In this document: one piece after another, positions 1 to 64,000 of the stretch
How the letters are laid out: each line of letters begins with the position of its first letter
How positions within the stretch are numbered: the first letter of the stretch is position 1
Assembly: GCA_016935985.1 (NCBI GenBank)
Contig: JAFGPW010000002.1
Location: 1 to 64,000, forward strand
Direction: 5' to 3'
Source of the DNA: Candidatus Woesearchaeota archaeon
GTDB lineage: Archaea; Nanobdellota; Nanobdellia; Woesearchaeales; JAFGPW01
DNA length: 64,000 nucleotides
Program-made: the position numbers and the translations under genes
The notes under the pieces: model-generated
Databases searched by the model: none
What the model was told of the DNA's origin: nothing
The model's input: the letters and a program-made list of their open reading frames with translations, nothing else

Positions 1-65
1 GGGTTTGGCGCGTGCCTGAGCGTCGGCGCTCGCCTGAGCGAAGGAGAGATTTTCATAAGAGGCCT

Positions 66-1175
66 TCAGAACGGCAGCTCCGTGATGCCGAGCTTAGAGG
101 CCATCTGCCGTATCTCGGCCTGGAGGGGGGCGTTCACCGGGACCCCTTTCCGGTCGCGCTCCAACGAGACCAGGTATTCCTTCTCCCAGGCGGTGTAGAT
201 GCGCCTCTCACCCGGCGCCCTGGCGGACGCCCGGAGCGCGCGCAGGATGTCGCCTGCCCTCTTCCTGAACCCCGAAGGGTCGGTGAAGGCGGCGACGTCG
301 ATCGCGATGAAGAAGTGGCCAAGGTGGTAGGGCGCGGGCTTCCCGTCCTCCATCCCGCAGAGCGCCTTCATGAACGGGCCTGCCTGCAGCGCCGCGGAGA
401 GGATCTCGACCACCGTCGCGTAGCCGTAGCCCTTGTAGCCGGCGGTCTCCTCCCCGACGCCGCCGAGCGGCACGAGCGCGGCGTCGCCGGAGGTGAGCTC
501 GCGGAGCGTCAGCTTCGCATCGGCAGCGCTCGTCCCGTCGCGGCGGATGACCCAGCCGGGCGGGAGCGGCTTGCCCTCGCGTGCGTACACCTCGATCTTC
601 CCGCGCTGCGAGACCGAGGTCGCGCAGTCGATCACGAACGGGAAGCCCTCGTCCGTCGGGATGCCGACGGTGAGCGGGTTGGTGCCGAGCATGTTCTCGA
701 CGCCGAACGTGGGGGCGATCGACGGCCGGGCGTTCGTGCCGGTGATGCCGATCATCCCCGCCTTCGCCGCCTGGATCGCGTAGTAGCCGGCGATGCCGTA
801 ATGGGAGGAGTTGCGCACAGCGACCATGCCGATGCCGTACATCTTCGCCTTCGTAATCGCGAGGCCCATCGCCCTCTTCGCGATCACGAATCCCATGCCG
901 TCGTGCCCGTCGACGACCGCGGTCGCCGGCCCTTCCCTGACGACCTCGAACCGTGTCTTCGGGAACAGGATGCCTGCCCTGATGCGGTCGTAGTAGATCG
1001 GTTTCAGCCGGTTGATGCCGTGCGAGCCGATGCCGTGGCGGTCCGCCGCGGCGAGGACCTCGGCGCACACCTTCGCGTCAGCCGCCGGCACGCCGAGACC
1101 TGAGAAGACTTTCTCCATGAACCGCTCGAGCCGATCGAGCGGTACCAGCCTCATGCCGCTGTCGCTGCCATCCAT
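66..1175 (-). CDS. Ldh2-family malate/L-lactate (2-hydroxyacid) dehydrogenase
   Basis: 369 aa, the usual length for the Ldh2/YlbC-type NAD(P)-dependent malate/lactate dehydrogenases, which reduce 2-oxoacids in the cytoplasm. Seen: DRHGIGSHGINR near the N-terminus, the family SSHYG motif, GTNARP and a GTNPLTVG loop, and the central VIDCATS segment. The start at 1175 is preceded by GGGGTGG about 6 nt away, and a box A (CTTAAATA) lies at about 1222-1233, so the leader is short. An internal Met 7 codons in is a weaker alternative start. Exact substrate (malate, lactate or sulfolactate) cannot be read from sequence. The lactate/glycolate oxidase operon at 9.4-13.8 kb makes a 2-hydroxyacid role plausible. 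Confidence 0.9.
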   Translation of the reverse strand: MDGSDSGMRLVPLDRLERFMEKVFSGLGVPAADAKVCAEVLAAADRHGIGSHGINRLKPIYYDRIRAGILFPKTRFEVVREGPATAVVDGHDGMGFVIAKRAMGLAITKAKMYGIGMVAVRNSSHYGIAGYYAIQAAKAGMIGITGTNARPSIAPTFGVENMLGTNPLTVGIPTDEGFPFVIDCATSVSQRGKIEVYAREGKPLPPGWVIRRDGTSAADAKLTLRELTSGDAALVPLGGVGEETAGYKGYGYATVVEILSAALQAGPFMKALCGMEDGKPAPYHLGHFFIAIDVAAFTDPSGFRKRAGDILRALRASARAPGERRIYTAWEKEYLVSLERDRKGVPVNAPLQAEIRQMASKLGITELPF

Positions 1176-1280
1176 ACGTTTCCACCCCGCGTAACGCCTT
1201 TCCGGCTGCTCTGGAAGCGATGGTATTTAAGCGTTTGGGAATAGGTTTGAGATTCTTCACAATATTACTCTGAGAAGTAA

Positions 1281-1628
1281 TTATTTTTTATTACCGTATG
1301 CTGTTTTAAACATGTTATCATGATTTTCTTTTGCTTCGTCTATTTTTTTCTCGACCTCTTTTTGAGCTTTCGAAAATTGAAAAAATAATAATACTATTGC
1401 AATAATAAAAAAATAACCAACCCGAATAATCATCCAAGACGGATTGTTATCTATGCTTATTACTAAAGAAAGAAGACCTAATAAAAGAGCCGATATTGAA
1501 ATAAATAAGGAAGTATTATTTATATGCGTATTGTAATGTGAAGATGCTTCAAATAATGCATGGATAATCAATATTCCCTTCGAATTTTGCTCCAAATTAT
1601 CGGGGTTAATGATGATATCCTTCTTCAT
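1281..1628 (-). CDS. AT-rich small two-TM hypothetical protein
   Basis: 115 aa with no family I recognise. A soluble N-terminus of about 35 residues is followed by two hydrophobic stretches (around ISISALLLGLLSLVISI and VGYFFIIAIVLLFF), then a charged, coiled-coil-like tail (KAQKEVEKKIDEAKENHD). Base composition and codon use are strikingly AT-rich beside very GC-rich neighbours, so recent transfer is likely. It lies alone between ldh2 and gyrB. The ATG at 1628 begins MKKD. A cytoplasmically anchored membrane protein is the only inference I would make. Confidence 0.6.
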   Translation of the reverse strand: MKKDIIINPDNLEQNSKGILIIHALFEASSHYNTHINNTSLFISISALLLGLLSLVISIDNNPSWMIIRVGYFFIIAIVLLFFQFSKAQKEVEKKIDEAKENHDNMFKTAYGNKK

Positions 1629-1691
1629 GACGGTTGGTAATCAATATCATATTATGAAAGCTTCTCTCCCCGCAGCGGGCATGTGGAGAAA

Positions 1692-3701
<2,010 letters not shown>

Positions 3702-3847
3702 TCACAACAGGCAGGAGACGGGCTGAGAAGGCAGAATTCGGGAGTCCTGGCAAGGCCGGGAAAACGGAGGAAAGAAAGAAGAGATAAGGTCTGGAGATGT
3801 CGGTGTAGCGCTGCGGCAGTCGCGATGAGCCGACTCCTGCCCGCAGG

Positions 3848-4000
3848 TCAGTATGCCTCGTCCCAGCCGCGCATGAACCCCTCCTCGACCGCGCTCATCT
3901 CGTCCTCCTCGACGAGCCTCGCACGGGTCTCGTTGGAGTAGATGTCGAACTCATCATAGTCGTCGTCCTCGCCTATCCGATACCAGTTGAGTTTCTGCAT
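3848..4000 (-). CDS. Small acidic conserved-type archaeal protein (50 aa)
   Basis: Minus-strand 50-aa frame beginning MQKLNWYRIG, with a run of Asp (EDDDYDEFD) and ending FMRGWDEAY. A strong ribosome binding site (GGAGGGGTGG) sits about 6 nt before the ATG at 4000, and box A-like TATA runs lie at 4055-4070. The acidic body with a terminal E-x-GFM-x-G-W/Y-x-EA motif resembles short acidic proteins I associate with several archaeal lineages, of unknown function. It is divergent from the AbrB-PhoU gene and shares its AT-rich promoter region. No domain assignment is possible. Confidence 0.7.
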   Translation of the reverse strand: MQKLNWYRIGEDDDYDEFDIYSNETRARLVEEDEMSAVEEGFMRGWDEAY

Positions 4001-4047
4001 CCGAGTTCCACCCCTCCGGCAGATCACCTGTGTGCCGAACCTATCTT

Positions 4048-4110
4048 AGGGATAGATATTTATATATATATGATTATACGATATGATATATATAATATAT
4101 ATGGGGGTAA
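4048..4110. promoter_or_regulatory. Divergent AT-rich promoter region
   Basis: About 60 nt of nearly pure A/T with overlapping TATA runs on both strands between the 50-aa gene (minus) and the AbrB-PhoU gene (plus). Both genes also carry the same ribosome binding site, GGAGGGGTG. Confidence 0.55.
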
Positions 4111-4159
4111 ATATACTCACCGATAGGTATTGTGCTTTCCAAGGAGGGGTGAACAGGCC

Positions 4160-5170
4160 ATGGAGACGCGGCGCATCATCGGGTTTGGCAGGAACAGCTA
4201 CGTGGTATCGGTCCCGAAGGAGTGGATCTCGCGCAACCGGCTCGGTAAGAAGGATGTGCTCAGCGTCGAGATGCCGGAGTCCGGCGAGCTCATCTTCACC
4301 GCTGTCGGTGAGGAGGCGCCGTCTGAGGGCAAGGAGATCGTGATCGAGCTCGACGACAAGGACGGCTACCGGGTCTCGCGCGAGCTCGTCAGCGCCTATA
4401 TCGCCAACTATGACCTCTTCAGGATCGTCGGGAGGCGCACCCCAGAGCTGACCGAAGGCATCAGGCGCGCGATCGAGGGGCTGATGGCGGTGGAGACGAT
4501 CGAGCAGTCGTCCAAGCATATCCTCGCCAAGAGCTACCTCTCGGTCAGGGAGACAAAGCTCCATGACATGCTGAGGAGGATCGACATCGTCATCCGCTCG
4601 ATGTTCCAGGACACGCTCGCCTGCAAGGACGCGGCTGACGCGAAGAGCGTGTGGGACCGCGACTTCGACATCAACAAGCTCTCCTTCCTCATCTTCCGTC
4701 TCGTGCGCGGCGCGATGGCCGACCAGCGGATCGCGCGCACGCTCGGCCTGCGCTTCACCGACCTCTACGACATCGACCACGTGACATCGAACCTGGAGAA
4801 GCTCGCCGACAACATCAAGTCGGTCGCCGAGTTCAAGGTGCACATGCCGCTGCCGCTGGCGAAGCGCCGGTCGTTCGACAGGGCGCTCAAGGACGCGGAG
4901 AGGCTCTATCTTGACACCATGGCCGCGTACTACAAGCGCGACCGCCGGAAGGGGTTCGATCTCGCGCAGGAGAAGCGGGACATCGCCGGCGGGGTCGAGC
5001 AGCGGATCTATTCCGCGAAGAGCGGCGCCGAGGCGATCCTGTACGTCTACCTGCGCGACATCCTCACCCAGACGAGGAACGTCGCGCGCATCGTGATGAG
5101 CTTCGAGAAGCCGGCGGAAGGGATCATCATGGCCTCAGGAGGGTCAGGACCTCGCAGCCCTCGTCGGTGA
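4160..5170 (+). CDS. AbrB/PhoU-domain phosphate-uptake-type regulator
   Basis: 336 aa from the ATG at 4160, chosen because GGAGGGGTGA precedes it. The N-terminal SpoVT-AbrB DNA-binding fold (RRIIGFGRNSYVVSVPKEWI, residues about 3-50) is followed by two PhoU-like helical bundles (for example VRSMFQDTLACKD and NLEKLADNIKSVAEF). This archaeal architecture is usually annotated as a phosphate-uptake or Pst-linked transcriptional regulator; no pst genes are in the window. The last 44 nt overlap the convergent map gene, so the final dozen residues (SGGSGPRSPRR) are probably unstructured. A decayed relative lies at 43785-44295. Confidence 0.85.
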   Translation: METRRIIGFGRNSYVVSVPKEWISRNRLGKKDVLSVEMPESGELIFTAVGEEAPSEGKEIVIELDDKDGYRVSRELVSAYIANYDLFRIVGRRTPELTEGIRRAIEGLMAVETIEQSSKHILAKSYLSVRETKLHDMLRRIDIVIRSMFQDTLACKDAADAKSVWDRDFDINKLSFLIFRLVRGAMADQRIARTLGLRFTDLYDIDHVTSNLEKLADNIKSVAEFKVHMPLPLAKRRSFDRALKDAERLYLDTMAAYYKRDRRKGFDLAQEKRDIAGGVEQRIYSAKSGAEAILYVYLRDILTQTRNVARIVMSFEKPAEGIIMASGGSGPRSPRR

Positions 5171-6023
5171 CGAGGAGCGTGTGCTCTGCCTGCGAGACCG
5201 TGCCGCGCCGCACCTCAGGGAGCGGCGCGTAGTCCTTCAGGACGCCGGCGTTGAGCAGGCTCCGCAGGCCGAGCTTGGTCTTCACCGTCGGCAGACTCTT
5301 CGCGATCCACCGCTCGGCGAACGGCATGCCGTTCCTGTCGGCGATCATGCGCAGGATCTGGCGCGCGTTCGGGTCGCGGACCGGTCGGGTATCGACCTGC
5401 GAGAAGATGGAGGCGTTCCCGCCCTCCTGTATCAGGCCCGTGCCGTCGGTCGCGAACGGCTCGATCGCGACGATCCGTCCGGCCTCGAGCGCCACCTGCG
5501 AGCCGGTGTCATAGTTCGGCGTCGTCGGCGCGGCATGCAGGTCGAACCGTTCGATGCCGTGGCCAGAGAGGTTCTTGATCGGCGAGAAGCCCCGCGCGGT
5601 TATCGCGGCGTGGATAGTGCGTCCGATCTCGGCGAGCGTCACGCCCGCGCGCACCACCCCGATGGCGGCGGCGAGCGCCTCCTCTGACGCCGCCACGAGG
5701 TCCGCGTGCGTGCCTGAGAGGTCGACGGTCCGCGCGGTGTCGCCGATGTAGCCGTCGATGTGCACGCCGATGTCGATCTTGACCACCTGCGAGCCGAAGA
5801 CCAAGGTGTCGCCTGGGATCGCGGTGTAGTGCGCGGCGATGTGGTCGCAGGAGAGGTTCACCGGGAACGCGGGCTCGGCGCCGAGCTTGCGAGCCTTCGC
5901 CTCCACCGCCTCCGCCACCTCATAGGCCGACGCGCCGGGGACGATCAGCCTCGCGCCGTAGTCGAGCACCTGGGCAGCGATCCTGCCTGCCTCGCGCCAC
6001 TTCCCTATCTCGTCGGGTTCCAT
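5127..6023 (-). CDS. map: Methionine aminopeptidase, type II (archaeal)
   Basis: 298 aa. Removes N-terminal Met from nascent proteins with two metal ions. The five ligands of the pita-bread fold are visible: Asp in VVKIDIGVHIDG, Asp in GYIGDTART, His in NLSGHGIERFDLH, Glu in IVAIEPFA, and Glu in QAEHTLLVTDEG. An insert of helical type between the second Asp and the later Glu (NARQILRMIADRNGMPF) marks it as type II, as expected for archaea. The box A (CTTAAAATAG, minus strand, about 6046-6056) sits about 25 nt before the ATG, suggesting a leaderless message. Confidence 0.95.
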   Translation of the reverse strand: MEPDEIGKWREAGRIAAQVLDYGARLIVPGASAYEVAEAVEAKARKLGAEPAFPVNLSCDHIAAHYTAIPGDTLVFGSQVVKIDIGVHIDGYIGDTARTVDLSGTHADLVAASEEALAAAIGVVRAGVTLAEIGRTIHAAITARGFSPIKNLSGHGIERFDLHAAPTTPNYDTGSQVALEAGRIVAIEPFATDGTGLIQEGGNASIFSQVDTRPVRDPNARQILRMIADRNGMPFAERWIAKSLPTVKTKLGLRSLLNAGVLKDYAPLPEVRRGTVSQAEHTLLVTDEGCEVLTLLRP

Positions 6024-6189
6024 GGGGCACGGAAAAACAGTCGGGCTATTTTAAGGTTTGCGTCGATGACCGCCTTGCCGTCCAATAAAATGGCTACAAT
6101 AAATATTTTAGAATAATCATTTTTGAATTGATATATTTTAATTATTATTTTTGAGAATCAATTGAAGGATGCGGTTGCGTCACTCCCGC

Positions 6190-6588
6190 TCAGATGAAAT
6201 CCCCTTTCTCCGCCATGATGCACGCGTGGTGGACGGCAGCGATCCCCCGCTGGGCGCAGAACGCGACCGCTTGCTCGGACTCGGATCCCGGCTGCATCCA
6301 CACCCTGCCGATGCCGAGCCGCGCGCACTGCCGGACGATCTGCTCGGTGACCTCGGGCGGGGCGACCGTCACCACGACGTCAGGAGCAGTTGGGCATGCG
6401 TCGAGCGACGGGTACGCGGGGTCGCCGTCGATCTCTCGCTCGCGCAGGTTGACCGGCACCACGGAGAAGCCGGCATGCTTGAGGTTCCTGTACACCTTGT
6501 TGCCGTACTTGGCGGGATCGTTCGACGCGCCGACTATGGCGTAGAGATGGTCGCGGTTGAAGAACCCGCCGATCCTGACCGGGTCCAT
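6190..6588 (-). CDS. CoA-binding (YccU-type) Rossmann protein
   Basis: 132 aa single-domain protein of the CoA_binding_2 family. Seen: YAIVGASNDPAKYGNKVYRN (glycine-rich nucleotide loop), VVPVNLRE, VVVTVAPPEVT and a C-terminal WMQPGSES segment. Such stand-alone domains bind CoA or its derivatives and their cellular role is poorly known. The start lies 29 nt after the glutaredoxin stop and no separate box A is evident, so the two genes are probably co-transcribed. Confidence 0.85.
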   Translation of the reverse strand: MDPVRIGGFFNRDHLYAIVGASNDPAKYGNKVYRNLKHAGFSVVPVNLREREIDGDPAYPSLDACPTAPDVVVTVAPPEVTEQIVRQCARLGIGRVWMQPGSESEQAVAFCAQRGIAAVHHACIMAEKGDFI

Positions 6589-6617
6589 CGTGAGGCGGGG
6601 CAGGCGGATAGTGCCGC

Positions 6618-6899
6618 TCAGTCGTCCCCTTCCTCCTCCTCTGACGCCCTGCGGGCAGCGCGGGAGCCGTCGAGCCTGAGCGCCTCATTGATCCTTTCCT
6701 TATCGAAGCCGACGATGATCTCGCCGTGGATGTCGGCGACCGGCACGCCCATCTGGCCGGACCTGTCGATCATCTCCTGGGCCTTCTGCTGGTCAGCGGC
6801 GACGTTGATGTCCTCGAACCGGACATCGTGCTCCTTCAGGTAATTCTTCAGCATGTGGCAGAACGGGCATGCTGGCGTTGAGTAAACTTTGACGGTCAT
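6618..6899 (-). CDS. Glutaredoxin-like thiol-disulfide protein
   Basis: 93 aa with the thioredoxin fold of small glutaredoxins. The redox motif is CPFC (STPACPFCHMLKNYL), and the cis-Pro segment is MGVPV. A charged acidic tail (ASEEEEGDD) follows the fold. The frame is open far upstream, but the ATG at 6899 has GAGGGGG about 10 nt before it and a box A at 6943-6952, and nothing upstream resembles coding sequence. Likely electron donor for cytoplasmic disulfide reduction; partner unknown. Confidence 0.88.
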   Translation of the reverse strand: MTVKVYSTPACPFCHMLKNYLKEHDVRFEDINVAADQQKAQEMIDRSGQMGVPVADIHGEIIVGFDKERINEALRLDGSRAARRASEEEEGDD

Positions 6900-6942
6900 G
6901 ATGGATACCCCCTCGGTTGTTAAGGATGCCGATTCCCGGGAT

Positions 6943-6952
6943 GTTAATAAAG
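6943..6952 (-). promoter_or_regulatory. Box A promoter of glutaredoxin/CoA-binding operon
   Basis: CTTTATTAAC on the minus strand, about 45 nt upstream of the glutaredoxin ATG, giving a leader of about 20 nt. Confidence 0.5.
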
Positions 6953-6994
6953 CTTTCGCACCGACGTCACGAAGACGCGGCACGAATAGAGAAA

Positions 6995-7165
6995 GAGGTG
7001 CAGGGGAATCGGCCCCTGGTCTGCGAGTCTTGGCTCTTCGTGTGTGATATGATGAGGCGTCAGGCGAAGGGGAAAGGATAGGCGAATCCCGGGGGAAAGA
7101 GGCTGCGGAGAAACCTTGGGTGAGTTCGCCTATCTCATCATCATGAGTGAAGTTAGGTTTCATTA
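6995..7165 (-). ncRNA. Candidate structured RNA in the 380-nt gap before the SpeE-like gene
   Basis: No convincing gene occupies 6900-7281. This part holds nested inverted repeats: ATGATGAG (7049-7056) with CTCATCAT (7134-7141); GATAGGCGAA (7077-7086) with TTCGCCTATC (7125-7134); and a perfect 6-bp hairpin CAGGGG/CCCCTG (7001-7018). An AT-rich box A-like run (TTTAATAAAT on minus, about 7170-7185) could drive minus-strand transcription into it. It resembles neither RNase P, SRP nor tRNA closely enough for me to name it. Strand is a guess based on the AT-run. Confidence 0.3.
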
Positions 7166-7281
7166 ACTTATTTATTAAATTTGTTAAGGTCCGCTCCAGC
7201 GGCGACGTCCCTCCTCCCCCTGCTCCCCGCTCCTCCCCCTTCCGCAAGAAATAAATAGCCGTTAAGAGACCGGCCGCTCCC

Positions 7282-9408
7282 ATGCGAACCGGTACGCAGG
7301 CCTCGCGGACGCTCCTCTTGCTCGCGGCAGGCACGCTCGGCCTCTCGGCCATGATCACCCAGCTGCTCGTCATCCGCGAGGCGATCTCGCTCGCCGCCGG
7401 GAACGAGCTCGTGATAGGGGTTCTGCTCGCGTCATGGCTCCTCCTCTCCGGCGGAGGCGCGCTCATCGGGAAGGCGGTCGGGCATCGTACGCCGTCAGGG
7501 AGGCTGCTCGTCGGGCTGCAGGGCGCGATGGCGGTGCTGCCCCTCTTTACGCTCGTCATGATGCGCCTGCTGCGGAGCGGCCTCTTCCTCCCGGGCGAGG
7601 GTATCGCCATCCAGGCGGTGCTCGCCGGATCGCTCCTGCTGCTCCTTCCCTACTGCCTGCTCTCCGGCTTCCTGCTTGTCTATATCACCGCCGCCCTCGG
7701 CGCACGCACGGGGAGCGCTGCGGCGGTCTACGCGGCCGACGCGACCGGCAACCTCGCCGGCGGGCTCCTCTTCTCGTTCCTGCTCGTGCTCGTGCTCACT
7801 CCCTTCCAGACGGCGCTCGTGGTGATCGCCGCGAACATCGTCGTCGCGGCGCTCGTCGCTGCGCGTGTCCGGGCGTTCGCCTCGCTCGCAGCGGTGCTCG
7901 CGGTCGCGCTCGTCGCCGGCCTCATGGTCGTGGGATCCGACATCGAGCGCTTCACGCTCGGCACGCTCTACTACGGCCAGGAGGTGGTGAGCAGCGTCTC
8001 GACGCCCTACGGCAGCATCATGGTGACTGAGGCCGGCGGCCAGCTCAACCTCTTCGAGAGCGGCGCGCACCTCTTCTCGACGGGGAGCACGTACGCGGCC
8101 GAGAGCATGGTCCATCCCGCGATGGTCCAGCGCGAGCGCCCGGAGCGGGTGCTCATCCTCTCCGGCGGCGCTGGCGGCGCGGTCCGGGAGATCGAGAAAT
8201 ACCGTTCGGTCATGCGGATTGACTACGTGGAGCTCGACCCCACGGTCATCTGGATAGCGGAGGAGCGAACGACGAACCTCGATTCGCCGCTCCTCTCCTC
8301 CCGCGGGGAGGACCCGCGGCTCTTCCTCAGCGACCGGGCCGCCGCCGGCGAGCGATACGACGTCATCATGGTCGGCGGCGGCGAGCCGTCGACCTTCCAG
8401 GCGAACCGGCTCTTCACCGACGAGTTCTACACTGAAGCGACGGCGGCGCTCGCCGACGGCGGCGTCCTCGCATTCGCGCTCCCCGGAGGCGCCGACTACC
8501 AGGGCGAGGAGACGCGGATGCTGCACGCATCGGTCTTCCGGACGCTTTCGCGGCATTTCGCCCACGTGCTCGTGCTCCCTGGCGAGGAGTTCCGCTACCT
8601 CGCCTCCGACCTGCCGCTCTCCTCAGACATCGGCGGCCTGGTGGAGCGGCGCGGCGTCAGCACAGAGTACGTGCACAGCGGGTTCCTCGCCGCCGAGTAC
8701 TCGGACGAGCGCATCGCCGCTGTCCGGGCCGAGGTGGATGTCCCGGCGCGCATCAACCGCGACCTCGCGCCCTCGTCCTACCGCTACGCGATATCGCTCT
8801 GGATCGCGCGGTCGGGGAGCGTGGTGTGGGTGCTCGCCGCCTTCGCGGCGGTCCTCCTCGGTGGCATCCTCATCGTGCGGACGTCCGTTCCCGCGCTCGC
8901 GGTCCTCTCCACCGGGTTCGCGTCGATGGTCCAGCAGGTCGCGCTCCTCATGGCGTTCCAGGCCAGGTTCGGCTACCTCTATTACGCGCTCGGCGTGATG
9001 GTGACGGTCTTCATGGCAGGGGTGGCGGCAGGATCGCTCCTCGCGCGCCGGCTGCCAGCGCGGTCAGGCAGGAGCGCGCTCCTCGTCTCAGAACCGCTCG
9101 CCGTCCTGGTCGTGCTGCTGACGCTCGCCGTCGTGCAAAGCGACGCGCTGATCCTCTACGGGATCGTCTCGCTCCTGATGGGGGCGCTCGTCGGCTGCCA
9201 GTTCGCGCTCGCGAACGCCGCCGCGGGCGCGGGGGAAAGGGGATCGGCGGCTGCATCGCGCGCCTGGCTCGCCGACTCGGTCGGCGCTGCAGCAGGGGCG
9301 CTCCTCGCGAGCGTCTTCCTGGTGCCGCTCCTGGGTGCGGTGCCGACGCTCGGCGCGGTGGCGCTCCTCAAGGCGGCGTCAGGACTCTATGCCTGGAAGA
9401 AGGGATGA
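7282..9408 (+). CDS. Membrane-embedded spermidine-synthase-like protein
   Basis: 708 aa. About seven hydrophobic segments (residues 10-215) are followed by a spermidine-synthase-type Rossmann domain (residues about 225-440: LYYGQEVVSSVSTPYGS, LILSGGAGGAVREI, DYVELDPTVI, YDVIMVGG), then a second membrane block (residues about 510-705). This three-part layout is typical of predicted fused membrane/SpeE proteins whose substrate is unknown; genuine polyamine synthesis is not implied. Box A AAATAAATAG at 7249-7258 lies about 27 nt before the ATG, so the mRNA is probably leaderless. An agmatinase-type gene is 8 kb away. Confidence 0.85.
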   Translation: MRTGTQASRTLLLLAAGTLGLSAMITQLLVIREAISLAAGNELVIGVLLASWLLLSGGGALIGKAVGHRTPSGRLLVGLQGAMAVLPLFTLVMMRLLRSGLFLPGEGIAIQAVLAGSLLLLLPYCLLSGFLLVYITAALGARTGSAAAVYAADATGNLAGGLLFSFLLVLVLTPFQTALVVIAANIVVAALVAARVRAFASLAAVLAVALVAGLMVVGSDIERFTLGTLYYGQEVVSSVSTPYGSIMVTEAGGQLNLFESGAHLFSTGSTYAAESMVHPAMVQRERPERVLILSGGAGGAVREIEKYRSVMRIDYVELDPTVIWIAEERTTNLDSPLLSSRGEDPRLFLSDRAAAGERYDVIMVGGGEPSTFQANRLFTDEFYTEATAALADGGVLAFALPGGADYQGEETRMLHASVFRTLSRHFAHVLVLPGEEFRYLASDLPLSSDIGGLVERRGVSTEYVHSGFLAAEYSDERIAAVRAEVDVPARINRDLAPSSYRYAISLWIARSGSVVWVLAAFAAVLLGGILIVRTSVPALAVLSTGFASMVQQVALLMAFQARFGYLYYALGVMVTVFMAGVAAGSLLARRLPARSGRSALLVSEPLAVLVVLLTLAVVQSDALILYGIVSLLMGALVGCQFALANAAAGAGERGSAAASRAWLADSVGAAAGALLASVFLVPLLGAVPTLGAVALLKAASGLYAWKKG

Positions 9409-9423
9409 CGCGTCTGCCTGCCC

Positions 9424-10647
9424 TCAGGCCCATACGCCCGGGATCGCGGTGCCGCAGGTCGGGCACCTGCCGCCCTCGAGACGGTTCTCGACCACCTCAT
9501 AGCCCCGCCGCGCGATGCAGAGCGTGCCGCAGGTCGGGCAGTAGGTGTCCTGGTAGCCGGCGCCGGCGACATTGCCGATGTAGACGTGCTCGATCCCGTT
9601 CTCGCGCGCCGCCTTCCGGGCCTCGAGGAGCGTCGAGAGCGGCGTCGGCGGCAGGTGGGTCAGCTGGTACTGCGGGGTGAAGCGCGAGAAGTGGACCGGG
9701 CATGAGGTGCCGAGCTCGCGCGCGATCCATCCACACATGCGGTCGATCTCCGCGATGTCATCCGTCCACTCGGGCACGAGCAGGCAGGTGACCTCGAGCC
9801 AGAGGCCGAGCCGCTTCGACAGCTTCAGGGTGTCGAGCACCGGCTGGAGAGGGCCACCGTTGAGCTCGGCGTGACGGCGGTCGTCGAAGCCCTTGATGTC
9901 GATGTTCGCGGCGTCGATGTAGGGCGCGGTCCGCTTCAGCGGCTCGGGGTTGATGAATCCTGAGGTCACCCAGACGTTCCGTATCCCCGCCGCGTGCGCG
10001 GCGACGCTCGTGTCGTGCCAGTAGTCGTAGAAGGCGATCGGCTCGCCGTAGGTGTAGGCGATGGAAGGCGTGCCCTCACGCTGAGCGAGCGCGACTGCGT
10101 CGGCGGGGAAGAGCTCGGTGTTCCGCGTGTCCTCAGGGCGCGATTGGGAGATCTGCCAGTTCTGGCAGTTCTTGCACGAGAGCACGCACCCGGCGGTCGA
10201 GAGCGAGAGGATGGGTGTGCCGGGGAGGTAGTGGAAGAGCGGCTTCTTCTCGACCGGGTCGATATGGACCGAACAGGGGTTGCCGTAGGCGAGCGTGTAC
10301 AGGGTGCCTCCGATGTTGACGCGGTTGCGGCATCGCCCGCGGTCGCCGTGCGAGAGCAGGCACAGGTGCGGGCACTTGACGCACTTTGTGCGCCTGCCGC
10401 TCATCCTCTCGTAGAACGAGGCCTCTTTCGACCACTTCCCAGGCTCTTGCGGCGCGTCGTGGGTGATGCCTGTCGGGCCGGAATTCCCCATCGCGTCGAC
10501 GAACCGCTTGAGCCCGTAGCCGGCGGCAGAGAGCGCGCATGCGGCGCCGATGCCGTAGCCGATGAACTGCCTGCGCGTGAGCCGGGTCCCGAGAAAGCCC
10601 TTCGGGGCTCCGGCATGCTCCGCCCCTCTTTTTCTCTGCGTTCGCAT
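9424..10647 (-). CDS. amrS: AmmeMemoRadiSam system radical SAM enzyme (AmrS-type), with Tat-like N-terminus
   Basis: 407 aa. Radical SAM motif C-x3-C-x2-C (GCVLSCKNCQNW) around residue 160, preceded by a Cys cluster (CVKCPHLCLLSHGDRGRCRN) and followed by the TYGEPIAFYDY segment of the AmrS/PflA-like family. The C-terminus is a zinc ribbon (YCPTCGTLC ... RCPTCG) ending in the family IPGVW tail. The first 45 residues hold TRRQFIGYG plus a hydrophobic stretch, which reads as a twin-arginine signal. It is the last gene of a five-gene minus-strand run, 9 nt after the Lgt-like gene. The other Amme/Memo partners are not in this window. Confidence 0.87.
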   Translation of the reverse strand: MRTQRKRGAEHAGAPKGFLGTRLTRRQFIGYGIGAACALSAAGYGLKRFVDAMGNSGPTGITHDAPQEPGKWSKEASFYERMSGRRTKCVKCPHLCLLSHGDRGRCRNRVNIGGTLYTLAYGNPCSVHIDPVEKKPLFHYLPGTPILSLSTAGCVLSCKNCQNWQISQSRPEDTRNTELFPADAVALAQREGTPSIAYTYGEPIAFYDYWHDTSVAAHAAGIRNVWVTSGFINPEPLKRTAPYIDAANIDIKGFDDRRHAELNGGPLQPVLDTLKLSKRLGLWLEVTCLLVPEWTDDIAEIDRMCGWIARELGTSCPVHFSRFTPQYQLTHLPPTPLSTLLEARKAARENGIEHVYIGNVAGAGYQDTYCPTCGTLCIARRGYEVVENRLEGGRCPTCGTAIPGVWA

Positions 10648-10656
10648 GATGGATCG

Positions 10657-11424
10657 TCAGGTGTGCGTGTGCCCCTTCGTCCGTATCGCGTGATGCAGCC
10701 AGACGCCGAAGACCACCGCGGCGGCGACGGATCCGTACTGCGCGCCGGTGAGGCCGAGGAAGGTCGCGTCGGTCCTGAGGAAATCGTCGAAGAACCGGTA
10801 GGCCGAATAGGCGACGATCGTCGTCGCGAAAACGAACGGGCCGGGGAGATGGCGCTTCCGCTTCAGCGGCTCGAGGACGGTGACGATGAGGATCGCCCAT
10901 GCTGCGAGGAAGACGAGGTCATAGAGCGCGGTCCAATGCCGCGGGATGCCGTCGACGAGCACCGCCCAGGGCACCTGGGCGATCTTCCCCACGTGCCCGC
11001 CGTCGCCGACGAGGCACGCGACCCTCCCGATCGCGAACGCGACCGTGAAGGGGAGCGCGAAGGCGTCAAGCGTCTTCGGGATGTCCATCCGATGCCTGCG
11101 CATATAGAACCAGCCGCCGAGAAGGCCGCCGAGAAGGCCGCCGAAGAAGACGACACCGCCCTCCCAGAGCATGATGATCTCGAGCGGTTTCGCCGCGTAG
11201 TGTCCGAAATGGCCGAGGACGTAGAGCACGCGCGAGACGACGAGGCCGGAGAGCACCGACCAGAAGACGATGCCGTAGACATGGTCCCGGTCGATGCCGC
11301 GCCGGTCAGCGATGCGGCCGGCGATCGCTGTCGCGACGAGGATTCCCGTAGCGACGATGAGACCCCATGTGTAGACCGTCACCGGCCCGAGGGATATCGT
11401 CGGATAGTAGATATGGGTCAGCAT
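10657..11424 (-). CDS. Divergent prolipoprotein diacylglyceryl transferase (Lgt) family membrane protein
   Basis: 255 aa, about seven membrane segments. Lgt-like features are the Y-x-Y/W N-terminal helix (YTWGLIVATGILVA), the WEGGVVFFGGLLGG loop, the GR-containing AFAIGRVACLVGDGG segment and a late YRFFDDFLRTD. In bacterial Lgt the glycine loop carries an essential His (HGG) and the second loop an Asn; here these positions read FGG and Cys, so the protein is a distant member. Two overlapping ATGs exist; the second (11424) has better spacing to GAGGAGG. It would lipidate exported lipobox Cys residues; such proteins occur at 23925, 44414 and 45655. Confidence 0.75.
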   Translation of the reverse strand: MLTHIYYPTISLGPVTVYTWGLIVATGILVATAIAGRIADRRGIDRDHVYGIVFWSVLSGLVVSRVLYVLGHFGHYAAKPLEIIMLWEGGVVFFGGLLGGLLGGWFYMRRHRMDIPKTLDAFALPFTVAFAIGRVACLVGDGGHVGKIAQVPWAVLVDGIPRHWTALYDLVFLAAWAILIVTVLEPLKRKRHLPGPFVFATTIVAYSAYRFFDDFLRTDATFLGLTGAQYGSVAAAVVFGVWLHHAIRTKGHTHT

Positions 11425-11433
11425 CATGCCTCC

Positions 11434-11844
11434 TCAGCAGCAGTACAGGTCCTTCGGTATCTCGCCTTTCTTCGTCTCGCCGAAGGGGTTGCCGTGCTTC
11501 CTGATGTTCCCGATCATCCGTTCGTTCGCCTCGATGCGCAGCCCTCGTTCGACCATGAGCTCCCGCATCCGCCGGATCGCCTCGCTGAGCGGGACGCCTG
11601 CCGGGCACATGACGTCGCAGGCCTTGCACAGCGTGCAGTGGAAGTATGTCTCGTCGAGAGTCTCCTTCCCGATGAGGAACGCTCGGCCCCTCGCCGAGAT
11701 GCGCTCGGAGAGGATCGCCTTGTAGGTCGGGCAGTTGGCGAGGCACAGCCCGCACATCACGCACCTCTCGATTGTCTGCCTGATCTCATCGATGTCCTTC
11801 GGCTGGCGCCTCTCCGCTCCCGCCGTGCCGTCCTTCCCGCTCAT
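11434..11844 (-). CDS. 4Fe-4S dicluster subunit of a glycolate/lactate oxidase-type complex
   Basis: 136 aa with two cluster motifs, CVMCGLCLANCP (residues about 28-39) and CTLCKACDVMCP (about 70-81), the pattern of the N-terminal half of GlcF, GlpC and LutB/HdrC-like electron-transfer subunits. It ends in a CC pair (KDLYCC). Start ATG overlaps the stop of the FAD subunit by 4 nt (ATGA), so translation is coupled. It passes electrons from the flavin subunit toward the CCG subunit and an unknown acceptor. Confidence 0.9.
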   Translation of the reverse strand: MSGKDGTAGAERRQPKDIDEIRQTIERCVMCGLCLANCPTYKAILSERISARGRAFLIGKETLDETYFHCTLCKACDVMCPAGVPLSEAIRRMRELMVERGLRIEANERMIGNIRKHGNPFGETKKGEIPKDLYCC

Positions 11845-13028
11845 ACGATCTTCCCCCGGTTGATGATGCCCTTTGGGTCGTAGCGCCGCTTGAGCTCCCT
11901 GATCCGCCGCACCGTCCCCTCGGGCACGAACTCCTTCTTGTAGATGCCGATGCCGTGCTCGCCCGTCACCTCGCCCCCGATCTCCTTCACGAGGCGGAAC
12001 ATCTTCGGGATGAGATCCTTCTTCTCCTTCGGGAAGCGGGGGTGGACGATGCCGTAGCCGATGTGGCCGAACGCTGGGATTCCGTTCTCGCTGAGCCAGC
12101 CGATGAGCGTCGGCAGCTCCTCGAGCGGCACCTTCGGGTCCTCGAGGAGCGTGAAGCCCTTCGAGCCGAGCGTCGGCGCGATAGCGTCGCGCCGCTTCCA
12201 GAGCCGCGCGATCTCGGAGGCGTCCTTCACCTTCCCGGCGTCGCTCTCGAACTCGACGAAGAGGTAGTGCCGCTCGTCCATCCCCAGCAGGCGCGCCGTC
12301 GTCCTGTCCCAGAACTCGACGGCGGTGACGTCCTGGCGGGCCATGATCCTGCGGTACTCGAAGATGAGGTCGTCCATGGTGCCGAAGGCGTGCAGCGTCG
12401 CAGTCGTCCTTCCGAGCGGCGCGGCGAGGCGCAGCCGCGCGCCGATGATCGCGCCGCACACGCCCTCGCTGCCCGCGAAGTCCCTGATGCGGTCTTTCTT
12501 CAGGACGAGCGGCTTTCCCGTGCCGTCGATCACCGTGAGCTCCTCTATCCAGTCCGACGCGCGGCCGTACTTCACGCCCCTGACCCCGACAGCGTCGGTG
12601 GAGATGACGCCGCCGACGCTCGCGACCTCATGGCTCGACGGGACGACCGGGAAATAGAGGCCGTGCCTCCTGAGCACCGCGTTGAGGTCGTCGAGTATGA
12701 CGCCCGGCTCCACCTCCGCCCAGCGCTCCTTCAGGTTGATCCGAAGGATCCGGTCCATGCGCACGAACGAGACCACGACGGAATCGTCGGGGACCGCGCC
12801 TCCCGAGAGGCCGGTGCCCGACCCCCGCAGGACGAGCGGAACGTCGTGCCTGTTCGCGTAGACGATGATCCGATGCACCTGCTCGGCCGACGTCGGCCAG
12901 ACGACGAGCGATGCCTTCCCTTCGATCTGCGAGGCGTCCGTCGCGAACGTGAGCCTGTCGTTCGCGCTGTCGGAGACGTTCCCCTCGCCGACGATCCTTC
13001 CCATCCGCTTCTTCAGGTCTTGTTCCAT
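11841..13028 (-). CDS. FAD-binding 2-hydroxyacid (glycolate/D-lactate) oxidase subunit, GlcD-type
   Basis: 395 aa. PCMH-type FAD domain with VVWPTSAEQVHRIIVYA, the pyrophosphate-binding VLRGSGTGLSGGAVP and SVGGVISTDAVGVRGVKYGR, then the FAD-oxidase C-terminal domain ending GEHGIGIYKKEFVPEG and DPKGIINRGKI. These C-terminal motifs are diagnostic for the GlcD/D-LDH family. ATG at 13028 (MEQDLKKRMG) is chosen over upstream in-frame starts because it follows the CCG stop by 19 nt and has GAGG before it. Oxidises D-lactate, glycolate or a similar acid; substrate not determinable. Confidence 0.92.
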   Translation of the reverse strand: MEQDLKKRMGRIVGEGNVSDSANDRLTFATDASQIEGKASLVVWPTSAEQVHRIIVYANRHDVPLVLRGSGTGLSGGAVPDDSVVVSFVRMDRILRINLKERWAEVEPGVILDDLNAVLRRHGLYFPVVPSSHEVASVGGVISTDAVGVRGVKYGRASDWIEELTVIDGTGKPLVLKKDRIRDFAGSEGVCGAIIGARLRLAAPLGRTTATLHAFGTMDDLIFEYRRIMARQDVTAVEFWDRTTARLLGMDERHYLFVEFESDAGKVKDASEIARLWKRRDAIAPTLGSKGFTLLEDPKVPLEELPTLIGWLSENGIPAFGHIGYGIVHPRFPKEKKDLIPKMFRLVKEIGGEVTGEHGIGIYKKEFVPEGTVRRIRELKRRYDPKGIINRGKIV

Positions 13029-13047
13029 CGTTCCTCGTGCCACCTCG

Positions 13048-13779
13048 TCACCGGAGATGCCGGAGGAGGAGCTCGGAGAGCTCGAGCGCCTCGATCTTCC
13101 CTTCATAGTGCTTCTCGACCGCCTCCTTCAGCTGCGAGTGGCACATCGGGCAGGTGTTCACCAGGATCCCGGCTCCGGTGTCCGCCGCCTGGCCGGTACG
13201 CAGCTTCGCTATCTGCTGGGCGAGCGCGGTGTTGAAGGTGCGCAATGACGCGCCTCCGCCGCAGCACATGCTGTCCTCCCTCGCGTTCCGCATCTCGACG
13301 AGCCCGTAGCCGAGCGATCCGAATATCCTGCGCGGCGCGTCGTAGCCGTCGGCGTACCGTCCGAGGTGGCAGGGGTCGTGGTAGGTGAGCGTCTTTCTCT
13401 TCGGAAGCTTCGAGAACTTCCCGATGTGCGCGAGCACCGTCGCGGTGATGTGCTCTGCCGGGATGCCTGATTTCCCATAGTGGTCGTTGAAGACGTGCGC
13501 GCACGTCGGGCACGCCGTGATGATCCTCTTCACCCCGAACCGCCGGAAGAGCGCGAGGTTCCTCTCCTTCAGGTCCTCGAAGTCCTGCAGGTAGCCGGCG
13601 TTGTAGGCGGGGCTGCCGCAGCAGGCCTCGTCGTTAGCGAGGGTGATGAAGTCGATCCCCATGCGATCGAGGAGCGTGCGGTAGTTCCCCTCGATCCCAG
13701 GGAGCGCGACCTTGGTCAGGCAGCCGGGATAGTAGAGCGTGTTCCCTCCTAACAGCTTGTCAAAGAGCTTCTTGAGCAT
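13048..13779 (-). CDS. Cysteine-rich CCG-domain subunit (GlcF/HdrB/LutA-like)
   Basis: 243 aa with two CCG repeats: YYPGC ... NDEACCGSPAYNAGY ... CPTCAHVF, and HDPCHLGRY ... SMCCGGGASLRTFN ... CPMCHSQ. These bind 4Fe-4S clusters (non-cubane in HdrB). First gene of the minus-strand run; a box A (CTTTTATATAG) lies at 13822-13832, about 45 nt upstream. With the FAD and 4Fe-4S proteins it reconstitutes, as three polypeptides, what GlcD plus GlcF or LutAB do in bacteria. Confidence 0.92.
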   Translation of the reverse strand: MLKKLFDKLLGGNTLYYPGCLTKVALPGIEGNYRTLLDRMGIDFITLANDEACCGSPAYNAGYLQDFEDLKERNLALFRRFGVKRIITACPTCAHVFNDHYGKSGIPAEHITATVLAHIGKFSKLPKRKTLTYHDPCHLGRYADGYDAPRRIFGSLGYGLVEMRNAREDSMCCGGGASLRTFNTALAQQIAKLRTGQAADTGAGILVNTCPMCHSQLKEAVEKHYEGKIEALELSELLLRHLR

Positions 13780-13821
13780 GTCACCGAACCTCGGAACATC
13801 ATGGTAACCGAAGAGGGGGTA

Positions 13822-13832
13822 CTATATAAAAG
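13822..13832 (-). promoter_or_regulatory. Box A promoter of the oxidase-Lgt-AmrS operon
   Basis: CTTTTATATAG on the minus strand; start of transcription expected near 13801, with a leader of about 20 nt. Every downstream intergenic gap in the run is 19 nt or less or is an overlap. Confidence 0.6.
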
Positions 13833-13858
13833 TTGCTTGCCCCTGTTACACCAGACGA

Positions 13859-15100
13859 TCAGATGATGCCGGAGAGCATCAGGACGCCGAGCGTGAGGAG
13901 GATGATGCCCATGATGAGCCGCATCCAGCTGCGTTTCGCCTGGCGCCAGCCCTCGAGCCGCTTCGCCTCGCCGGTCGAGTAGATGATCAGGAAGAGCACG
14001 ACGAGCGGCAGCACGAACACGATGTTGTAGAGGATGATGTAAGGGAGGGCGGAGGCGAGCGACGCGGTGTGCTTCCGCAGCATCTCGAGGATCGCGTAGT
14101 AGATGGAGGCCGAGCATGGCGCCTCGAAGAAGGCCATGAGCACGCCGACGACGACCGATGCCGGCACCGTCGCGAGGATGATGTACTTCTGCACGACCGT
14201 GTGCGCCCTGTCCGGGATCTTGAGCGAGATGCCCTTCCCGTACCAGAAGAAATCCTTGATGTTGATGAGCCCGGCGACGACCGCGATCCCTGCCGCGATG
14301 AGGAACGGCACCCGCGACCCCTTGAAGAGGAGGTCGGAGAACCAGTAGACGAGGACCCCGAGGAGCGTGTTCGTCAGCACGAACGCGGTGATGTAGCCTG
14401 TCCCGATCCTGATGAGCCGCCGGCGGTTGCCCGACACCTCGAGGAGCAGCGTCATCATGAAGATCAGCACCGCGAAGGCGCACGGGTTGATGCCGTCGCC
14501 GAGGCCCGATATCACGACGGCAGGCAGCGTCTTGTACCAGACGAGGCCGGTGCCGAGGCCGGGGACCGCCTCATCAGCGTCAGCGATGACCTCGCAGGTG
14601 GTGCCGATCGACTCGAGCGGGCAGATCCTCTCGTCCTCGCCGAGCCAGCGGACTATCCTCTCCGCGAGCCCCTGGCGTATCCGGTCCTCGCCGACCAGGA
14701 ACTCGTCCCCGATCATCACGAGCGGTATCGTGCCGCCGGCGTACCGCTTCGCGGTGCACAGGTCGTTGTAGAGGTTATAGTTCTCGATCTCGGCGACGTC
14801 GAGCCGGTTGAGCGCGATCCTCCCCGCGTACTCCTGCTCGATCCCCTCGAGGAAGGGTTTCAGCGCCTGGCAATGCGGGCAGGTCTCTGAGTAGAAGTAG
14901 ATGATGCAGACCTGGCCACCCTCATGGCCGGTATCGATTAGGGGGTACTCGTCCGCCGTCCGGGTCTCGCCGCCGACCGTGCATACCTGCTTCTCGTCGC
15001 TGCAGAAGGCGTCCTCCTGGGCGTGCGCGACGCCGACGGCCGCCAGCAGGAGCAGAAGAGCGAAGACCATCACGATGCCGCGTCCCTGCGTTGCGCTCAC
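13859..15100 (-). CDS. Thioredoxin-CcdA (DsbD-like) transmembrane thiol transporter
   Basis: 413 aa. Signal peptide (hydrophobic residues 9-26, AHAQ), extracytoplasmic thioredoxin-like domain with CPHC (YSETCPHCQALKPFL, residues about 70-80), then six or more membrane helices of the CcdA/DsbD type with the paired Cys motifs DGINPCAFAVL and FEAPCSASIYY. Predicted to carry reducing equivalents across the membrane. GTG at 15100 is the longest reasonable start; an ATG 10 codons in (15070) is equally possible. It lies between the oxidase operon and the triple-thioredoxin gene, which may be its partner. Confidence 0.88.
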   Translation of the reverse strand: MSATQGRGIVMVFALLLLLAAVGVAHAQEDAFCSDEKQVCTVGGETRTADEYPLIDTGHEGGQVCIIYFYSETCPHCQALKPFLEGIEQEYAGRIALNRLDVAEIENYNLYNDLCTAKRYAGGTIPLVMIGDEFLVGEDRIRQGLAERIVRWLGEDERICPLESIGTTCEVIADADEAVPGLGTGLVWYKTLPAVVISGLGDGINPCAFAVLIFMMTLLLEVSGNRRRLIRIGTGYITAFVLTNTLLGVLVYWFSDLLFKGSRVPFLIAAGIAVVAGLINIKDFFWYGKGISLKIPDRAHTVVQKYIILATVPASVVVGVLMAFFEAPCSASIYYAILEMLRKHTASLASALPYIILYNIVFVLPLVVLFLIIYSTGEAKRLEGWRQAKRSWMRLIMGIILLTLGVLMLSGII

Positions 15101-15216
15101 CCTGCACCCACCATACTGAGCATGCCAATCTCATGCTCGGCTCACCGATCGGTGTAGTTGGCCGATCCGCTTCAAAAAAATCGTCACCACACCTAAAAAA
15201 AGGAAGATGAGGGCGC

Positions 15217-16869
15217 TTATCCCCCGAGCTCCGCGTCGATCACCGCCCTGAAGTTCCCGATCGGCTGCGCTCCCGAGACCATCTGGCCGTTGACGAAGAA
15301 CGCGGGCGTCCCGCCGACGCCCACCGCCTGGCCGTCGGCGAGGTCCTTCGCGACCTCGTCGGCGTACCTGCCGGAGTCGAGGCAGAGGCCGAACTCCTCG
15401 GTATCGAGCCCGAGGTCCTCGGCGTAGCCCTTGAGGTCGGAGACCGCGAGCCTGTCCTGGTTCGCGAAGAGGAGGCTATGATACTCCCAGAACGTCTCCT
15501 CGTCCTGCTCGAACGCGCATTGGGCGGCCTCGGCGGCCTTCTCCGCGTCCGGATGGAACGAGAGCGGGAAATCGCGGAACACGCGCCTGACCTTGCCGTC
15601 GTACTCCTCCATCACCTGATCCATCGTCGCGCTCCCCTGTGCGCTGTAGGGGCATTGGAAGTCGGAGAACTCGATGATGACGACCTCCGCGTCATCGGGC
15701 CCGGACGACGGGTCGTCGTCCTCACCCGGAGGGTTGAGATACTTCACCGCGCCCGATGCCGCAGGGGCGATGACGTAGCCGTCGGCGGCCTGGATGAGGG
15801 CGCCTGCCACCTGGTCGTAGTTCGCGGCATCGACGACGTTCGGTCCGAAGATGTAGGCCGGGAGCGCGACGATTCCGTACTTCTCAGCGAGCGCGAGGCC
15901 TTCCGCAGTGCCGTAGTCATACTCCTCGACCACCACGTTCGGGAATATCTGCTGCTGGGTGATCGCCACGATCTGCGTGGTGTCGCACGCGGCGCACGTC
16001 TCATCGCCGATCACGATGAACCTGATCTCCGGATCGGTGGATTCGGGCATCGGGGTCTCGGTCCCGAGCGCGGCGTCGATCAGCTCCTTGAACGCGGCGA
16101 ACGGCTGCGCGCCGACGAGCATCTTGCCGTCGATGAAGAAGCCGGGCGTGCCGGTGATGCCGCGGGCCTGGCCCTCGGCGAGGTCTGCCGCGAGGATGCC
16201 TGCCTTCTCTCCCGAGTCCAGGCACGCGTCGAAGGCGACGGTGTCAAGGCCGAGCGCCGCGGCATGCGCCTTGAGGTCAGGCACGTCGAGCTTGCCGGTC
16301 TCGAACAGGATGTCATGGTACTCGTCGAACCTGCCCTGGTCACGGGCGCACTCGCTCGCCTCCCCTGATTTCTGGGCCTTCGGATGGAAGGAGAGGGGGA
16401 AGTGGTTGAATTCATAGACGATAGCATCGCCGTACGTATCGCGTATCTGCTTGTAGGTCTGCTGGTAGTAGCGCCGGCAGTACGGGCACTCGAAATCCGA
16501 ATACTCCTCGATGAGGACTGTCTTGCCGGCGGGCACGATGGCCGGTGCCGCGGTCCCCTGGCCGGCAGTAGCGTCTCCCTGGGCCGGATTTATCACATCG
16601 ACTGCTCCCGGCACGATCGGGGTCGCCGGACCCGCGATCTTGACGAGCACGATGATGAGGATGATTATCCCCACGATCACGCTCCCTATCTTCCAGGCGT
16701 TCTCCTTGCCCCAGGACTGGCGCTGAGGCGCATGGCGAACCGGGTGCGCGCGTGCATGGTGCTTATGGGACTCCTGACGGTCCGCATGCTCATGGGCATG
16801 ATGCGTCTCATGGTGCTTCTCATGCTGGTCCGTATCCTCGCGATCAGAATGGTCTTTCGATTCTTCCAT
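15217..16869 (-). CDS. Membrane-anchored protein with three thioredoxin-fold domains and His-rich N-terminus
   Basis: 550 aa. Residues 1-50 are His/Asp/Glu-rich (over a dozen His, for example HEKHHETHHAHEH). One membrane helix follows (about 60-80), then a DsbA-like domain with CPYC (128-131) and cis-Pro GTPGFF (about 240), a middle thioredoxin-like domain with CAAC (292-295), and a second DsbA-like domain with CPYS (406-409) and GTPAFF. Domains 1 and 3 share the HFPLSFHP/DFPLSFHP insert, so one copy arose by duplication and lost its resolving Cys. Two ATGs overlap; 16869 has the better distance from GAGGGGTG. Box A is at 16911-16921. Likely oxidant or isomerase for surface disulfides; the His tract may bind metal. 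Confidence 0.82.
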   Translation of the reverse strand: MEESKDHSDREDTDQHEKHHETHHAHEHADRQESHKHHARAHPVRHAPQRQSWGKENAWKIGSVIVGIIILIIVLVKIAGPATPIVPGAVDVINPAQGDATAGQGTAAPAIVPAGKTVLIEEYSDFECPYCRRYYQQTYKQIRDTYGDAIVYEFNHFPLSFHPKAQKSGEASECARDQGRFDEYHDILFETGKLDVPDLKAHAAALGLDTVAFDACLDSGEKAGILAADLAEGQARGITGTPGFFIDGKMLVGAQPFAAFKELIDAALGTETPMPESTDPEIRFIVIGDETCAACDTTQIVAITQQQIFPNVVVEEYDYGTAEGLALAEKYGIVALPAYIFGPNVVDAANYDQVAGALIQAADGYVIAPAASGAVKYLNPPGEDDDPSSGPDDAEVVIIEFSDFQCPYSAQGSATMDQVMEEYDGKVRRVFRDFPLSFHPDAEKAAEAAQCAFEQDEETFWEYHSLLFANQDRLAVSDLKGYAEDLGLDTEEFGLCLDSGRYADEVAKDLADGQAVGVGGTPAFFVNGQMVSGAQPIGNFRAVIDAELGG

Positions 16870-16872
16870 CAT

Positions 16873-17064
16873 AACACCCCTCGGTTGATTGTGGACGACA
16901 AATTGCGGGTCATATATAAAAGTACCTATTGCCGCGGAACGGTCCGCAGGCATCAGTGACCGGCGGCTTGGGGAACCGTGGCCTGGGTCATCATATAAAA
17001 ATATTATGGAGCAGAGAGTCACCGTCCGAAAGGAATAAATACGCGCGGATGACTCCGCGGCTGC
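16873..17064. promoter_or_regulatory. Divergent promoter region (triple-thioredoxin / agmatinase)
   Basis: Minus-strand box A TTTTATATATG at 16911-16921 serves the thioredoxin gene. Plus-strand ATAAATAC at 17035-17042 lies about 26 nt before the agmatinase ATG. A further TATA run (ATATAAAAATATT) at about 16993-17005 is unassigned. Confidence 0.55.
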
Positions 17065-17859
17065 ATGGCGCTCATGCTCCAGGTCCCGTTCTCGGCAGGC
17101 GGGCTCGGGAAGACGAACGGATGCGAGGACGCGCCCGCCGCGATCGTCGCGGCGGTGAAGGCCGTCGGGGCGCGCGAGGACGGCAGGCCGGTCCATGCGG
17201 AGACGCGGCTCGTGCCTGTCGACAACAGCGACATCGAGGTCTCGCAGTCCCGGATACTGAAGGCGGCAGCCCGCGCGCTCGCCGACGGCGAGACGCCGGT
17301 GCTGCTCGGCGGCGACCATTCGATAAGCTTCCCCGCCGTCTCAGCGCTCTCCTCTGCCGCTCCCGGCTGCGGGATCGTCGTCTTCGACGCGCATCCCGAT
17401 TGCATGGACGACTTCGCGACCCCCTCGCATGAGGGCTTCCTCAGGCAGCTCGTCGACCAGGGCATCGTCGCGCCATCGCGCATCTTCCTCGTCGGGATAC
17501 GCGCGAGCCACCCTTCTGAGACCGCTTTCATCAAGGAGAAGGGAATCCGCTTCTTCCCGCCGGCGCGGATCGCCGCCGAGGGCATCGATGCGGTCTGCGA
17601 CGCGCTGATGGAGTCGCTCACGGCGCTGCCTGCGGTCCATGTCTCGGTCGACATCGACTGCGTCGACCCGGCGTTCGCGCCTGCGACCGGGCATCCGGCG
17701 CCGGCAGGAATGCTCCCGCGCGAGCTCCTGCACATGCTCTCCCGGCTCCGCCATCTCAAGAACCTCCGGAGCTTCGATGTCGTCGAGGCGAACCCCCGGC
17801 TTTCCGGCGGGGAGCGGACCGTCGCGCTCGCGGCGGCGGTCGTGCGCGAGCTCCTCTGA
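17065..17859 (+). CDS. Arginase/agmatinase/formiminoglutamase family hydrolase
   Basis: 264 aa, somewhat short for the family. Manganese-binding motifs are intact: GGDHSISFP, FDAHPDC with following MDDF, and VSVDIDCVDPAFAP. Family members hydrolyse guanidino compounds to urea; in archaea the common role is agmatinase in polyamine synthesis, but residues alone do not separate it from formiminoglutamase or arginase. Probably leaderless (box A at 17035-17042). Alba follows on the same strand but has its own promoter. Confidence 0.88.
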   Translation: MALMLQVPFSAGGLGKTNGCEDAPAAIVAAVKAVGAREDGRPVHAETRLVPVDNSDIEVSQSRILKAAARALADGETPVLLGGDHSISFPAVSALSSAAPGCGIVVFDAHPDCMDDFATPSHEGFLRQLVDQGIVAPSRIFLVGIRASHPSETAFIKEKGIRFFPPARIAAEGIDAVCDALMESLTALPAVHVSVDIDCVDPAFAPATGHPAPAGMLPRELLHMLSRLRHLKNLRSFDVVEANPRLSGGERTVALAAAVVRELL

Positions 17860-17883
17860 CCCTCGTAGGGATATTCTGCATAA

Positions 17884-17924
17884 CATTTAAATATTCGGGC
17901 AGTCACCCACCCCTATTATAGGGG
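17884..17924 (+). promoter_or_regulatory. alba promoter with palindrome at the start site
   Basis: Box A ATTTAAATA at about 17885-17893. About 25 nt downstream, at the expected transcription start, is the perfect palindrome CCCCTA-TTA-TAGGGG (17910-17924), which would suit a repressor or autoregulator. The leader to the ATG at 18016 is about 100 nt. Confidence 0.45.
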
Positions 17925-18015
17925 GTAGCTACGCGCGGATGCGTGATCTTCGGCTACTGCGGAGAATAGCGTCCAGGACAGCAGCGATCGTGCACGGCGA
18001 TTCGGGGTGACATCA

Positions 18016-18297
18016 ATGACTGCGGACAACTCGATATTCATCGGAGGGAAGCCTTTCATGAACTACGTGACCGGGGTCGTCATGCAGTTCACCACCAAGA
18101 GCGCGGATGAGGTGACGATCAAGGCGCGGGGCAAGTTCATCAGCCGCGCGGTGGATGTCGCCGAGGTCGCGGCAAAAAGGTTCCTCGAAGGGCAGGTGGC
18201 GATGAAGGGCATCGTCATCGATTCCGAGGAGTTCGAGAACAAGGAAGGCAGGCAGGTGCGCGTGTCGACCATCGAGATCACGCTCATCAAGATCTGA
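18016..18297 (+). CDS. albA: Alba DNA/RNA-binding chromatin protein
   Basis: 93 aa, whole Alba fold: IFIGGKPFMNYVTGVVMQF (the GKKP-type loop, here GGKP), the KARGKFISRAVDVAEVA helix and the C-terminal strands RVSTIEITLIKI. Alba coats DNA and RNA in most archaea. The ATG at 18016 is chosen because GGGGTGA sits 5 nt before it; a GTG three codons upstream is also in frame. The canonical second Lys of the binding loop is replaced (GGKP rather than GKKP), which may modify affinity. Confidence 0.93.
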   Translation: MTADNSIFIGGKPFMNYVTGVVMQFTTKSADEVTIKARGKFISRAVDVAEVAAKRFLEGQVAMKGIVIDSEEFENKEGRQVRVSTIEITLIKI

Positions 18298-18753
18298 ACG
18301 CCCTCATGGGTCTTACTCATTCTTGTGTGGTGAATCTACCCAAACACATAAATAGTAGTCTCCCCAGAATTCATGCCGCATCGATTGTACGATGTGAAAT
18401 GTTGGTGGTGCATACGGAAGATAGGGTGGTTCCGACCGATTCCCTCCTGAAGCGATTCCTGACTGATTGACCGACAGGCGCTGTCAAAGCGTCTTCTTCC
18501 TCTGTACCTCCTGGGGGTGATGCGTAGGGTCAAGGGGTTATCAGACCGTTGCTCCTGACAGCGATCTCCAGGCCCGGTGCTCCACAGGCATCGGCATGTC
18601 GAGGAGGCCGGTCAGGACGACAGGTTTGGGGCTAGCCCGCAAGCGCCGGGCGCTGACCGACTCTTCTGCAGGGATATGGGCAGGCATACCGATAGAGCCT
18701 CGGACCGGAATGCTCCGGCTCCGGGAAGGATTACCTGAATGGGGTGATGTACC
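18298..18753 (+). other. 456-nt gene-poor stretch: promoter, possible 25-aa leaderless ORF, long structured leader
   Basis: A good box A (CATAAATAG, 18347-18355) is followed 23 nt later by ATG 18373, opening a 25-codon frame (18373-18450) with a CWWC pair. After it the sequence is rich in inverted repeats: GACAG-GCG-CTGTC near 18470-18490, GGTCAG/CTGACC flanking about 18610-18657 with an internal GCCCG/CGGGC stem, and CCGGA-ATGC-TCCGG near 18705-18718. It could be an untranslated leader of the PEF-protein operon or a separate RNA. I cannot match it to a known RNA family. Confidence 0.35.
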
Positions 18754-19392
18754 TTGAAGAAGCTGATTGTATTCTGCGTGGTTATGGTGATGGCGGCAGC
18801 CGGCGTGAGCGCTACCGCCGTCATGGATGATTTCCTCGACATCGGGAACGCGGCCGACGAGGCGCTGCACAACGCCGTCGGTTTCGGCACGGTGAGCGGC
18901 GGCTACTACGGCGCGTATGATGCTGCCGACAGCGTCGATGACGAGGGCGCCGGATTCGCGAAGGACATCAGGGTCGTGTGGGACGTCGGTTGCGCGGAAG
19001 GGACGAACGCCGCGGCATTCGACCTCGACGCGGGGGCCGCTGACGCCGTGGGCATCGTCTTCCGCTCGCTCGACGGCATCAGCGGAGCCGACACCTATGA
19101 GGTCTATGCGAACAGCCAGTTTGTGGGGACCTATCCCGAGGACGGCTATGTGGTGAGCGAGATCTGGAACACCGTCGGATTCGCCCTGCCGATGCCCATG
19201 AGCGGCGTCATCCACATCGAGGTGGTGGCGATCGATCCCGCCTGGAACTCCTGCGGGACGTGGGGCCAGGTCGCGATGAGCTGGGCATACCTCGCCTATG
19301 ACGCGGGGCAGATCCCCGAGTTCACGACCATCGGCGCGGCGCTCGCGCTCATCGGCGCTGCGGGCTACATCGCATGGAGGAGACGGAAATGA
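18754..19392 (+). CDS. Secreted PEF-CTERM-type surface protein 1
   Basis: 212 aa. TTG start preceded by GGGGTGATG. Signal peptide (KKLIVFCVVMVMAAAGVSA), a beta-rich body of about 165 residues with no family I recognise, and a C-terminal sorting signal IPEFTTIGAALALIGAAGY followed by WRRRK. The tripartite tail (PEF motif, hydrophobic helix, basic end) is the layout read by exosortase/archaeosortase enzymes; no such enzyme is encoded in this window. Head of a coupled pair: its stop overlaps the next ATG. Confidence 0.75.
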   Translation: MKKLIVFCVVMVMAAAGVSATAVMDDFLDIGNAADEALHNAVGFGTVSGGYYGAYDAADSVDDEGAGFAKDIRVVWDVGCAEGTNAAAFDLDAGAADAVGIVFRSLDGISGADTYEVYANSQFVGTYPEDGYVVSEIWNTVGFALPMPMSGVIHIEVVAIDPAWNSCGTWGQVAMSWAYLAYDAGQIPEFTTIGAALALIGAAGYIAWRRRK

Positions 19393-19922
19393 GAGCGCTC
19401 ATGTATGCACTGGTATTTCTCCTGTCGGCCGGCATCGCGACGGCGCTGCCGTATGTCGGCCAGACCGGCATCGACACGACCTATGTCAACAGCTGGAGCG
19501 GCAGCACGTACTACAACACGAACGTGAACGAGTGGATCGTGTGCCGCGCCGACGAGAGCTCGGCATGGGTCGCCGCGTACGACAGCAACATGAACATCCA
19601 GCCAGGTGACGACTACTCGGTCGGCCAGCCGGGCGGGAACTACGACACGTACGCGGTGTGCGCATCGCTCGGCTATGCGACGGTCGACGCGTGGGGAGGC
19701 ACCTGCGGGACGGTCTGCGGCTACTGCGAGGCCCATTACGGCGGGTATGAGAACTACGATTTCGGAAGCTCGCCTTCGAATCTCCATTCTACCGTCCACT
19801 GGCGGTGCGCCCAGTACGTCGGCCCGGTCGATGGCGGCGAGATCCCCGAGTTCACGTCGATCGGCGCGGCGCTCGCGCTGCTCGGGGCAGCGGGCTATAT
19901 CGCGTTCAGGAAGCGGAAGTGA
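19389..19922 (+). CDS. Secreted PEF-CTERM-type surface protein 2
   Basis: 177 aa, starting at the ATG that overlaps the previous stop (ATGA). Signal peptide MRALMYALVFLLSAGIATA, then a body rich in Tyr, Asn and Gly (SWSGSTYYNTNVNEW, GNYDTYAVCASLGYATVD) with several Cys (CGTVCGYC) suggesting disulfides. The tail is IPEFTSIGAALALLGAAGY plus FRKRK. Function unknown; the redox proteins at 13.8-16.9 kb could mature its disulfides. Followed by a T-rich terminator. Confidence 0.75.
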   Translation: MRALMYALVFLLSAGIATALPYVGQTGIDTTYVNSWSGSTYYNTNVNEWIVCRADESSAWVAAYDSNMNIQPGDDYSVGQPGGNYDTYAVCASLGYATVDAWGGTCGTVCGYCEAHYGGYENYDFGSSPSNLHSTVHWRCAQYVGPVDGGEIPEFTSIGAALALLGAAGYIAFRKRK

Positions 19923-19929
19923 ATCCCTT

Positions 19930-19947
19930 CCTTCTTTTTTTCTCTTA
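19930..19947 (+). terminator. Poly-T terminator after PEF proteins 1-2
   Basis: Run of seven T followed by CTCTTATTC just after the stop at 19922; typical archaeal T-rich termination signal. Confidence 0.5.
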
Positions 19948-20028
19948 TTCTCGATATCATCTCCGCCTTCCCTCGTCCGACGCTTTTCCGGGTTTGCTGA
20001 TGCTACTTTCTGATAGTTACAGAAACGA

Positions 20029-20042
20029 TACCTATATATAGT
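20029..20042 (+). promoter_or_regulatory. Box A promoter of PEF proteins 3-4
   Basis: CCTATATATAG, about 60 nt before the ATG at 20099; leader about 35 nt. Confidence 0.5.
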
Positions 20043-20098
20043 ACCGACGCCACCAGCCCCCAAATTCCATTCATTCGACTATGTTGGGGGAAAGAACC

Positions 20099-20503
20099 AT
20101 GAAGAAGACCATTCTCGCGATCGTCCTCGCGATGCTCCTCGTGCCGGGCGCGTTCGCCTGCCACGAGATGGTGCATGTCGAGGATGACCAAGCAAACGAC
20201 ATGCCCGGCGTCTGGGTCAAGCTCGCAAGCGACTGCGGCTGGGGCCCGGCCAACGACGACACCGCTGCCGACGGCTGGACGACCAACTGGTCGGTCTACG
20301 GCTCCTGCCTGTACACCGCTTCGGTCCCGAACCCGCCGGATGGCTACACCTGCGACACCGGCACCGACTACAACACCGGCGACCAGGGCTACATCTATCT
20401 CGTATGCACGCCGACCGGCGAAGTCCCTGAGTTCGGCACCATGGGCGCCGCGCTCGCGCTCCTCGGCGCGGCCGGCTATGTGACCTGGAGGCGGAGAGCA
20501 TGA
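20099..20503 (+). CDS. Secreted PEF-CTERM-type surface protein 3
   Basis: 134 aa. ATG at 20099 follows GGGGGAAAGAACC. Signal peptide KKTILAIVLAMLLVPGAFA, then a small Cys/Trp-containing domain (HEMVHVEDDQANDMPGVWV, NWSVYGSCLYTASV) that looks like a compact immunoglobulin-like or carboxypeptidase-regulatory beta fold; this is only an impression. Tail VPEFGTMGAALALLGAAGY with WRRRA. Stop overlaps the next gene start by 4 nt. Confidence 0.72.
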   Translation: MKKTILAIVLAMLLVPGAFACHEMVHVEDDQANDMPGVWVKLASDCGWGPANDDTAADGWTTNWSVYGSCLYTASVPNPPDGYTCDTGTDYNTGDQGYIYLVCTPTGEVPEFGTMGAALALLGAAGYVTWRRRA

Positions 20504-20907
20504 AGAAGCTGCTCGTCTTCGGACTGGTGCTTCTGGCGACGATCGCCGCCGTGAGCGCGCAGGCAGGATCCGATTGCTTCTATGAGCACGGGTATGTCGG
20601 CTGCGACATCCCGTCCATCGAGGCCTGCGTCTGCGGCATGGATTCGTTCTGCTGCCAGGTTGCGTGGGACTACTGGTGCGTCTTGGAAGCTACCGACCCC
20701 CTGTATTGCGGCGGCCCCTTCTGCGGCGACGGCTACATCGACCAGGATTGGGAGCAGTGCGACGACGGCAACAATGCCGACGGCGACGGCTGCTCGGCCA
20801 ACTGCGCGATCGAGAACGGCGGCGAGATCCCCGAGTTCGGGACCATGGGCGCCGCGCTCGCGCTCCTCGGCGCGGCCGGATACGTCGCGATCAGGAAGCG
20901 GAAGTGA
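20500..20907 (+). CDS. Secreted Cys-rich PEF-CTERM protein 4 with myxococcal-type disulfide repeat
   Basis: 135 aa, ATGA-coupled to the previous gene. Signal peptide MKKLLVFGLVLLATIAAVSA. The mature part has about a dozen Cys; CGDGYIDQDWEQCDDGNNAD followed by GDGCSANC matches the Myxococcus cysteine-rich (DUF4215-like) repeat known from bacterial secreted proteins. Tail IPEFGTMGAALALLGAAGY plus RKRK. The domain is disulfide-stabilised, so an oxidising extracytoplasmic compartment is implied. Confidence 0.78.
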   Translation: MKKLLVFGLVLLATIAAVSAQAGSDCFYEHGYVGCDIPSIEACVCGMDSFCCQVAWDYWCVLEATDPLYCGGPFCGDGYIDQDWEQCDDGNNADGDGCSANCAIENGGEIPEFGTMGAALALLGAAGYVAIRKRK

Positions 20908-20990
20908 ATCACGTTTTTCCATTGTTCATTTCGATCGAGTAAAAAAAAGAGCGTGAACGATCAACCAACCATTCGAATGGAGGAAAGAAC

Positions 20991-21602
20991 ATGAAAGCGA
21001 TCATAGCAATGATAACGATGCTCGTCCTCATGGCGAGCACGGTCTCGGCGATGGACTGCCTGGGCTGCATGCCTCAGTGCCCGGAAGGGTCATTCTATGC
21101 CGCCGGCGACCCTGCTGCCTTCGCGAACACCGTCGCTGATGAGTATGGGAGCGTCACCAACTCCGGCAATGCGGTCGGCATGGACGACGGCCTCTATGCG
21201 GTCATCGCCGCGACCAACCCGGATTCGTTCATCGTCCTCGATATGGGCGAGGGCGAGGAGCTTTGGGGCTGGTTCGGGATAGACCTCAAGGTCTACCAGG
21301 ATGGCAGTGCTGAGAACTTCGTCAACGTCTACGTGTCCAACGACCCTACGAGCGGTTTCGAGTGGGTCGGGACGCTCGACGGGACCGGGGTCGGCAACCT
21401 GAACATCGAGGGCACATCGTACTCGAGCGTCAGGTATGTGAAGATCGTGAGCGGCGCGCTCGTCCTCAACGCTGAGATTGACGCTGTCGAGGGCGTGTGC
21501 ATCTCCGAGCCCGGAAACGAGGTCCCTGAGTTCGGCACCATCGGCGCCGCGCTCGCGCTCCTCGGAGCGGCAGGATTCGTCGCGTACAAGAAGCGGAAGT
21601 GA
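20991..21602 (+). CDS. Secreted PEF-CTERM-type surface protein 5 (F5/8-like beta-sandwich?)
   Basis: 203 aa. Ribosome binding site GGAGG 8 nt before the ATG, next to a 12-nt palindrome CCATTCGAATGG. Signal peptide, short Cys cluster (DCLGCMPQC), then a beta-rich domain (SFIVLDMGEGEELWGWFGID, VNVYVSNDPTSGFEWVG, VRYVKIVSG) whose strand order recalls discoidin/F5-8 type carbohydrate-binding modules. Tail VPEFGTIGAALALLGAAGF plus KKRK. Its last 60 nt are identical to the end of PEF protein 6. Confidence 0.75.
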   Translation: MKAIIAMITMLVLMASTVSAMDCLGCMPQCPEGSFYAAGDPAAFANTVADEYGSVTNSGNAVGMDDGLYAVIAATNPDSFIVLDMGEGEELWGWFGIDLKVYQDGSAENFVNVYVSNDPTSGFEWVGTLDGTGVGNLNIEGTSYSSVRYVKIVSGALVLNAEIDAVEGVCISEPGNEVPEFGTIGAALALLGAAGFVAYKKRK

Positions 21603-21603
21603 A
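21541..21603 (+). repeat. 63-bp direct repeat, copy 1 (PEF-tail DNA)
   Basis: Identical to 22467-22529. Encodes the C-terminal sorting tail from GAALALLGAAGF to the stop of PEF protein 5. Copies flank the detached sigma region-4.2 ORF, so homologous recombination between them would delete it. Confidence 0.85.
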
Positions 21604-21605
21604 AT

Positions 21606-21638
21606 CCGTTTTGATTTTATTTTTTCTTTTTCTTTCTT
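21606..21638 (+). terminator. T-rich terminator after PEF protein 5
   Basis: Long pyrimidine/T tract (TTTTATTTTTTCTTTTTCTT) directly after the stop at 21602. Confidence 0.5.
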
Positions 21639-21690
21639 AGTATGAATAACTATCAGCAGATTCAAATGGGGGTGGCATCACCCGACGGCG

Positions 21691-21831
21691 ATGTATATCA
21701 GAGGGATTATCATGCTCGAAGAGATCGGCCAGATGTTCCACCTCACCCGCGAGCGGGTCCGGCAGATCAAGGAGAAGGCGCTCCAGAAGCTCAGGCACCC
21801 CTCGAAATCCCGCTATTTCACTGATATCTAG
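21691..21831 (+). CDS. Stand-alone sigma-70 region 4.2 helix-turn-helix peptide (or gene fragment)
   Basis: 46 aa from ATG 21691, or 39 aa from ATG 21712 ([11 protein letters not shown]). It contains [20 protein letters not shown] and then [11 protein letters not shown], the canonical region 4.2 of RpoD-type bacterial sigma factors (-35 recognition helix TRERxRQI), and nothing else of a sigma factor. A short hairpin GGGTG-GCAT-CACCC precedes the first ATG. The full sigma gene 0.8 kb downstream has a degenerate region 4.2 (RITKGRAKDYLVRG), so this could be a complementary trans-acting piece. It could equally be the remnant of a decayed sigma paralogue. Confidence 0.6.
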
Positions 21832-21847
21832 GCCTTGTTCCGCAACC

Positions 21848-21880
21848 TTTATATACTAATTGTTACTGCACCGTGACAAT
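21848..21880 (+). promoter_or_regulatory. Promoter and operator-like inverted repeat of the cohesin-type PEF protein
   Basis: Box A CTTTATATAC (21848-21857) followed by ATTGTTAC (21859-21866) and GTGACAAT (21873-21880), an 8-bp inverted repeat with one mismatch and a 6-nt spacer. It sits between box A and the expected start site, where a repressor would block RNA polymerase. Confidence 0.5.
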
Positions 21881-21904
21881 CAAATATGTTTTGGGGGTAC
21901 CACC

Positions 21905-22528
21905 ATGAACAAGATGATAAACATCACGATGCTTCTCGTGCTGGCGATGGCAGGCAGCGCCGCTGCGCAGATGCCGGTCGCGCCGAACACGATCAGCGTC
22001 GTGCCCAGCTACCAGCTCGCCGACGTCGGCGACACGGTGAACGTCGACATCGATATCACCGCAGCCCTCATGCTCACGACCTTCGAGGTCCAGATGGGCT
22101 TCGACCCGGCGATCCTCCAGTTCGAGGACATGCAGAACGGCGGGTTCCTCGGCACTGCTCCCGGCACGATCTGCCTCGGCCCGACCGAGATCGGCCCCGG
22201 CCAGGTGCTCTTCAGCTGCATCCAGCAGATGGTCAACATTCCGATGGTCGGCCCGATGCCGCCTTCCGGCGTCACCGGCGACGGCACGCTCGCGACGATG
22301 CAGTTCACCGCGATCGGCGAGGGCATCTCCCCGGTCGACATCGAGAGCGCGACCATCACCGGCACCATGTACATGCCGTCATCAAGCACCAACGTCGACG
22401 GAGCGGTCGAGGTCATCGGTGACGGCGATGACGACGGCGGCAACGACGTCCCTGAGTTCAGCGCCGTCGGCGCCGCGCTCGCGCTCCTCGGAGCGGCAGG
22501 ATTCGTCGCGTACAAGAAGCGGAAGTGA
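21905..22528 (+). CDS. Secreted cohesin-domain PEF-CTERM protein 6
   Basis: 207 aa; ATG preceded by GGGGGTACCACC. Signal peptide (NITMLLVLAMAGSAAAQ), then one cohesin-type beta-sandwich (residues about 22-165): TISVVPSYQLADVGDTVNVD, TTFEVQMGFDPAILQFED and DGTLATMQFTAIGEG, the order seen in type I cohesins and in the N-domain of the protein at 31297. Acidic linker (GDGDDDGGND), then tail VPEFSAVGAALALLGAAGF plus KKRK. Cohesins bind dockerins; dockerin-like modules are encoded at 33942 and 35974. Confidence 0.8.
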   Translation: MNKMINITMLLVLAMAGSAAAQMPVAPNTISVVPSYQLADVGDTVNVDIDITAALMLTTFEVQMGFDPAILQFEDMQNGGFLGTAPGTICLGPTEIGPGQVLFSCIQQMVNIPMVGPMPPSGVTGDGTLATMQFTAIGEGISPVDIESATITGTMYMPSSSTNVDGAVEVIGDGDDDGGNDVPEFSAVGAALALLGAAGFVAYKKRK

Positions 22529-22529
22529 A
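22467..22529 (+). repeat. 63-bp direct repeat, copy 2 (PEF-tail DNA)
   Basis: Identical to 21541-21603; encodes the last 20 residues and stop of PEF protein 6. Less perfect copies end the other four PEF genes. Confidence 0.85.
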
Positions 22530-22537
22530 TTCCGCCA

Positions 22538-22551
22538 CTTTTCCTTTTTTC
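22538..22551 (+). terminator. T-rich terminator after PEF protein 6
   Basis: TTTTCCTTTTTT just after the stop at 22528, ahead of a separate promoter for the sigma gene. Confidence 0.45.
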
Positions 22552-22620
22552 TCTTCATTAATATCTCTACCGAAACGTTAAAAAGCCGATCAGGCTTCCT
22601 CTCCTTCAGGTGCTGCCCGC

Positions 22621-23532
22621 GTGGCTCAAACAGCGACGAACACGATAAAGTCGTCCTCTCAAAAACCTTCCAGGCAGGGCGCTGATTTCGATCCCTTCCG
22701 CAGGCATTCGCTGGACATCTATCTCCAAACCCTCGAGGATGATTCGCTCCTCGCTCCTGAGGAAGAGCTCGATCTCGTACGGGAGATGAATCGGCATGAG
22801 GTCGGCACGCCAGGGTATATCGAGAGGATGCACGAGCTGGTGAACGCGAACCGCCGGTTCGTGGTGACGGTCGCGAAGGCGTACCAGGGATACGGCCTCG
22901 GGCTTGAGGACCTCGTCCAGGAGGGGAACATCGGGCTGATCGAGGCGGTGCGGCGTTTCGACGAGACGCGCGGCTTTCGGCTCATCAGCTACGCGGTGTG
23001 GTGGATCAGGCAATCGATCCTCGAGGCCATCAACAAGTATGGCAGGACCGTCCGGCTGCCGACGAACCAGCAGGCCGAGCTCTCGAAGATCAGGAAGGTC
23101 GAGGACTATCTCGAGCAGACCAAAGCCCGCGACATCGACTACACCGAACTCGCGGCAGAGGTCGGCATGCGGGCATCCGAGCTCCAGGGGATCATGGCGG
23201 CAGGGTCGTTCGCGCAGAGCTTCGACAGGCCGGTGGGAGACGACCACACCTTCCATGACCTCTACAGCGTCCACGGCGCCGCCGAGGTCGAGAAGCCCCT
23301 CCTCGATGCATCCCTCAGGGCCGAGGTCGACCACATCCTCGGGAAGTTCCCTGGGACCACGCGGTCGATCATCAGGTCCTACTTCGGCCTCGACGGGCCG
23401 CGTATGACCCTCGACGAGATCGCGTCCGATCTGCGGATCACGAAGGGGCGGGCCAAGGATTACCTCGTGCGGGGGATAAGGGCGCTGCGCAAGCCCCCCT
23501 ATTCGACACTGCTCAAGCAGTACCTCGGCTGA
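22621..23532 (+). CDS. Sigma-70 family RNA polymerase sigma factor in an archaeal setting
   Basis: 303 aa, GTG start. Region 1.2-like helix (DIYLQTLEDDSLLAPEEE), complete region 2 (VNANRRFVVTVAKAYQGYG, LEDLVQEGNIGLIEAVRRFD, FRLISYAVWWIRQSI) and region 3.0 (KYGRTVRLPTNQQ) match primary sigma factors, including the core-binding and -10 melting segments. Region 3.1 is present (DYTELAAEVGMRASELQG). Region 4 is recognisable (TTRSIIRSYFGLDGPRMTLD) but its recognition helix is altered (RITKGRAKDYLVRGIRAL). Upstream AACGTTAAAAAG (about 22573-22584) may be its own box A. How a bacterial sigma would act with an archaeal polymerase is unknown. Confidence 0.93.
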   Translation: MAQTATNTIKSSSQKPSRQGADFDPFRRHSLDIYLQTLEDDSLLAPEEELDLVREMNRHEVGTPGYIERMHELVNANRRFVVTVAKAYQGYGLGLEDLVQEGNIGLIEAVRRFDETRGFRLISYAVWWIRQSILEAINKYGRTVRLPTNQQAELSKIRKVEDYLEQTKARDIDYTELAAEVGMRASELQGIMAAGSFAQSFDRPVGDDHTFHDLYSVHGAAEVEKPLLDASLRAEVDHILGKFPGTTRSIIRSYFGLDGPRMTLDEIASDLRITKGRAKDYLVRGIRALRKPPYSTLLKQYLG

Positions 23533-23540
23533 GGGCAATA

Positions 23541-23550
23541 TTTATAAAAG
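23541..23550 (+). promoter_or_regulatory. Box A promoter of tRNA-Arg
   Basis: TTTATAAAAG about 30 nt before the first base of the tRNA, just after the sigma-factor stop. Confidence 0.6.
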
Positions 23551-23574
23551 GATCCTCCATCCCCCTCCCTTTCT

Positions 23575-23726
23575 GGGCCTGTAGCATAGCCTGGATAGTG
23601 CGGCCGGCTTCGGACCAAACCTTTAGGAAAAGTCTGGTCAAAACAGGGGATATCCCTCGGATCAAGCTGCCTGAAGAGGGTTTGGGAAGCGACCGGCTGA
23701 CCGGGGTTCGAATCCTCGCAGGCCCA
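23575..23726 (+). tRNA. tRNA-Arg (TCG) with 78-nt intron at position 37/38
   Basis: Acceptor GGGCCTG (23575-23581) pairs CAGGCCC (23719-23725), with discriminator A at 23726. D stem GCAT/GTGC. Anticodon stem GCCGG (23603-23607) pairs CCGGC (23693-23697); loop C-T-TCG-G-A gives anticodon TCG at 23610-23612. T arm CGGGG-TTCGAAT-CCTCG. The intron runs about 23614-23691, between position 37 (G 23613) and 38 (A 23692), the canonical archaeal site cut by the splicing endonuclease. No CCA is encoded. Confidence 0.93.
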
Positions 23727-23866
23727 TTATCCTTTTCTAAAGGATAGAACCCGAAGGGGCGTGCGGGGCATCCGCGGTGCGGAGCCCTCGCTCACCAATC
23801 CTTACCGATGCTCGGTCGGCTAGGCGAAGCGCACGCCGGCCCTCGGTGTCGATGGACGAAACCATC

Positions 23867-23887
23867 GTTCGGATCCTCGCAGGCCCA
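23867..23887 (+). repeat. Duplicate of the tRNA-Arg 3' end (att-like)
   Basis: 21 nt matching the tRNA 3' end (23706-23726) with one mismatch (GTTCGGATCCTCGCAGGCCCA). A tRNA-3'-end direct repeat is the usual footprint of integration by a tyrosine recombinase. The 140 nt between copies hold no gene and several short inverted repeats (for example ATGG-ACGAAA-CCAT), so only a scar or a minimal remnant remains. Confidence 0.6.
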
Positions 23888-23924
23888 CTACATCCTCCTT
23901 CTCTTGATGTGCCTGGTATCAGAA

Positions 23925-24458
23925 TCAGGTGCGCACGCCGCCGAGGTCGCGCGGGATGCACTGGCCGCCGTAGCAGCGGTACGACGACCCGTATTCGGCC
24001 GTGCAGTCGACACGTTCGGGCGGCAGGCAGCTCCTGGTGCGCGGATCGCAGCGGTAGACGATCTTCGTGTCGCCGGAGCAGGAGGCGGTGCCACAGTCAT
24101 GATCGAAGGTGCAGCCTTTCCCGGCAAGGACGCACAGTCCCATGTCAGATACGTAGCCGGCGTCGCACACGCAGGTCCCGGTGCCGTCCTCGTGGCTGTG
24201 CGGGATATGGGTGCAGTCGAAATCGCTGATGCGGTTCCCCTCGAGCGCGTCGGCGGTGTCGTTCTTGTCAGAGCCGAGGACCAGGTCCTTGACCCCCTGC
24301 GCGGCCCGGGTTATCGGGTTGTTCCGCTTGATGTCCTCCCAGATGGCGTCCTGGATCGCATCGCCGAGGTCTGGGCCGAAGAAGTACATCTCATCGCAGC
24401 CTGCGGCAAGGAGCATGGTGCAGATGACGAGTGCCGCGATCCCCCAACGCGCGTCCAT
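23925..24458 (-). CDS. Cys-rich secreted lipoprotein
   Basis: 177 aa. Signal peptide with lipobox (VICTMLLAAGC, Cys 21), a helical segment (residues 25-75), then about 100 residues with about 14 Cys in EGF- or whey-acidic-like spacing (CTHIPHSHEDGTGTCVCDAG, CTFDHDCGTASC, RCYGGQCIP). Box A GTTTATTAAG (about 24479-24489, minus) places transcription start at the ATG, so it is leaderless. Probably lipid-anchored if the Lgt-like protein at 10657 is active; function unknown. Confidence 0.72.
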   Translation of the reverse strand: MDARWGIAALVICTMLLAAGCDEMYFFGPDLGDAIQDAIWEDIKRNNPITRAAQGVKDLVLGSDKNDTADALEGNRISDFDCTHIPHSHEDGTGTCVCDAGYVSDMGLCVLAGKGCTFDHDCGTASCSGDTKIVYRCDPRTRSCLPPERVDCTAEYGSSYRCYGGQCIPRDLGGVRT

Positions 24459-24500
24459 GCGCGCCAGGGAGCGCCGCCCCTTAATAAACCTAGCGACACC

Positions 24501-24510
24501 TTTTTAAATA
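24501..24510 (+). promoter_or_regulatory. Box A promoter of tRNA-Ala (and downstream gene)
   Basis: TTTTTAAATA about 25 nt before tRNA-Ala. It partly overlaps the divergent lipoprotein promoter region. Confidence 0.6.
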
Positions 24511-24534
24511 AGCTCATCGTTCCCGGACAATCAC

Positions 24535-24609
24535 GGGCTTGTAGCTCAGTCTGGTTAGAGCGCAACGTTCGCAACGTTGAGGCCGGGGGTTCGAATCCCC
24601 CCAAGTCCA
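24535..24609 (+). tRNA. tRNA-Ala (CGC)
   Basis: Acceptor GGGCTTG/CAAGTCC contains the G3-U70 wobble pair that defines alanine identity. D arm GCTC...GAGC, anticodon stem CAACG/CGTTG with loop TT-CGC-AA, T arm GGGGG-TTCGAAT-CCCCC, discriminator A at 24609. No intron, no CCA. The next ATG follows only 6 nt later. Confidence 0.95.
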
Positions 24610-24615
24610 TTCCCT

Positions 24616-25353
24616 ATGCGGATCCCAAAGAAGCAGGCGGTGGCGTTGCTGATAGGCGTTCTCGCCATAGCGGCCTTCTCCTGGTATATCATGCAGTGGC
24701 GCGTGCGCCGGAATCTCGGTTTCTACACCACCCCTTCATACATCATCCCGGTCCTGATAGGTGTGGGGATCGGCATCCTCATCGTCGCCGCCTGGCGTTG
24801 GCGATTCGCGAAGAAGGCTGCGCGCCTGCTGCGCTACCCGGCCTTCATCCTGTTCCTGCCGATCGCCCTCTTCCCGGTGATCCGCTGCTACTTCCGCGTG
24901 CCCTACCTCTTCTGCAGGGTGTGCCCGAGCCCCTGTCCCTGGGGCCTCGCGGCAAAGGCAGCGGTACCAGGATTCTTCCTGATGAACCTGCGGCACCGTT
25001 TCTGGTGCCATAACCTCTGCCCCTGGGGCACGCTCCAGGACCACCAGGGCCTCTCCTGCACGGCGAAGCTGAGGATGCCGAAATGGATCTCCCTGGTCAG
25101 GTGGCTCTCGCTCCTCTTCGCGATCCTCGCGGTCGCGAACGCGTTCCTCCTCTTCTGGCCAGGCCTCACAAATGCCTTCTTTGAAGGGAATTATCATTGG
25201 CATGCGGGCACATTGATCGCAAGCATCATACTTTTCCTGCTCGCGTTCCTCGTTCCGCGGATCTTCTGCAACTACCTATGTCCGATCGGCAGCCTCTCAG
25301 ACCTCATCCTGTGGCTAGAAGGGTGGTTATTAAAGGAATCTATCAAGAAATAG
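24616..25353 (+). CDS. Polytopic 4Fe-4S membrane protein (NapH/NosR-like)
   Basis: 245 aa. About five membrane helices with three Cys clusters of the NapH/NosR/YccM type: CRVCPSPCPWG, CHNLCPWGTLQDH and CNYLCPIGSLSDL. Such proteins move electrons across or along the membrane to periplasmic reductases, but no reductase is encoded nearby. The ATG lies 6 nt after tRNA-Ala, so the transcript is probably shared and freed by tRNA processing. Alternatively it could feed the extracytoplasmic thiol system. Confidence 0.85.
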   Translation: MRIPKKQAVALLIGVLAIAAFSWYIMQWRVRRNLGFYTTPSYIIPVLIGVGIGILIVAAWRWRFAKKAARLLRYPAFILFLPIALFPVIRCYFRVPYLFCRVCPSPCPWGLAAKAAVPGFFLMNLRHRFWCHNLCPWGTLQDHQGLSCTAKLRMPKWISLVRWLSLLFAILAVANAFLLFWPGLTNAFFEGNYHWHAGTLIASIILFLLAFLVPRIFCNYLCPIGSLSDLILWLEGWLLKESIKK

Positions 25354-25486
25354 GTACTACTTTATCATATTATACCGCAGCACAATCATTTTTAAATAGT
25401 ATGATACTCTTCTTCACAGTACTGACATTGTTCGGTCGAAGGCGATAGCTACGGCGCATGACCAGAGCCCCACACTCCTGCAGCGG

Positions 25487-26932
25487 GTGGGCGACGTCGC
25501 TCCCGAGGTACAGGTCGAGTTCGAACGCGACTTCTCGCATCCGCATCCGATCTATTTATCAGAGCAGCTTCTCGATCTCGTGGCGTGCAGGATGCGCGGC
25601 ACGCTCGGGACCTCGCTCTCGCTCCCAGACCTCGCGAGCCCTGAAGGGGATGGCACCTACCGGATCGAGGTCCCGCTGCTCGCCGACTTCTACGAGCGGC
25701 GCGCCGCCGGCAGCGACGGTGTCATCGACGACGAGCTGATCCTCGATACCGGCGACCGGCTGAATATGCCTGTCTACAAGGCGACCTTCGGCACGCACGA
25801 GTTCGGCGGAAGGACGTACCGCCAGCTGGTCTTCATGATCAACCGCGAGGCGACCGGAGACGTCCCGACCCAGAAGCTCGAGGGCGGGGCCTTCATCTAC
25901 AACCCTGCCGGATTCGATGCCCAGGACCCCGGCCATTTCGCCTACCTCACCATGAACGAGGTGCTGCGCGACGAGAAGGACAGCAGGATGGGGTCGTTCT
26001 TCTTCGAGTACATGGCATCGGGCAAGAACCTCGCGGTCCACAACGTCAGGCTCTTCCCCAACATGAACCGCTGGCGGAGCATGGACCTCATCACCCGGTT
26101 CATCCGGATGGCAGAGGTCTCCGGCTATGAGCAGATGCCGAGCTTCCAGTGGGTTGAGGACCACTGCGAGACCGCGCGGAGGACCAACGGCCTCGGCGAG
26201 CTCGCGACGAACCCTGACCTCATCGAGGACCAGTCGGAGATCATCGAGCGGATCCTCGCGCTCCCCGAGATGGCGTCGCAGCGGCGGATCATCGAGCAGG
26301 AGTTCGAGGAGATGAGCTCCCTCTTCGTCGACGCCGGGATCGCGGAGAGGATGCTCCAGAACCACAATGACGCGCTCGCCGGGCGCGCGCTCATCAAGCC
26401 CAACGGCCGTCTCGACCGCCGCGGCGACGCGATGAAGGAGCTCGACATGGAGCTCTTCAGGAAGGTCCTCATGGAGCAGTACCGGGGAGAGGCGATCAAG
26501 GGCGAGTACGGCACCCGTCCCTATCCCTTCTTCTCCAAGCTCTACTACCAGGACCCCCTCGCCTCCGAGCGCCCGAACATCTATGATGTCTTGCAGGTCT
26601 ACTCGCACGCCAAGTCCCGGATCTCCGGCAGCCCGGTCTTCAGCTTCTACCTCAATGTCCAGAACCTCGCCGAGGGGAAGGAGCGGAACCGCTGGCCGCT
26701 CTCCGCCGAGGAGATCGAGCTCCCCGGCGGCGACCGTGTCTTCGACATCATGCACGGCTATCGGGGAAGGCGCCTCGAGGTCAACCACTGGCTCGCGCGC
26801 GGGGACCGCGACACGATCGAGCGCTTCGGCGAGGACCTTAGGATGCTGCTCATCAGCAACCGGTACCGCACCGCGCCCACCGGCGGCGGGATATGGGACC
26901 TGTACCGCAAGAATCTTCCCGAGGCAGCCTGA
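25487..26932 (+). CDS. Uncharacterised 481-aa protein
   Basis: No family recognised. A soluble, acidic protein without signal or membrane segments. It begins VGDVAPEVQVEFERDF (GTG start; no ATG is in frame between the box A TTTTTAAATAG at about 25389-25399 and this point). Central helical charged stretches (LIEDQSEIIERILALPEMAS, RRIIEQEFEEMSSLF) and Trp/Tyr-rich blocks (SFFFEYMASGKNLAVHNVR). High codon bias like its neighbours, so it is a real gene. It stands alone between a membrane protein and mgtC. Confidence 0.75.
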   Translation: MGDVAPEVQVEFERDFSHPHPIYLSEQLLDLVACRMRGTLGTSLSLPDLASPEGDGTYRIEVPLLADFYERRAAGSDGVIDDELILDTGDRLNMPVYKATFGTHEFGGRTYRQLVFMINREATGDVPTQKLEGGAFIYNPAGFDAQDPGHFAYLTMNEVLRDEKDSRMGSFFFEYMASGKNLAVHNVRLFPNMNRWRSMDLITRFIRMAEVSGYEQMPSFQWVEDHCETARRTNGLGELATNPDLIEDQSEIIERILALPEMASQRRIIEQEFEEMSSLFVDAGIAERMLQNHNDALAGRALIKPNGRLDRRGDAMKELDMELFRKVLMEQYRGEAIKGEYGTRPYPFFSKLYYQDPLASERPNIYDVLQVYSHAKSRISGSPVFSFYLNVQNLAEGKERNRWPLSAEEIELPGGDRVFDIMHGYRGRRLEVNHWLARGDRDTIERFGEDLRMLLISNRYRTAPTGGGIWDLYRKNLPEAA

Positions 26933-27002
26933 GCTCCTCGCCGATTCTGTACCGCGCTGGTCGTTACAAATCTTTATAAGTGTCGGGCGCCCCATCCCGC
27001 GT

Positions 27003-27488
27003 ATGATCGACGACGGTGCCATGATCCTGAGGATCTTCCTCGCGGTCGTCTTCGGCGCGCTGCTCGGCTACACGCGCGAGCACCTGCACCGGCCTGCCGG
27101 CCTGCGGACGCACATGCTCGTCTCGCTCGGCTCCTGCATCATCACGATCTTCTCCATGGACGTGGGGATCGAGTTCGGCAACAGGATCATCTCAGGGATC
27201 GTCACTGGCATCGGCTTCCTCGGCGCAGGGACGATATTCCGCCTCGACAACGAGGTGCATGGCCTCACGACCGCAGCGAGCCTCTGGACGATGGCCGCGA
27301 TCGGCATGGTGGTCGGGGCCGGCGAGTACCTGATGAGCTTTGTCGCTGTCATCATCACCTTCATCATCCTCGAGCTCAACGCGTTCTCCGACATCATCCA
27401 CCATAGGCACTTCGACTCCAAGGAGAGGCTTCCCGGCGAGAAGCATGAGGGGAGGAAGAAGGGGAGACATTTCGAAGAAGAGGGCTAA
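27003..27488 (+). CDS. MgtC/SapB-family membrane protein
   Basis: 161 aa. Four membrane helices with the family motifs LRIFLAVVFGALLGYTRE, AGLRTHMLVSLGSCI, ISGIVTGIGFLGAGTIFR and GLTTAASLWTMAAIGMVVG. MgtC proteins influence magnesium homeostasis, ATP synthase activity or virulence in bacteria; the archaeal role is unclear. Leaderless by the box A CTTTATAAG at about 26974-26982. The basic/acidic tail (residues 138-161) is not part of the fold. Confidence 0.9.
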   Translation: MIDDGAMILRIFLAVVFGALLGYTREHLHRPAGLRTHMLVSLGSCIITIFSMDVGIEFGNRIISGIVTGIGFLGAGTIFRLDNEVHGLTTAASLWTMAAIGMVVGAGEYLMSFVAVIITFIILELNAFSDIIHHRHFDSKERLPGEKHEGRKKGRHFEEEG

Positions 27489-27527
27489 CGGGAAGAGAAG
27501 TCTCGGGGAAAGGGAAAATAAGAATGG

Positions 27528-27572
27528 GGTCGGGCTCATCCGACCTGGGTGTTGCCGTTCGTCAGCCCGACC
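27528..27572. terminator. Hairpin between convergent genes
   Basis: GGTCGGGCT (27528-27536) pairs perfectly with AGCCCGACC (27564-27572) around a 27-nt loop, between the mgtC stop and the convergent secreted-protein stop. Position suggests a bidirectional transcription end or barrier. Confidence 0.4.
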
Positions 27573-28024
27573 TAGGACCCTGCCGGCTCGAGCACGACAT
27601 CAGCCGCGTTCGCGTAGTAGTTGACCGCGCTGATAATGTCAGGAGCGGCGTTCTTGCCCTGGCCGCTGTCGATCACGCTGAAGAGGAACTCGTTCCCGAC
27701 CAGGTCGGGATTGTCGGCTCTCGTGACGCGGCCGCCTATCCACGCTCCATTGCCGTCGACATGCAGGTTCGTGATGTCGCCGTTGATGGTCGTCACCAGT
27801 CCCGAATCGCGGTGCTGGGCCTGGAACTCGTCCTTGACGTTGCCGTCGGCGTCTGCCTGCGCGGTGAAGCCGTAGGTCACGCGGCCGTTCGGCCAGTCTG
27901 CGGTCCCGCCGCCGGTCGCCGTGTACATGGGAGCCGCAGCGACGGCGAGCCCGCCGACGACCACCCGGCCCATCGCCATCATCATCAGCATCCCGGACTT
28001 CTTCTTCGCTTTCATCCTCTTCAT
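27572..28024 (-). CDS. Small secreted beta-rich protein
   Basis: 150 aa from ATG 28024 (MKRMKAKKKSGM), chosen because GAGGTG lies 6 nt upstream. A Lys-rich N-terminus and hydrophobic segment (GMLMMMAMGRVVVGGLAVAAA) form a signal peptide. The body has VTYGFTAQADADGNVKDEFQ, TTINGDITNLHVDGNGAWIG and VGNEFLFSVIDSGQGKN, repeating beta-strands that I have seen in hypothetical secreted proteins of bacteria but cannot name. No ligand residues stand out. Confidence 0.65.
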   Translation of the reverse strand: MKRMKAKKKSGMLMMMAMGRVVVGGLAVAAAPMYTATGGGTADWPNGRVTYGFTAQADADGNVKDEFQAQHRDSGLVTTINGDITNLHVDGNGAWIGGRVTRADNPDLVGNEFLFSVIDSGQGKNAAPDIISAVNYYANAADVVLEPAGS

Positions 28025-28189
28025 GTCCATCACCTCATCGGTTATTCGATGAGGGACGTCCGGCAGGGGATACAGTAGTCCCTTGAGAAGACGACTTCGC
28101 GACCGCGCATATCGAACCGCGCTCGAGTACTGAGTTCATTAACGGCCTTCACGCAAACTATTTATAGGACCCCCGGCTCCGCGGGACGC

Positions 28190-28903
28190 ATGGCATCGGC
28201 GCGCGACAGCATCAGGAAGTGGGCCTTCATCTCCGGCTTCGTGCTGCTCGTCCTCATCACCCAGCGGATCGACCTCGCGGCGGTCGTCGGCGCCGAGGGC
28301 CAGCATTTCACGCTCTTCCAGATGGTGGGCCCGCTCGCCGGCGCTTTCCTCGGGCCCTTCCTCGGCATAGCGACCGTCCTCGGCGCCGAGATCCTCGACC
28401 TCGGCATCTTCGGGACGTCGTTCGATCTCATCACCATCCTGCGCCTCACGCCGATGCTTTTTGCCGCCTACTACTTCGGCACACGCAGGCGGAATTCGGG
28501 GACCGTCGTTCCCGCCGTCGCGATGGCGCTCTTCTGGCTGCATCCGACCGGCCAGCAGGCGTGGCCGTACGCGCTCTACTGGGTCATCCCGATCGGCATC
28601 TCCTTCGCCGGCAAGAAGCAGAATATGTTCCTGCGGAGCCTCGGCGCCACCTTCACCGCGCACGCCGTCGGGTCGGTCCTCTTCCTCTATGCCGTCCCGA
28701 TGGATGCCGGGATGTGGCTCGCGCTCATACCCCAGGTCGCGCTCGAGCGGCTGCTCTTCGCGTCCGGGATCGCGCTCTCGTACCTCGCGGCGCACGCGCT
28801 CCTCGACCGCGTGGCAGACCTCTTCGGCTGGCGGGGCTTCCTCCGGTTCGACCGGCGGGCCTTCCTGCCGCAGCCGTCGTACTCCCGCGCCGGGAAGCGC
28901 TGA
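28190..28903 (+). CDS. Polytopic membrane protein, ECF-transporter S-component-like
   Basis: 237 aa, six to seven hydrophobic segments (FISGFVLLVLITQ, LFQMVGPLAGAFLGPFLGIA, MLFAAYYFGTRR). The early GPLAGAFLGPFLGI motif and overall size resemble substrate-binding S components of ECF vitamin transporters, but no ATPase or EcfT gene is adjacent. This is a fold-level guess only. Leaderless promoter: box A CTATTTATAG at about 28157-28167. Its 3' end overlaps the convergent folC frame by about 180 nt. Confidence 0.7.
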   Translation: MASARDSIRKWAFISGFVLLVLITQRIDLAAVVGAEGQHFTLFQMVGPLAGAFLGPFLGIATVLGAEILDLGIFGTSFDLITILRLTPMLFAAYYFGTRRRNSGTVVPAVAMALFWLHPTGQQAWPYALYWVIPIGISFAGKKQNMFLRSLGATFTAHAVGSVLFLYAVPMDAGMWLALIPQVALERLLFASGIALSYLAAHALLDRVADLFGWRGFLRFDRRAFLPQPSYSRAGKR

Positions 28904-30191
28904 CGATCTCATCGTATATCGCTCCGATCAGGTAGAGCGAGCCGGTGACGACGACGTCCCCGCCCTTCCCGAGCACCGTCATGAGCGCCTGCCGCGGCTC
29001 GGGCACCACCGCCGCAGCGATGCCGAGCGAGGCGCACTCCTCCTTCACCGCAGCGGTTCTTTTCGAGAGGTGCACGAGGTCCTGGTCGTCTGAGAAGAAG
29101 CTCGTTATCGTGACGCTCCGCGCGAGCGGGACGATCGAGCGGAGCATGCCGAGCGAGTCCTTGTCGCGCTTGAATGCCACGAGGAAGTCGAAGCGTCTGT
29201 CCGGATAGACCAGCGCCAGGCTCTCGCAGAACCGCTCCATCTTCTGCACGTTGTGCGCTCCGTCGACGATCACCGTCTTCCCGCCGGCCTCGAAGCGCTC
29301 GAACCTGCCGGGGAAGCGCGCCGTGCCGAGCGCCTCGGCGACCCGTCCCCCATCCACGGCGAATCCGTCCCGCCGCCCGAGCGTCTCGAGCGCGGCGAGC
29401 GCGAGGCAGGCGTTCTCCGCCTGGTGGAGGCCGAGGAGCGAGGTGCTGTGCCGCGTCCCGCTCCAGCCGAACGACGTCGTCTCCTCGCTGAGCACGACGT
29501 CCTTAGGAGGGGCGATGAACGTGAGCTTCGCATGCTTTTCCGCTGCGCGGGCCTCTATCGCGTGACGCGCGTCGTCGTGCTGCGGCACCGAGAGGACCGT
29601 GTTCTGCTCCTGGACAATCGCCGCCTTGTTCGGCGCGATCTTCGCGATGGTGTGCCCGAGGAAGCGCTCGTGGTCGATTCCAATCCTCGTCAGCAGGACG
29701 AGCTTGTCCCTGTTCTTCACCGTGTTCGTCGCGTCGTAGAGCCCGCCCATGCCTGTCTCCATGATGCAGTAGCCGACCTCCGACCCGGCGAAGGCGCAAA
29801 AGGCGAGCGCGATGATGAGCTCGAAGTAGGTTGGCCGCGCGTCGCCTGCGGCGTCGAGCACGGCGGCGAGCGAGCTAACGAACCTCTTGTCATCCACCGG
29901 CAAGCCGCCTATCTGGACGCGCTCGCGCAGGTCGTGTATGTGCGGCGAGAGCGAGAGCCCGACCCGGAAGCCGTGCGCGTGCAGGAGCGAGGCGAGCAGC
30001 ACCGCGGTCGAGCCCTTGCCGCTCGTCCCCGCGATGTGGATGACCTTCAGCTTCTCCTGCGGGTCGCCGAGCCGCGCGAGCAACGCCTTCATGCGCTCGA
30101 GCGCCTCGTCCCAGCGGAATGCCCTCCCGTCGAGCTTCGGGATGCGCGAGCGGAGGAACGCCTCTGCTTCGGCGAAGCTGGTGAGCGCCAT
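28725..30191 (-). CDS. folC: Folylpolyglutamate/dihydrofolate synthase (Mur ligase family) with C-terminal overrun
   Basis: 488 aa. Mur-ligase ATP loop HIAGTSGKGSTAVLL, metal/substrate region YCIMETGMGGLYDATN, GIDHERFLGHTIAKIA, HQAENACLALAA and VDGAHNVQKMERF, ending at the expected GSLYLIGAIYDEI. Adds glutamates to folate-like cofactors (or makes dihydrofolate). The last roughly 65 residues (SRRGSTTAAAGRPAG onward) are basic, low-complexity, and read antisense to the neighbouring membrane-protein gene, so the natural stop seems lost. Box A on minus at about 30213-30222 makes it leaderless. Confidence 0.9.
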   Translation of the reverse strand: MALTSFAEAEAFLRSRIPKLDGRAFRWDEALERMKALLARLGDPQEKLKVIHIAGTSGKGSTAVLLASLLHAHGFRVGLSLSPHIHDLRERVQIGGLPVDDKRFVSSLAAVLDAAGDARPTYFELIIALAFCAFAGSEVGYCIMETGMGGLYDATNTVKNRDKLVLLTRIGIDHERFLGHTIAKIAPNKAAIVQEQNTVLSVPQHDDARHAIEARAAEKHAKLTFIAPPKDVVLSEETTSFGWSGTRHSTSLLGLHQAENACLALAALETLGRRDGFAVDGGRVAEALGTARFPGRFERFEAGGKTVIVDGAHNVQKMERFCESLALVYPDRRFDFLVAFKRDKDSLGMLRSIVPLARSVTITSFFSDDQDLVHLSKRTAAVKEECASLGIAAAVVPEPRQALMTVLGKGGDVVVTGSLYLIGAIYDEIVSASRRGSTTAAAGRPAGRTGGSPASRRGLPRGRGARAPRGTRARSRTRRAAARARPGV

Positions 30192-30204
30192 GCGCTATGG
30201 TGAG

Positions 30205-30245
30205 GGGGCGTGCGAATAAATAGGTATCGGTAGGTTTATTAACCG
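30205..30245. promoter_or_regulatory. Divergent promoters of folC and NUDIX hydrolase 1
   Basis: Minus-strand CTATTTATTCG at about 30213-30223 and plus-strand GGTTTATTAACC at about 30232-30243, each about 20-27 nt from its ATG. Confidence 0.55.
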
Positions 30246-30258
30246 CCCCGGGCCTGCG

Positions 30259-30780
30259 ATGCCCATGCCCGAGATGATCATCGAGGTTGACGAGGACGAC
30301 AACATCATCGGCTACCGGCCGAAGCCGGACTTCCCGAGGTCACGATACATTCACCGCGGCTCGCACCTCTTCCTCTTCAACCGCAAGGGGGAATTCCTCC
30401 TGGCGCTCCGCGGGAAGCGCAAGAAGGTCTATCCCGACACTTGGGAGAACGCGGCGTCGGGGACGGTCCCGAAGGGCGAGACCTACGAGGAGACGATGGT
30501 GCGGGAGGCGTACGAAGAGCTCGGGATCTCGGTCACCGGAGTGCGCTTCCTCTTCAGGATGTTCTGTTCCGACGAGATCGACAAGGCATGGCACGAGTAC
30601 TTCGCCGCGAGGCACGAGGGGCCGTTCATCCTCGAAGAGGATGGCGTGCAGGAGGTGAGATGGGTGACGCTCAGCCGGCTCAGGGAGGACATGACCAAGA
30701 ACCCTGCGGTCTACACCCCTCCTTTCATCGACTCGATGCTCGCCTACTTCGAGCGGTTCGGGACCGCGCCGCCGTTCTGA
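30259..30780 (+). CDS. NUDIX hydrolase 1
   Basis: 173 aa. Complete NUDIX box G-x5-E-x7-REUxEExGU as GTVPKGETYEETMVREAYEE followed by LGI (residues about 73-95). The N-terminus (IIEVDEDDNIIGYRPK, RGSHLFLFNRKGEFLLALR) resembles the YfcD/isopentenyl-diphosphate-isomerase-like subgroup, but the catalytic Cys of an isomerase is not evident, so a diphosphohydrolase is the safer call. Convergent overlap of 37 nt with NUDIX hydrolase 2. Confidence 0.9.
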   Translation: MPMPEMIIEVDEDDNIIGYRPKPDFPRSRYIHRGSHLFLFNRKGEFLLALRGKRKKVYPDTWENAASGTVPKGETYEETMVREAYEELGISVTGVRFLFRMFCSDEIDKAWHEYFAARHEGPFILEEDGVQEVRWVTLSRLREDMTKNPAVYTPPFIDSMLAYFERFGTAPPF

Positions 30781-31184
30781 CCGGGAGCGAAATGCCGCAG
30801 GTAGATGTCCACCTCTGGGTGGAAGAAGGGGCTCAGCTTCTCCTTGCTGCGGCCGACCGGCACCCAGGCGTGCTCGGTGTGCTCGTCGGAGAGCTTCACG
30901 GTCCCGCCGAGGGGGCGCGCCCAGAAGAGGAGCATCGTGATCGTCTGGCCGTCCTCCCTGACGAAGTGCTGGACGTTCAGGATATCCTTCACCGCTATCC
31001 GCAGGCCGGTCTCTTCCTCGGCCTCCCGCACCAGCCCTGCGCGGGGGTCCTCGCCCGGCTCGAGCCGGCCGCCCGGCAGCTCCCAGATCCCCGGCTTCTG
31101 GACGTCGTGGGGGCTGCGCCTGACGAGCAGCACCCGCTCATTGGGGTCCACGATGAATGCCTTGACCGCGATCCTCGCCAGCAT
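30744..31184 (-). CDS. NUDIX hydrolase 2 (MutT-like)
   Basis: 146 aa. NUDIX box GGRLEPGEDPRAGLVREAEE plus ETGL (residues about 38-60), preceded by AFIVDPNERVLLVRRSP and WELPGG. Small MutT-type size suits a nucleotide-pool or house-cleaning pyrophosphatase. Box A TATTATATAAATA on the minus strand (about 31207-31218) is about 25 nt before the ATG. The two adjacent NUDIX genes differ outside the box and are not recent duplicates. Confidence 0.9.
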   Translation of the reverse strand: MLARIAVKAFIVDPNERVLLVRRSPHDVQKPGIWELPGGRLEPGEDPRAGLVREAEEETGLRIAVKDILNVQHFVREDGQTITMLLFWARPLGGTVKLSDEHTEHAWVPVGRSKEKLSPFFHPEVDIYLRHFAPGQNGGAVPNRSK

Positions 31185-31296
31185 GGGGATTAAGGGGCGT
31201 TACGGCATATTTATATAATATCTGTCGGTAGGGGGCAAAAAAGCAGTAACCTTTATAAATAAAACACTACTCCTTAGTGATAAATTAGGTGTTTCC
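31185..31296. promoter_or_regulatory. Divergent promoter region (NUDIX 2 / surface operon)
   Basis: Minus-strand box A at about 31207-31218 for the NUDIX gene. Plus-strand CTTTATAAATA at about 31251-31261 for the surface operon, with AGGTG 6 nt before its ATG at 31297. Confidence 0.55.
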
Positions 31297-33945
31297 ATGG
31301 GGAGCCCGGACATGACAGGAACGATGAGGACTATCCTCCTGCTCCTGCTCTGCACGCTCGCCCTCTCGCTCGGCGCGTCGGCCCAGTCCATCACCATGAC
31401 ACCAGCGTCCCAATCGGTCGGCATCGGCGAGCAGGCGACCTTCCTCATCGACGTATCGGATGTCGTCTCGCTCCATTCCTGGGAGATACGGGTCAACTTC
31501 GACTCCTCTTCCCTCTCGTTCGTGAGCCTTGACGAGGGGACGTTCCTCAACGAGGACGGCGGCTTCATGACGACCTGCCTGGGCCCGGCGAACATGACGG
31601 TCCCCGGAGCGCAGACGCACCAGTTCATGTACAGCTGCCTGCGCGAGCCCGTCCCGCCGTTCTCCGGCGTCAACGGCAGCGGCACGCTCGCGGTCCTCAC
31701 CTTGGAAGGCGACAATCCGGGCACCTCGGCGGTCACGCTCAGCGGCACCACGCTCTCCGACAGCCTCATCCAGCAAATCACTCACACCACCTCAGACGCG
31801 GCAATCACCGTGAACGCCGCGCCTGACCTGACGCCGCCGGTGATGGCCCTGGTGGCGCCGGCGAACGAGAGCACGCTTCCATGGGACACGGCGCAGGTCA
31901 CCCTGCAGATATCGACAGACGAGAACGCCCGGTGCCAGTACGGCAGCAGCGACTTCTCCTACGGCGACGGCACGGACTTCTCAATCACCGGAACGACAGC
32001 GCATTCGCAGCTCGTCTCCGGCCTTACCGCCGGCAGCTCCTATACCTATTATTACCGGTGCAACGACTCTGCGGGCAACGCGAACACCGCATCGCTCCAT
32101 CATTCGTTCTCGACCGGTCCTGCCCCTGCCTACACGCTCACGATCCAGACGGTCGGCAGCGGGTCGGTCTCCGCGAACCGGTCGCTTGCCGGCATCCCGA
32201 CCGGAACCCATGTCGAGCTCTCGGCAGTGCCCGGCGCCGGCTGGATCTTCATGAACTGGACCGGCGACGCGACCGGGACCGCGACGCCGGTGACGCTCGT
32301 CGTCGATTCGGGGAAGACCGTCACCGCGACCTTCGCCGACATCACGCCTCCAGGCGTTGTCTCCAATCTCTCGTCGACAGGCGCCGGCTACACCTGGATC
32401 GGATGGCAGTGGACGAACCCGGCAGACGCGGACTTCGCCTATGCCGAGGTCTGGATCGACGGCGCGAGCGCCGTGAACACCACTGAAGAGAGTCACCTCG
32501 AGAACGGCCTTCCCCTCAACTCCGCGCACACGATCGCGCTCTACGCCGTCGACACGCAGGGCAACCGCAATCCCGCTGCGGTCCAGTCGACCGACAGCAC
32601 GCTCGCCTACGCGCTCGCGACGGCCATCACCGCGCCGATCGACGGGCAGAGCTATGCCTATTCCTACGCCGTCCCGCTCGCGCTCACCGCCGAGAACGCA
32701 TCCAACTGCTCGTGGCGGATCGACGGCGGCAGCTGGACCGGCTTCTCCCAGGCCGATGCGCTCGCGTTCTCGTCGACCCTGCCGGTACTCACGAACGGCC
32801 CGCACACCATCGAAGCGTCCTGCACCGATTCCTACGGCTATCCCGACGCGCAGAGCGCGACGTTCGGCGTGAACGACACCTCGGCTCCGGCGGTCTCCGT
32901 CTCGGTCGCCAACACGCAGGTCTATCTCATGTTCACCTATACCGGCGACGAGCCCTTCAACGCATCGTTCGCGTTGGGGCCCGCAGGGAACTTCACGGCC
33001 TTTACGGAGAACGCGTCGTTCCTGCTCACCCAGTCCTATGCGAACGACACGCTCGCCCCGAGCACGCTCTACTCATACCGGCTCGACTATTGCGACAGCA
33101 ACGGCAACTGCGGCACGATCGAGGGCAACGCCTCGACAGCGTCGCCTCCGCCTGACGATGACGACGATGACGGCGGCTCGAGCGGGGGCTCGAGCAGGCG
33201 GCGCTCGAGCTCCGGGATATCCATCGACACGAGCGGCGAGGAGTCCAAGAGCCATTGGTACACCGGCGTCGAGGCGGGCGACAGGATCGTCTGGGACGTC
33301 GCCGACGAGGACATCCCGGTGATCACCGTCTCGCTCACCGCACAGGAGCCGGCGGAGACCGCGGCGCTCTCGATCAACACCTACACCCGGAAGCCGTCAG
33401 GCGTCCCCGCCTACACCGCGACCCGGCCGTTCGTCTGGTTCACGCTCGGCGGCGAGGGGTTCAGCGACGTCTCCGGCCTCGCCATAACCTTCATCGTCGA
33501 CGGCTCGTGGTTCGCAGGCGCGGGGACCGACCCCGCCGAGGTCATGCTGCTCGCGCTCGACGGCGACGCGTGGAGCGAGGTCGATATCACGCGCCGGGGA
33601 GTCCTCGACGGCGACCCGCGCTTCGACGCCGGTCTCGACGGATTCGGCAGATTCATCATCACCGCGCCCGATGCCGGAGAGGAGGCGGAGGAAGGAATCG
33701 TCCCCATCTCAACCGTTCCTGCGGCGAAGCCTGCCGCAACGCCCGTCGCCGGCACACAGGACATGCTCCTCGACGGCGAGGATACAGCATCGGGAGAGGG
33801 CTTCGGAATTTCCGGCGCGACGGTGACCGAAGACAGCTCGGGCTGGGACCCGACGACGATCACGCTCGTGGGAGCGCTCTTCATCATCCTGGTCGCGGCT
33901 GTCGTCGGCGCGCGCTATATGACGCGCAAAGGGGGCGAGGGATGA
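31297..33945 (+). CDS. Large surface protein: cohesin-type, FN3-like, InlB/bacterial-repeat and PGF-pre-PGF-like domains, C-terminal membrane anchor
   Basis: 882 aa. Signal peptide (residues 8-28), then a cohesin-type domain (about 30-175: SITMTPASQSVGIGEQATFL, LHSWEIRVNFDSSSLSF), FN3-like domains with the YYYRCNDSAGNANTASLHHS signature, an internalin/Bacterial-repeat module (LTIQTVGSGSVSANRS ... GWIFMNWTGD), an FN3-like domain, an Asp/Ser-rich linker (DDDDDDGGSSGGSSRRRSSS), and an archaeal PGF-pre-PGF-like domain (about 640-790: WYTGVEAGDRIVWDV, FIVDGSWFAGAG). It ends in a membrane helix (LVGALFIILVAAVVGARYM) and basic tail. First gene of a three-gene operon; stop overlaps the next ATG. Probable cell-surface scaffold. 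Confidence 0.85.
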   Translation: MGSPDMTGTMRTILLLLLCTLALSLGASAQSITMTPASQSVGIGEQATFLIDVSDVVSLHSWEIRVNFDSSSLSFVSLDEGTFLNEDGGFMTTCLGPANMTVPGAQTHQFMYSCLREPVPPFSGVNGSGTLAVLTLEGDNPGTSAVTLSGTTLSDSLIQQITHTTSDAAITVNAAPDLTPPVMALVAPANESTLPWDTAQVTLQISTDENARCQYGSSDFSYGDGTDFSITGTTAHSQLVSGLTAGSSYTYYYRCNDSAGNANTASLHHSFSTGPAPAYTLTIQTVGSGSVSANRSLAGIPTGTHVELSAVPGAGWIFMNWTGDATGTATPVTLVVDSGKTVTATFADITPPGVVSNLSSTGAGYTWIGWQWTNPADADFAYAEVWIDGASAVNTTEESHLENGLPLNSAHTIALYAVDTQGNRNPAAVQSTDSTLAYALATAITAPIDGQSYAYSYAVPLALTAENASNCSWRIDGGSWTGFSQADALAFSSTLPVLTNGPHTIEASCTDSYGYPDAQSATFGVNDTSAPAVSVSVANTQVYLMFTYTGDEPFNASFALGPAGNFTAFTENASFLLTQSYANDTLAPSTLYSYRLDYCDSNGNCGTIEGNASTASPPPDDDDDDGGSSGGSSRRRSSSGISIDTSGEESKSHWYTGVEAGDRIVWDVADEDIPVITVSLTAQEPAETAALSINTYTRKPSGVPAYTATRPFVWFTLGGEGFSDVSGLAITFIVDGSWFAGAGTDPAEVMLLALDGDAWSEVDITRRGVLDGDPRFDAGLDGFGRFIITAPDAGEEAEEGIVPISTVPAAKPAATPVAGTQDMLLDGEDTASGEGFGISGATVTEDSSGWDPTTITLVGALFIILVAAVVGARYMTRKGGEG

Positions 33946-35963
33946 TGACGCTCGACGACCATCCGCTGCTCGCGAAGACGCTCACGTGGGGCGTGAGGAC
34001 GATCGCCGCGGGCATGCTCATCTATCAGCTCGCCGTCGCGCCGCTCTTCGCGCAGACCTCGTCAAGGATCGCGCCTGCAGGTGCGAATACGCCGGTCGCG
34101 GAATCGGTCGAGGAGGGCCCGGTGCGGAACGCGATCCCCGCAGGGAACATCACGCCTGGCGCCATGGTCCACGACCTGCGCTACCCGTTCGGCGAAGGGC
34201 TTGGGACCGCGGAGCAGACGATGCGCACGCGCATCGACGTCCTCACCGAAGACGTGCATAAGAAGACCGGAGTGACTGACCGTTACCGGCCGACCGACGC
34301 CATGCTCACCACGCTCCTGAAGAACGGCGCGACGAGCGAGATCCTCGGCGAGGAGCTCGGCGCGCCCATGGGCCCTGACTCGACCTTCCGGGAGGTCTGG
34401 CCGCTGTCCGAGTTCAACATCGGCGCGTTCGTCATGCTCGATTCGCTCCCTGACACGGTCAAGTCGGTCAAGCCCGATTCGCTCATCCTCTACGAGCTGC
34501 AGGGAAGCGACACGGTCAGGGTCGACGGCATCCCGTTCGACACCACGCTCACGCTCTACGACTTCCGGGTGTTCGGCCACACGTTCGCCTATCAGGTCGG
34601 CGACTCCGCCGTCATCTTCATCGGTTCGCACTACACGGCGCAGACCCACGGCGGCCCGTACGGCTGGTACGGCACCAGGATGACGAGGCTCACGAGCTTC
34701 ATCCGCGAGAAGCCGGGGGTGATGAACCTGATCGGCGACGTCAACGGCGACGGGCTCGTCTCGCTCCTCGACTACCTCGAGACCGCCGGCTCCTACGGCA
34801 GGCACATCTTCGACACGAGGACGCCGGCGTTCCCCGACGTCTCGCGCGTCGACATCTCCGGCAGGGCGGTCCCCTTCGGCATCATCATCTGGGACGACCT
34901 GGATTCGCTCGCCGACATCCTCACCGTCTTCGCCAACTACGGGAACCGGACCCTCGGCAAGATGGGGAGCGCGCTCAGCCTCATGGAGAACAGGAGCTAT
35001 CACGTCGCGATCCTCGACCCGGTCATCGAGCTCGTCAAGCAGGGCGAATCCTACCTCCTGGTCCAGCGCCGGAGCATCAAGAACGACCTCGAGATGCTCG
35101 AGCGGATCGTCGACACGCAGGGACCGATCGAGGTCTCAGGCACGAGCAGGGTGGCAGAGCAGCATGAGGTAATGGGCGAGACGCTCACGGACGTCACGTT
35201 CGGCGTGAGCTCCTGGAATCCTGTCGCGAAGCCGGCGGCGGAGCGGTCCTCGCTCTTCATGACGACGAAGGCGAAGGGGCTCGACACGCTCCTCGTCGAG
35301 ATATACCCCGACCGCGAGATACCGGCGGCCTACGGCTTCGAGTTCTCCGGCTTCGCCTATGCGGGCGACGTCGAGGACCTCCAGCTCTTCATCGACCGGA
35401 CCAAGGTCTTCGGCGGGAAATCCCTCGCCGCGATGACGCCTGCGAACACGTATATCGAGTCGCTCCTCGGCCAGGAGGCGGGGATCGCGAAGGGCGAGCC
35501 GGTGCTGCGGCTCCGGCTCGTCGGCGACCGCGTGACTGAGGGCACGGCCTTCTCGCTCGGGTATTCCATCGCGACAAAGGACGGCTACTTCCCGACGGTC
35601 CTCGAATCGGGCCTGCTCTCGACCGACAGGAACAAGGGCGAGTTCGAGGGCCTCCTGCCGAAGGACGCGATCAACTTCGGCCACAACTACCCCAACCCCT
35701 TCAACCCCGCGACCACGATCCCCTTCACGGTCCACGACTGCACGCAGCCGTTCGTGATGGAGCTCGGCATCTACACGCTCCACGGCCAGCTCGTCTACGA
35801 GGCCGAGCAGCGGGTCGACGGCCCGGGCAGCTACCGCTTCGTCTGGGACGGCAGGAACGGGAGCGGATCGCAGGTCGCCACCGGCCAGTACTTCTCGGTG
35901 CTCCGGTACCGGGCGGACGGCGCGGACAAGCGGGTGGTGGGCAAGCTCACGCTCGTGAAATAG
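33942..35963 (+). CDS. Secreted dockerin-like protein with FlgD/T9SS-type C-terminal tail (paralogue A)
   Basis: 673 aa, ATGA-coupled to the cohesin-type gene. N-terminal signal/anchor (IAAGMLIYQLAVAPLFAQ), a conserved VHDLRYPFGEGLGTAEQTM segment shared with paralogue B, then a beta domain, and a dockerin-like module (about residues 265-330) starting GDVNGDGLVSLLDYLETAGS with a second half VDISGRAV ... DDLDSLADILTVFANYG; the first half has the full calcium loop. After a further beta region the last 90 residues match bacterial FlgD-Ig/Por-secretion tails: GHNYPNPFNPATTIPFTV ... GSYRFVWDGRNGSG ... GKLTLVK. Such tails are a hallmark of bacterial type IX secretion substrates and are very unusual in archaea. 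Confidence 0.85.
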   Translation: MMTLDDHPLLAKTLTWGVRTIAAGMLIYQLAVAPLFAQTSSRIAPAGANTPVAESVEEGPVRNAIPAGNITPGAMVHDLRYPFGEGLGTAEQTMRTRIDVLTEDVHKKTGVTDRYRPTDAMLTTLLKNGATSEILGEELGAPMGPDSTFREVWPLSEFNIGAFVMLDSLPDTVKSVKPDSLILYELQGSDTVRVDGIPFDTTLTLYDFRVFGHTFAYQVGDSAVIFIGSHYTAQTHGGPYGWYGTRMTRLTSFIREKPGVMNLIGDVNGDGLVSLLDYLETAGSYGRHIFDTRTPAFPDVSRVDISGRAVPFGIIIWDDLDSLADILTVFANYGNRTLGKMGSALSLMENRSYHVAILDPVIELVKQGESYLLVQRRSIKNDLEMLERIVDTQGPIEVSGTSRVAEQHEVMGETLTDVTFGVSSWNPVAKPAAERSSLFMTTKAKGLDTLLVEIYPDREIPAAYGFEFSGFAYAGDVEDLQLFIDRTKVFGGKSLAAMTPANTYIESLLGQEAGIAKGEPVLRLRLVGDRVTEGTAFSLGYSIATKDGYFPTVLESGLLSTDRNKGEFEGLLPKDAINFGHNYPNPFNPATTIPFTVHDCTQPFVMELGIYTLHGQLVYEAEQRVDGPGSYRFVWDGRNGSGSQVATGQYFSVLRYRADGADKRVVGKLTLVK

Positions 35964-35973
35964 GTGATGAACC

Positions 35974-37824
35974 ATGCACGCGACCATCGAATATCCCCCT
36001 GATCTCCTCCGCACCGCTCTGTACACGCTGCTCTTCACGCTGCTCGGCGGCGCGCCATCGCTCTTCGGCCAGCAGGCCGGCGAAGGCACGGCGCCAGGGG
36101 CGCATCCCCTCAGGACCGGCAAGGGCGTCCACGACCTGCGCTACCCGACCGGGCTCTCGCTCGACGACGCGGTCGAGGAGATGGACCGGCGGCTCGAGGC
36201 GATGAAGGCCGACTACCGGATGAGGACAAGCGTCCCCGACGAGCTCGACCTCTCGAAGGTGACCGCAGCCAACGTCGCCGCTGCCGGCGACGGCGGTCCG
36301 AACCCGGTGCTCGGGCTCTTCAAGCCGGCGGTGGTGCCGAACCCGCAGGACAGCACGGACTACAGGGAGTGCTTCCCCGAGGACTTCCACGTGCTCGCGC
36401 AGCCGGGGGCGAGGAACGCCGGCATCGATTCGCTCAAGGCCTATAGTGTCGTCGATGGCAAGCGCGTCTTCCATGACCATGTGCCGGTCCTCGCCGGCGC
36501 GCCGCTCGACTCGTCCTACGGGTTCCCGCGGGGGTTCGCGCTGGTGGGTCTCGATTCGGTCATGGTCGAGGTCGTGGCGAAGCGAGGGGCGCTCGAGAGC
36601 GATCCCCTGACCCTCAATGTCTATCACGATGAGAAGTGGGGCGTCTTCGGCCTTCCCGGCGACGTGGTGAAGGATCTCATCGTCAACCTCACCGACTACC
36701 TCCAGGTCGCGCTCCATTATGGGCGGCACATCTGGGACGGCCGAACGCCCCGATGGAACACCATCAGCACGGTGGATATCGCCGGCAAGAATCCTCCGGA
36801 GAACATCATCGTGTGGGACGGCATGGACTCGCTCGCCGACATCCTCGTGATCTTCGCCAACTACGGCGCGCAGATCAACAACGCTCTCGGCAAGGCCCTC
36901 ACCTCGCTCTCCGACACGGGCCGGGCGATGAAACCGGTCGGCGCCGCCTCGCTCCTCGAGCGGGGCCTGCGGCATCAGGCGGGGGTCTCGCAGCGCGACG
37001 CTGACGTCTCGCTCCTGGAGCGGATGGTGAAACGCTACGGACCGGTCGAGTTCACCACCTCGTCGCAGGCCGATTCGCTCGGCAAGGTCAGCTATACCGT
37101 GTCGGACGTCCAGGCGCTCGGCGCCGACGGCGCGAAGTCGCTCTTCCTGAGCGCCGAACCCCAGGGGCCTGACACGCTCATCATCGGCATGCACGCCTTC
37201 GAGACGCTCGAGCGCGTCTACGGCCTCGAGCTGCGTGACATCGTCGCGAACGGCGAGCTCTGGGTCGAGCAGACGAAGTCCTTCGGCGGCCAGTCGGTCG
37301 CGGCGATGACGCCGGTCGAGAGCTACATCGAGTCGCTCCTCGGCGACAGGAGCGGCGCCGACCTCAAGGACGGCATCGTCAGGCTCATGCTCGTGGGCGA
37401 CGGCATCGCACGGCATCCCGAGCTCTCGTTCCGGTACGAGCTCGCCCAGCGCGACGGCTGGGGGATTCGGACGCTCGAGATGAGCGGGCTCTCCCTCGCC
37501 GAGAACCGGGGCACCGCCCCGTCGGTGCTTCCCGGCACGCCGGTGCTCTACGGCCAGAACTACCCGAACCCCTTCAACGCCGGCACGAGGATCCCGTTCG
37601 AGGTCCGGTCGCTTTCCGACCCGTATGAGATGGAGCTCTCCGTCTTCGACATCCTCGGGCGGAAGGTGCACGAGGACCGCCTCCGCGTCGGCGGGCCGGG
37701 CAGGTACGAGTTCCGCTGGGACGGCACCAACCTCTACGGGAGCGCCGCGGCGAGCGGGACCTACATCTACACGCTCAAGAGCCCGGACAAGGTCCACGTC
37801 AACAGGATGCAGCTCGTGAAGTGA
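35974..37824 (+). CDS. Secreted dockerin-like protein with FlgD/T9SS-type tail (paralogue B)
   Basis: 616 aa, 10 nt after paralogue A. Same order: signal/anchor (LLFTLLGGAPSLFGQQ), VHDLRYPTGLSLDDAVEEM, beta region, dockerin-like pair in degenerate form (GDVVKDLIVNLTDYLQVALH ... VDIAGKNP ... DGMDSLADILVIFANYG; the first calcium loop has lost its Asp/Gly pattern), a shared TKSFGGQSVAAMTPVESYIE block, and tail GQNYPNPFNAGTRIPFEV ... EFRWDGTNLYG ... NRMQLVK. Divergence in the calcium loop suggests different or weaker partner binding. No T9SS machinery is in the window. Confidence 0.83.
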   Translation: MHATIEYPPDLLRTALYTLLFTLLGGAPSLFGQQAGEGTAPGAHPLRTGKGVHDLRYPTGLSLDDAVEEMDRRLEAMKADYRMRTSVPDELDLSKVTAANVAAAGDGGPNPVLGLFKPAVVPNPQDSTDYRECFPEDFHVLAQPGARNAGIDSLKAYSVVDGKRVFHDHVPVLAGAPLDSSYGFPRGFALVGLDSVMVEVVAKRGALESDPLTLNVYHDEKWGVFGLPGDVVKDLIVNLTDYLQVALHYGRHIWDGRTPRWNTISTVDIAGKNPPENIIVWDGMDSLADILVIFANYGAQINNALGKALTSLSDTGRAMKPVGAASLLERGLRHQAGVSQRDADVSLLERMVKRYGPVEFTTSSQADSLGKVSYTVSDVQALGADGAKSLFLSAEPQGPDTLIIGMHAFETLERVYGLELRDIVANGELWVEQTKSFGGQSVAAMTPVESYIESLLGDRSGADLKDGIVRLMLVGDGIARHPELSFRYELAQRDGWGIRTLEMSGLSLAENRGTAPSVLPGTPVLYGQNYPNPFNAGTRIPFEVRSLSDPYEMELSVFDILGRKVHEDRLRVGGPGRYEFRWDGTNLYGSAAASGTYIYTLKSPDKVHVNRMQLVK

Positions 37825-37867
37825 GCCGGGCGAAACCTTTTTATTCTCTCTTCGCCCGGAATGGCCC

Positions 37868-38455
37868 ATGCAGCGCCCGCTCGCCGTCCTCCGCCCCTCA
37901 ATCGCGAACGCGATCCTCCCTCAGTTCCTCAAGAACCTCTCCTGGAGCTTCCTCGCGACGCTCGCGGCCTTCGCCGTGCTCTCGATCTTCAGGCTCTTCA
38001 ACGTGATGGGCTGGTTCGGGATGGGGGCCGTCCCCTTCATGCTGGGGATCGTCGCTCTCTGGCTGCTGCTCGCGCTCATACCCCTCCTGATCAGGATCAT
38101 CTACCTCTCTAACGTCACGTACCATTTCTACCCCTCCCACCTGCTCTCCGAGTTCAGGTTCCTCTCGGTGAAGCGCTTCTCGATCCCGTACAGCCAGATA
38201 GTGAACGTGTCGGTGAACGTCTCGCTCTGGGACCGGCTGACAGGGAACGGCGACATGATCATCCACTCGGCCGAGAACAACGCGCCTGACATGTATCTCT
38301 ATTCCGTCAGGAACCCTGAGAAGGTCGAGCAGTGGCTGTACTCGATGATCCAGCGCCAGCGGGCGGGCTTCGCAGGCGCGCCCCCTCACCATGCGCAACA
38401 CCCCCACCAGGCGGCGCGTCCGCACCCGCAGGCGCAGCACCCGCAGAAGAAGTGA
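37868..38455 (+). CDS. Membrane protein with bacterial-type PH domain
   Basis: 195 aa. Two membrane helices (NLSWSFLATLAAFAVLSIF and FMLGIVALWLLLALIPLLI) followed by a YdbS/bPH2-like domain (TYHFYPSHLLSEFRFLSVKR, SIPYSQIVNVSVNVSLWDRL, GDMIIHSAEN). The C-terminus is a His/Pro/Gln-rich tail (APPHHAQHPHQAARPHPQAQ) of unknown use. Box A-like CTTTTTATTC at about 37837-37846. Role in archaea unknown. Confidence 0.82.
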   Translation: MQRPLAVLRPSIANAILPQFLKNLSWSFLATLAAFAVLSIFRLFNVMGWFGMGAVPFMLGIVALWLLLALIPLLIRIIYLSNVTYHFYPSHLLSEFRFLSVKRFSIPYSQIVNVSVNVSLWDRLTGNGDMIIHSAENNAPDMYLYSVRNPEKVEQWLYSMIQRQRAGFAGAPPHHAQHPHQAARPHPQAQHPQKK

Positions 38456-38464
38456 TCCCGCTGC

Positions 38465-38971
38465 TCAGAGCCCGTACCTCTCCCTGACCTCGAAGCCGGT
38501 CATGGTGGTGGTGTCGGTCATGCGGTAGCCGAGGAGCGCCACGACCTCCTTGAGCTCCTCCTTGGTGGGGGACTCTATCTCCAGCACCGGCGGCTGGTCC
38601 GCGTACTCCCTGATCTCGGCGAGAGAACCCTTGATCCTGTACGAGGTCTGCTTCCTTGAGATCTCCTCCCTCCGCCCGAAGCCGACGGTCTCGAGGAGCG
38701 CGCAGGCGGCATCGAAGTCCGGGACCTCGGCCTCCTGCTCATCGGATACGCGCACCTCGGCATCGGCCTTCCGCCGTTTGGCGGTGATGTAGGCCTTCGC
38801 CCCTTTCTGCCTGACGCGCAGCATCCTGCCGCTCGACCGGAGCGTGTCCTGCCTGTCGAAGAAGACGGTGCGGACAGGCCCCTCGAAGACCTTGGTCGCG
38901 CCGAGGCTCTCGAGCTTCGCCTTGGTCTTCCTCACGTCGATCTCCAGGATCTTGGTCTCGATCTCGTCCAT
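38465..38971 (-). CDS. CYTH-domain protein (class IV adenylate cyclase/triphosphatase superfamily)
   Basis: 168 aa from ATG 38971 (MDEIETKILEID). The ExExK signature is EIETK; FFDRQDTLRSSGRMLRVRQK, YITAKRR and VLEIESP supply the other charged tunnel residues. Archaeal members hydrolyse inorganic or organic triphosphates, or are annotated CyaB. Box A TTTTATAC about 25 nt upstream supports the shorter, leaderless start; a start 15 codons further upstream lies before the transcription start. Confidence 0.88.
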   Translation of the reverse strand: MDEIETKILEIDVRKTKAKLESLGATKVFEGPVRTVFFDRQDTLRSSGRMLRVRQKGAKAYITAKRRKADAEVRVSDEQEAEVPDFDAACALLETVGFGRREEISRKQTSYRIKGSLAEIREYADQPPVLEIESPTKEELKEVVALLGYRMTDTTTMTGFEVRERYGL

Positions 38972-39012
38972 GGGAACGGAAGGAAAAAGGGAGTATAAAA
39001 GGGTTCCGGGAA

Positions 39013-39930
39013 TCAATGGTGGACCCGCGTCACCGCCTGGTACGGCCTGATGATGTTCTCGAGGACCAGCCGCTGGGTCTCGGCGACGAGCTCATCTCCT
39101 TTCATTGCCTCGATGGCGCGCCTGTCGGGTCCCTCCCTGCCGAGGATATCCCCTGCGACCGAGGCGATCGTCGCGAGCGAGCGGAGCGCCTTCTCGTTCC
39201 CGCTGACCTTGCCGAGCACCTGGTTCTCGGTGTCGTGCAGGTAGATGCGCTGGCCGCCGTTCGTCCCCTTGCTCTGAGGGATATCATGGATGACCTTGTG
39301 CTCGAACTCGGTCCCGAGCGCGTAGGCATCCTTCAGAAAGGCGAATTCGAGCGGTAAGCCGAGGCCCATCCTCATGACATAATCAAAATGATCCTCGCTT
39401 GACGGGCCGAGCTTGAGCTTGTATCCCTCCTCAGCGAGGAACGCGCAGCACGCGAACTCGTGCATCGGATACTCGATCGACCTAGGCTCACCCCGCCGGT
39501 AAACCGGCACGCATGACTGGATGTCGTTGTGGAGGATCGACCGCTTCGCGGCCTCCGCCTGTATCCCGTAGTACAGATCGTTGTACCGGGCTTCCTTCAT
39601 GAAGTCGGAGGTGAGCCTGACCTTCGGCGTGATTCCGTACGTTGCGCCGATCCTTTCGAGTGTCGAGATGAGATCGTCCTTCAAGTGCGCTGCGACCTCT
39701 TCCGGCATCCCATTCATCTGCGGGAAGCCATCGGTCACGAGCAGGGTGTAGTCATCGTTCCCGTAGGAGAGCAGCACGATCTGGACGACCTCGATCGGCA
39801 CCCCGCCGTAGCCGAATCCGACACCGATGAATGCTTTCTTGGCGATGTCCGGCACCACGAGATATTCTCCTTTGTACGTTGGCATGATCAGCGGCTCGAT
39901 CGCCGCAATCCTCTCCAGTTCCTTTTGCAT
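39013..39930 (-). CDS. Uncharacterised 305-aa protein
   Basis: No family recognised with confidence. Soluble, mixed alpha/beta: Gly-rich FIGVGFGYGGVPIEVVQIVL near the N-terminus, DDYTLLVTDGFPQMNGMPEE, HEFACCAFLAEEGYKLKLGP, a conserved-looking IPQSKGTNGGQRIYLHDTEN loop and a helical C-terminus. ATG 39930 (MQKELERIA) has AGGTGA about 6 nt upstream; a GTG/ATG just before it are alternatives. Box A ATCAATAAATG on minus at about 39972-39983. It might be a nucleotide-binding enzyme, but no motif proves it. Confidence 0.65.
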   Translation of the reverse strand: MQKELERIAAIEPLIMPTYKGEYLVVPDIAKKAFIGVGFGYGGVPIEVVQIVLLSYGNDDYTLLVTDGFPQMNGMPEEVAAHLKDDLISTLERIGATYGITPKVRLTSDFMKEARYNDLYYGIQAEAAKRSILHNDIQSCVPVYRRGEPRSIEYPMHEFACCAFLAEEGYKLKLGPSSEDHFDYVMRMGLGLPLEFAFLKDAYALGTEFEHKVIHDIPQSKGTNGGQRIYLHDTENQVLGKVSGNEKALRSLATIASVAGDILGREGPDRRAIEAMKGDELVAETQRLVLENIIRPYQAVTRVHH

Positions 39931-40034
39931 GAGCATCACCTGTATGGTCGATGGGGAAGGGATGATCCAAGAGCATTTATTGATTATGACAGAAATAGAA
40001 AGATTTATTAATAAGTGTCACTAAATTTCGAGTA

Positions 40035-40670
40035 ATGTCACAGATGGAACAGGATTTCAGGCTGTTCCTCTCGTCGCGGCCTGAGGTCACGAAGTGCTAC
40101 CTGCAGGGGCTCATCAACCGACGGGCGCTGGCGCGGCACCTCATGAAGGAAGGGGTCGTGAAGCAAGGCCGGCTCGACGCCGCGATCGCGATGCTGCGGC
40201 GGTACGGATTCCCTGCGACGCAGGGCGCGCCGAAATCTCTCTTTTCCGCGGTAAGGGTGACGATCAAGGACAAGGTCCTGGTGCTCGACTACGCGAAGGA
40301 TCGGCGGCTCCTCGAGGCGCTCAAGGGGCTGTTCTCGCGCATCGACTTCGACGCCGGCGAGACATTGAAGGTCGTCGTCGGCACCTCATCAATCAAGCTG
40401 TTCATCGATTCGCACAACGAGGGTTTGGCAGGGGAAGTGCTTTCGGGGTTCAGGCCCAGGAAGCGCTTCAGCGGGGTATCGGAGATGTCGCTCCTCTTCC
40501 CTGAGGCGGCGATCTCGACGAAAGGGGTGGTATCGACGATAACGACCGAGCTTTCGCTCAACGACATCGTGGTGACCGAGATCCTCACCGCGACGCCTGA
40601 GCTGCTTGTCTACCTCTCGTCTGACGACGCCCTCACCGCGTACGCGATCATCAAGCGCCTCGGCGCATGA
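40035..40670 (+). CDS. Predicted regulator with N-terminal helical (HTH-like) and C-terminal ACT-type domain
   Basis: 211 aa. N-terminal helical part (SRPEVTKCYLQGLINRRALA, RHLMKEGVVKQGRLDAAIAM) reads as a winged-helix, followed by a beta-alpha repeat and an ACT-like C-terminal part (SGVSEMSLLFPEAAIST, DIVVTEILTATPELLVYLSS). This layout is common in archaeal predicted regulators. Leaderless: box A TTTATTAATAAG (about 40003-40014) lies 25 nt before ATG 40035. Confidence 0.7.
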   Translation: MSQMEQDFRLFLSSRPEVTKCYLQGLINRRALARHLMKEGVVKQGRLDAAIAMLRRYGFPATQGAPKSLFSAVRVTIKDKVLVLDYAKDRRLLEALKGLFSRIDFDAGETLKVVVGTSSIKLFIDSHNEGLAGEVLSGFRPRKRFSGVSEMSLLFPEAAISTKGVVSTITTELSLNDIVVTEILTATPELLVYLSSDDALTAYAIIKRLGA

Positions 40671-40833
40671 CGCTCCACACAAAGCACGGATGGCGTGTCA
40701 GATACCCCTTACGGCCGGCACAGGCAGCGATACAAGCGACACCGACATCTCCCGAAGCGACGCCGGCCGGGGGTACCTTTTTTTAACTTAGTAGTAGTAA
40801 AATTTATATACTCTCTTTATTCCCATCACTTCC

Positions 40834-41457
40834 ATGACATCATTAGACGCCCTCGTCAAGTATGGGCTATACGGGATGAAGCGCGCGCTCTTCATGACGC
40901 CCGTGATGTCGCTCTCAGAGATCATCGCCGGTCTCGAGGGCTCGCAGTCGCTCAAGGCGAGGGCCTTAGCTCTCGGCGTGAACTTCTTCGTCGCCATGCC
41001 CTACAACAGCTGGTTCAAGCCGCTGGTCTATGAATGGATGCACGTCACCGAGACCTCCAGCGACGCGATGAGAGGGCTCGCGAACCGTGCCGCTTTCGCC
41101 CTGCACCAGATCCCCCTCTATGCCGGCATCCTCGCGGTGTCCGGCGCTTCCCTCGAGCAGATGGCGGTCGTGCTGCCTACTGGCGTCGCCGTCGGGACGG
41201 CGATCGCCGGCAGGTTCCAGCGGTTCATGGACAAGGTCGCGGACTATATCGAGAACAAGTACTACCAGACCAAGGAGTGGGCGACCCACACGGTCAGGCT
41301 CGGGAAATCGTACGCGAAAAACCTGGCTTACGCGACGCTGATCGCCGCTGCGTCAAAGGTCGCGATATCGCAGGGCGGCTCCTTCATCGCCGAGCACAGC
41401 ATCCTTGCCCATCCGGAGAAGTCCCCAGCGCGCGGCGATCCTCAGCGCGAAGTCTGA
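40834..41457 (+). CDS. AlaE-like (L-alanine exporter family) membrane protein
   Basis: 207 aa. The core (MTPVMSLSEIIAGLEGSQSL, KARALALGVNFFVAMPYNSW, LVYEWM) resembles the AlaE family pattern of SRLLAIPVN..IAWPYG, with four hydrophobic segments, but it is longer than bacterial AlaE (about 149 aa) and has an amphipathic C-terminus. Function as an amino-acid exporter is inference. Box A AATTTATATAC at about 40801-40811, ATG 25 nt later. Its 3' end overlaps the asparagine synthetase frame by about 50 nt. Confidence 0.6.
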   Translation: MTSLDALVKYGLYGMKRALFMTPVMSLSEIIAGLEGSQSLKARALALGVNFFVAMPYNSWFKPLVYEWMHVTETSSDAMRGLANRAAFALHQIPLYAGILAVSGASLEQMAVVLPTGVAVGTAIAGRFQRFMDKVADYIENKYYQTKEWATHTVRLGKSYAKNLAYATLIAAASKVAISQGGSFIAEHSILAHPEKSPARGDPQREV

Positions 41458-42427
41458 GTTCATCAGGGGTATCCATGAGTATTTCAGGAAGGAGCGGTAC
41501 ACGCTCGTCGAGCCGCCGATACTGACCGACAAGACGCTCTATGGAGAGCACAACGCGGTGTCGGCGAACGTGCATGGCGAGAGGATATTCCTGAGCCAGT
41601 GCGCCACCTTCGAGCTCGAGCCCCTCGCGCTGGTGTATGGCAAGGTGTACACGGCCTCCCCTGCATTCCGGAACGAGCCGTCAGGATCGAAGCGGCACCT
41701 CGCCGAGTACACCCACGTGAAGGCCGAGGCGCTGCTCGTGGACATCGAGGATCTCATGCGGCTCGCGGGCGATGCGATCCATCATGGCCTTCTCCGGATG
41801 AAGGATAATTCGGAAGAGGATCTCGCCCTCCTCAATGCCGACCCGGAGATCGACGGCCTGCTCTATGACAACACCGAACACATCACCTATGACGAGGCGC
41901 TCAAGATAACGCAGCAGAAGGGATCGAAGACCGCCTGGGGAGAGGGTCTCAAGCGGGTCGACGAGATCATCCTCACCGAACATTTTAATAATGCGTATGT
42001 CTGGCTGCATTTCCCGCCGTTCGTGTCCGAGGGCTTCCCGTACAGACGACTCCCGGAGGACCGCCGGTACTCGATGACGTGCGACCTCATCGCGCCGCAC
42101 GGCGCCGGAGAGATGGTCGGCGTCGCCGAGAAGATAACTGACGCGGAAGAGCTCATCGAGAACCTCATCGAGAAGGGGATGCGGCATCAGATAAAGGATT
42201 ATTGGAACTACATCGCGTTACGCGAATATGGCATGCCGCCCCATGGCGGAATCGGGGCCGCTCCCGAACGGATCATCTATGGACTGCTCGGGCTCGACCA
42301 CATAAGGCTTACCAAGCCCTGGCCCCGCTATCCTGGCCGGAAGATCATAACGCCGAAAGAGAGGCAGCTCGAGACACACGGGAGCGAATTCCTGGAGAAT
42401 CTGGTCCTGAAGTATCAGCTATCATGA
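41405..42427 (+). CDS. Archaeal asparagine synthetase (AsnRS/AspRS-related)
   Basis: 340 aa from a TTG at 41405; the conserved part starts about residue 8. It is a class II aaRS catalytic core without anticodon-binding domain: EPPILTDKTLYGEHNAVSAN, motif 2 YTASPAFRNEPSGSKRHLAE and FT/YTHVKAEAL, and motif 3 PHGGIGAAPERIIYGLLGLD. This matches the archaeal AsnA that makes asparagine from aspartate through aspartyl-AMP. Asparagine pathway enzymes reappear at 51235 (AspRS) and 52778 (AsnA remnant). Stop overlaps the amidohydrolase ATG. Confidence 0.85.
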   Translation: MPIRRSPQRAAILSAKSEFIRGIHEYFRKERYTLVEPPILTDKTLYGEHNAVSANVHGERIFLSQCATFELEPLALVYGKVYTASPAFRNEPSGSKRHLAEYTHVKAEALLVDIEDLMRLAGDAIHHGLLRMKDNSEEDLALLNADPEIDGLLYDNTEHITYDEALKITQQKGSKTAWGEGLKRVDEIILTEHFNNAYVWLHFPPFVSEGFPYRRLPEDRRYSMTCDLIAPHGAGEMVGVAEKITDAEELIENLIEKGMRHQIKDYWNYIALREYGMPPHGGIGAAPERIIYGLLGLDHIRLTKPWPRYPGRKIITPKERQLETHGSEFLENLVLKYQLS

Positions 42428-43347
42428 TAGACGCACACAGCCATCTCGGTACCGACGCGTTCCACCATATAGAGGGCGAGCTCGACACCTACATCGCGAA
42501 CTGCAGGAGGCTTGGCATCACCGACGCGAACATCATGCCGGTAGCATGCCCCGAGTATCGGTCAGGAACCAAGACGGTCCGCTCGCTCGAATGGTCCTAT
42601 GAGAAGGACGATTACATCAAGAGCAGAATCACCGAAGAGGATGGCGTTCGGACGACAGTGCTTGACCCCGAGAATCCCTACCGCGAATACAACGGCATCG
42701 TCAAGGGCATCGTCGAGTCGGCGAGCGGCATGCGCCTGAGGTTCGTGCCGCTGATCCATCCGACGCTAGACACCCAAGAGCACACCTATTCGCTTCTCAG
42801 CGAAAATCCCGTCGCGGTCAAGCTCCACGGCGTCGCTGCCGGCATCGGGCCTGATGACATCGACGACGCGTACTGGCGCCCGTTCGCGCAAGCAGGCATC
42901 CCCATCATCGTGCACACCGATCACTGGCGGGGCAGGCAGGAGGACAATCCGCTTAGTGTGCTGTATGGAAAGAACGACGCACTCGGATGGGCGCGAACCT
43001 TCATGCGCAACGGAGTCAGGGCGTTCATCACCCATGGAGCACGTCTCTGCGAGAGGACAATCGAACTCATCAACGGTTCTGACCTCTTCCTGCTCGGCAT
43101 CGCACCAGACTTACTCATCGGGTCAGAGACGCAGAGGCTCGCCGCACGCGGCGACTACCTGACCCAGCTGATGGCATCCGCAGATACCGCGAAACTCGCC
43201 TTCGACCTCGATTACCCCTGGAATATCCCGACCAGGATGTCATACGACTTCGATTGGGGGAGCATCGGCAGGATCGGCAATCGGCTCCCCGAAGGGGCAC
43301 TTGAGAGGGTGACTGAAACCAACGCCAGGAGATTCTTCAGGCTCTAA
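42424..43347 (+). CDS. Amidohydrolase/TatD-PHP-like TIM-barrel protein
   Basis: 307 aa, ATGA-coupled to the asparagine synthetase gene. N-terminal metal motif IDAHSHLG, KLHGVAAGI (Lys on the fourth strand), IIVHTDHWRG, THGARL and late FDLDYPW (Asp) are the ligands expected of amidohydrolase_2 enzymes. Substrate unknown; an acyl-asparagine or amide related to the upstream synthetase would be a reasonable test. No signal peptide. Confidence 0.8.
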   Translation: MIDAHSHLGTDAFHHIEGELDTYIANCRRLGITDANIMPVACPEYRSGTKTVRSLEWSYEKDDYIKSRITEEDGVRTTVLDPENPYREYNGIVKGIVESASGMRLRFVPLIHPTLDTQEHTYSLLSENPVAVKLHGVAAGIGPDDIDDAYWRPFAQAGIPIIVHTDHWRGRQEDNPLSVLYGKNDALGWARTFMRNGVRAFITHGARLCERTIELINGSDLFLLGIAPDLLIGSETQRLAARGDYLTQLMASADTAKLAFDLDYPWNIPTRMSYDFDWGSIGRIGNRLPEGALERVTETNARRFFRL

Positions 43348-43394
43348 GGGGAGCTCCGAAAGATTAATATATCCTAGGCGGGTTGCAGAGGAAC

Positions 43395-43859
43395 ATGGCG
43401 GAGGATTGCATATTCTGCAGGATCGTCAAGGGGACCGCTCCTTGCCACAGGGTCTGGGAGGACGAGAAGCATCTCGCATTCCTCTCGATATTCCCGAACA
43501 CGGAAGGGTTCACGGTCGTCATCCCGAAGAAGCACTACCCGAGCTACGCCTTCGACCTCCCCGACGATGCGCTCGCTGAGCTCGTTATCGCAGCGAAGAA
43601 AGTAGGAAGGCTGCTCGACAAGGCATTCCCCGATGTCGCGCGGACCGGCATGATCCTCGAGGGCTTCGGCGTGGACCATGTGCATGCCAAGCTCTTCCCG
43701 ATGCACGACACGGCTCCGATGGAGAAGTGGCGTCCGATACACTCGAAGATCGACACCTATTTCGATAGGTATGAGGGCTACATCTCATCGCACGACTCGG
43801 TCCGTGCTGATGACGCGAAGCTCGAGGAGCTTGCGAAACGGATCAGGAACACGCGATAA
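43395..43859 (+). CDS. HIT-family nucleotide-binding protein lacking the third His
   Basis: 154 aa from ATG 43395 (MAEDCIFCRIVKGTAPC). HIT fold with CIFC N-terminus, PNTEGFTVVIPKKHY and the motif DHVHAKLFPMHD. The canonical HxHxHxx triad reads H-V-H-A-K, so the catalytic third His is Lys; many archaeal HIT proteins carry this change and may only bind nucleotides. Leaderless by the box A ATTAATATAT at about 43366-43375. The last 75 nt overlap the decayed AbrB gene on the other strand. Confidence 0.85.
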   Translation: MAEDCIFCRIVKGTAPCHRVWEDEKHLAFLSIFPNTEGFTVVIPKKHYPSYAFDLPDDALAELVIAAKKVGRLLDKAFPDVARTGMILEGFGVDHVHAKLFPMHDTAPMEKWRPIHSKIDTYFDRYEGYISSHDSVRADDAKLEELAKRIRNTR

Positions 43860-44295
43860 GACCCACGAGGCGCGGTCGACCCGCAGCCCGGTCAGGCCCA
43901 TCAGGTAGCGGTCGATGATCCTGAAGTGGCGGATGATCTCCATCTCGGTCGGGCCGAAGCTCTTGGCGTTCGCCTGGCAGAACTCGTCGTGGCCTCCATC
44001 GTTCGCGCAGATCCCCATCACGCGCTCGCGCGAGAAGCCGTAGTGGAGCCCATACACCCGGCGCGATTGCTCGCCGTGCATCACGGACCCCTTCTTCATG
44101 AGCGGGTGCGGCGGGCCCTTGAGGTCGAACGTCGTCTCGGTGGGGGATTTCGGCTTGTCGGTGCTGATCAGCAGGGATCTCTCCTGCGGGTGGGCTCGGC
44201 CCGTCGCTCGGCCCGACCCCCTGCCTCTTCACCCATTTCGACGGCAGGGCCAGGGTGAGTGTGTTGTGGCCTTGCCTTATGACCTTCCGCCTCAT
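43785..44295 (-). pseudogene. Frameshifted AbrB-domain regulator remnant
   Basis: ATG 44295 opens RRKVIRQGHNTLTLALPSKW followed by VKRQGV, a typical archaeal AbrB domain. Around 44175-44215 the coding signal switches to another minus-strand frame, continuing ERSLLISTDKPKSPTETTF and KKGSVMHGEQSRRVYGLHYG to a stop at 43785. Two copies of GCTCGGCCC lie at the switch point. No PhoU domain follows; the C-terminus runs into the HIT gene. It is either a real pseudogene related to the gene at 4160 or a sequencing error in a short regulator. Confidence 0.5.
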
Positions 44296-44413
44296 CGCAG
44301 GGAAAGGCATGATAAGGAGATAGAGAATCGTCGTGGAGGGACATATGAATGGAAAAAGAATAGTGAAGCCGTGGTGGATATGCCCCACTATTCACCTCCT
44401 TTTCAGAAAGGCT

Positions 44414-45649
44414 TCAACGCTCGACTGAGGTCATGGCGAAAACCTTCGGGTCCGAGAGGTCGGGCAGCGTATGGGCGACTGGCTGGTAGTCGGGCGCGAC
44501 CAGGTACGAGTTGATCTTCGTCGCGCTCGCATCGATCCCGCCGGTCGTTATGTCGGTCACCCACTTCCCGAGGTCGTTGATGGCGGTGAGCGGCCGGTCC
44601 CAGTACGGCTTCATCCACCACTGCCCGCCGACATAGATGTAGGTCGACACCCTGCAGTCGGCAGGAATCACGTTCACCACGCGACCCTCAAGGTTGTAGG
44701 ATGATCCCCGCGCCGGCACGAAGGTGTATCTGACCTGCGGGGTCGATACCAGCTTCTCGTTCCGGTCCTTGCCGAACAGCCCCCAGTAAGGCTCTACGGC
44801 CGCGTGCCGCTTCCACTCCTGGTCGAACGCCTCGAAGTAGGCGAACGCGACCACGCTGTCCGGAGCGAGCAGGCCCTCGAGCGCGCGATAGTAGTCGTTC
44901 TGCCCTTGCTGCGATACCGAGCCGTCGCCGCCGGTCGGAAGCCCGGTCTCTTTGAGCACCACGATCCGGTCGGTCCGCCCTCGCATCGCCGAATGCTCAG
45001 CGGCAGTCCAGGCGGCCGCGTTCTCCGGATGGGTCATGCCGTTCCAGTAGGGGTGCGCGTTCGGGAAGACCCAGTCGCCCGCCTTGAGCAGCTCGTCGTC
45101 GTAGAGGCCCACGGGTTCGGTCGTGGTCACCGGCTTTCCTGTCGCGTCGCGCAGCTCCTGCATCCTCGCGATCACCTCCTTAGAGGTGTAGCGGCCCGAG
45201 AGCAGCCCCTCGTTCCCGACGCAATAGCCATCGACGAAGTGCTTCGCGGCGACCGCGTTCGCCCACTCCTCCGGGGAGTCGAGCGACCACAGGCCGAGAA
45301 CGACGTGCGAGAGGCCCAGGTTCTTCGCGATCCGCGGCACCTGGCCGAGGATGTTGTCGGCCCCGTAGGTGAATATGCCGTTGTAATAGTGCGACTTCAG
45401 GACCTCGAGGTCCTCGGTCACGCTCTGCTCCGACGGGATCGTGCCGGTCTGGGGGTCGTAGTTGGTGGGGGAGTACGCGATCCAGCGGACCGCGGTGTCG
45501 TCGAAGAAGGTCACCGGGATGGGCTCGCGTTCACGCACGACTTCTGGAGCAGGATCGGTAGCGCTGTCCTTGCAGCCGATGAGCAGCGCAGAGGAGAGCA
45601 GCGTCACGCCGATGCCGGTCCGTACTTTGCGTAGCAGGTCTTCGAGCAT
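44414..45649 (-). CDS. Lipoprotein glycoside hydrolase (GH17-like) with C-terminal WW-rich domain
   Basis: 411 aa. Lipobox LLSSALLIGC (Cys 26). GH17-type TIM barrel (about 45-290): SPTNYDPQTGTIPSE, ILGQVPRIAKNLGLSHVVLG, acid/base GYCVGNEGL, nucleophile region VLKETGLPTGGDGS. GH17 enzymes act on beta-1,3-glucans. The C-terminal domain (about 310-400) has YIYVGGQWWMKPYWDRPLT and VTDITTGGIDASATKINSYL, shared with the upstream lipoprotein. ATG 45649 has AGGTGATC about 4 nt before it. Lipid anchoring would need the Lgt-like protein. Confidence 0.82.
   Translation of the reverse strand: MLEDLLRKVRTGIGVTLLSSALLIGCKDSATDPAPEVVREREPIPVTFFDDTAVRWIAYSPTNYDPQTGTIPSEQSVTEDLEVLKSHYYNGIFTYGADNILGQVPRIAKNLGLSHVVLGLWSLDSPEEWANAVAAKHFVDGYCVGNEGLLSGRYTSKEVIARMQELRDATGKPVTTTEPVGLYDDELLKAGDWVFPNAHPYWNGMTHPENAAAWTAAEHSAMRGRTDRIVVLKETGLPTGGDGSVSQQGQNDYYRALEGLLAPDSVVAFAYFEAFDQEWKRHAAVEPYWGLFGKDRNEKLVSTPQVRYTFVPARGSSYNLEGRVVNVIPADCRVSTYIYVGGQWWMKPYWDRPLTAINDLGKWVTDITTGGIDASATKINSYLVAPDYQPVAHTLPDLSDPKVFAMTSVER
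44592..44652. repeat. 61-bp direct repeat copy 1 (lipoprotein C-domain)
   Basis: Matches 45833-45893 with a single mismatch. Encodes the YIYVGGQWWMKPYWDRPL block. Nearly perfect nucleotide identity within otherwise diverged genes suggests recent gene conversion. Confidence 0.8.
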
Positions 45650-45654
45650 CCTGA

Positions 45655-46107
45655 TCACCTCTCCGACGAGCACATCGCGAGCACGAGGGCGTCGGCGGTG
45701 TCGGGAAGGACATGGCTCACCGGGACATACCCGGACGTGACGAGGTACGAGTTGATGGCCGTCGCCTTCTGGTCGATCCCGCCGGTCGTGATGTCGGTCG
45801 TCCACTCGCCGTTCTCGCTGATCGCCGTCAAGGGCCGGTCCCAGTACGGCTTCATCCACCACTGCCCGCCGACATATATGTAGGTCGACACCCGATGCCC
45901 GGACGGCTCGACGCCCGCGACCTTCCCCTTGAGGTCGTCGTAGCTGCCGAACGCCGGCACCGAGGTGTGCCAGATGCGCGGCGGGCCCGCCAGGTCAGGA
46001 CCGGTCGGGCCCTTGTCGCAGCCGACGATAGGGTAGAGCAGGGCCGATCCGACGACGAGCGTGATGGTGGCGGCGTCTTTCAGACGCTTCACTAGGGTCT
46101 CAAGCAT
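45655..46107 (-). CDS. Small lipoprotein with the WW-rich C-domain
   Basis: 150 aa from ATG 46107 (MLETLVKRLKD). Lipobox GSALLYPIVGC at about Cys 29, a short linker, then essentially only the C-terminal domain of the GH17 lipoprotein (STYIYVGGQWWMKPYWDRPL, TTGGIDQKATAINSYLV). It ends CSSER, like SVER of its neighbour. Its stop is 5 nt before the GH17 start, so they form one transcript. Possibly a stand-alone carbohydrate-binding or cell-wall-binding version. Confidence 0.78.
   Translation of the reverse strand: MLETLVKRLKDAATITLVVGSALLYPIVGCDKGPTGPDLAGPPRIWHTSVPAFGSYDDLKGKVAGVEPSGHRVSTYIYVGGQWWMKPYWDRPLTAISENGEWTTDITTGGIDQKATAINSYLVTSGYVPVSHVLPDTADALVLAMCSSER
45833..45893. repeat. 61-bp direct repeat copy 2 (lipoprotein C-domain)
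   Basis: Second copy of the block at 44592-44652, one mismatch, both on the minus coding strand. Confidence 0.8.
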
Positions 46108-46117
46108 TCCGGATACC

Positions 46118-46204
46118 CCCGGACGTTCAGTCCGGGAAGGGGAGGACACCACTAGAGGTTCAACTTTTCCAATAGGGAATATAGGCGTCCTTGAGGCGCC
46201 TAGG
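46118..46204 (-). promoter_or_regulatory. Leader with hairpins before the lipoprotein pair
   Basis: CCGGAC-TGAAC-GTCCGG forms a perfect hairpin close to the small-lipoprotein start, and GGCGCCT/AGGCGTCC near 46186-46204 forms a second. A TATA-like CTATATTCC lies between. Could be an attenuator or a terminator of the upstream operon. Confidence 0.35.
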
Positions 46205-46235
46205 GAAGGATAGGAGGCACTAGTGGAACGGAGGG

Positions 46236-46802
46236 TCAGCCGACAAGATATTTACCGACAACAGGATCTATCTCGATGAGCCGATCAGTGACCGAAGCCT
46301 TCACTTCAGGCACGACGAACATCTTCGGGAATATCTGTCGGGCATGTTCGACGCTCGGGAACTGGAATGTCGCGTTCGCGAGGAAATCTATCGACTTCTC
46401 GGTCCGTTCAGGACAGTCTCGTTCAGTCAGATAAGAGAATAGGGCGGGATGATCCTTTGCGAACGAGACCCGTACGAGACACGATGACCCTGCTTTCCTA
46501 TCGACGAATTGCATACCGACCATTATCTTTCCGAACGGATCATACCCGAGGCCCGGCGATAACCGATGGAAAGCGCTTGCCACCTGGAACCCAAGATCGG
46601 TCGGGTACTCAGCAAGTATATAGGATGCGATGCCCCAGAACTCTTCACCGGCGACATTTCCGGGAATATCCATTTTTTTTACGATGGCATAGGGTTCGTC
46701 ACTGATATGCACGCCCCGTTCCATCGCTTGGGATGATGCATTCTTCTGGGATTCTCTCCGGAGAGTGCTGTAGCGGAGTGTCAGGTCGTTCATTTGCGTC
46801 AT
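46236..46802 (-). CDS. Uncharacterised 188-aa protein closing the aspS operon
   Basis: From ATG 46802 (MTQMNDLTLRY), 5 nt after the CFA-synthase stop. No family recognised. Soluble, alpha/beta, with KMDIPGNVAGEEFWGIASYI, YDPFGKIMVGMQFVDRKAGS and CLVRVSFAKDHP; the latter looks like a substrate-binding beta-sheet. Co-transcription with a methyltransferase-rich operon is the only functional hint. Confidence 0.65.
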   Translation of the reverse strand: MTQMNDLTLRYSTLRRESQKNASSQAMERGVHISDEPYAIVKKMDIPGNVAGEEFWGIASYILAEYPTDLGFQVASAFHRLSPGLGYDPFGKIMVGMQFVDRKAGSSCLVRVSFAKDHPALFSYLTERDCPERTEKSIDFLANATFQFPSVEHARQIFPKMFVVPEVKASVTDRLIEIDPVVGKYLVG

Positions 46803-46807
46803 GCGTA

Positions 46808-47950
46808 TCACGGAATTTTTCGTAGGGTATACCTGGCGAGATGGTTCTTCCCGGTGCTGAAGGATGCCTTGCAGCTGAGCAGATAGAGGTTCCACATCCG
46901 CCGGAAGCGCTCGTCATACCTGTCCTTCAGAAGCCCCGCCCACCCATCATGATTGAGGTTGTAGTGCCAGGCGCCGAGCGTCGGCGCGTAGTGCTTCCCC
47001 CACTCCTCGAAATCCTCGACGCTGAAGAGGCCGTCGAACCCGTTCTCGAGCTCAGAGAACGCGGGGACGTATCCGTCCCGGAAGATGTGCCTGCTGATGA
47101 AGGGATCGCCGAGCAGCGTCGGCTTCGTCTTGGCGATCGTGTGGAGGAGGAAGATGCCTCCTTCGGGGAGCATAGCATGCACCTTCTTGAAATAATCGCG
47201 GAAGTTCCGCTTGCCGACGGCTTCTGCCATGCCGATCGAGACGACACGATCGTAGCTCCCCTGGTGCTTCTGATACTTCTCGTTGAGGATGCGGGCCCTC
47301 TCAGGTACAGGGTTGTGCGCATCGAACCAGGCGGTCTGCTCCTTCGAGACGCTGATGCCGGTCACGTCGACATCATGGTTGAGCGCTGCATACTGCGCGA
47401 ACGCGCCAAAACCTGCGCCGATGTCAAGCACCCGCATGCCGGGTTCAAGCTGCAACCCCCCGCAGGTGCGTTCGAGCTTGTTCGCTTGCGCGCCGTCGAG
47501 CGCGCCGTCGAGCGCGAAAAGCGTGGTCTCGGGATCCTCCCAATAGGCACAGGAGTAGTTCATCCGCGAGTCGAGCATCTTCTCGAAGAGGTCATTACCC
47601 CTGTCATAATGATGCTTCGCGACGCGGTCGGGCAGCAGGTCATTCCAATCGGGCAGGAGCTGCATGATCGCTGCTGGTGCAAGCCGCCACTTGTCCCTGG
47701 AGGTCAGTTCGTTCTCGAGGCCGGCGTCGATGATCTTCCCATAGAACACGTCGAGCCGCTCGACATCGAACCAGCCGTCCATGTAGGCCTCGCCGAGACC
47801 GAGGTTCGCCTTGGTCAGCACCCGCTTGAAGAGCGCATCATGCATGCCGTCCTTCACGCGCATGTCCCACTCACGGAGGCCATCCACCCGTATGTCAGCC
47901 TTGTTCAACAGTTCGAGAGCCCTATCACGATGGTTCTGTATGCGTATCAC
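46808..47950 (-). CDS. Cyclopropane-fatty-acyl-phospholipid synthase family methyltransferase
   Basis: 380 aa, full CFA-synthase length. N-terminal helical lipid-binding part (YMDGWFDVERLDVFYGKI), KHHYDRGNDLFEKMLD, YSCAYWEDPE, SAM loop VLDIGAGFGAFAQYAAL, and C-terminal YLLSCKASFSTGKNHLARY. These enzymes methylenate unsaturated acyl chains with SAM. Archaea have isoprenoid lipids, so the acceptor here (an isoprenoid double bond, or an unrelated molecule) is unknown. Sixth gene of the aspS operon. Confidence 0.9.
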   Translation of the reverse strand: MIRIQNHRDRALELLNKADIRVDGLREWDMRVKDGMHDALFKRVLTKANLGLGEAYMDGWFDVERLDVFYGKIIDAGLENELTSRDKWRLAPAAIMQLLPDWNDLLPDRVAKHHYDRGNDLFEKMLDSRMNYSCAYWEDPETTLFALDGALDGAQANKLERTCGGLQLEPGMRVLDIGAGFGAFAQYAALNHDVDVTGISVSKEQTAWFDAHNPVPERARILNEKYQKHQGSYDRVVSIGMAEAVGKRNFRDYFKKVHAMLPEGGIFLLHTIAKTKPTLLGDPFISRHIFRDGYVPAFSELENGFDGLFSVEDFEEWGKHYAPTLGAWHYNLNHDGWAGLLKDRYDERFRRMWNLYLLSCKASFSTGKNHLARYTLRKIP

Positions 47951-48011
47951 CTGATGATAAGTACAGCCGCTTAGGAAGAGCGGCTTGGTTTAAAAATCTT
48001 ATGCGGTTTTC

Positions 48012-48535
48012 CTAAAAAAGTGAATACTGCGGCGTCGGCGTGACCTTCGAGGTGTCTGACGCGAACACGAGCATGTGCCTCGACGGATCGAAGCCGTTCC
48101 TGTCGATGTGGTAGAGACCCTCCTGGTCGACCATCGCGACATAGACATATTGGCGACATAGATTTCAGGGAATGAGAAGATATCGTGCCCGTACCGAGGA
48201 TCGCTGCCGTCGATCGACCAGGGGGACGGGATATCGAGGCTCGATGTGGCAAGCACATCGACCCGTTCCGCGATAATCTCAGGATTCCGCTGCCTGTCCG
48301 CCCCGAGCGTGCCCTCGACCGATACGAACGCTCCTTTTCCCGCAGCGGCGAGCCCCTCATACAGGTTGGGATGAAGAGGTCGCTCGACCACCAGCTGGAT
48401 GTGCCTCCGATGGTCTGCGATGTCGACGAAGAGGCGGTTCTTGTGCTTTCGGACCTCCCGTATCCTGCCGTATGCGACAATCGCCGCTCCCCTGGTTTTC
48501 CCTTCAAGGGATTCATCAAGAGTCATCCATTTCAT
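48012..48535 (-). pseudogene. OB-fold (tRNA-synthetase anticodon-domain-like) gene with 17-bp duplication frameshift
   Basis: ATG 48535 overlaps the preceding stop (ATGA). It encodes an OB fold (IVAYGRIREVRKHKNRLFVD, HIQLVVERP, GKGAFVSVEGTLGADRQRNP, RVDVLATSSL) like the N-terminal domain of class II Lys/Asp/Asn-tRNA synthetases, but with no catalytic core. Within the coding strand TCTATGTCGC occurs twice 17 nt apart (48136-48145 and 48153-48162 on plus). Removing one 17-nt unit joins the frame to VAMVDQEGLYHIDRNGFDPS ... TPTPQYSLF and a stop at 48012, giving 168 aa. As sequenced, the frame instead runs into basic nonsense. Confidence 0.65.
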
Positions 48536-49335
48536 GGTATCCTCCCCTCCAGAACCATACCATCATATCCGAATCTGATGTTGAAGGCGCGATACTCATC
48601 CTCCAATCGCTGTAGCTCCTTCTGAGACCTGTTCAAGAGCGGCTCAATATGAATGAGGACCGTCTTCTTGGGCCTGAGCGTGCGGATGATCCGTAGGTTG
48701 TCGCCGAGGAATGTGGTCGCGTTCTCAGCAGGCATGCGATGCGACTCCCTGCCTGTCGGGCCTCCCAACGATCCCATATTCATGATAAGGAGATCCATCC
48801 CCTTGGGGATATCCTCAAAGGGGAGGTGTTTCGCGTGGTCCATGCAGATACAGACCACCTTCCTTCTCGATCTGATGAGGTATGCGACCGATATGCCGTC
48901 GCGCATCTCTATGAACCGTATGGCGCATCCCTTGATGGTTATAGTATTCCCTCTAGTCCTACGCAATTTCAGGAAACCTTTGTGCCGGTAATAGAAGAGG
49001 GGAGATACCCGCTCCTTAAATGAATCGAACAGTCGCCTGTTGAGATGGACCGTGGGGACTGCATCCCTCCCTATGGCGTAGTGCAGGTGCTCGAATATCC
49101 TGTGGCCTGCCGTATGATCGGGATGCCAATGCGAATAGAGCACCTCCCGGACATCGAGCCCGAGCTCGTGCACCCTGCGGTACACGCCTTCAGGCGTGTC
49201 GATCAGCAGCCCGAGTTCAGGCATGCAGACGCACGGACCGGTCCGCTCAGTGCCGTCAGCGCTGCACAGAGGGCAACGGCACGTGGGTACCGGCGTCGGC
49301 AGGAATCCGCCGCTCCCCACGATGACGATCCTCAT
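48532..49335 (-). CDS. PhnP-like metallo-beta-lactamase-fold hydrolase
   Basis: 267 aa. N-terminal Cys cluster TCRCPLCSADG ... GPCVC (structural zinc) as in PhnP, then HWHPDHTAGH (HxHxDH), CMDHAKH and late LIHIEP. PhnP and relatives are cyclic-phosphodiesterases; related enzymes act in PQQ and C-P lyase pathways. Both its ends overlap neighbours by 4 nt (ATGA), so it is translationally locked into the operon. Confidence 0.87.
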   Translation of the reverse strand: MRIVIVGSGGFLPTPVPTCRCPLCSADGTERTGPCVCMPELGLLIDTPEGVYRRVHELGLDVREVLYSHWHPDHTAGHRIFEHLHYAIGRDAVPTVHLNRRLFDSFKERVSPLFYYRHKGFLKLRRTRGNTITIKGCAIRFIEMRDGISVAYLIRSRRKVVCICMDHAKHLPFEDIPKGMDLLIMNMGSLGGPTGRESHRMPAENATTFLGDNLRIIRTLRPKKTVLIHIEPLLNRSQKELQRLEDEYRAFNIRFGYDGMVLEGRIP

Positions 49336-50459
49336 CCTCCCCCCGCCTCCCCGAGCGCCTTGAGCATGCTGTTAGGATAGCCTCCCTTGCCGAATGCGAT
49401 CCGCACGAGTCCGTCAGGGGCGTCTTCCCACATGAGGCCGAGCGGCAGGAGGTATGTCCCGTCATGCCCGAAGCTCCCCCGCTGCGGAGCCCCTGACGAC
49501 GCGATGTAGGCCTCAGCGCGCACCTTATCATGGAAATCAAGGTACAGCACGAGCGGGGTCCGCTCGATCGCCTCATCGATGCCGCTGACCCAAATCCCCT
49601 TCTCTTCGCATATCGGCAGGGCGGCCTCATAGAACGACCGGACCTGCCTGGCAATCGCGAATGTCCGTTCCTTTCCCACCGCATAGAGATCGAACGGGAA
49701 CCCGGCGAGCGCAGCCAGCTGCAGGTACGATCCTGCCGATTGGTATCGTTGCCGGATCCCTTCCTCCATACTCGTCGGATAGACGGTCAGGCCTGCTGTC
49801 ATCCGGCTCGACCCTTCCTCATGATAATTCTTGCTCAGGGACTCGACGTAGATCACATTTCCTTCTCGGAATATCTTCGGATCGATCCTGCCAGCCCCGA
49901 TCATGGTCCCGTCGACGATGACCTGTCCGGCCCTGGTGGCGAGTCTGATGATGGCATCTTCCCTCCACACGGTGAGATCCTTGCTGTTGGAGCAGTATTC
50001 AAGGAAGACCAGGGCGTCCTGCGCCGAATCACTGACAAGCCGCTCGAGCTCATCCATCGAGCCGAAACGCTCTGACGATGCGAACAGCGTCCCTTCATAC
50101 GACCGTATCAGATCGTCGCTGCATTGGTAGATCTCCTTCGGCGCGATGATCCTGCGCAACCCGGTCGTCGTGAGGGCGAGATCGATCGATGCCATTCCCG
50201 AATTGGTCATCTTGGCCTGGACCGTGCCGAAGAGGTCCCCTGCGCTGAAATCTCTGAACCACTCGTGCACGAACCTCTTAGTCATGAAGTCGAGAAGGCC
50301 GTACCCGTATCTCCGGTATGACTGAACTATCGGGAGGATGTTGAGGTGAGGATTGTCTCTGGCAAGGGCCTCCTCAAACTCGCGTCCGAGAGGAGCGATT
50401 GACGGCTCTAATCCCTGGGCCTTCTTGATGAACCCTATGATTCTTCTGTCCTCTTCCAT
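49332..50459 (-). CDS. PLP-dependent aminotransferase-fold enzyme
   Basis: 375 aa. Fold type I PLP enzyme: NSGMASIDLALTTTGLRRII, DALVFLEYCSNSKD, VIVDGTMIGAG (Asp to pyridine N) and SLSKNYHEEGSSRMTAG with the Schiff-base Lys; C-terminal IRIAFGKGGYPNSML-type Arg region. Closest general look is class I/II aminotransferase or Cys/Met-metabolism enzyme; the reaction is not determinable. ATG 50459 (MEEDRRIIGF) lies inside the end of the methyltransferase gene (25-nt overlap). Confidence 0.82.
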   Translation of the reverse strand: MEEDRRIIGFIKKAQGLEPSIAPLGREFEEALARDNPHLNILPIVQSYRRYGYGLLDFMTKRFVHEWFRDFSAGDLFGTVQAKMTNSGMASIDLALTTTGLRRIIAPKEIYQCSDDLIRSYEGTLFASSERFGSMDELERLVSDSAQDALVFLEYCSNSKDLTVWREDAIIRLATRAGQVIVDGTMIGAGRIDPKIFREGNVIYVESLSKNYHEEGSSRMTAGLTVYPTSMEEGIRQRYQSAGSYLQLAALAGFPFDLYAVGKERTFAIARQVRSFYEAALPICEEKGIWVSGIDEAIERTPLVLYLDFHDKVRAEAYIASSGAPQRGSFGHDGTYLLPLGLMWEDAPDGLVRIAFGKGGYPNSMLKALGEAGGG

Positions 50460-51223
50460 GTGTATATGCCCCCTCGCGGTATCTGTATGTAGGGATCGGA
50501 CGAACCGATCTTGTGGAAGACCTTGACGAAGAAATCGAGGCGCTCCCCATTCTTCTCGAACAGCGCTATCTTCTCCTTCCATTCCGCGTGGTACCCGTTC
50601 TCGAACCTCTTGAGGTACCGGTTCTTCCTGTCCTCATCAGGGGGTGTTATCCGGTAGGCGCTCTCATGCTCGAGGACGAGATTGTCGAGGTCGAAAAGCG
50701 AGCTCCAGTGGTCATGATCGTCGTCCGGCGTGAGCCATGTCTGGAAGGCAGCGTTGAACCTGTCGAGGAACGGTGCCGGCGGCCTGTCCCTGAAGTAGTA
50801 GAGGCTCGTCATCATGAAGCCTCCTGGGCGCAGCACTCGTGCAGCCTCGATGACATGCGCCTTCCTCTCATCCCGCTCCACCCAGGGGAGGTGGCCGCCG
50901 ACGATGACGTGCGAGAAGGAACTGTCGGTGAACGGCAGGGCCTGGGCATAGGCCTGCATGAAACTGAGATTGGGGATATGGCTGTTGTTCGCCGTTGCGG
51001 TCTCGACCGCTACGAGCGATGCGTCTATGCCGACAACGCTGGCTCTGGTATACCTGTTGACCGTGTGGGCGATGAATCCTGTGTTGCACCCGATCTCGAG
51101 CACGTAGGACTGGCTGCTGATGAAGCCCTCGCGGACCCATTCCTTCACGGTGCTGTAGCTTCCTGGCGGGGTGTTCACCTGCCCGCTGTGTGCCACGAAA
51201 TCAGCGTATGGTTCCCTTGCCAT
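50435..51223 (-). CDS. Class I SAM-dependent methyltransferase
   Basis: 262 aa. Motif I VLEIGCNTGFIAHTVN, GIDASLVAVETA, post-II ALPFTDSSFSHVIVGGHLPW and LRPGGFMMTSLYYF are a complete Methyltransf_11 core (residues about 35-160). The C-terminal 100 residues (aromatic and charged, YRITPPDEDRKNRYLKRFEN) presumably bind substrate. GGAGA precedes ATG 51223, 12 nt after the aspS stop. A small-molecule acceptor is likelier than RNA or protein given the neighbours, but that is inference. Confidence 0.85.
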   Translation of the reverse strand: MAREPYADFVAHSGQVNTPPGSYSTVKEWVREGFISSQSYVLEIGCNTGFIAHTVNRYTRASVVGIDASLVAVETATANNSHIPNLSFMQAYAQALPFTDSSFSHVIVGGHLPWVERDERKAHVIEAARVLRPGGFMMTSLYYFRDRPPAPFLDRFNAAFQTWLTPDDDHDHWSSLFDLDNLVLEHESAYRITPPDEDRKNRYLKRFENGYHAEWKEKIALFEKNGERLDFFVKVFHKIGSSDPYIQIPRGGIYTWKRTEES

Positions 51224-51234
51224 CGTTGTCTCTC

Positions 51235-52539
51235 CTACGGCCGCAATCTCGTGGGCCCGCGGTAGACGAAGGTCACTTCCCTGACATTTTCGAGACCGGT
51301 CATGTTCATGAGCATCCGTGTCAGCCCGAATCCTAGACCGCCGTGGGGCGGCATGCCATACCTGAAGAAATCGAGGTAGGATTTGATGGAGGCTGGATTG
51401 ACTCCCTTCTCATGCACCTGGTCGAGCAGGATGTCGTACCGGTGCTCGCGCTGGGCTCCTGTGGTGACCTCGAGCCCCTTCCAGAGCAGGTCGAAGCTTT
51501 TGGTGACCGTCGGCCTGTCCGGGAATCGCATATGGTAGAACGGCCTCGCGCCCGCCGGGTAATCGGTCACGAACACGAACTCATGGTCGTGCGTCTCCTT
51601 TATGTGCTTCGCAAGCCTTCGTTCGCCCTCAGGGTCCAGGTCGCCCTTCGTCTCCCGTGGGATGGTATAGCCTTGGCCCTTGATGATCTCGTACGCTTCG
51701 GGAATCGTCACCCGCGGGAAGGGGGTCTCCGGTACGGCGGTCTCTATTCCATAGGTGCGTCTGATCTCATCGCCGTGCCTGTCGGCGACGGACTTGAGCA
51801 CATGCTGCAGCCATCGCTCCTCTATCCCCATGACCTCTTCGTGCGAGTCGATCCAGGAGATCTCCATGTCGACGCTCGTGAACTCAGTGTCATGGCGCGG
51901 GGTGAACGACCTGTTCGCCCTGAAGACCGGGCCTATCTCGAAGACGCGGTCGAAGCCAGCGGCCATCGCCATCTGCTTGTAGAACTGGGGTGACTGCGCG
52001 AGCGACGCCTCCTGCCCGAAGTAGTCGAGCTTGAAGAGCTCGGCTCCGGATTCGGACGCCCCCTCGACCAGCTTTGGGGAGTGGATCTCGACGAACCCGT
52101 TCTGCAGCCAGAACTCACGCATCGCATGCTCTGCGGTCGTCTGGACCCTGAAAATGAGGTATTTCTCTTGCTGCCGCAGGTCGAGGTGGCGCCAGTCGAG
52201 CCGCGCGTCGATTCCTGATCCAGGAGAGATGGGGAACGGCTGATGCGGGGTGCTCGCCGGCTCGATTGAATCGATGACGATCTCATACCCCTGCAATTTC
52301 GCCTCGCTCTGGACGAGCCTGCCGCCTATCCTCACCGGGGTCTGGACCGCGAGCGAGCCCAGGAGGTCATCGAGGGATCCGCCCCCCTTGAAATTGACCG
52401 CTTGTACCGAGCCGGTATGGTCCCTGATGACCAGGAACTGCATCTTCTTCTGGTCCCTCACCCTATCGACCCACCCAGCGACGCTCACCTGCGCGCCAAC
52501 ATAAGAACCAAGATCCTTGATGAGGATGCGCTTTTCCAT
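51235..52539 (-). CDS. aspS: Aspartyl-tRNA synthetase, archaeal type
   Basis: 434 aa from ATG 52539 (MEKRILIKDLGSYVGAQ). N-terminal OB fold (VSVAGWVDRVRDQKKMQFLV) then class II core with motif 2 VFEIGPVFRANRSFTPRHDT and EFTSVDMEISW, and motif 3 PHGGLGFGLTRMLMNM ... GPTRLRP. Length and C-terminal GLENVREVTFVYRGPTRL match housekeeping archaeal AspRS, so it is probably the cellular enzyme. Heading an operon with methyltransferases, a PLP enzyme and a second OB-fold fragment is unusual. Confidence 0.93.
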   Translation of the reverse strand: MEKRILIKDLGSYVGAQVSVAGWVDRVRDQKKMQFLVIRDHTGSVQAVNFKGGGSLDDLLGSLAVQTPVRIGGRLVQSEAKLQGYEIVIDSIEPASTPHQPFPISPGSGIDARLDWRHLDLRQQEKYLIFRVQTTAEHAMREFWLQNGFVEIHSPKLVEGASESGAELFKLDYFGQEASLAQSPQFYKQMAMAAGFDRVFEIGPVFRANRSFTPRHDTEFTSVDMEISWIDSHEEVMGIEERWLQHVLKSVADRHGDEIRRTYGIETAVPETPFPRVTIPEAYEIIKGQGYTIPRETKGDLDPEGERRLAKHIKETHDHEFVFVTDYPAGARPFYHMRFPDRPTVTKSFDLLWKGLEVTTGAQREHRYDILLDQVHEKGVNPASIKSYLDFFRYGMPPHGGLGFGLTRMLMNMTGLENVREVTFVYRGPTRLRP

Positions 52540-52563
52540 ACCGTACTCAGGGTATTCTCCTTG

Positions 52564-52593
52564 CATTTAAATAAGTTACTATTATATGGTAAC
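52564..52593 (-). promoter_or_regulatory. aspS operon promoter with inverted repeat
   Basis: Two AT-rich boxes on minus, CTTATTTAAATG (about 52564-52575) and CCATATAATAG (about 52580-52590). GTTAC (52575-52579) and GTAAC (52589-52593) form an inverted repeat across the second box, an operator-like layout. Confidence 0.4.
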
Positions 52594-52737
52594 ACTTTTT
52601 TCAATATTTCGAATCTTAGGCGTGCAATCCCCCGAGCTACACCTGTCGTAGGGTTCTGTCAACTCTATTTTTTCATTTTTTTTTATATATTAAAATTATT
52701 TTCATTATTTGAATATTTTTCCACATTTTTCACCAAA

Positions 52738-52748
52738 CTTATAAATAG
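52738..52748 (+). promoter_or_regulatory. Box A promoter of the AsnA/TIM-barrel chimera
   Basis: CTTATAAATAG about 30 nt before ATG 52778. The 150 nt before it are T-rich and carry nothing else I can identify. Confidence 0.6.
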
Positions 52749-52777
52749 GAGTTGGTCGATTCCGCTTTCTGATCACT

Positions 52778-53872
52778 ATGCCCTCGAACCAACTGCTCCC
52801 CAAAGGATATCGCAGCCACCTGGACCTGCTCGAGACCGAGCGGGCGATCAAGCTCGTCAAGGACTTCTTCCAGACCGCGCTCGCCCGCGAACTCGGTCTG
52901 CGGCGCGTCTCCGCGCCGCGCTTCGTCCGCAAGGGGTCAGGGGTGAACGACGACCTCAACGGCACCGAACGCAAGGTCACCTTCAAGGTGCGCTATGACG
53001 GTGACGCCGATGTGGAGGTGGTCTTCTCGCTCGCCAAATGGAAGCGTATGGCCCTCGCCGACTACGGATTCAAGGAGGGCGAAGGATTGTATACCGACAT
53101 GGACGCCATCCGCCCCGACGAGGAGGTGCTCGACAACCTGCACTCGGTCTACGTCGACCAGTGGGACTGGGAGAAGATAATGGCGCCTGATGAGCGGACG
53201 CTCGACCATTTGAAGGCGACGGTACGGAAGATCTACTCGGTCATGCGGCAAACGGAGGCGTTCGTGCATCGGGAGTATCCAGCGATCGTTCCGGCGCTGC
53301 CTGCGGAGATAGCGTTCGTGCACGCGGAAGAGCTCGAGGAGCGGTTCCCCCGGCTCTCGCCCCGCGAGCGCGAGGACGCGTCGTGCACGACGGGGAACGC
53401 GCTGCGCTTCTTCGAGCGGCACGCGGACCCGCGGATCATGGTCGAGAACGTTCCGCCGTTCTCGAAGGGAATCGTCCACATGGGGACGCTCCCCGAGGAG
53501 ATCCGACCGTTCCTCGATATCGGCCTCGGCTTCAACCTGGACTTCAACCACGCCGCCGAGAACGCGGTCTACAGGAGGCTTGACGTCGCGGACCTCTGGC
53601 GGCGCTTCCTCGCGCTCAGGCCCCGGCACTTCCACTGCTCCGACGTGGTCCTCTCCACGGTGCGGGAGGCCGGTTGGGACGAGGAGCACCTCAACTTCGG
53701 CGAGGGCACGATGGACCTCGCGAAGGTGCGAGAGCTCCTCCCCGACGACGCATGGGTGACGCTCGAGACGCCTGGCATCCTCGAGAGGCAGAAGGCGGAC
53801 ATCGCGTTCATGCGGGCGCGGGACCGGCGACCCCAAAACTTAAATACCCCTCATCCTCCTCCCGTCCCATGA
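52778..53872 (+). CDS. Chimeric protein: N-terminal half of bacterial-type AsnA fused to a half TIM-barrel isomerase
   Basis: 364 aa. Residues 1-200 align with aspartate-ammonia ligase AsnA: FVRKGSGVNDDLNGTERKV, VVFSLAKWKRMALADYGFKE, GEGLYTDMDAIRPDEEVLDN, LHSVYVDQWDWEKIM, HAEELEERFPRLSPRERED. The AsnA C-terminal half (with the motif 3 Arg) is absent. From about residue 201 the sequence is instead the second half of a xylose-isomerase-like barrel: RIMVENVPPFSKG, FLDIGLGFNLDFNHAAENAV, HFHCSDVVLST, LNFGEGTMDL, WVTLETPGI. Neither half has a complete active site. The end reads through the NUDIX promoter and overlaps its ATG by 4 nt. Confidence 0.85.
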   Translation: MPSNQLLPKGYRSHLDLLETERAIKLVKDFFQTALARELGLRRVSAPRFVRKGSGVNDDLNGTERKVTFKVRYDGDADVEVVFSLAKWKRMALADYGFKEGEGLYTDMDAIRPDEEVLDNLHSVYVDQWDWEKIMAPDERTLDHLKATVRKIYSVMRQTEAFVHREYPAIVPALPAEIAFVHAEELEERFPRLSPREREDASCTTGNALRFFERHADPRIMVENVPPFSKGIVHMGTLPEEIRPFLDIGLGFNLDFNHAAENAVYRRLDVADLWRRFLALRPRHFHCSDVVLSTVREAGWDEEHLNFGEGTMDLAKVRELLPDDAWVTLETPGILERQKADIAFMRARDRRPQNLNTPHPPPVP

Positions 53873-54306
53873 AGCGGAAGCGACGGCCGGGGGTGGGGGT
53901 CGGCATCATGCTGCTCCGCGACGGGAACGTCCTTCTCGGCAGGCGGCACCACGACCCGGAGAAGGCGGACTCCGAGCTCCACGGCGAGGGCACCTGGACC
54001 ATGCCCGGTGGCGGGGTCGAGTGGATGGAGCCCTACCTCGACGCCGCGGTGCGCGAGGTGAAGGAAGAGACGAACATCACGGTCCGGAAAGAGGACCTGC
54101 GGCTCTTCACCGTCAAGGACGACATGGCGAAGGACGCGCACTTCCTCACCGTCGGGCTGCTCTGCGAGGAGAGCGACGGCGAGGCCCATGTCATGGAGCC
54201 CGATGAGATCGTCGAGTGGAGATGGTTCCCTCTCGACCGGCTGCCGAGGCCCATCTTCCCGCCGAGCAGGAAGATCCTCGACGAGTATTCTAAGAATGCG
54301 GGATGA
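53869..54306 (+). CDS. NUDIX hydrolase 3
   Basis: 145 aa. NUDIX box GGGVEWMEPYLDAAVREVKE plus ETNI (residues about 48-70), preceded by GVGVGIMLLRDGNVLLGRRH. The LGRRH and TWTMPGGGV pattern resembles archaeal ADP-ribose or nucleoside-diphosphate-type hydrolases; substrate open. Box A ACTTAAATAC (about 53838-53847) is 25 nt before ATG 53869, so its mRNA is leaderless even though the upstream frame overlaps. Convergent 17-nt overlap with the HAD gene. Confidence 0.9.
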   Translation: MKRKRRPGVGVGIMLLRDGNVLLGRRHHDPEKADSELHGEGTWTMPGGGVEWMEPYLDAAVREVKEETNITVRKEDLRLFTVKDDMAKDAHFLTVGLLCEESDGEAHVMEPDEIVEWRWFPLDRLPRPIFPPSRKILDEYSKNAG

Positions 54307-54928
54307 GCGGCAGGACCTTCCGCAGGTCGTCCGACTCCACGACGTGCGTCGCGAGCCGCTTGAGGTCCTTGCTGTGCGAGTTGAACGCGACCGAGGTCCC
54401 GACCTCGCGGAAGACCGCGATGTCGATCGCATCGTCGCCGACATAGACCGTGTCTGCGAGCGTGGTGCCGAGCTCGGCGACCAGGCCTTTCAGAACCGCG
54501 AGCTTCTTCTCAGGGTCGCCCGCGACCGGCCACCGGAACGCGCCGGTGACGATGCCGTCCTCGATCACGAGCTCGTTCGCGTAGATGAAGTCGATGCTGA
54601 GGTCCTCCTGCGCGCGCCGGGCGAGGAGCAGGGACGACCCCGAGATGATCGCGGTCGTATAGCCCCTGCCTTTGAGCTCGGCGAACGTCTCCTCCACGCC
54701 GGGAAGATAAGGGATAGAGCCGATGAGCGAGAGGAACGGCGCAGCGTCCCTCCCCTTCCAGAGCCTTCCTACTACCTCCTCGACGAGCCGCGCGTAATCG
54801 GCGTGCACGTACTTCGCGGTGAGCTCCCGTCCCTCCTCATAGGTGCCGAACGCCCGGTGTGCCTCCATCCAGACGTTCGTCGGCCTGAAGATGACGCCGT
54901 CCATGTCGAAGCAGATGAGGCGTGCCAT
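54290..54928 (-). CDS. HAD-superfamily phosphatase (SerB-like)
   Basis: 212 aa. HAD motifs in order: FDMDGVIF (nucleophile Asp), ISGSS, DPEKKLAVLKG (Lys) and VYVGDDAIDIAVF. A helical cap lies between motifs I and II. Spacing matches phosphoserine phosphatase-like enzymes. Start 2 nt after the Rossmann-fold gene stop, so it is the second gene of a two-gene operon. Confidence 0.85.
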   Translation of the reverse strand: MARLICFDMDGVIFRPTNVWMEAHRAFGTYEEGRELTAKYVHADYARLVEEVVGRLWKGRDAAPFLSLIGSIPYLPGVEETFAELKGRGYTTAIISGSSLLLARRAQEDLSIDFIYANELVIEDGIVTGAFRWPVAGDPEKKLAVLKGLVAELGTTLADTVYVGDDAIDIAVFREVGTSVAFNSHSKDLKRLATHVVESDDLRKVLPLIPHS

Positions 54929-54930
54929 TC

Positions 54931-55461
54931 TCAGAGGTGCTTCTCGAGCTCCTTCAGCGACGAGACGTAGGTCACCGGGATCTCCTCCCCGATCTCAGGA
55001 GGGAGCTTCCCTGACATGGTGTTCGCGAACCACATGACCTTCGTCCGGTTGCCGAGGTAGCGCGCGTGGTACTTGAGAACGCAGAACTCGCGCATGATGC
55101 CAGGCGACATGCCGACGATCACGCAGACGTCGCCTGACGCGGCGATCTCGCCGTCGGCGTCGTACCAGTGGTTCGCCTCGACCTGCTCGTCGAGCATCGG
55201 GAGATTGGCCCTGATGTGCTCGATGCCGTACTCGGTGTCGTGCAGCGGCACGAGGCCGAGGAGCCTCGGGCCCCCTGCCTTCTTGTACGCCTTCGCGACC
55301 TCGGTCGGGACGCCGCGATCGGGGATGATGATGAGCTCATGTCCCCTCTCCGCAAGGAGCCTGCCGAGCCCGGCGATCAGCTCTTCGAGCTCATTTTTGC
55401 GCACCGCGGTATGCCGGGGTATCTTTGTCAGGTCTCCGGATCCGAGGACGACGACTCTCAT
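54931..55461 (-). CDS. Rossmann-like nucleotide-binding protein (possible SLOG/LOG-type)
   Basis: 176 aa. Begins MRVVVLGSGDLTKIPRH, with ELIIIPDRGVPTEVAKAYKK, VCVIVGMSPGIMREFCVLKY and KVMWFANTMSG; the alternating beta/alpha order and GMSPG loop resemble SLOG-like nucleotide-binding folds, but the typical PGG-GT-E motif of LOG proteins is missing. Box A GTATTTAAAG on minus at about 55487-55496. Paired with the HAD phosphatase, a nucleotide- or sugar-phosphate role is plausible. Confidence 0.65.
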   Translation of the reverse strand: MRVVVLGSGDLTKIPRHTAVRKNELEELIAGLGRLLAERGHELIIIPDRGVPTEVAKAYKKAGGPRLLGLVPLHDTEYGIEHIRANLPMLDEQVEANHWYDADGEIAASGDVCVIVGMSPGIMREFCVLKYHARYLGNRTKVMWFANTMSGKLPPEIGEEIPVTYVSSLKELEKHL

Positions 55462-55644
55462 GGATGAGGGGTGGGCTGTATCCCTTTAAATACTTTATCG
55501 AGGATTCTTGGATAGGGGGGCAGGAGGTCGGGGATGCGGCGCGCCTCAAGAGCGCAACTTAACAATGTTTATATAGGGGAGCATCAGACCCTCTCCTGTC
55601 GCTGATACGACAGATCTTCTCGAATGATCATGAGGTGATTGATG

Positions 55645-56253
55645 ATGCCCCATACGCTCCCCGCATTGGGATACGCATACGACGCGCTCGAGCCCCACAT
55701 CGACGCGCGGACGATGGAGATACACCACACCAAGCACCACCAGGCCTATGTCGACAGGCTCAACGCGGCGCTCGCGAAGCGCCCGGAGCTCGACGGGAAA
55801 GACGTCGCCTGGCTGCTCAGGAACCTGGACAAGCTGCCTGAGGACATCAGGTCGGACGTCAGGAACCACGGCGGCGGTGTCTGGAACCACGCCTTCTTCT
55901 GGAAGACGCTGAAGAAGGGGACGAAGCCGCACGGGCCGGTGCTCGACGCGATCAACCGGCAGTGGGGGGGCTTCGACGCGTTCAAGAAGGCGTTCTCAGA
56001 GGCCGCGATGGGACGCTTCGGGTCAGGATGGGCGTGGCTCGGCCTGGACACGGATGGCAGGATCCACATCGGCTCCACCGCCAACCAGGACTCGCCGGTC
56101 AGCGAGGGCCACACACCGCTGCTCGCGATCGACGTCTGGGAGCACGCCTACTACCTGAAATACCAGAACCGCAGGAACGAGTACGTCGAGGCGTTCTGGA
56201 ACGTCATCGACTGGGACGAGGTCGACAGGCGCTATCAGGAAGCGAAGAAGTGA
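55645..56253 (+). CDS. sodA: Superoxide dismutase (Fe/Mn)
   Basis: 202 aa. Metal ligands: first His in YDALEPHIDARTMEIHHTKH, second His in WNHAFFWKTL, and Asp/His in LLAIDVWEHAYYLKYQNRR. Also QWGGFDAFKKAF and FGSGWAWLGLD. Converts superoxide to oxygen and peroxide. Three tandem start codons; ATG 55645 has the best distance from GAGGTGA. Box A TGTTTATATA at about 55565-55574. Shows exposure to oxygen at least part of the time. Confidence 0.95.
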   Translation: MPHTLPALGYAYDALEPHIDARTMEIHHTKHHQAYVDRLNAALAKRPELDGKDVAWLLRNLDKLPEDIRSDVRNHGGGVWNHAFFWKTLKKGTKPHGPVLDAINRQWGGFDAFKKAFSEAAMGRFGSGWAWLGLDTDGRIHIGSTANQDSPVSEGHTPLLAIDVWEHAYYLKYQNRRNEYVEAFWNVIDWDEVDRRYQEAKK

Positions 56254-56309
56254 GGTGATAGCCATGTGCGCAAGACCGAAATGAACGGACCAGGACACAG
56301 CGCCTTTTT

Positions 56310-56693
56310 TCACTTATTTTTCCTGACGTCGGCCTTGAGGTCGACCCCTCCGGCGAGAGGGTTGCCGTGGCCGCCCCTGACCCTCGCCACCGGGAACCGC
56401 TGCTCGTACTCGTCGAGGACATCGATGAGCGCCTTCTCCGAGTCGATCCCGCAGATGTGAGCGATCTTCAGGACGAGATAGAGCATGTCGCCGATGAAGT
56501 TCTCCGCCTCTGCCCTGTTCTCCTCGATCAGCCGCCTCCCCACCTCGGGCGGCACCCACTTGATGATGTTCCAGAACTCGCCTATCTCCTCGCTCATGTT
56601 GAGGAGCAGGTCCTTGATCTCCGCATCCTTCGACCAGTCGCGCGCGTCGTTGAACGCGCCTACCTTCCTCTGCAGCTCGAGCAACAGTATCAC
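56310..56693 (-). CDS. MazG-like nucleotide pyrophosphohydrolase
   Basis: 127 aa. All-alpha MazG/dUTPase-like fold: DLLLNMSEEIGEFWNIIKWV supplies the E-x-x-E pair and ENFIGDMLYLVLKIAHICGI the second acidic helix with E-x-x-D. Binds magnesium and hydrolyses dNTPs or modified NTPs. The start is ambiguous: GTG 56693 or TTG 56684; both follow GAGGGGTGA. Tail after FPVARVRGGHG is basic. Confidence 0.85.
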   Translation of the reverse strand: MILLLELQRKVGAFNDARDWSKDAEIKDLLLNMSEEIGEFWNIIKWVPPEVGRRLIEENRAEAENFIGDMLYLVLKIAHICGIDSEKALIDVLDEYEQRFPVARVRGGHGNPLAGGVDLKADVRKNK

Positions 56694-56799
56694 CCCTCAG
56701 CGTCGGCCGTACCGCTCCTATAATAACCTTTCTTCTGCCTCTCTCCCGGGCAGCGCACCTCCACAACGCTTATTAACCCTCCTGCCGATCCATCCTGCC

Positions 56800-57834
56800 A
56801 TGAGACCCCGTATCGTCATCGTCGGCGCGGGCTTCGCCGGCCTTGCCGCCTGCATCGCGCTCGAGCGGAGCGGCGTCATGGCGGACATCACGCTGATCGG
56901 CAGGGACGAGAGCTTCGAGTACACGCCGGCGCTCCATCTCTGCACGACGCGGCCCGAGCGGCTCCGGAGGATCATGATGCCCCTCGTCTCCTATCCCTGC
57001 TTCGTGCAGGACGAGATCGTGAGGGTGGAGAAAGGCCGCGCCGTCGGCGCGAAGGGCAGCTACCCGTTCGACCACTGCATCGTCGCCACCGGCTCGGGCA
57101 CCAGCTTCTACGGCAACGACTCCTTCAGGGAGCACGCCGTCGAGTTCAAGCGCGTGAAGGACATCGCGGCGATCAGGGAGCGGTTGCCGACGGCCGGGCG
57201 GATCGTCGTCATCGGCGGCGGCTACACCGGCGTCGAGGCGGCATCGGTCCTCGCGGCAGAGAGCGGCAAGGAGGTGCACCTCGTGCATCCGGGCGAGCTC
57301 GTCCTCGACTCGCTCTCGCGGAGCGCGGCGCGGTACGCGACGCGGTGGCTCAGGAAGAGGGGGGTCATGCTCCATCTCGGCCAGAGGGTCGAGCGCTGCG
57401 ATGAGGGCCGTGTCGTCCTCTCGTCAGGGACGCGCATCGAGTCCGGGCTCGTCATCCTCAGCGCGGGGATCGCGCCGAACGACGCGCTGCTCGGGAAGGA
57501 TCCTACGCTCAGGGCCGACCTCTCGCTCGCCTCCGACGTCCGCATCTTCGTCGCCGGCGACGCGGGGAGGAGCGGGCGCCTCCCGACCGCGCACAACGCG
57601 ATCATCGAAGGTTACCTCGCCGCCGACACGATCGTCGCGCGCATCAGGGGAATTCCGGCCCCTGCGCCGAAGCATCGCGACTGGCGCTTCCTCGCAGTCG
57701 CTCTCGGACGGCACTCAGGCTTCTTCACCTGGAGAGAGCGCATCATCCCCCACCCCTTCGTCGGGCTCTCGAAGCTGCTCATCGAGAGGATAGTCATGTG
57801 GGGGTTCAGGAACAGGGTGCGGCTCCCCTTCTGA
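56800..57834 (+). CDS. FAD-dependent pyridine nucleotide-disulfide oxidoreductase family (NDH-2-like)
   Basis: 344 aa. N-terminal FAD loop RIVIVGAGFAGLAACIALE, central NAD loop RIVVIGGGYTGVEAASVLAA, and the second FAD contact VRIFVAGDAGRSGRLPTAHN. No active-site CxxxxC disulfide, so it belongs with type II NADH dehydrogenases and sulfide-quinone-reductase-like enzymes. A C-terminal amphipathic part (LSKLLIERIVMWGFRNRVRL) could dock to the membrane. Leaderless: box A CTTATTAAC about 56769-56777. Confidence 0.88.
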   Translation: MRPRIVIVGAGFAGLAACIALERSGVMADITLIGRDESFEYTPALHLCTTRPERLRRIMMPLVSYPCFVQDEIVRVEKGRAVGAKGSYPFDHCIVATGSGTSFYGNDSFREHAVEFKRVKDIAAIRERLPTAGRIVVIGGGYTGVEAASVLAAESGKEVHLVHPGELVLDSLSRSAARYATRWLRKRGVMLHLGQRVERCDEGRVVLSSGTRIESGLVILSAGIAPNDALLGKDPTLRADLSLASDVRIFVAGDAGRSGRLPTAHNAIIEGYLAADTIVARIRGIPAPAPKHRDWRFLAVALGRHSGFFTWRERIIPHPFVGLSKLLIERIVMWGFRNRVRLPF

Positions 57835-57869
57835 TGACACGGTCCGGATACGATCCCCTCCCTGATGCC

Positions 57870-57891
57870 CGCCGGTTCCCCGCCGGTTCCT
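57870..57891. repeat. 11-bp tandem repeat x2 in intergenic gap
   Basis: CCGCCGGTTCC repeated twice head to tail in the 230-nt gap 57835-58064. The gap otherwise shows only a weak 41-codon plus-strand frame (57965-58090) that overlaps doxX; I do not call it. Confidence 0.5.
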
Positions 57892-58064
57892 CCTGCCAGC
57901 CTATGCTCCTCCCCTGCCGGTAAGGGCAATACACTCTATCGGTCAATAGGAAAAAGGGGATGTGATGGCAGGGATATCGAGCAAGGATGTCGGGTGCGAG
58001 GCAAGGGTAATGAGGACGAAAGGAGTGACCGAAGGACCAGATGAAGCACAGGCCTTCCGGATGC

Positions 58065-58481
58065 CTACCTGCGTTTCCTCTTCGGCGTGACGCAGCTGAG
58101 CATCGAGCAGTAGCCGGCTGTCCCGATGTACCTGACCATCACCGCCAGGAGCAGCAGCGGGAACCTGATGCCGCCCCAGCCCTGGCTCCGGTGCACGGTG
58201 ACGATCGCGACCGCCATTATGGTCGCGAGCAGGGCCGCCGGGACCGTCGTCCAGAGCCCGATGACGAGCAGGATGCCGCCGACGAGCTCGACCGTCCCGA
58301 CAAGATACGCGAGGAGGCCTGCGGCAGGGAAGCCGATGCCCGCGAGCATGCCGGAGAAGCCCTCAATCCCCGGCCCGCCGAACACGCCGAAGAGCTTGCC
58401 GGCGCCGGCGAGCATGAATATGATGCCTGCGACGGTCCGTATCAGGAGGTCGCCCCATTGAGCGAAATGCCGTGCTGTCAC
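58065..58481 (-). CDS. DoxX-family membrane protein
   Basis: 138 aa, four membrane helices. DoxX pattern: RTVAGIIFMLAGAGKLFGVF, LAYLVGTVELVGGILLVIGL and the late GGIRFPLLLLAVM. The family is linked to quinol oxidation or thiol homeostasis, but with no fixed reaction. GTG start at 58481; box A CTTTTATAC at about 58535-58543. A C-terminal YCSMLSC pair may be functional. Confidence 0.88.
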   Translation of the reverse strand: MTARHFAQWGDLLIRTVAGIIFMLAGAGKLFGVFGGPGIEGFSGMLAGIGFPAAGLLAYLVGTVELVGGILLVIGLWTTVPAALLATIMAVAIVTVHRSQGWGGIRFPLLLLAVMVRYIGTAGYCSMLSCVTPKRKRR

Positions 58482-58567
58482 TCCGTCTCACCCCATCCTG
58501 GCTGTTGTTTGCGCAGCGGTGCGGACGGCCTGTATAAAAGTTTTCGGGAAGCCATCTCCAGGCCGGT

Positions 58568-60541
58568 TCAGACCTGCACGCCGTCCCTGATCCCGAGGCT
58601 GTCCTCATACCGCTCCCTGATCGGCGCCACCACGTTCGTCCCGAACTCCTTCACCTGCTGGGCAGACCTGCCGACGAAGTCGGAAGCGGTCATGGCCCGG
58701 ACCCGGTCGATCTCCTGAGGGAGGAACATCGCCTTGGTGTCGGCGAGGAGCTCGAGCGCCTGGTTCGGCTTCCCCTTCTTCATCATCTCCCAGGCGGTCA
58801 TCGAGACCTCGCGCACGTACTCATGCACCGCCCTGCCGTCGACGCCCCGGTTGATCGCCATCATCATCAGCTCCTCCGCCTTCAGGAATGGCAGGTACCT
58901 CGCGAGGTTCTGCTTCACCATCTCCGTATGGATCGTGAATCCCGTCTGCTCGTCGGTGTCGCCGGAGAAGATCGAGAGACCGAGCTCGAGGAGCGAGTCT
59001 GCCGCGAGGAACGCGTAGTCCTGCTCGGCGCCGTGGGCATACAGGCCGATGAGCGAGCGCGCGAGGCCGCAGGTGCGCTCCGCCTTCATCGGGTTCTTCT
59101 TGAAGGGCATCGCGCTCGAGCCGACCTGCTTCTTGCCGAACGGCTCGTTGATCTCGAGGTCGTGCTGGCCGAGCCGCAGGTCGTGCCCGGCCTTCGCCGA
59201 CGACGCGGCGATGCCCATGAGGAGGGAGCCGATGTACTGCGTCTTCAGGGCCGACGAGACGACCGTGCCCGCAGGGATCCTCAGTTTCAGCGCATGCTCG
59301 ACCTCATCGAGCGCGAGCGCGTACTGGTAGGCCAGCAGGTCGAGACGCTTCCCCCACGTCGTCGCCTGGGCGACCTGGTAGTGCGTATATCCGGCGCAAG
59401 GGAGGTCCTTGTATCTCTCGGCATGGTCGTGCATCCGCGTGATGACCGCCGCCGTCTTCTGGGCGATGAGCTCGAGCGCCGAGCGCTCGACGGTCCCCTT
59501 CTGCAGCACCGGCCCGGTCCTGGTGTCACCCACGATGGAGTTCGGGTCCAGGTAGATGTTCTCCGGCGCCGCGTCGAGCAGCACGTCGATCGCGTAGAAC
59601 GCCTCGGGAAGCAGCAGCCGGCGCTCGCTCGAATCGTCGAGCGTCCGCTCCATCCACTGCACGGATGCCATGGTCGCAGCGCTCCGCGCGATATCCTTCA
59701 CGCGCCTGACGAGGTCGAGCTGCTCATTCTCGAGCAGGGCGACCCCCTTGACCGCCTCAGCGACCGTCGCGAGGCTCGCGAGCACCTGGAGATCGACGAT
59801 GCGCGGATAGGTCTGGCCGGTGAGCGCATAACTCTCTGGATAGCCGAGCCTTCGGCTCAGCCTGTCGTCGAGGGTGAGGACCTGCGCGTGGTCGCCGCCG
59901 AAGAGGGCGAGGTACGACGCCTGGGTGCCGGTGGTGCCTTTCGCGCTCCGGCTCCTGAGCGCCTCCATCCTGTGGTAGACCTCATCCTGGGCGAGCTCGA
60001 TGTCGGAAGATACGATTGGTGATATCCTCTTGCCCATCTTCTTCCCGAAGCGTTCGTTGACCGCCACATAGAGGTTCTCCAGCTTCTGGTAGACCAGCCG
60101 CAGCCCTCGGCTCATCGCCATGATCTCCTGGTTGTCGGTGACCAGGCACGAGGTGCCGCCCGCATGGATCTTGGCGCTCGCTCCCGGCCGTAGCCGTTCC
60201 ACCTGCTCCTTGAACTCGGCGAGGTAGGCGTTGGTGTCGTGCTTCATCTGGCGCTCGAGCTCGGCCGCCCGCCTGTAGTCGATGACCTTCTCCACCTTCC
60301 TGACCGCCTCGAGGTCCTCGGCCGTGATGCCAGGGAGCCCCAGTTCGAAGAGGGTCTCGAGATGCGCGACCCACACGTGCCGCCAGCCGAGGTATTTCGC
60401 CTCGTCCGACCAGACCTCCTTCATCGCGTCAGACGCCTTGAACCTGAAATTCTCCTCCTCATCGAGAGGGAAGAGCCCCTTCATCTGCTTGCTCGGATAC
60501 CTGCCGTAGAGGACGTTGATCGGGCTGTATGTTCCTGCCAT
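58568..60541 (-). CDS. purB: Mosaic adenylosuccinate lyase family protein (internally rearranged)
   Basis: 657 aa against about 430-480 normally. Family motifs appear in an unusual order: HAGGTSCLVTDN (126), GTTGTQASYLALFGGD (202), TGQTYPRIVDLQVL (about 242), SVQWMERTLDDSSERR (294), then a second block with GYTHYQVAQATTWGKR (384) and the lyase signature GSSAMPFKKNPMKAERT (474). In ordinary lyases THYQ precedes GTTGTQ, and SVQWFERTLDDS follows GSSAMP. It looks like two copies, each having lost what the other keeps. ATG 60541 preferred (GGTGGGGTGG upstream, box A about 60584-60595). Purine biosynthesis is the expected role. Confidence 0.85.
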   Translation of the reverse strand: MAGTYSPINVLYGRYPSKQMKGLFPLDEEENFRFKASDAMKEVWSDEAKYLGWRHVWVAHLETLFELGLPGITAEDLEAVRKVEKVIDYRRAAELERQMKHDTNAYLAEFKEQVERLRPGASAKIHAGGTSCLVTDNQEIMAMSRGLRLVYQKLENLYVAVNERFGKKMGKRISPIVSSDIELAQDEVYHRMEALRSRSAKGTTGTQASYLALFGGDHAQVLTLDDRLSRRLGYPESYALTGQTYPRIVDLQVLASLATVAEAVKGVALLENEQLDLVRRVKDIARSAATMASVQWMERTLDDSSERRLLLPEAFYAIDVLLDAAPENIYLDPNSIVGDTRTGPVLQKGTVERSALELIAQKTAAVITRMHDHAERYKDLPCAGYTHYQVAQATTWGKRLDLLAYQYALALDEVEHALKLRIPAGTVVSSALKTQYIGSLLMGIAASSAKAGHDLRLGQHDLEINEPFGKKQVGSSAMPFKKNPMKAERTCGLARSLIGLYAHGAEQDYAFLAADSLLELGLSIFSGDTDEQTGFTIHTEMVKQNLARYLPFLKAEELMMMAINRGVDGRAVHEYVREVSMTAWEMMKKGKPNQALELLADTKAMFLPQEIDRVRAMTASDFVGRSAQQVKEFGTNVVAPIRERYEDSLGIRDGVQV

Positions 60542-60658
60542 CATGGACCACCCCACCTGTGGTCCGGCAGTGCCGTCACCGTTATTTATATTTTTCCATC
60601 GCATAATGGTGACAACCCACCCAAACCTTTAAATGGAGGCATGCCCGGAGCGCTCAGC

Positions 60659-61132
60659 ATGCGCCTCCAGCTCAGGAAGGGCTTAGGCTTCGGCCTCACG
60701 TCAGGCATCATCACCACGCTCGGCCTCATCGTCGGGCTCGAGGCAGGCACCGGCTCGCGCACCGTCGTCCTCGGCGGCATCCTCGTGATAGCTGTCGCGG
60801 ACGCGCTCTCCGACGCGCTCGGCATCCACATCTCCGAGGAGGCGGAGAACCGCCATACCGTGGCCGAGGTCTGGGAGGCGACGCTCGCCACGCTCCTCTC
60901 GAAATTCTTCGTCGCGCTCACCTTCGCGGTCCCGGTCTGGCTGCTCGCTGACGGGACGGCGATCCTCGCGAGCGTGGTCTGGGGCCTTTTCCTCATGACT
61001 GTCATTAACTGGTATGTCGCGATGAAGGGGAAGGAGGCGCCGTGGAAGGTGATCGGCGAGCACCTGCTGATCGCAGTCCTCGTTATCGCGGTGACGTATG
61101 CCATCGGCAGCTGGGTGGCGACCCTTGGCTAG
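60659..61132 (+). CDS. VIT/CCC1-like membrane protein
   Basis: 157 aa. KGLGFGLTSGIITTLGLIVG, ADALSDALGIHISEEAE and four to five membrane helices match the vacuolar-iron-transporter-like family, which moves iron or manganese. It lacks the long cytoplasmic metal-binding domain of full-length CCC1. ATG 60659 is about 30 nt after box A CCTTTAAATG; an upstream ATG at 60641 would precede the start site. The next gene overlaps by 8 nt. Confidence 0.82.
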   Translation: MRLQLRKGLGFGLTSGIITTLGLIVGLEAGTGSRTVVLGGILVIAVADALSDALGIHISEEAENRHTVAEVWEATLATLLSKFFVALTFAVPVWLLADGTAILASVVWGLFLMTVINWYVAMKGKEAPWKVIGEHLLIAVLVIAVTYAIGSWVATLG

Positions 61133-61928
61133 CGCGCGCTTCATCGGCATCGACCTCGCCTGGTCGACGAGGAACGGCACCGGCGTCGCGGCGCTGGCAG
61201 GGGACGCGCGTTCTGTCCGGCTCATCGCGTCGGATGTCGTCATGACGGACGACGAGATCCTCTCGTTCGTCGAGGAGCACCGCGGCGGCGGGGCCTGCCA
61301 TGTGGCGGTCGACGCGCCGCTGCTCGTCCCGAACCGGACCGGAAGGCGCATCGCCGAGGTGAAGGTGGGCGAGCTCTTCAGGCACCACCACGCCGGCGCG
61401 CACCCGGCGAACCGCGAGCGGCTGACGCAGTGGACCGGCAGCGTCAGGGGCGAGGTGATCGCCCAGCGGCTCGTGGAGGCCGGCTTCGCCCACGACCCCT
61501 ACCTACAGAGACACGATCCCGGAAGCAAGGTCTTCGAGGTCTACCCGCACCCGTCGATGGTGGTGCTCTTCGGGCTGCCGCGCATCCTCCAGTACAAGGC
61601 GAAGCCCAAGCGCGACTACGCCTCCCGGTACCGGGAATTCGGGAGATACCAGAAGCATCTTGCAGCGCTCAGACGGTCAACTCCCTCTCTCGTCCTTCCC
61701 GACACTATCATCAACAAAAAAGTTGAAGGGATGAAGGGAAGGGCGCTGAAGCGCTACGAGGACCTGCTCGATGCCGTCTTCTGCGCCTACATCGCCTGCT
61801 ATGCCTGGGCGCATCCCGAACGCTGCGCCGTGCTCGGGAACCTGCGCGAGGGATACATCATGACGCCGGTGTTCGGGAAGAAGGGGGAAAGAGAAGAAAA
61901 AGGAAGAGGAACAAGGAAGGGGCGCTGA
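61125..61928 (+). CDS. DUF429 (RNase H-fold) protein
   Basis: 267 aa from TTG 61125 (LASARFIGIDLAWS). N-terminal FIGIDLAWSTRNGTGVAAL, VAVDAPLLVPN, then YPHPSMVVLFGLP, KPKRDYASRYREF and LLDAVFCAYIACYAWAHP, all DUF429 hallmarks with acidic residues at RNase H-like positions. A nuclease role is predicted for the family, not shown. An ATG at 61098 would give 9 extra residues but overlaps the VIT gene more. The last 20 residues are a Lys/Glu/Arg tail. Confidence 0.82.
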   Translation: MASARFIGIDLAWSTRNGTGVAALAGDARSVRLIASDVVMTDDEILSFVEEHRGGGACHVAVDAPLLVPNRTGRRIAEVKVGELFRHHHAGAHPANRERLTQWTGSVRGEVIAQRLVEAGFAHDPYLQRHDPGSKVFEVYPHPSMVVLFGLPRILQYKAKPKRDYASRYREFGRYQKHLAALRRSTPSLVLPDTIINKKVEGMKGRALKRYEDLLDAVFCAYIACYAWAHPERCAVLGNLREGYIMTPVFGKKGEREEKGRGTRKGR

Positions 61929-61931
61929 GGC

Positions 61932-62663
61932 TCACTTCCATATCCAGCCGAAGAGCCCCTTGGAGCCTTTCTCCTTCCCGGCGAGCTCGCCGAGCCGGTC
62001 CTGCTCCTGCTCCATCGCCTGCAGCTGCTCCTGGAACATACTCTTCACCGCAGGGTCGCAGTCGGTGCAGCTGTCGCGTAGCCGCTCGAGCTCCTGGATG
62101 CGCTCGCGGTTCTGCCCGACCTGCCGCTCGAGCTCGCCTGCCGCCTCGGCGTCGCCGCCGGCGAAGAGCCGTGCGAACGCGCTGCGCGTCTCGATCCGCT
62201 CCTCGGCGCGTATCGTCGCCTGGACGGAATTGTTGAACTCCTTCGCGATCGCGCTCACCTGGGGGCCGATGCCGCCCATGTGCTCGCCGAGCGCGAGCAT
62301 CGCATGCACCGCGATGCGGACCTCGTTCTGGTTCTGATGCGCCGCTTGGATCTTCGCTCCCTCGCCGACGGTCTCCTGGGCCATCTCCTGGCGCTTCTCC
62401 TGGAGCATCTCGCGGATCTGCTCCATGTCCTGGGCTTTGACCGTCTGGCCTTCGCCTGCCTCGGCCCCCGCCTGGCCTTGCCCTTCGCCTCCGGCGCTTA
62501 TCAGCATCGGTTCCTGCTGTCCCGTGTCGTCGGGCTGGCCTGCGTCCTCAGGCTGGCCGGTGTCGTCCGCCTGTCCGCCGGTCCCCTGGCCTCCCTGCCC
62601 CTGCGCGAGCGCGATGCCGCAGAAGAGCAATCCGATGATCATCATTAGGATAGCTTTCCTCAT
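61932..62663 (-). CDS. Secreted Gln/Gly-rich coiled-coil protein
   Basis: 243 aa from ATG 62663 (MRKAILMMIIGLLF), with GAGGTG upstream. Signal peptide, a Gly/Gln/Asp low-complexity stretch (QGQGGQGTGGQADDTGQPED), then helical charged sequence: VRIAVHAMLALGEHMGGIGP, EFNNSVQATIRAEERIETRS and KSMFQEQLQAMEQEQDRLGE, ending GLFGWIWK. I recall similar proteins in other archaea, of unknown role. Box A ATATTTAAATATG (about 62719-62731). Divergent from another signal-peptide coiled-coil protein. Confidence 0.75.
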   Translation of the reverse strand: MRKAILMMIIGLLFCGIALAQGQGGQGTGGQADDTGQPEDAGQPDDTGQQEPMLISAGGEGQGQAGAEAGEGQTVKAQDMEQIREMLQEKRQEMAQETVGEGAKIQAAHQNQNEVRIAVHAMLALGEHMGGIGPQVSAIAKEFNNSVQATIRAEERIETRSAFARLFAGGDAEAAGELERQVGQNRERIQELERLRDSCTDCDPAVKSMFQEQLQAMEQEQDRLGELAGKEKGSKGLFGWIWK

Positions 62664-62812
62664 CGTGTACACCTCATGTTCGAAAAAATTGATTGCCATT
62701 GACTATCCTAGCAATCATCATATTTAAATATTCTTTATCTTTCGGAAAGGATGACGCCTGCCGCCTTTTCGACCGAAACCTTTATTACCTCCTCTCTCCG
62801 TTTTCTCTTCCT
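62664..62812. promoter_or_regulatory. Divergent promoter region of two secreted coiled-coil proteins
   Basis: Minus box A ATATTTAAATATG at about 62719-62731; plus box A CCTTTATTACC at about 62779-62789, about 27 nt before ATG 62813. Confidence 0.55.
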
Positions 62813-63562
62813 ATGGGACGCATCATGCCCCTCATGCTCGCGGTCCTCCTCCTGGCGGGGTCAGCGTCAGCCCTCACTCTCTCGGTCAACCAGACGCGCG
62901 TCTACTACCCGAGCCCCCAGGAGCTGACCATCGACCTGGGCAAGGGGATCCTCGCCTGGGAGGACGTCGTGCTCGATGTCACCGTCGAGGGGCAGGCGAC
63001 CTTTTCCGACGGCACGAAGGAGCGCACCTACGAGTTCGAGAACCTCTCCAAGAACATCCTGCTCAAGGAGGTCATCATCCTGCGCGACTTCACCGGCCTC
63101 GAGCAGCAAGTGAACATCTCCGGCGAGGTGCGCTACACCGCCCTCTACCCGCTCGGCTTCTCCAAGGACGAGATTAGCAGGGACACCACCGAGTTCCTCG
63201 GCATCTGGGCCGACCGGGCGGCGTGCCAGGACCAGCTCAGCCAGTGCGAGTCCGCGGAGCGGCTGCTCGAGGACCAGAACGACGAGCTGAAGGCCAAGAT
63301 CGACGGGCTCGAGACGAGGCTCGGCTCGGTCGAGAGCGAGAAGGCATCGCTGCAGCTCATGCTCGACAACCAGACGCTCGCCATCCAGCGGCTCGAGGCG
63401 CGGCCGCCGGAGAAGACCAACTCGTGGTGGCTCTTCATCATTTCACTCTGCGCCCTCATCCTCGTCGTCCTCTTCGGGCTCGCGTACGTCAAGGCGCTCA
63501 AGCTCAAGATCGCGTTCTTCAAGGAGAGCAAGCATATCGACAGGCTCGAGGGGAAGAAATAG
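62813..63562 (+). CDS. Secreted/anchored coiled-coil protein
   Basis: 249 aa. Signal peptide (MPLMLAVLLLAGSASA), a beta-rich domain (about 25-120: SVNQTRVYYPSPQELTID, LDVTVEGQATFSDGTKERTY), then a long coiled coil (RLLEDQNDELKAKIDGLETR ... LMLDNQTLAIQRLEAR), one membrane helix (WWLFIISLCALILVVLFGLA) and a basic cytoplasmic tail (KLKIAFFKESKHIDRLEGKK). No family recognised; a surface stalk anchored by the C-terminal helix is a fair reading. Confidence 0.75.
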   Translation: MGRIMPLMLAVLLLAGSASALTLSVNQTRVYYPSPQELTIDLGKGILAWEDVVLDVTVEGQATFSDGTKERTYEFENLSKNILLKEVIILRDFTGLEQQVNISGEVRYTALYPLGFSKDEISRDTTEFLGIWADRAACQDQLSQCESAERLLEDQNDELKAKIDGLETRLGSVESEKASLQLMLDNQTLAIQRLEARPPEKTNSWWLFIISLCALILVVLFGLAYVKALKLKIAFFKESKHIDRLEGKK

Positions 63563-63633
63563 CCTCAGGCATCCCTCCGATCATCCGTCCCTTCTCCACA
63601 AGCTTTTTATTCCCTCCGGCACTCCAGCGTGCC

Positions 63634-64000
63634 ATGCCGGACCTGCGGACCTTCAGGAAGGCGGTGTACGCACACTACACGAAGGAAGGCAGGACGCTCC
63701 CCTGGCGCTCCCGCCCCACTCCCTACAACGTCTTCGTCTCAGAGGTCATGCTCCAGCAGACCCCTGTCGACCGCGTCATCCCCAAGTTCCGGGAGTTCGT
63801 ACGGGCGTTCCCCTCGTTCCGGGCGCTCGCCGCGGCGCCTGCAGCTGATGTCATCAGGGCATGGTCAGGCCTCGGCTACAACCGCCGCGCGCTCGCGCTC
63901 CATCGTGCGGCGAAGGCCATCGCCTCGGACCACGGAGGCGGGATCCCCCGCTCCGCCGAGGCGCTCGAGGCGCTCCCAGGGATCGGCCCTGCCACCGCGC
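63634..64000 (+). CDS. mutY: MutY-like A/G-specific adenine glycosylase, 5' part
   Basis: First 122 codons before the window ends. MPDLRTFRKAVYAHYTKEGR, LPWRSRPTPYNVFVSEVMLQQ and QTPVDRVIPKFREF match the MutY N-terminus (LPWR..tPYxv..SE.MLQQT). The GLGYNRRALALHRAAKAIA helix precedes the HhH LEALPGIGPATA. Removes adenine opposite 8-oxoguanine. Box A CTTTTTATTCC at about 63602-63612 precedes ATG 63634. The C-terminal iron-sulfur domain lies beyond the window. Confidence 0.9.
   Translation, partial: MPDLRTFRKAVYAHYTKEGRTLPWRSRPTPYNVFVSEVMLQQTPVDRVIPKFREFVRAFPSFRALAAAPAADVIRAWSGLGYNRRALALHRAAKAIASDHGGGIPRSAEALEALPGIGPATA

Follow-up and report, generated by a model that had tools for sequence, protein, structure and literature searches.

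Bacterial-type sigma factors encoded by archaea raise the question of what role such a protein could have in a cell whose RNA polymerase uses TBP and TFB. We addressed this question for a sigma-70 gene of a Candidatus Woesearchaeota archaeon by analysing a 64,000-nucleotide stretch of its DNA (the window), which comprises bases 1-64000 of a 135-kb contig. The genome is 1.40 Mb in ten contigs, 92.5% complete and 0.9% contaminated.

A sigma-70 factor in an archaeal chromosome

The sigma gene (Table 1) encodes regions 1.2, 2, 3 and 4 of a sigma-70 factor, with Pfam scores for regions 2, 3 and 4 all above the curated cut-offs. Searching the PDB with phmmer returned SigA and RpoD chains, with E-values to 3.5e-41 across residues 32-302. 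An AlphaFold model calculated from a 43-row alignment has a mean pLDDT of 85, and its helices are confident up to and including region 4. Foldseek matched this model to primary sigmas at 1.5e-15; the TM-scores, near 0.4, presumably reflect a different arrangement of the domains. The protein does not reach the NCBIfam equivalog cut-offs for RpoD_Cterm (161.8 of 354 bits) or the RpoD/SigA family (175.1 of 384.5 bits). Within region 2 our residue survey found the equivalents of D403, Q406, E407, N409, Y430, W433, W434 and Q437 to be retained. The original prediction, made from the sequence alone, of a full sigma-70 factor is borne out by the domain, structure and fold searches. It had correctly listed regions 1.2, 2 and 3 and the kept core and -10 residues, but had overlooked region 4, with its altered -35 helix. 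As region 4 is also present the factor is complete, though its recognition helix is non-canonical. A profile search of the genome identified no second copy of sigma-70 region 2. A weak box A-like element precedes the start codon.

The surroundings of the gene are archaeal, as had been proposed. The gene for the chromatin protein Alba lies 4.3 kb upstream, an intron-containing tRNA gene follows just downstream, and a search of the genome found one TBP, one TFB and one Rpo1', so the host cell would have a single, archaeal polymerase. The genome thus combines a sigma-70 factor with TBP, TFB and an archaeal RNA polymerase, as do the DPANN archaea from which bacterial-type sigma-70 factors have been described (fam00359; PMC8204110). 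We looked for a composition break that would betray misjoined bacterial DNA and found none: in a 464 kb genome sample the sigma gene falls at the 39th percentile of genome genes for codon score and the 30th for GC3 (0.84). The host-like codon usage and GC3, the 135-kb contig, Alba and the tRNA make a recent bacterial insert or a misjoined contig unlikely. Misassembly of bacterial DNA onto an archaeal contig is barely credible, for despite the kinship of the sigma sequence to Bacteroidota its identity to any bacterium is only about 40%, and single-contig, complete relatives also carry sigma genes. The gene is long settled in a genuinely archaeal chromosome and encodes a full sigma-70 factor.

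Two further tRNA-like features were observed in the window. A partial second tRNA 3' end (23864-23889) lies 160 bp after the intron-containing tRNA and looks like a former attachment site or the remnant of a tRNA, and a tRNA-Asp (anticodon atc) called by ARAGORN at 61188-61284 has no Rfam support and is probably false.

Table 1. Features of the sigma locus, in window coordinates.
Feature	Position	Strand	Basis and remarks
Alba chromatin protein, archaeal hallmark	18007..18297	+	Pfam Alba 8.9e-16
Uninterrupted run of six small surface-protein genes, immediately upstream of the sigma gene	18754..22528	+	Shared C-terminal sorting-like tail rich in [IV]PEF-x-GAALAL-x-GAAG-[YF]-KR
Surface gene 5 tail	21512..21608	+	94% identical to the gene 6 tail at 22438-22534
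Orphan sigma region 4.2 ORF	21712..21831	+	Pfam 4.5e-11; frame also open from ATG 21691
Possible archaeal box A of the sigma gene, TTAAAAA	22578..22584	+	Inferred from sequence; weak; 37 nt before the start codon
Sigma-70 family factor, FCB primary-sigma type	22621..23532	+	ORF, GTG start, 303 aa
Region 2, predicted core clamp binding and -10 reading/melting	22837..23046	+	Pfam Sigma70_r2 9e-20, 70.7 bits, aa 73-142
Region 3	23077..23247	+	Pfam r3 3.3e-7, 30.7 bits, aa 153-209
Region 4, HTH predicted to fold	23341..23493	+	Pfam r4 3.9e-6, 26.7 bits, aa 241-291; pLDDT 93-97
Rewritten -35 recognition helix, TKGRAKDYLV	23440..23469	+	Alignment, residue survey, three-frame check
Intron-containing tRNA gene, just downstream of the sigma gene	23575..23726	+	Rfam RF00005, 45 bits; anticodon TCG (Arg) read by eye

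Origin and distribution

The best 80 matches of the protein among GTDB genomes were from Bacteroidota and some Chlorobi, Ignavibacteria and KSB1, at 37-42% identity and nearly all spanning residues 30-303. A tree of 100 rows places the window sigma within the primary-sigma clade of Bacteroidota, Chlorobi and Ignavibacteria (FCB; 49 rows, support 97/95), which also holds viral sigmas and a few archaeal ones, from genomes G267, G130, G168 and G010, with that of G018 just outside. The remaining archaeal sigmas are placed elsewhere, and the well-supported branches require at least five label changes; an origin of the archaeal FCB-type sigmas in one acquisition is neither rejected nor shown (p-AU 0.207). 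The window sigma resembles RpoD/SigA of these bacteria in length, in domain order and in identity over most of the protein, and shares with them the ISYAVWWIRQSIL core motif and the LLK-YLG C-terminus. It differs from them in being encoded by an archaeon, in its -35 helix, in carrying Q for N at position 406 and in its long branch. Most of the DPANN sigmas sampled here, in contrast, lie outside the FCB-type clade and have a canonical -35 helix. Judged by tree and composition, the window sigma is of FCB primary-sigma type, horizontally acquired and ameliorated to host codon usage.

A 616-residue protein elsewhere in the window (35974-37824) has a C-terminal part weakly like the sorting domains of type IX secretion, a Bacteroidota system, with T9SS_sortase at 1.3e-8 but far below its cut-off and Por_Secre_tail just below. 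It is possible that this reflects further kinship to Bacteroidota.

Archaeal sigma-70 genes as such are known already. They are prevalent in Woesearchaeota (fam00359), where anti-sigma factors were not found (Castelle et al. 2021, PMC8204110), and about a third of the relatives carry one. The window sigma was matched in 104 of 353 genomes of the order (E<=1e-5); the order spans 87+ families, and the search returned no other member of the host's family. PF04542 occurs in 127 of the 371 genomes sampled from the phylum (93/243 among good genomes), including the single-contig genomes G010 and G364. The earlier description of such factors as rare, and as reported in a few single-cell genomes, does not hold for this lineage against these counts and the published prevalence.

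Tandem pairs or triples of sigma genes are frequent (for example G041:C42, G052:C31, G191:C56, G192:C28, G218:C196, G310:C107 and G120:C6), and some genomes of the order carry up to six sigma-70 genes. Across 20 neighbourhoods we found no conserved sigma operon, save for a GHKL-ATPase gene adjoining the sigma gene in two relatives (L244 6320-10109 in G308 and L245 9385-14446 in G200), an arrangement that recalls the MZA defence system without matching it.

An unusual -35 recognition helix

The canonical -35 recognition helix is absent from the window sigma, which has KGRAKDY in place of RERVRQI, with the substitutions R584K, E585G, R588K and Q589D. A compensated frameshift was considered as the cause and rejected, as a three-frame check restored the motif in no other frame. 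Among the archaeal sigmas aligned at these positions E585 is present in 40/42 and Q589 in 41/43, and similar degeneracy of the helix was observed in only 1 of about 43, sigma B of G041, which stands in tandem with a canonical sigma. Region 4.2 is the selectively diverged part of the protein: measured against the FCB consensus, its identity is 0.34 compared to 0.67 in region 2, a ratio among the lowest in the clade. What appears to be new here is a -35 helix that has been rewritten while the core-binding and -10 residues persist.

An orphan region 4.2 upstream of the sigma gene

A short open reading frame 0.8 kb upstream of the sigma gene, absent from the list of the original prediction, encodes region 4.2 alone, with a canonical helix, and is the best region 4 match in the genome. 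It ends in a natural stop, follows host codon usage and is of FCB type, its nearest sequences being the G168 sigma and FCB sigmas. This orphan is a second new observation. It lies downstream of the tail copy of surface gene 5, and the sigma gene downstream of the tail copy of gene 6. The locus probably once held two FCB-type sigma genes, one of which was deleted down to its end, leaving the orphan. Of about 120 region 4.2 matches in the order, few are short-frame orphans of this kind, and the one in G226 is part of a stop-riddled sigma pseudogene.

SigO/RsoA of Bacillus subtilis is a split sigma, in which a separate region 4 piece accompanies a sigma with an altered region 4, and the window locus likewise places an orphan region 4 piece beside such a sigma. 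Cooperation of the orphan peptide with the full factor is nevertheless very improbable. The orphan holds exactly the helix missing from its neighbour and has a natural stop and host codon usage, and the degenerate-helix sigma of G041 is also in tandem with a canonical one; but the orphan is only 39-46 residues long and without region 4.1, no box A can be seen before it, a T-rich tract like a terminator precedes it, and its kind is rare in the order. Unlike the B. subtilis pair, the window combines a region 4.2 piece that is probably unexpressed with a main factor of full length.

Around ten small, secreted-looking proteins with the [IV]PEF...GAALAL-GAAG-[YF]...KR tail are encoded at 18754-22528 of the window and at G000:C4 33950-50514. 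They resemble sorting-signal proteins, with no clear match to an NCBIfam sorting model and TIGR01167 marginally above cut-off for two of them. We considered a surface-protein regulon of the sigma factor and rejected it, as the elements found at the PEF-type genes are TATA elements resembling box A and not sigma sites. The array was not seen beside other sigmas in the neighbourhoods examined.

The host polymerase and its promoters

Sigma docks on the coiled coil of the beta' subunit, where the substitutions R275Q, E295K and A302D cripple holoenzyme formation (PMC8321222). At the positions of E. coli beta' R275, E295 and A302, the importance of which comes from the E. coli work, the clamp coil of the host Rpo1' carries I, L and H. 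These residues are the same in the 29 relatives of the order that we compared, with or without sigma genes, and no co-adaptation was seen in the sigma-bearing genomes of this set. Canonical docking of sigma is therefore doubtful. Region 4 is positioned by the flap-tip helix, the absence of which is common in archaea (PMC8321222), and relaxed constraint on -35 reading would follow from the lack of this helix. On the sigma side, the long-branch archaeal sigmas retain D403 in 43/45, E407 in 39/45, N409 in 38/45 and W434 in 41/45, and the persistence of core-binding and -10 residues over such branches suggests that contact with a polymerase clamp has been maintained.

Upstream of 211 genes sampled from about a third of the genome, with gene calls from a simple codon model, FCB-type and sigma-70-type promoters were not above composition-matched controls, which argues against a general sigma regulon, and this test identified no target promoter or regulon for the window sigma. 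The archaeal box A, TTTATATA, was present 27 times upstream of the same genes, compared to 1.75 in controls, a 15-fold enrichment. Two FCB promoter matches in the window, where 0.02 were expected, were set aside: one lies in a locally AT-rich gap, the other is probably inside an ORF, and the 211 regions gave no enrichment over controls. Two further observations are new: the host polymerase lacks the three key sigma-docking residues and is alike in sigma-less relatives, and upstream of the sampled genes box A is enriched but sigma-type promoters are not.

Possible roles of the sigma factor

The explanation we favour, with a probability of roughly 40%, is that the horizontally acquired sigma acts on the archaeal polymerase as an accessory initiation factor or regulator that is driven by sigma2, depends on the -10 element only and has few targets. 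The protein would be produced from host TBP/TFB promoters, and its region 2 would touch the clamp of the sole polymerase in the cell and open or read -10-like DNA at very few targets, with no -35 recognition; of the two sigma genes that the locus probably had originally, one would have decayed to the orphan. Several observations sit uneasily with this explanation. The docking positions of Rpo1' carry I, L and H here as in sigma-less relatives, with no sign of co-adaptation; most archaeal sigmas have a perfect -35 helix, for which an archaeal polymerase offers no evident use; and the promoter test gave no target promoter or regulon.

It is also possible, although unlikely, that repeated horizontal transfer has left the gene as a passenger that is functionless or decaying. 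The patchy distribution, the orphan fragment, the G226 pseudogene and the altered -35 helix would all be expected of such a gene, but the 303-residue frame is intact and fully ameliorated, the region 2 contact residues are retained and the fold is predicted to be intact through region 4.

A quite unlikely reading is that the sigma targets a bacterial RNA polymerase, with a symbiotic or predatory archaeon delivering it into a bacterial partner, perhaps one of the Bacteroidota, and redirecting transcription there. The archaeal sigmas of the order derive from several bacterial lineages and keep bacterial-core and -10/-35 residues over long branches, whereas the polymerase of these cells is without the docking residues and no matching promoters are present in the host genome. 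Against this, the window sigma no longer has the -35 helix, neither a signal peptide nor a delivery system was identified, and there is no known partner; we know of no precedent for an archaeal sigma delivered into a bacterium. Extended to the order as a whole, the idea becomes that its archaeal sigmas are selected for bacterial, not archaeal, RNA polymerase, as exported effectors that reprogramme a bacterial partner. We regard this as improbable, although it would explain why bacterial core and promoter contacts are kept when the cell's own polymerase and genome do not match them.

We also doubt strongly that the gene belongs to a defence or mobile-element module, as an MzaA-like or phage-derived sigma. 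Viral FCB-type sigmas share its clade, the GHKL-ATPase gene adjoins a sigma gene in two relatives and the partial tRNA 3' end is attachment-site-like. MzaA of the MZA anti-phage system, however, shares only the generic sigma regions 2-4 with the window sigma, which lacks its 400-residue N-terminal part and scores far below the cut-off (160.3 of 800 bits), and no MZA partner genes were found among the scanned neighbours. No phage or defence genes adjoin the window sigma, apart from a single PHROG-matching gene of unknown function, and the neighbours of its nearest archaeal sigmas look chromosomal.

Returning to the role of bacterial-type sigmas in these archaea, the order presents a testable contradiction: more than a third of the good genomes in the phylum encode sigma factors and the polymerase- and promoter-contact residues of these are strongly conserved, yet the clamp coil of the order lacks the known docking residues, with or without a sigma. 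Either the archaeal polymerase has a novel way of accepting sigma, or sigma serves a bacterial polymerase in another place.
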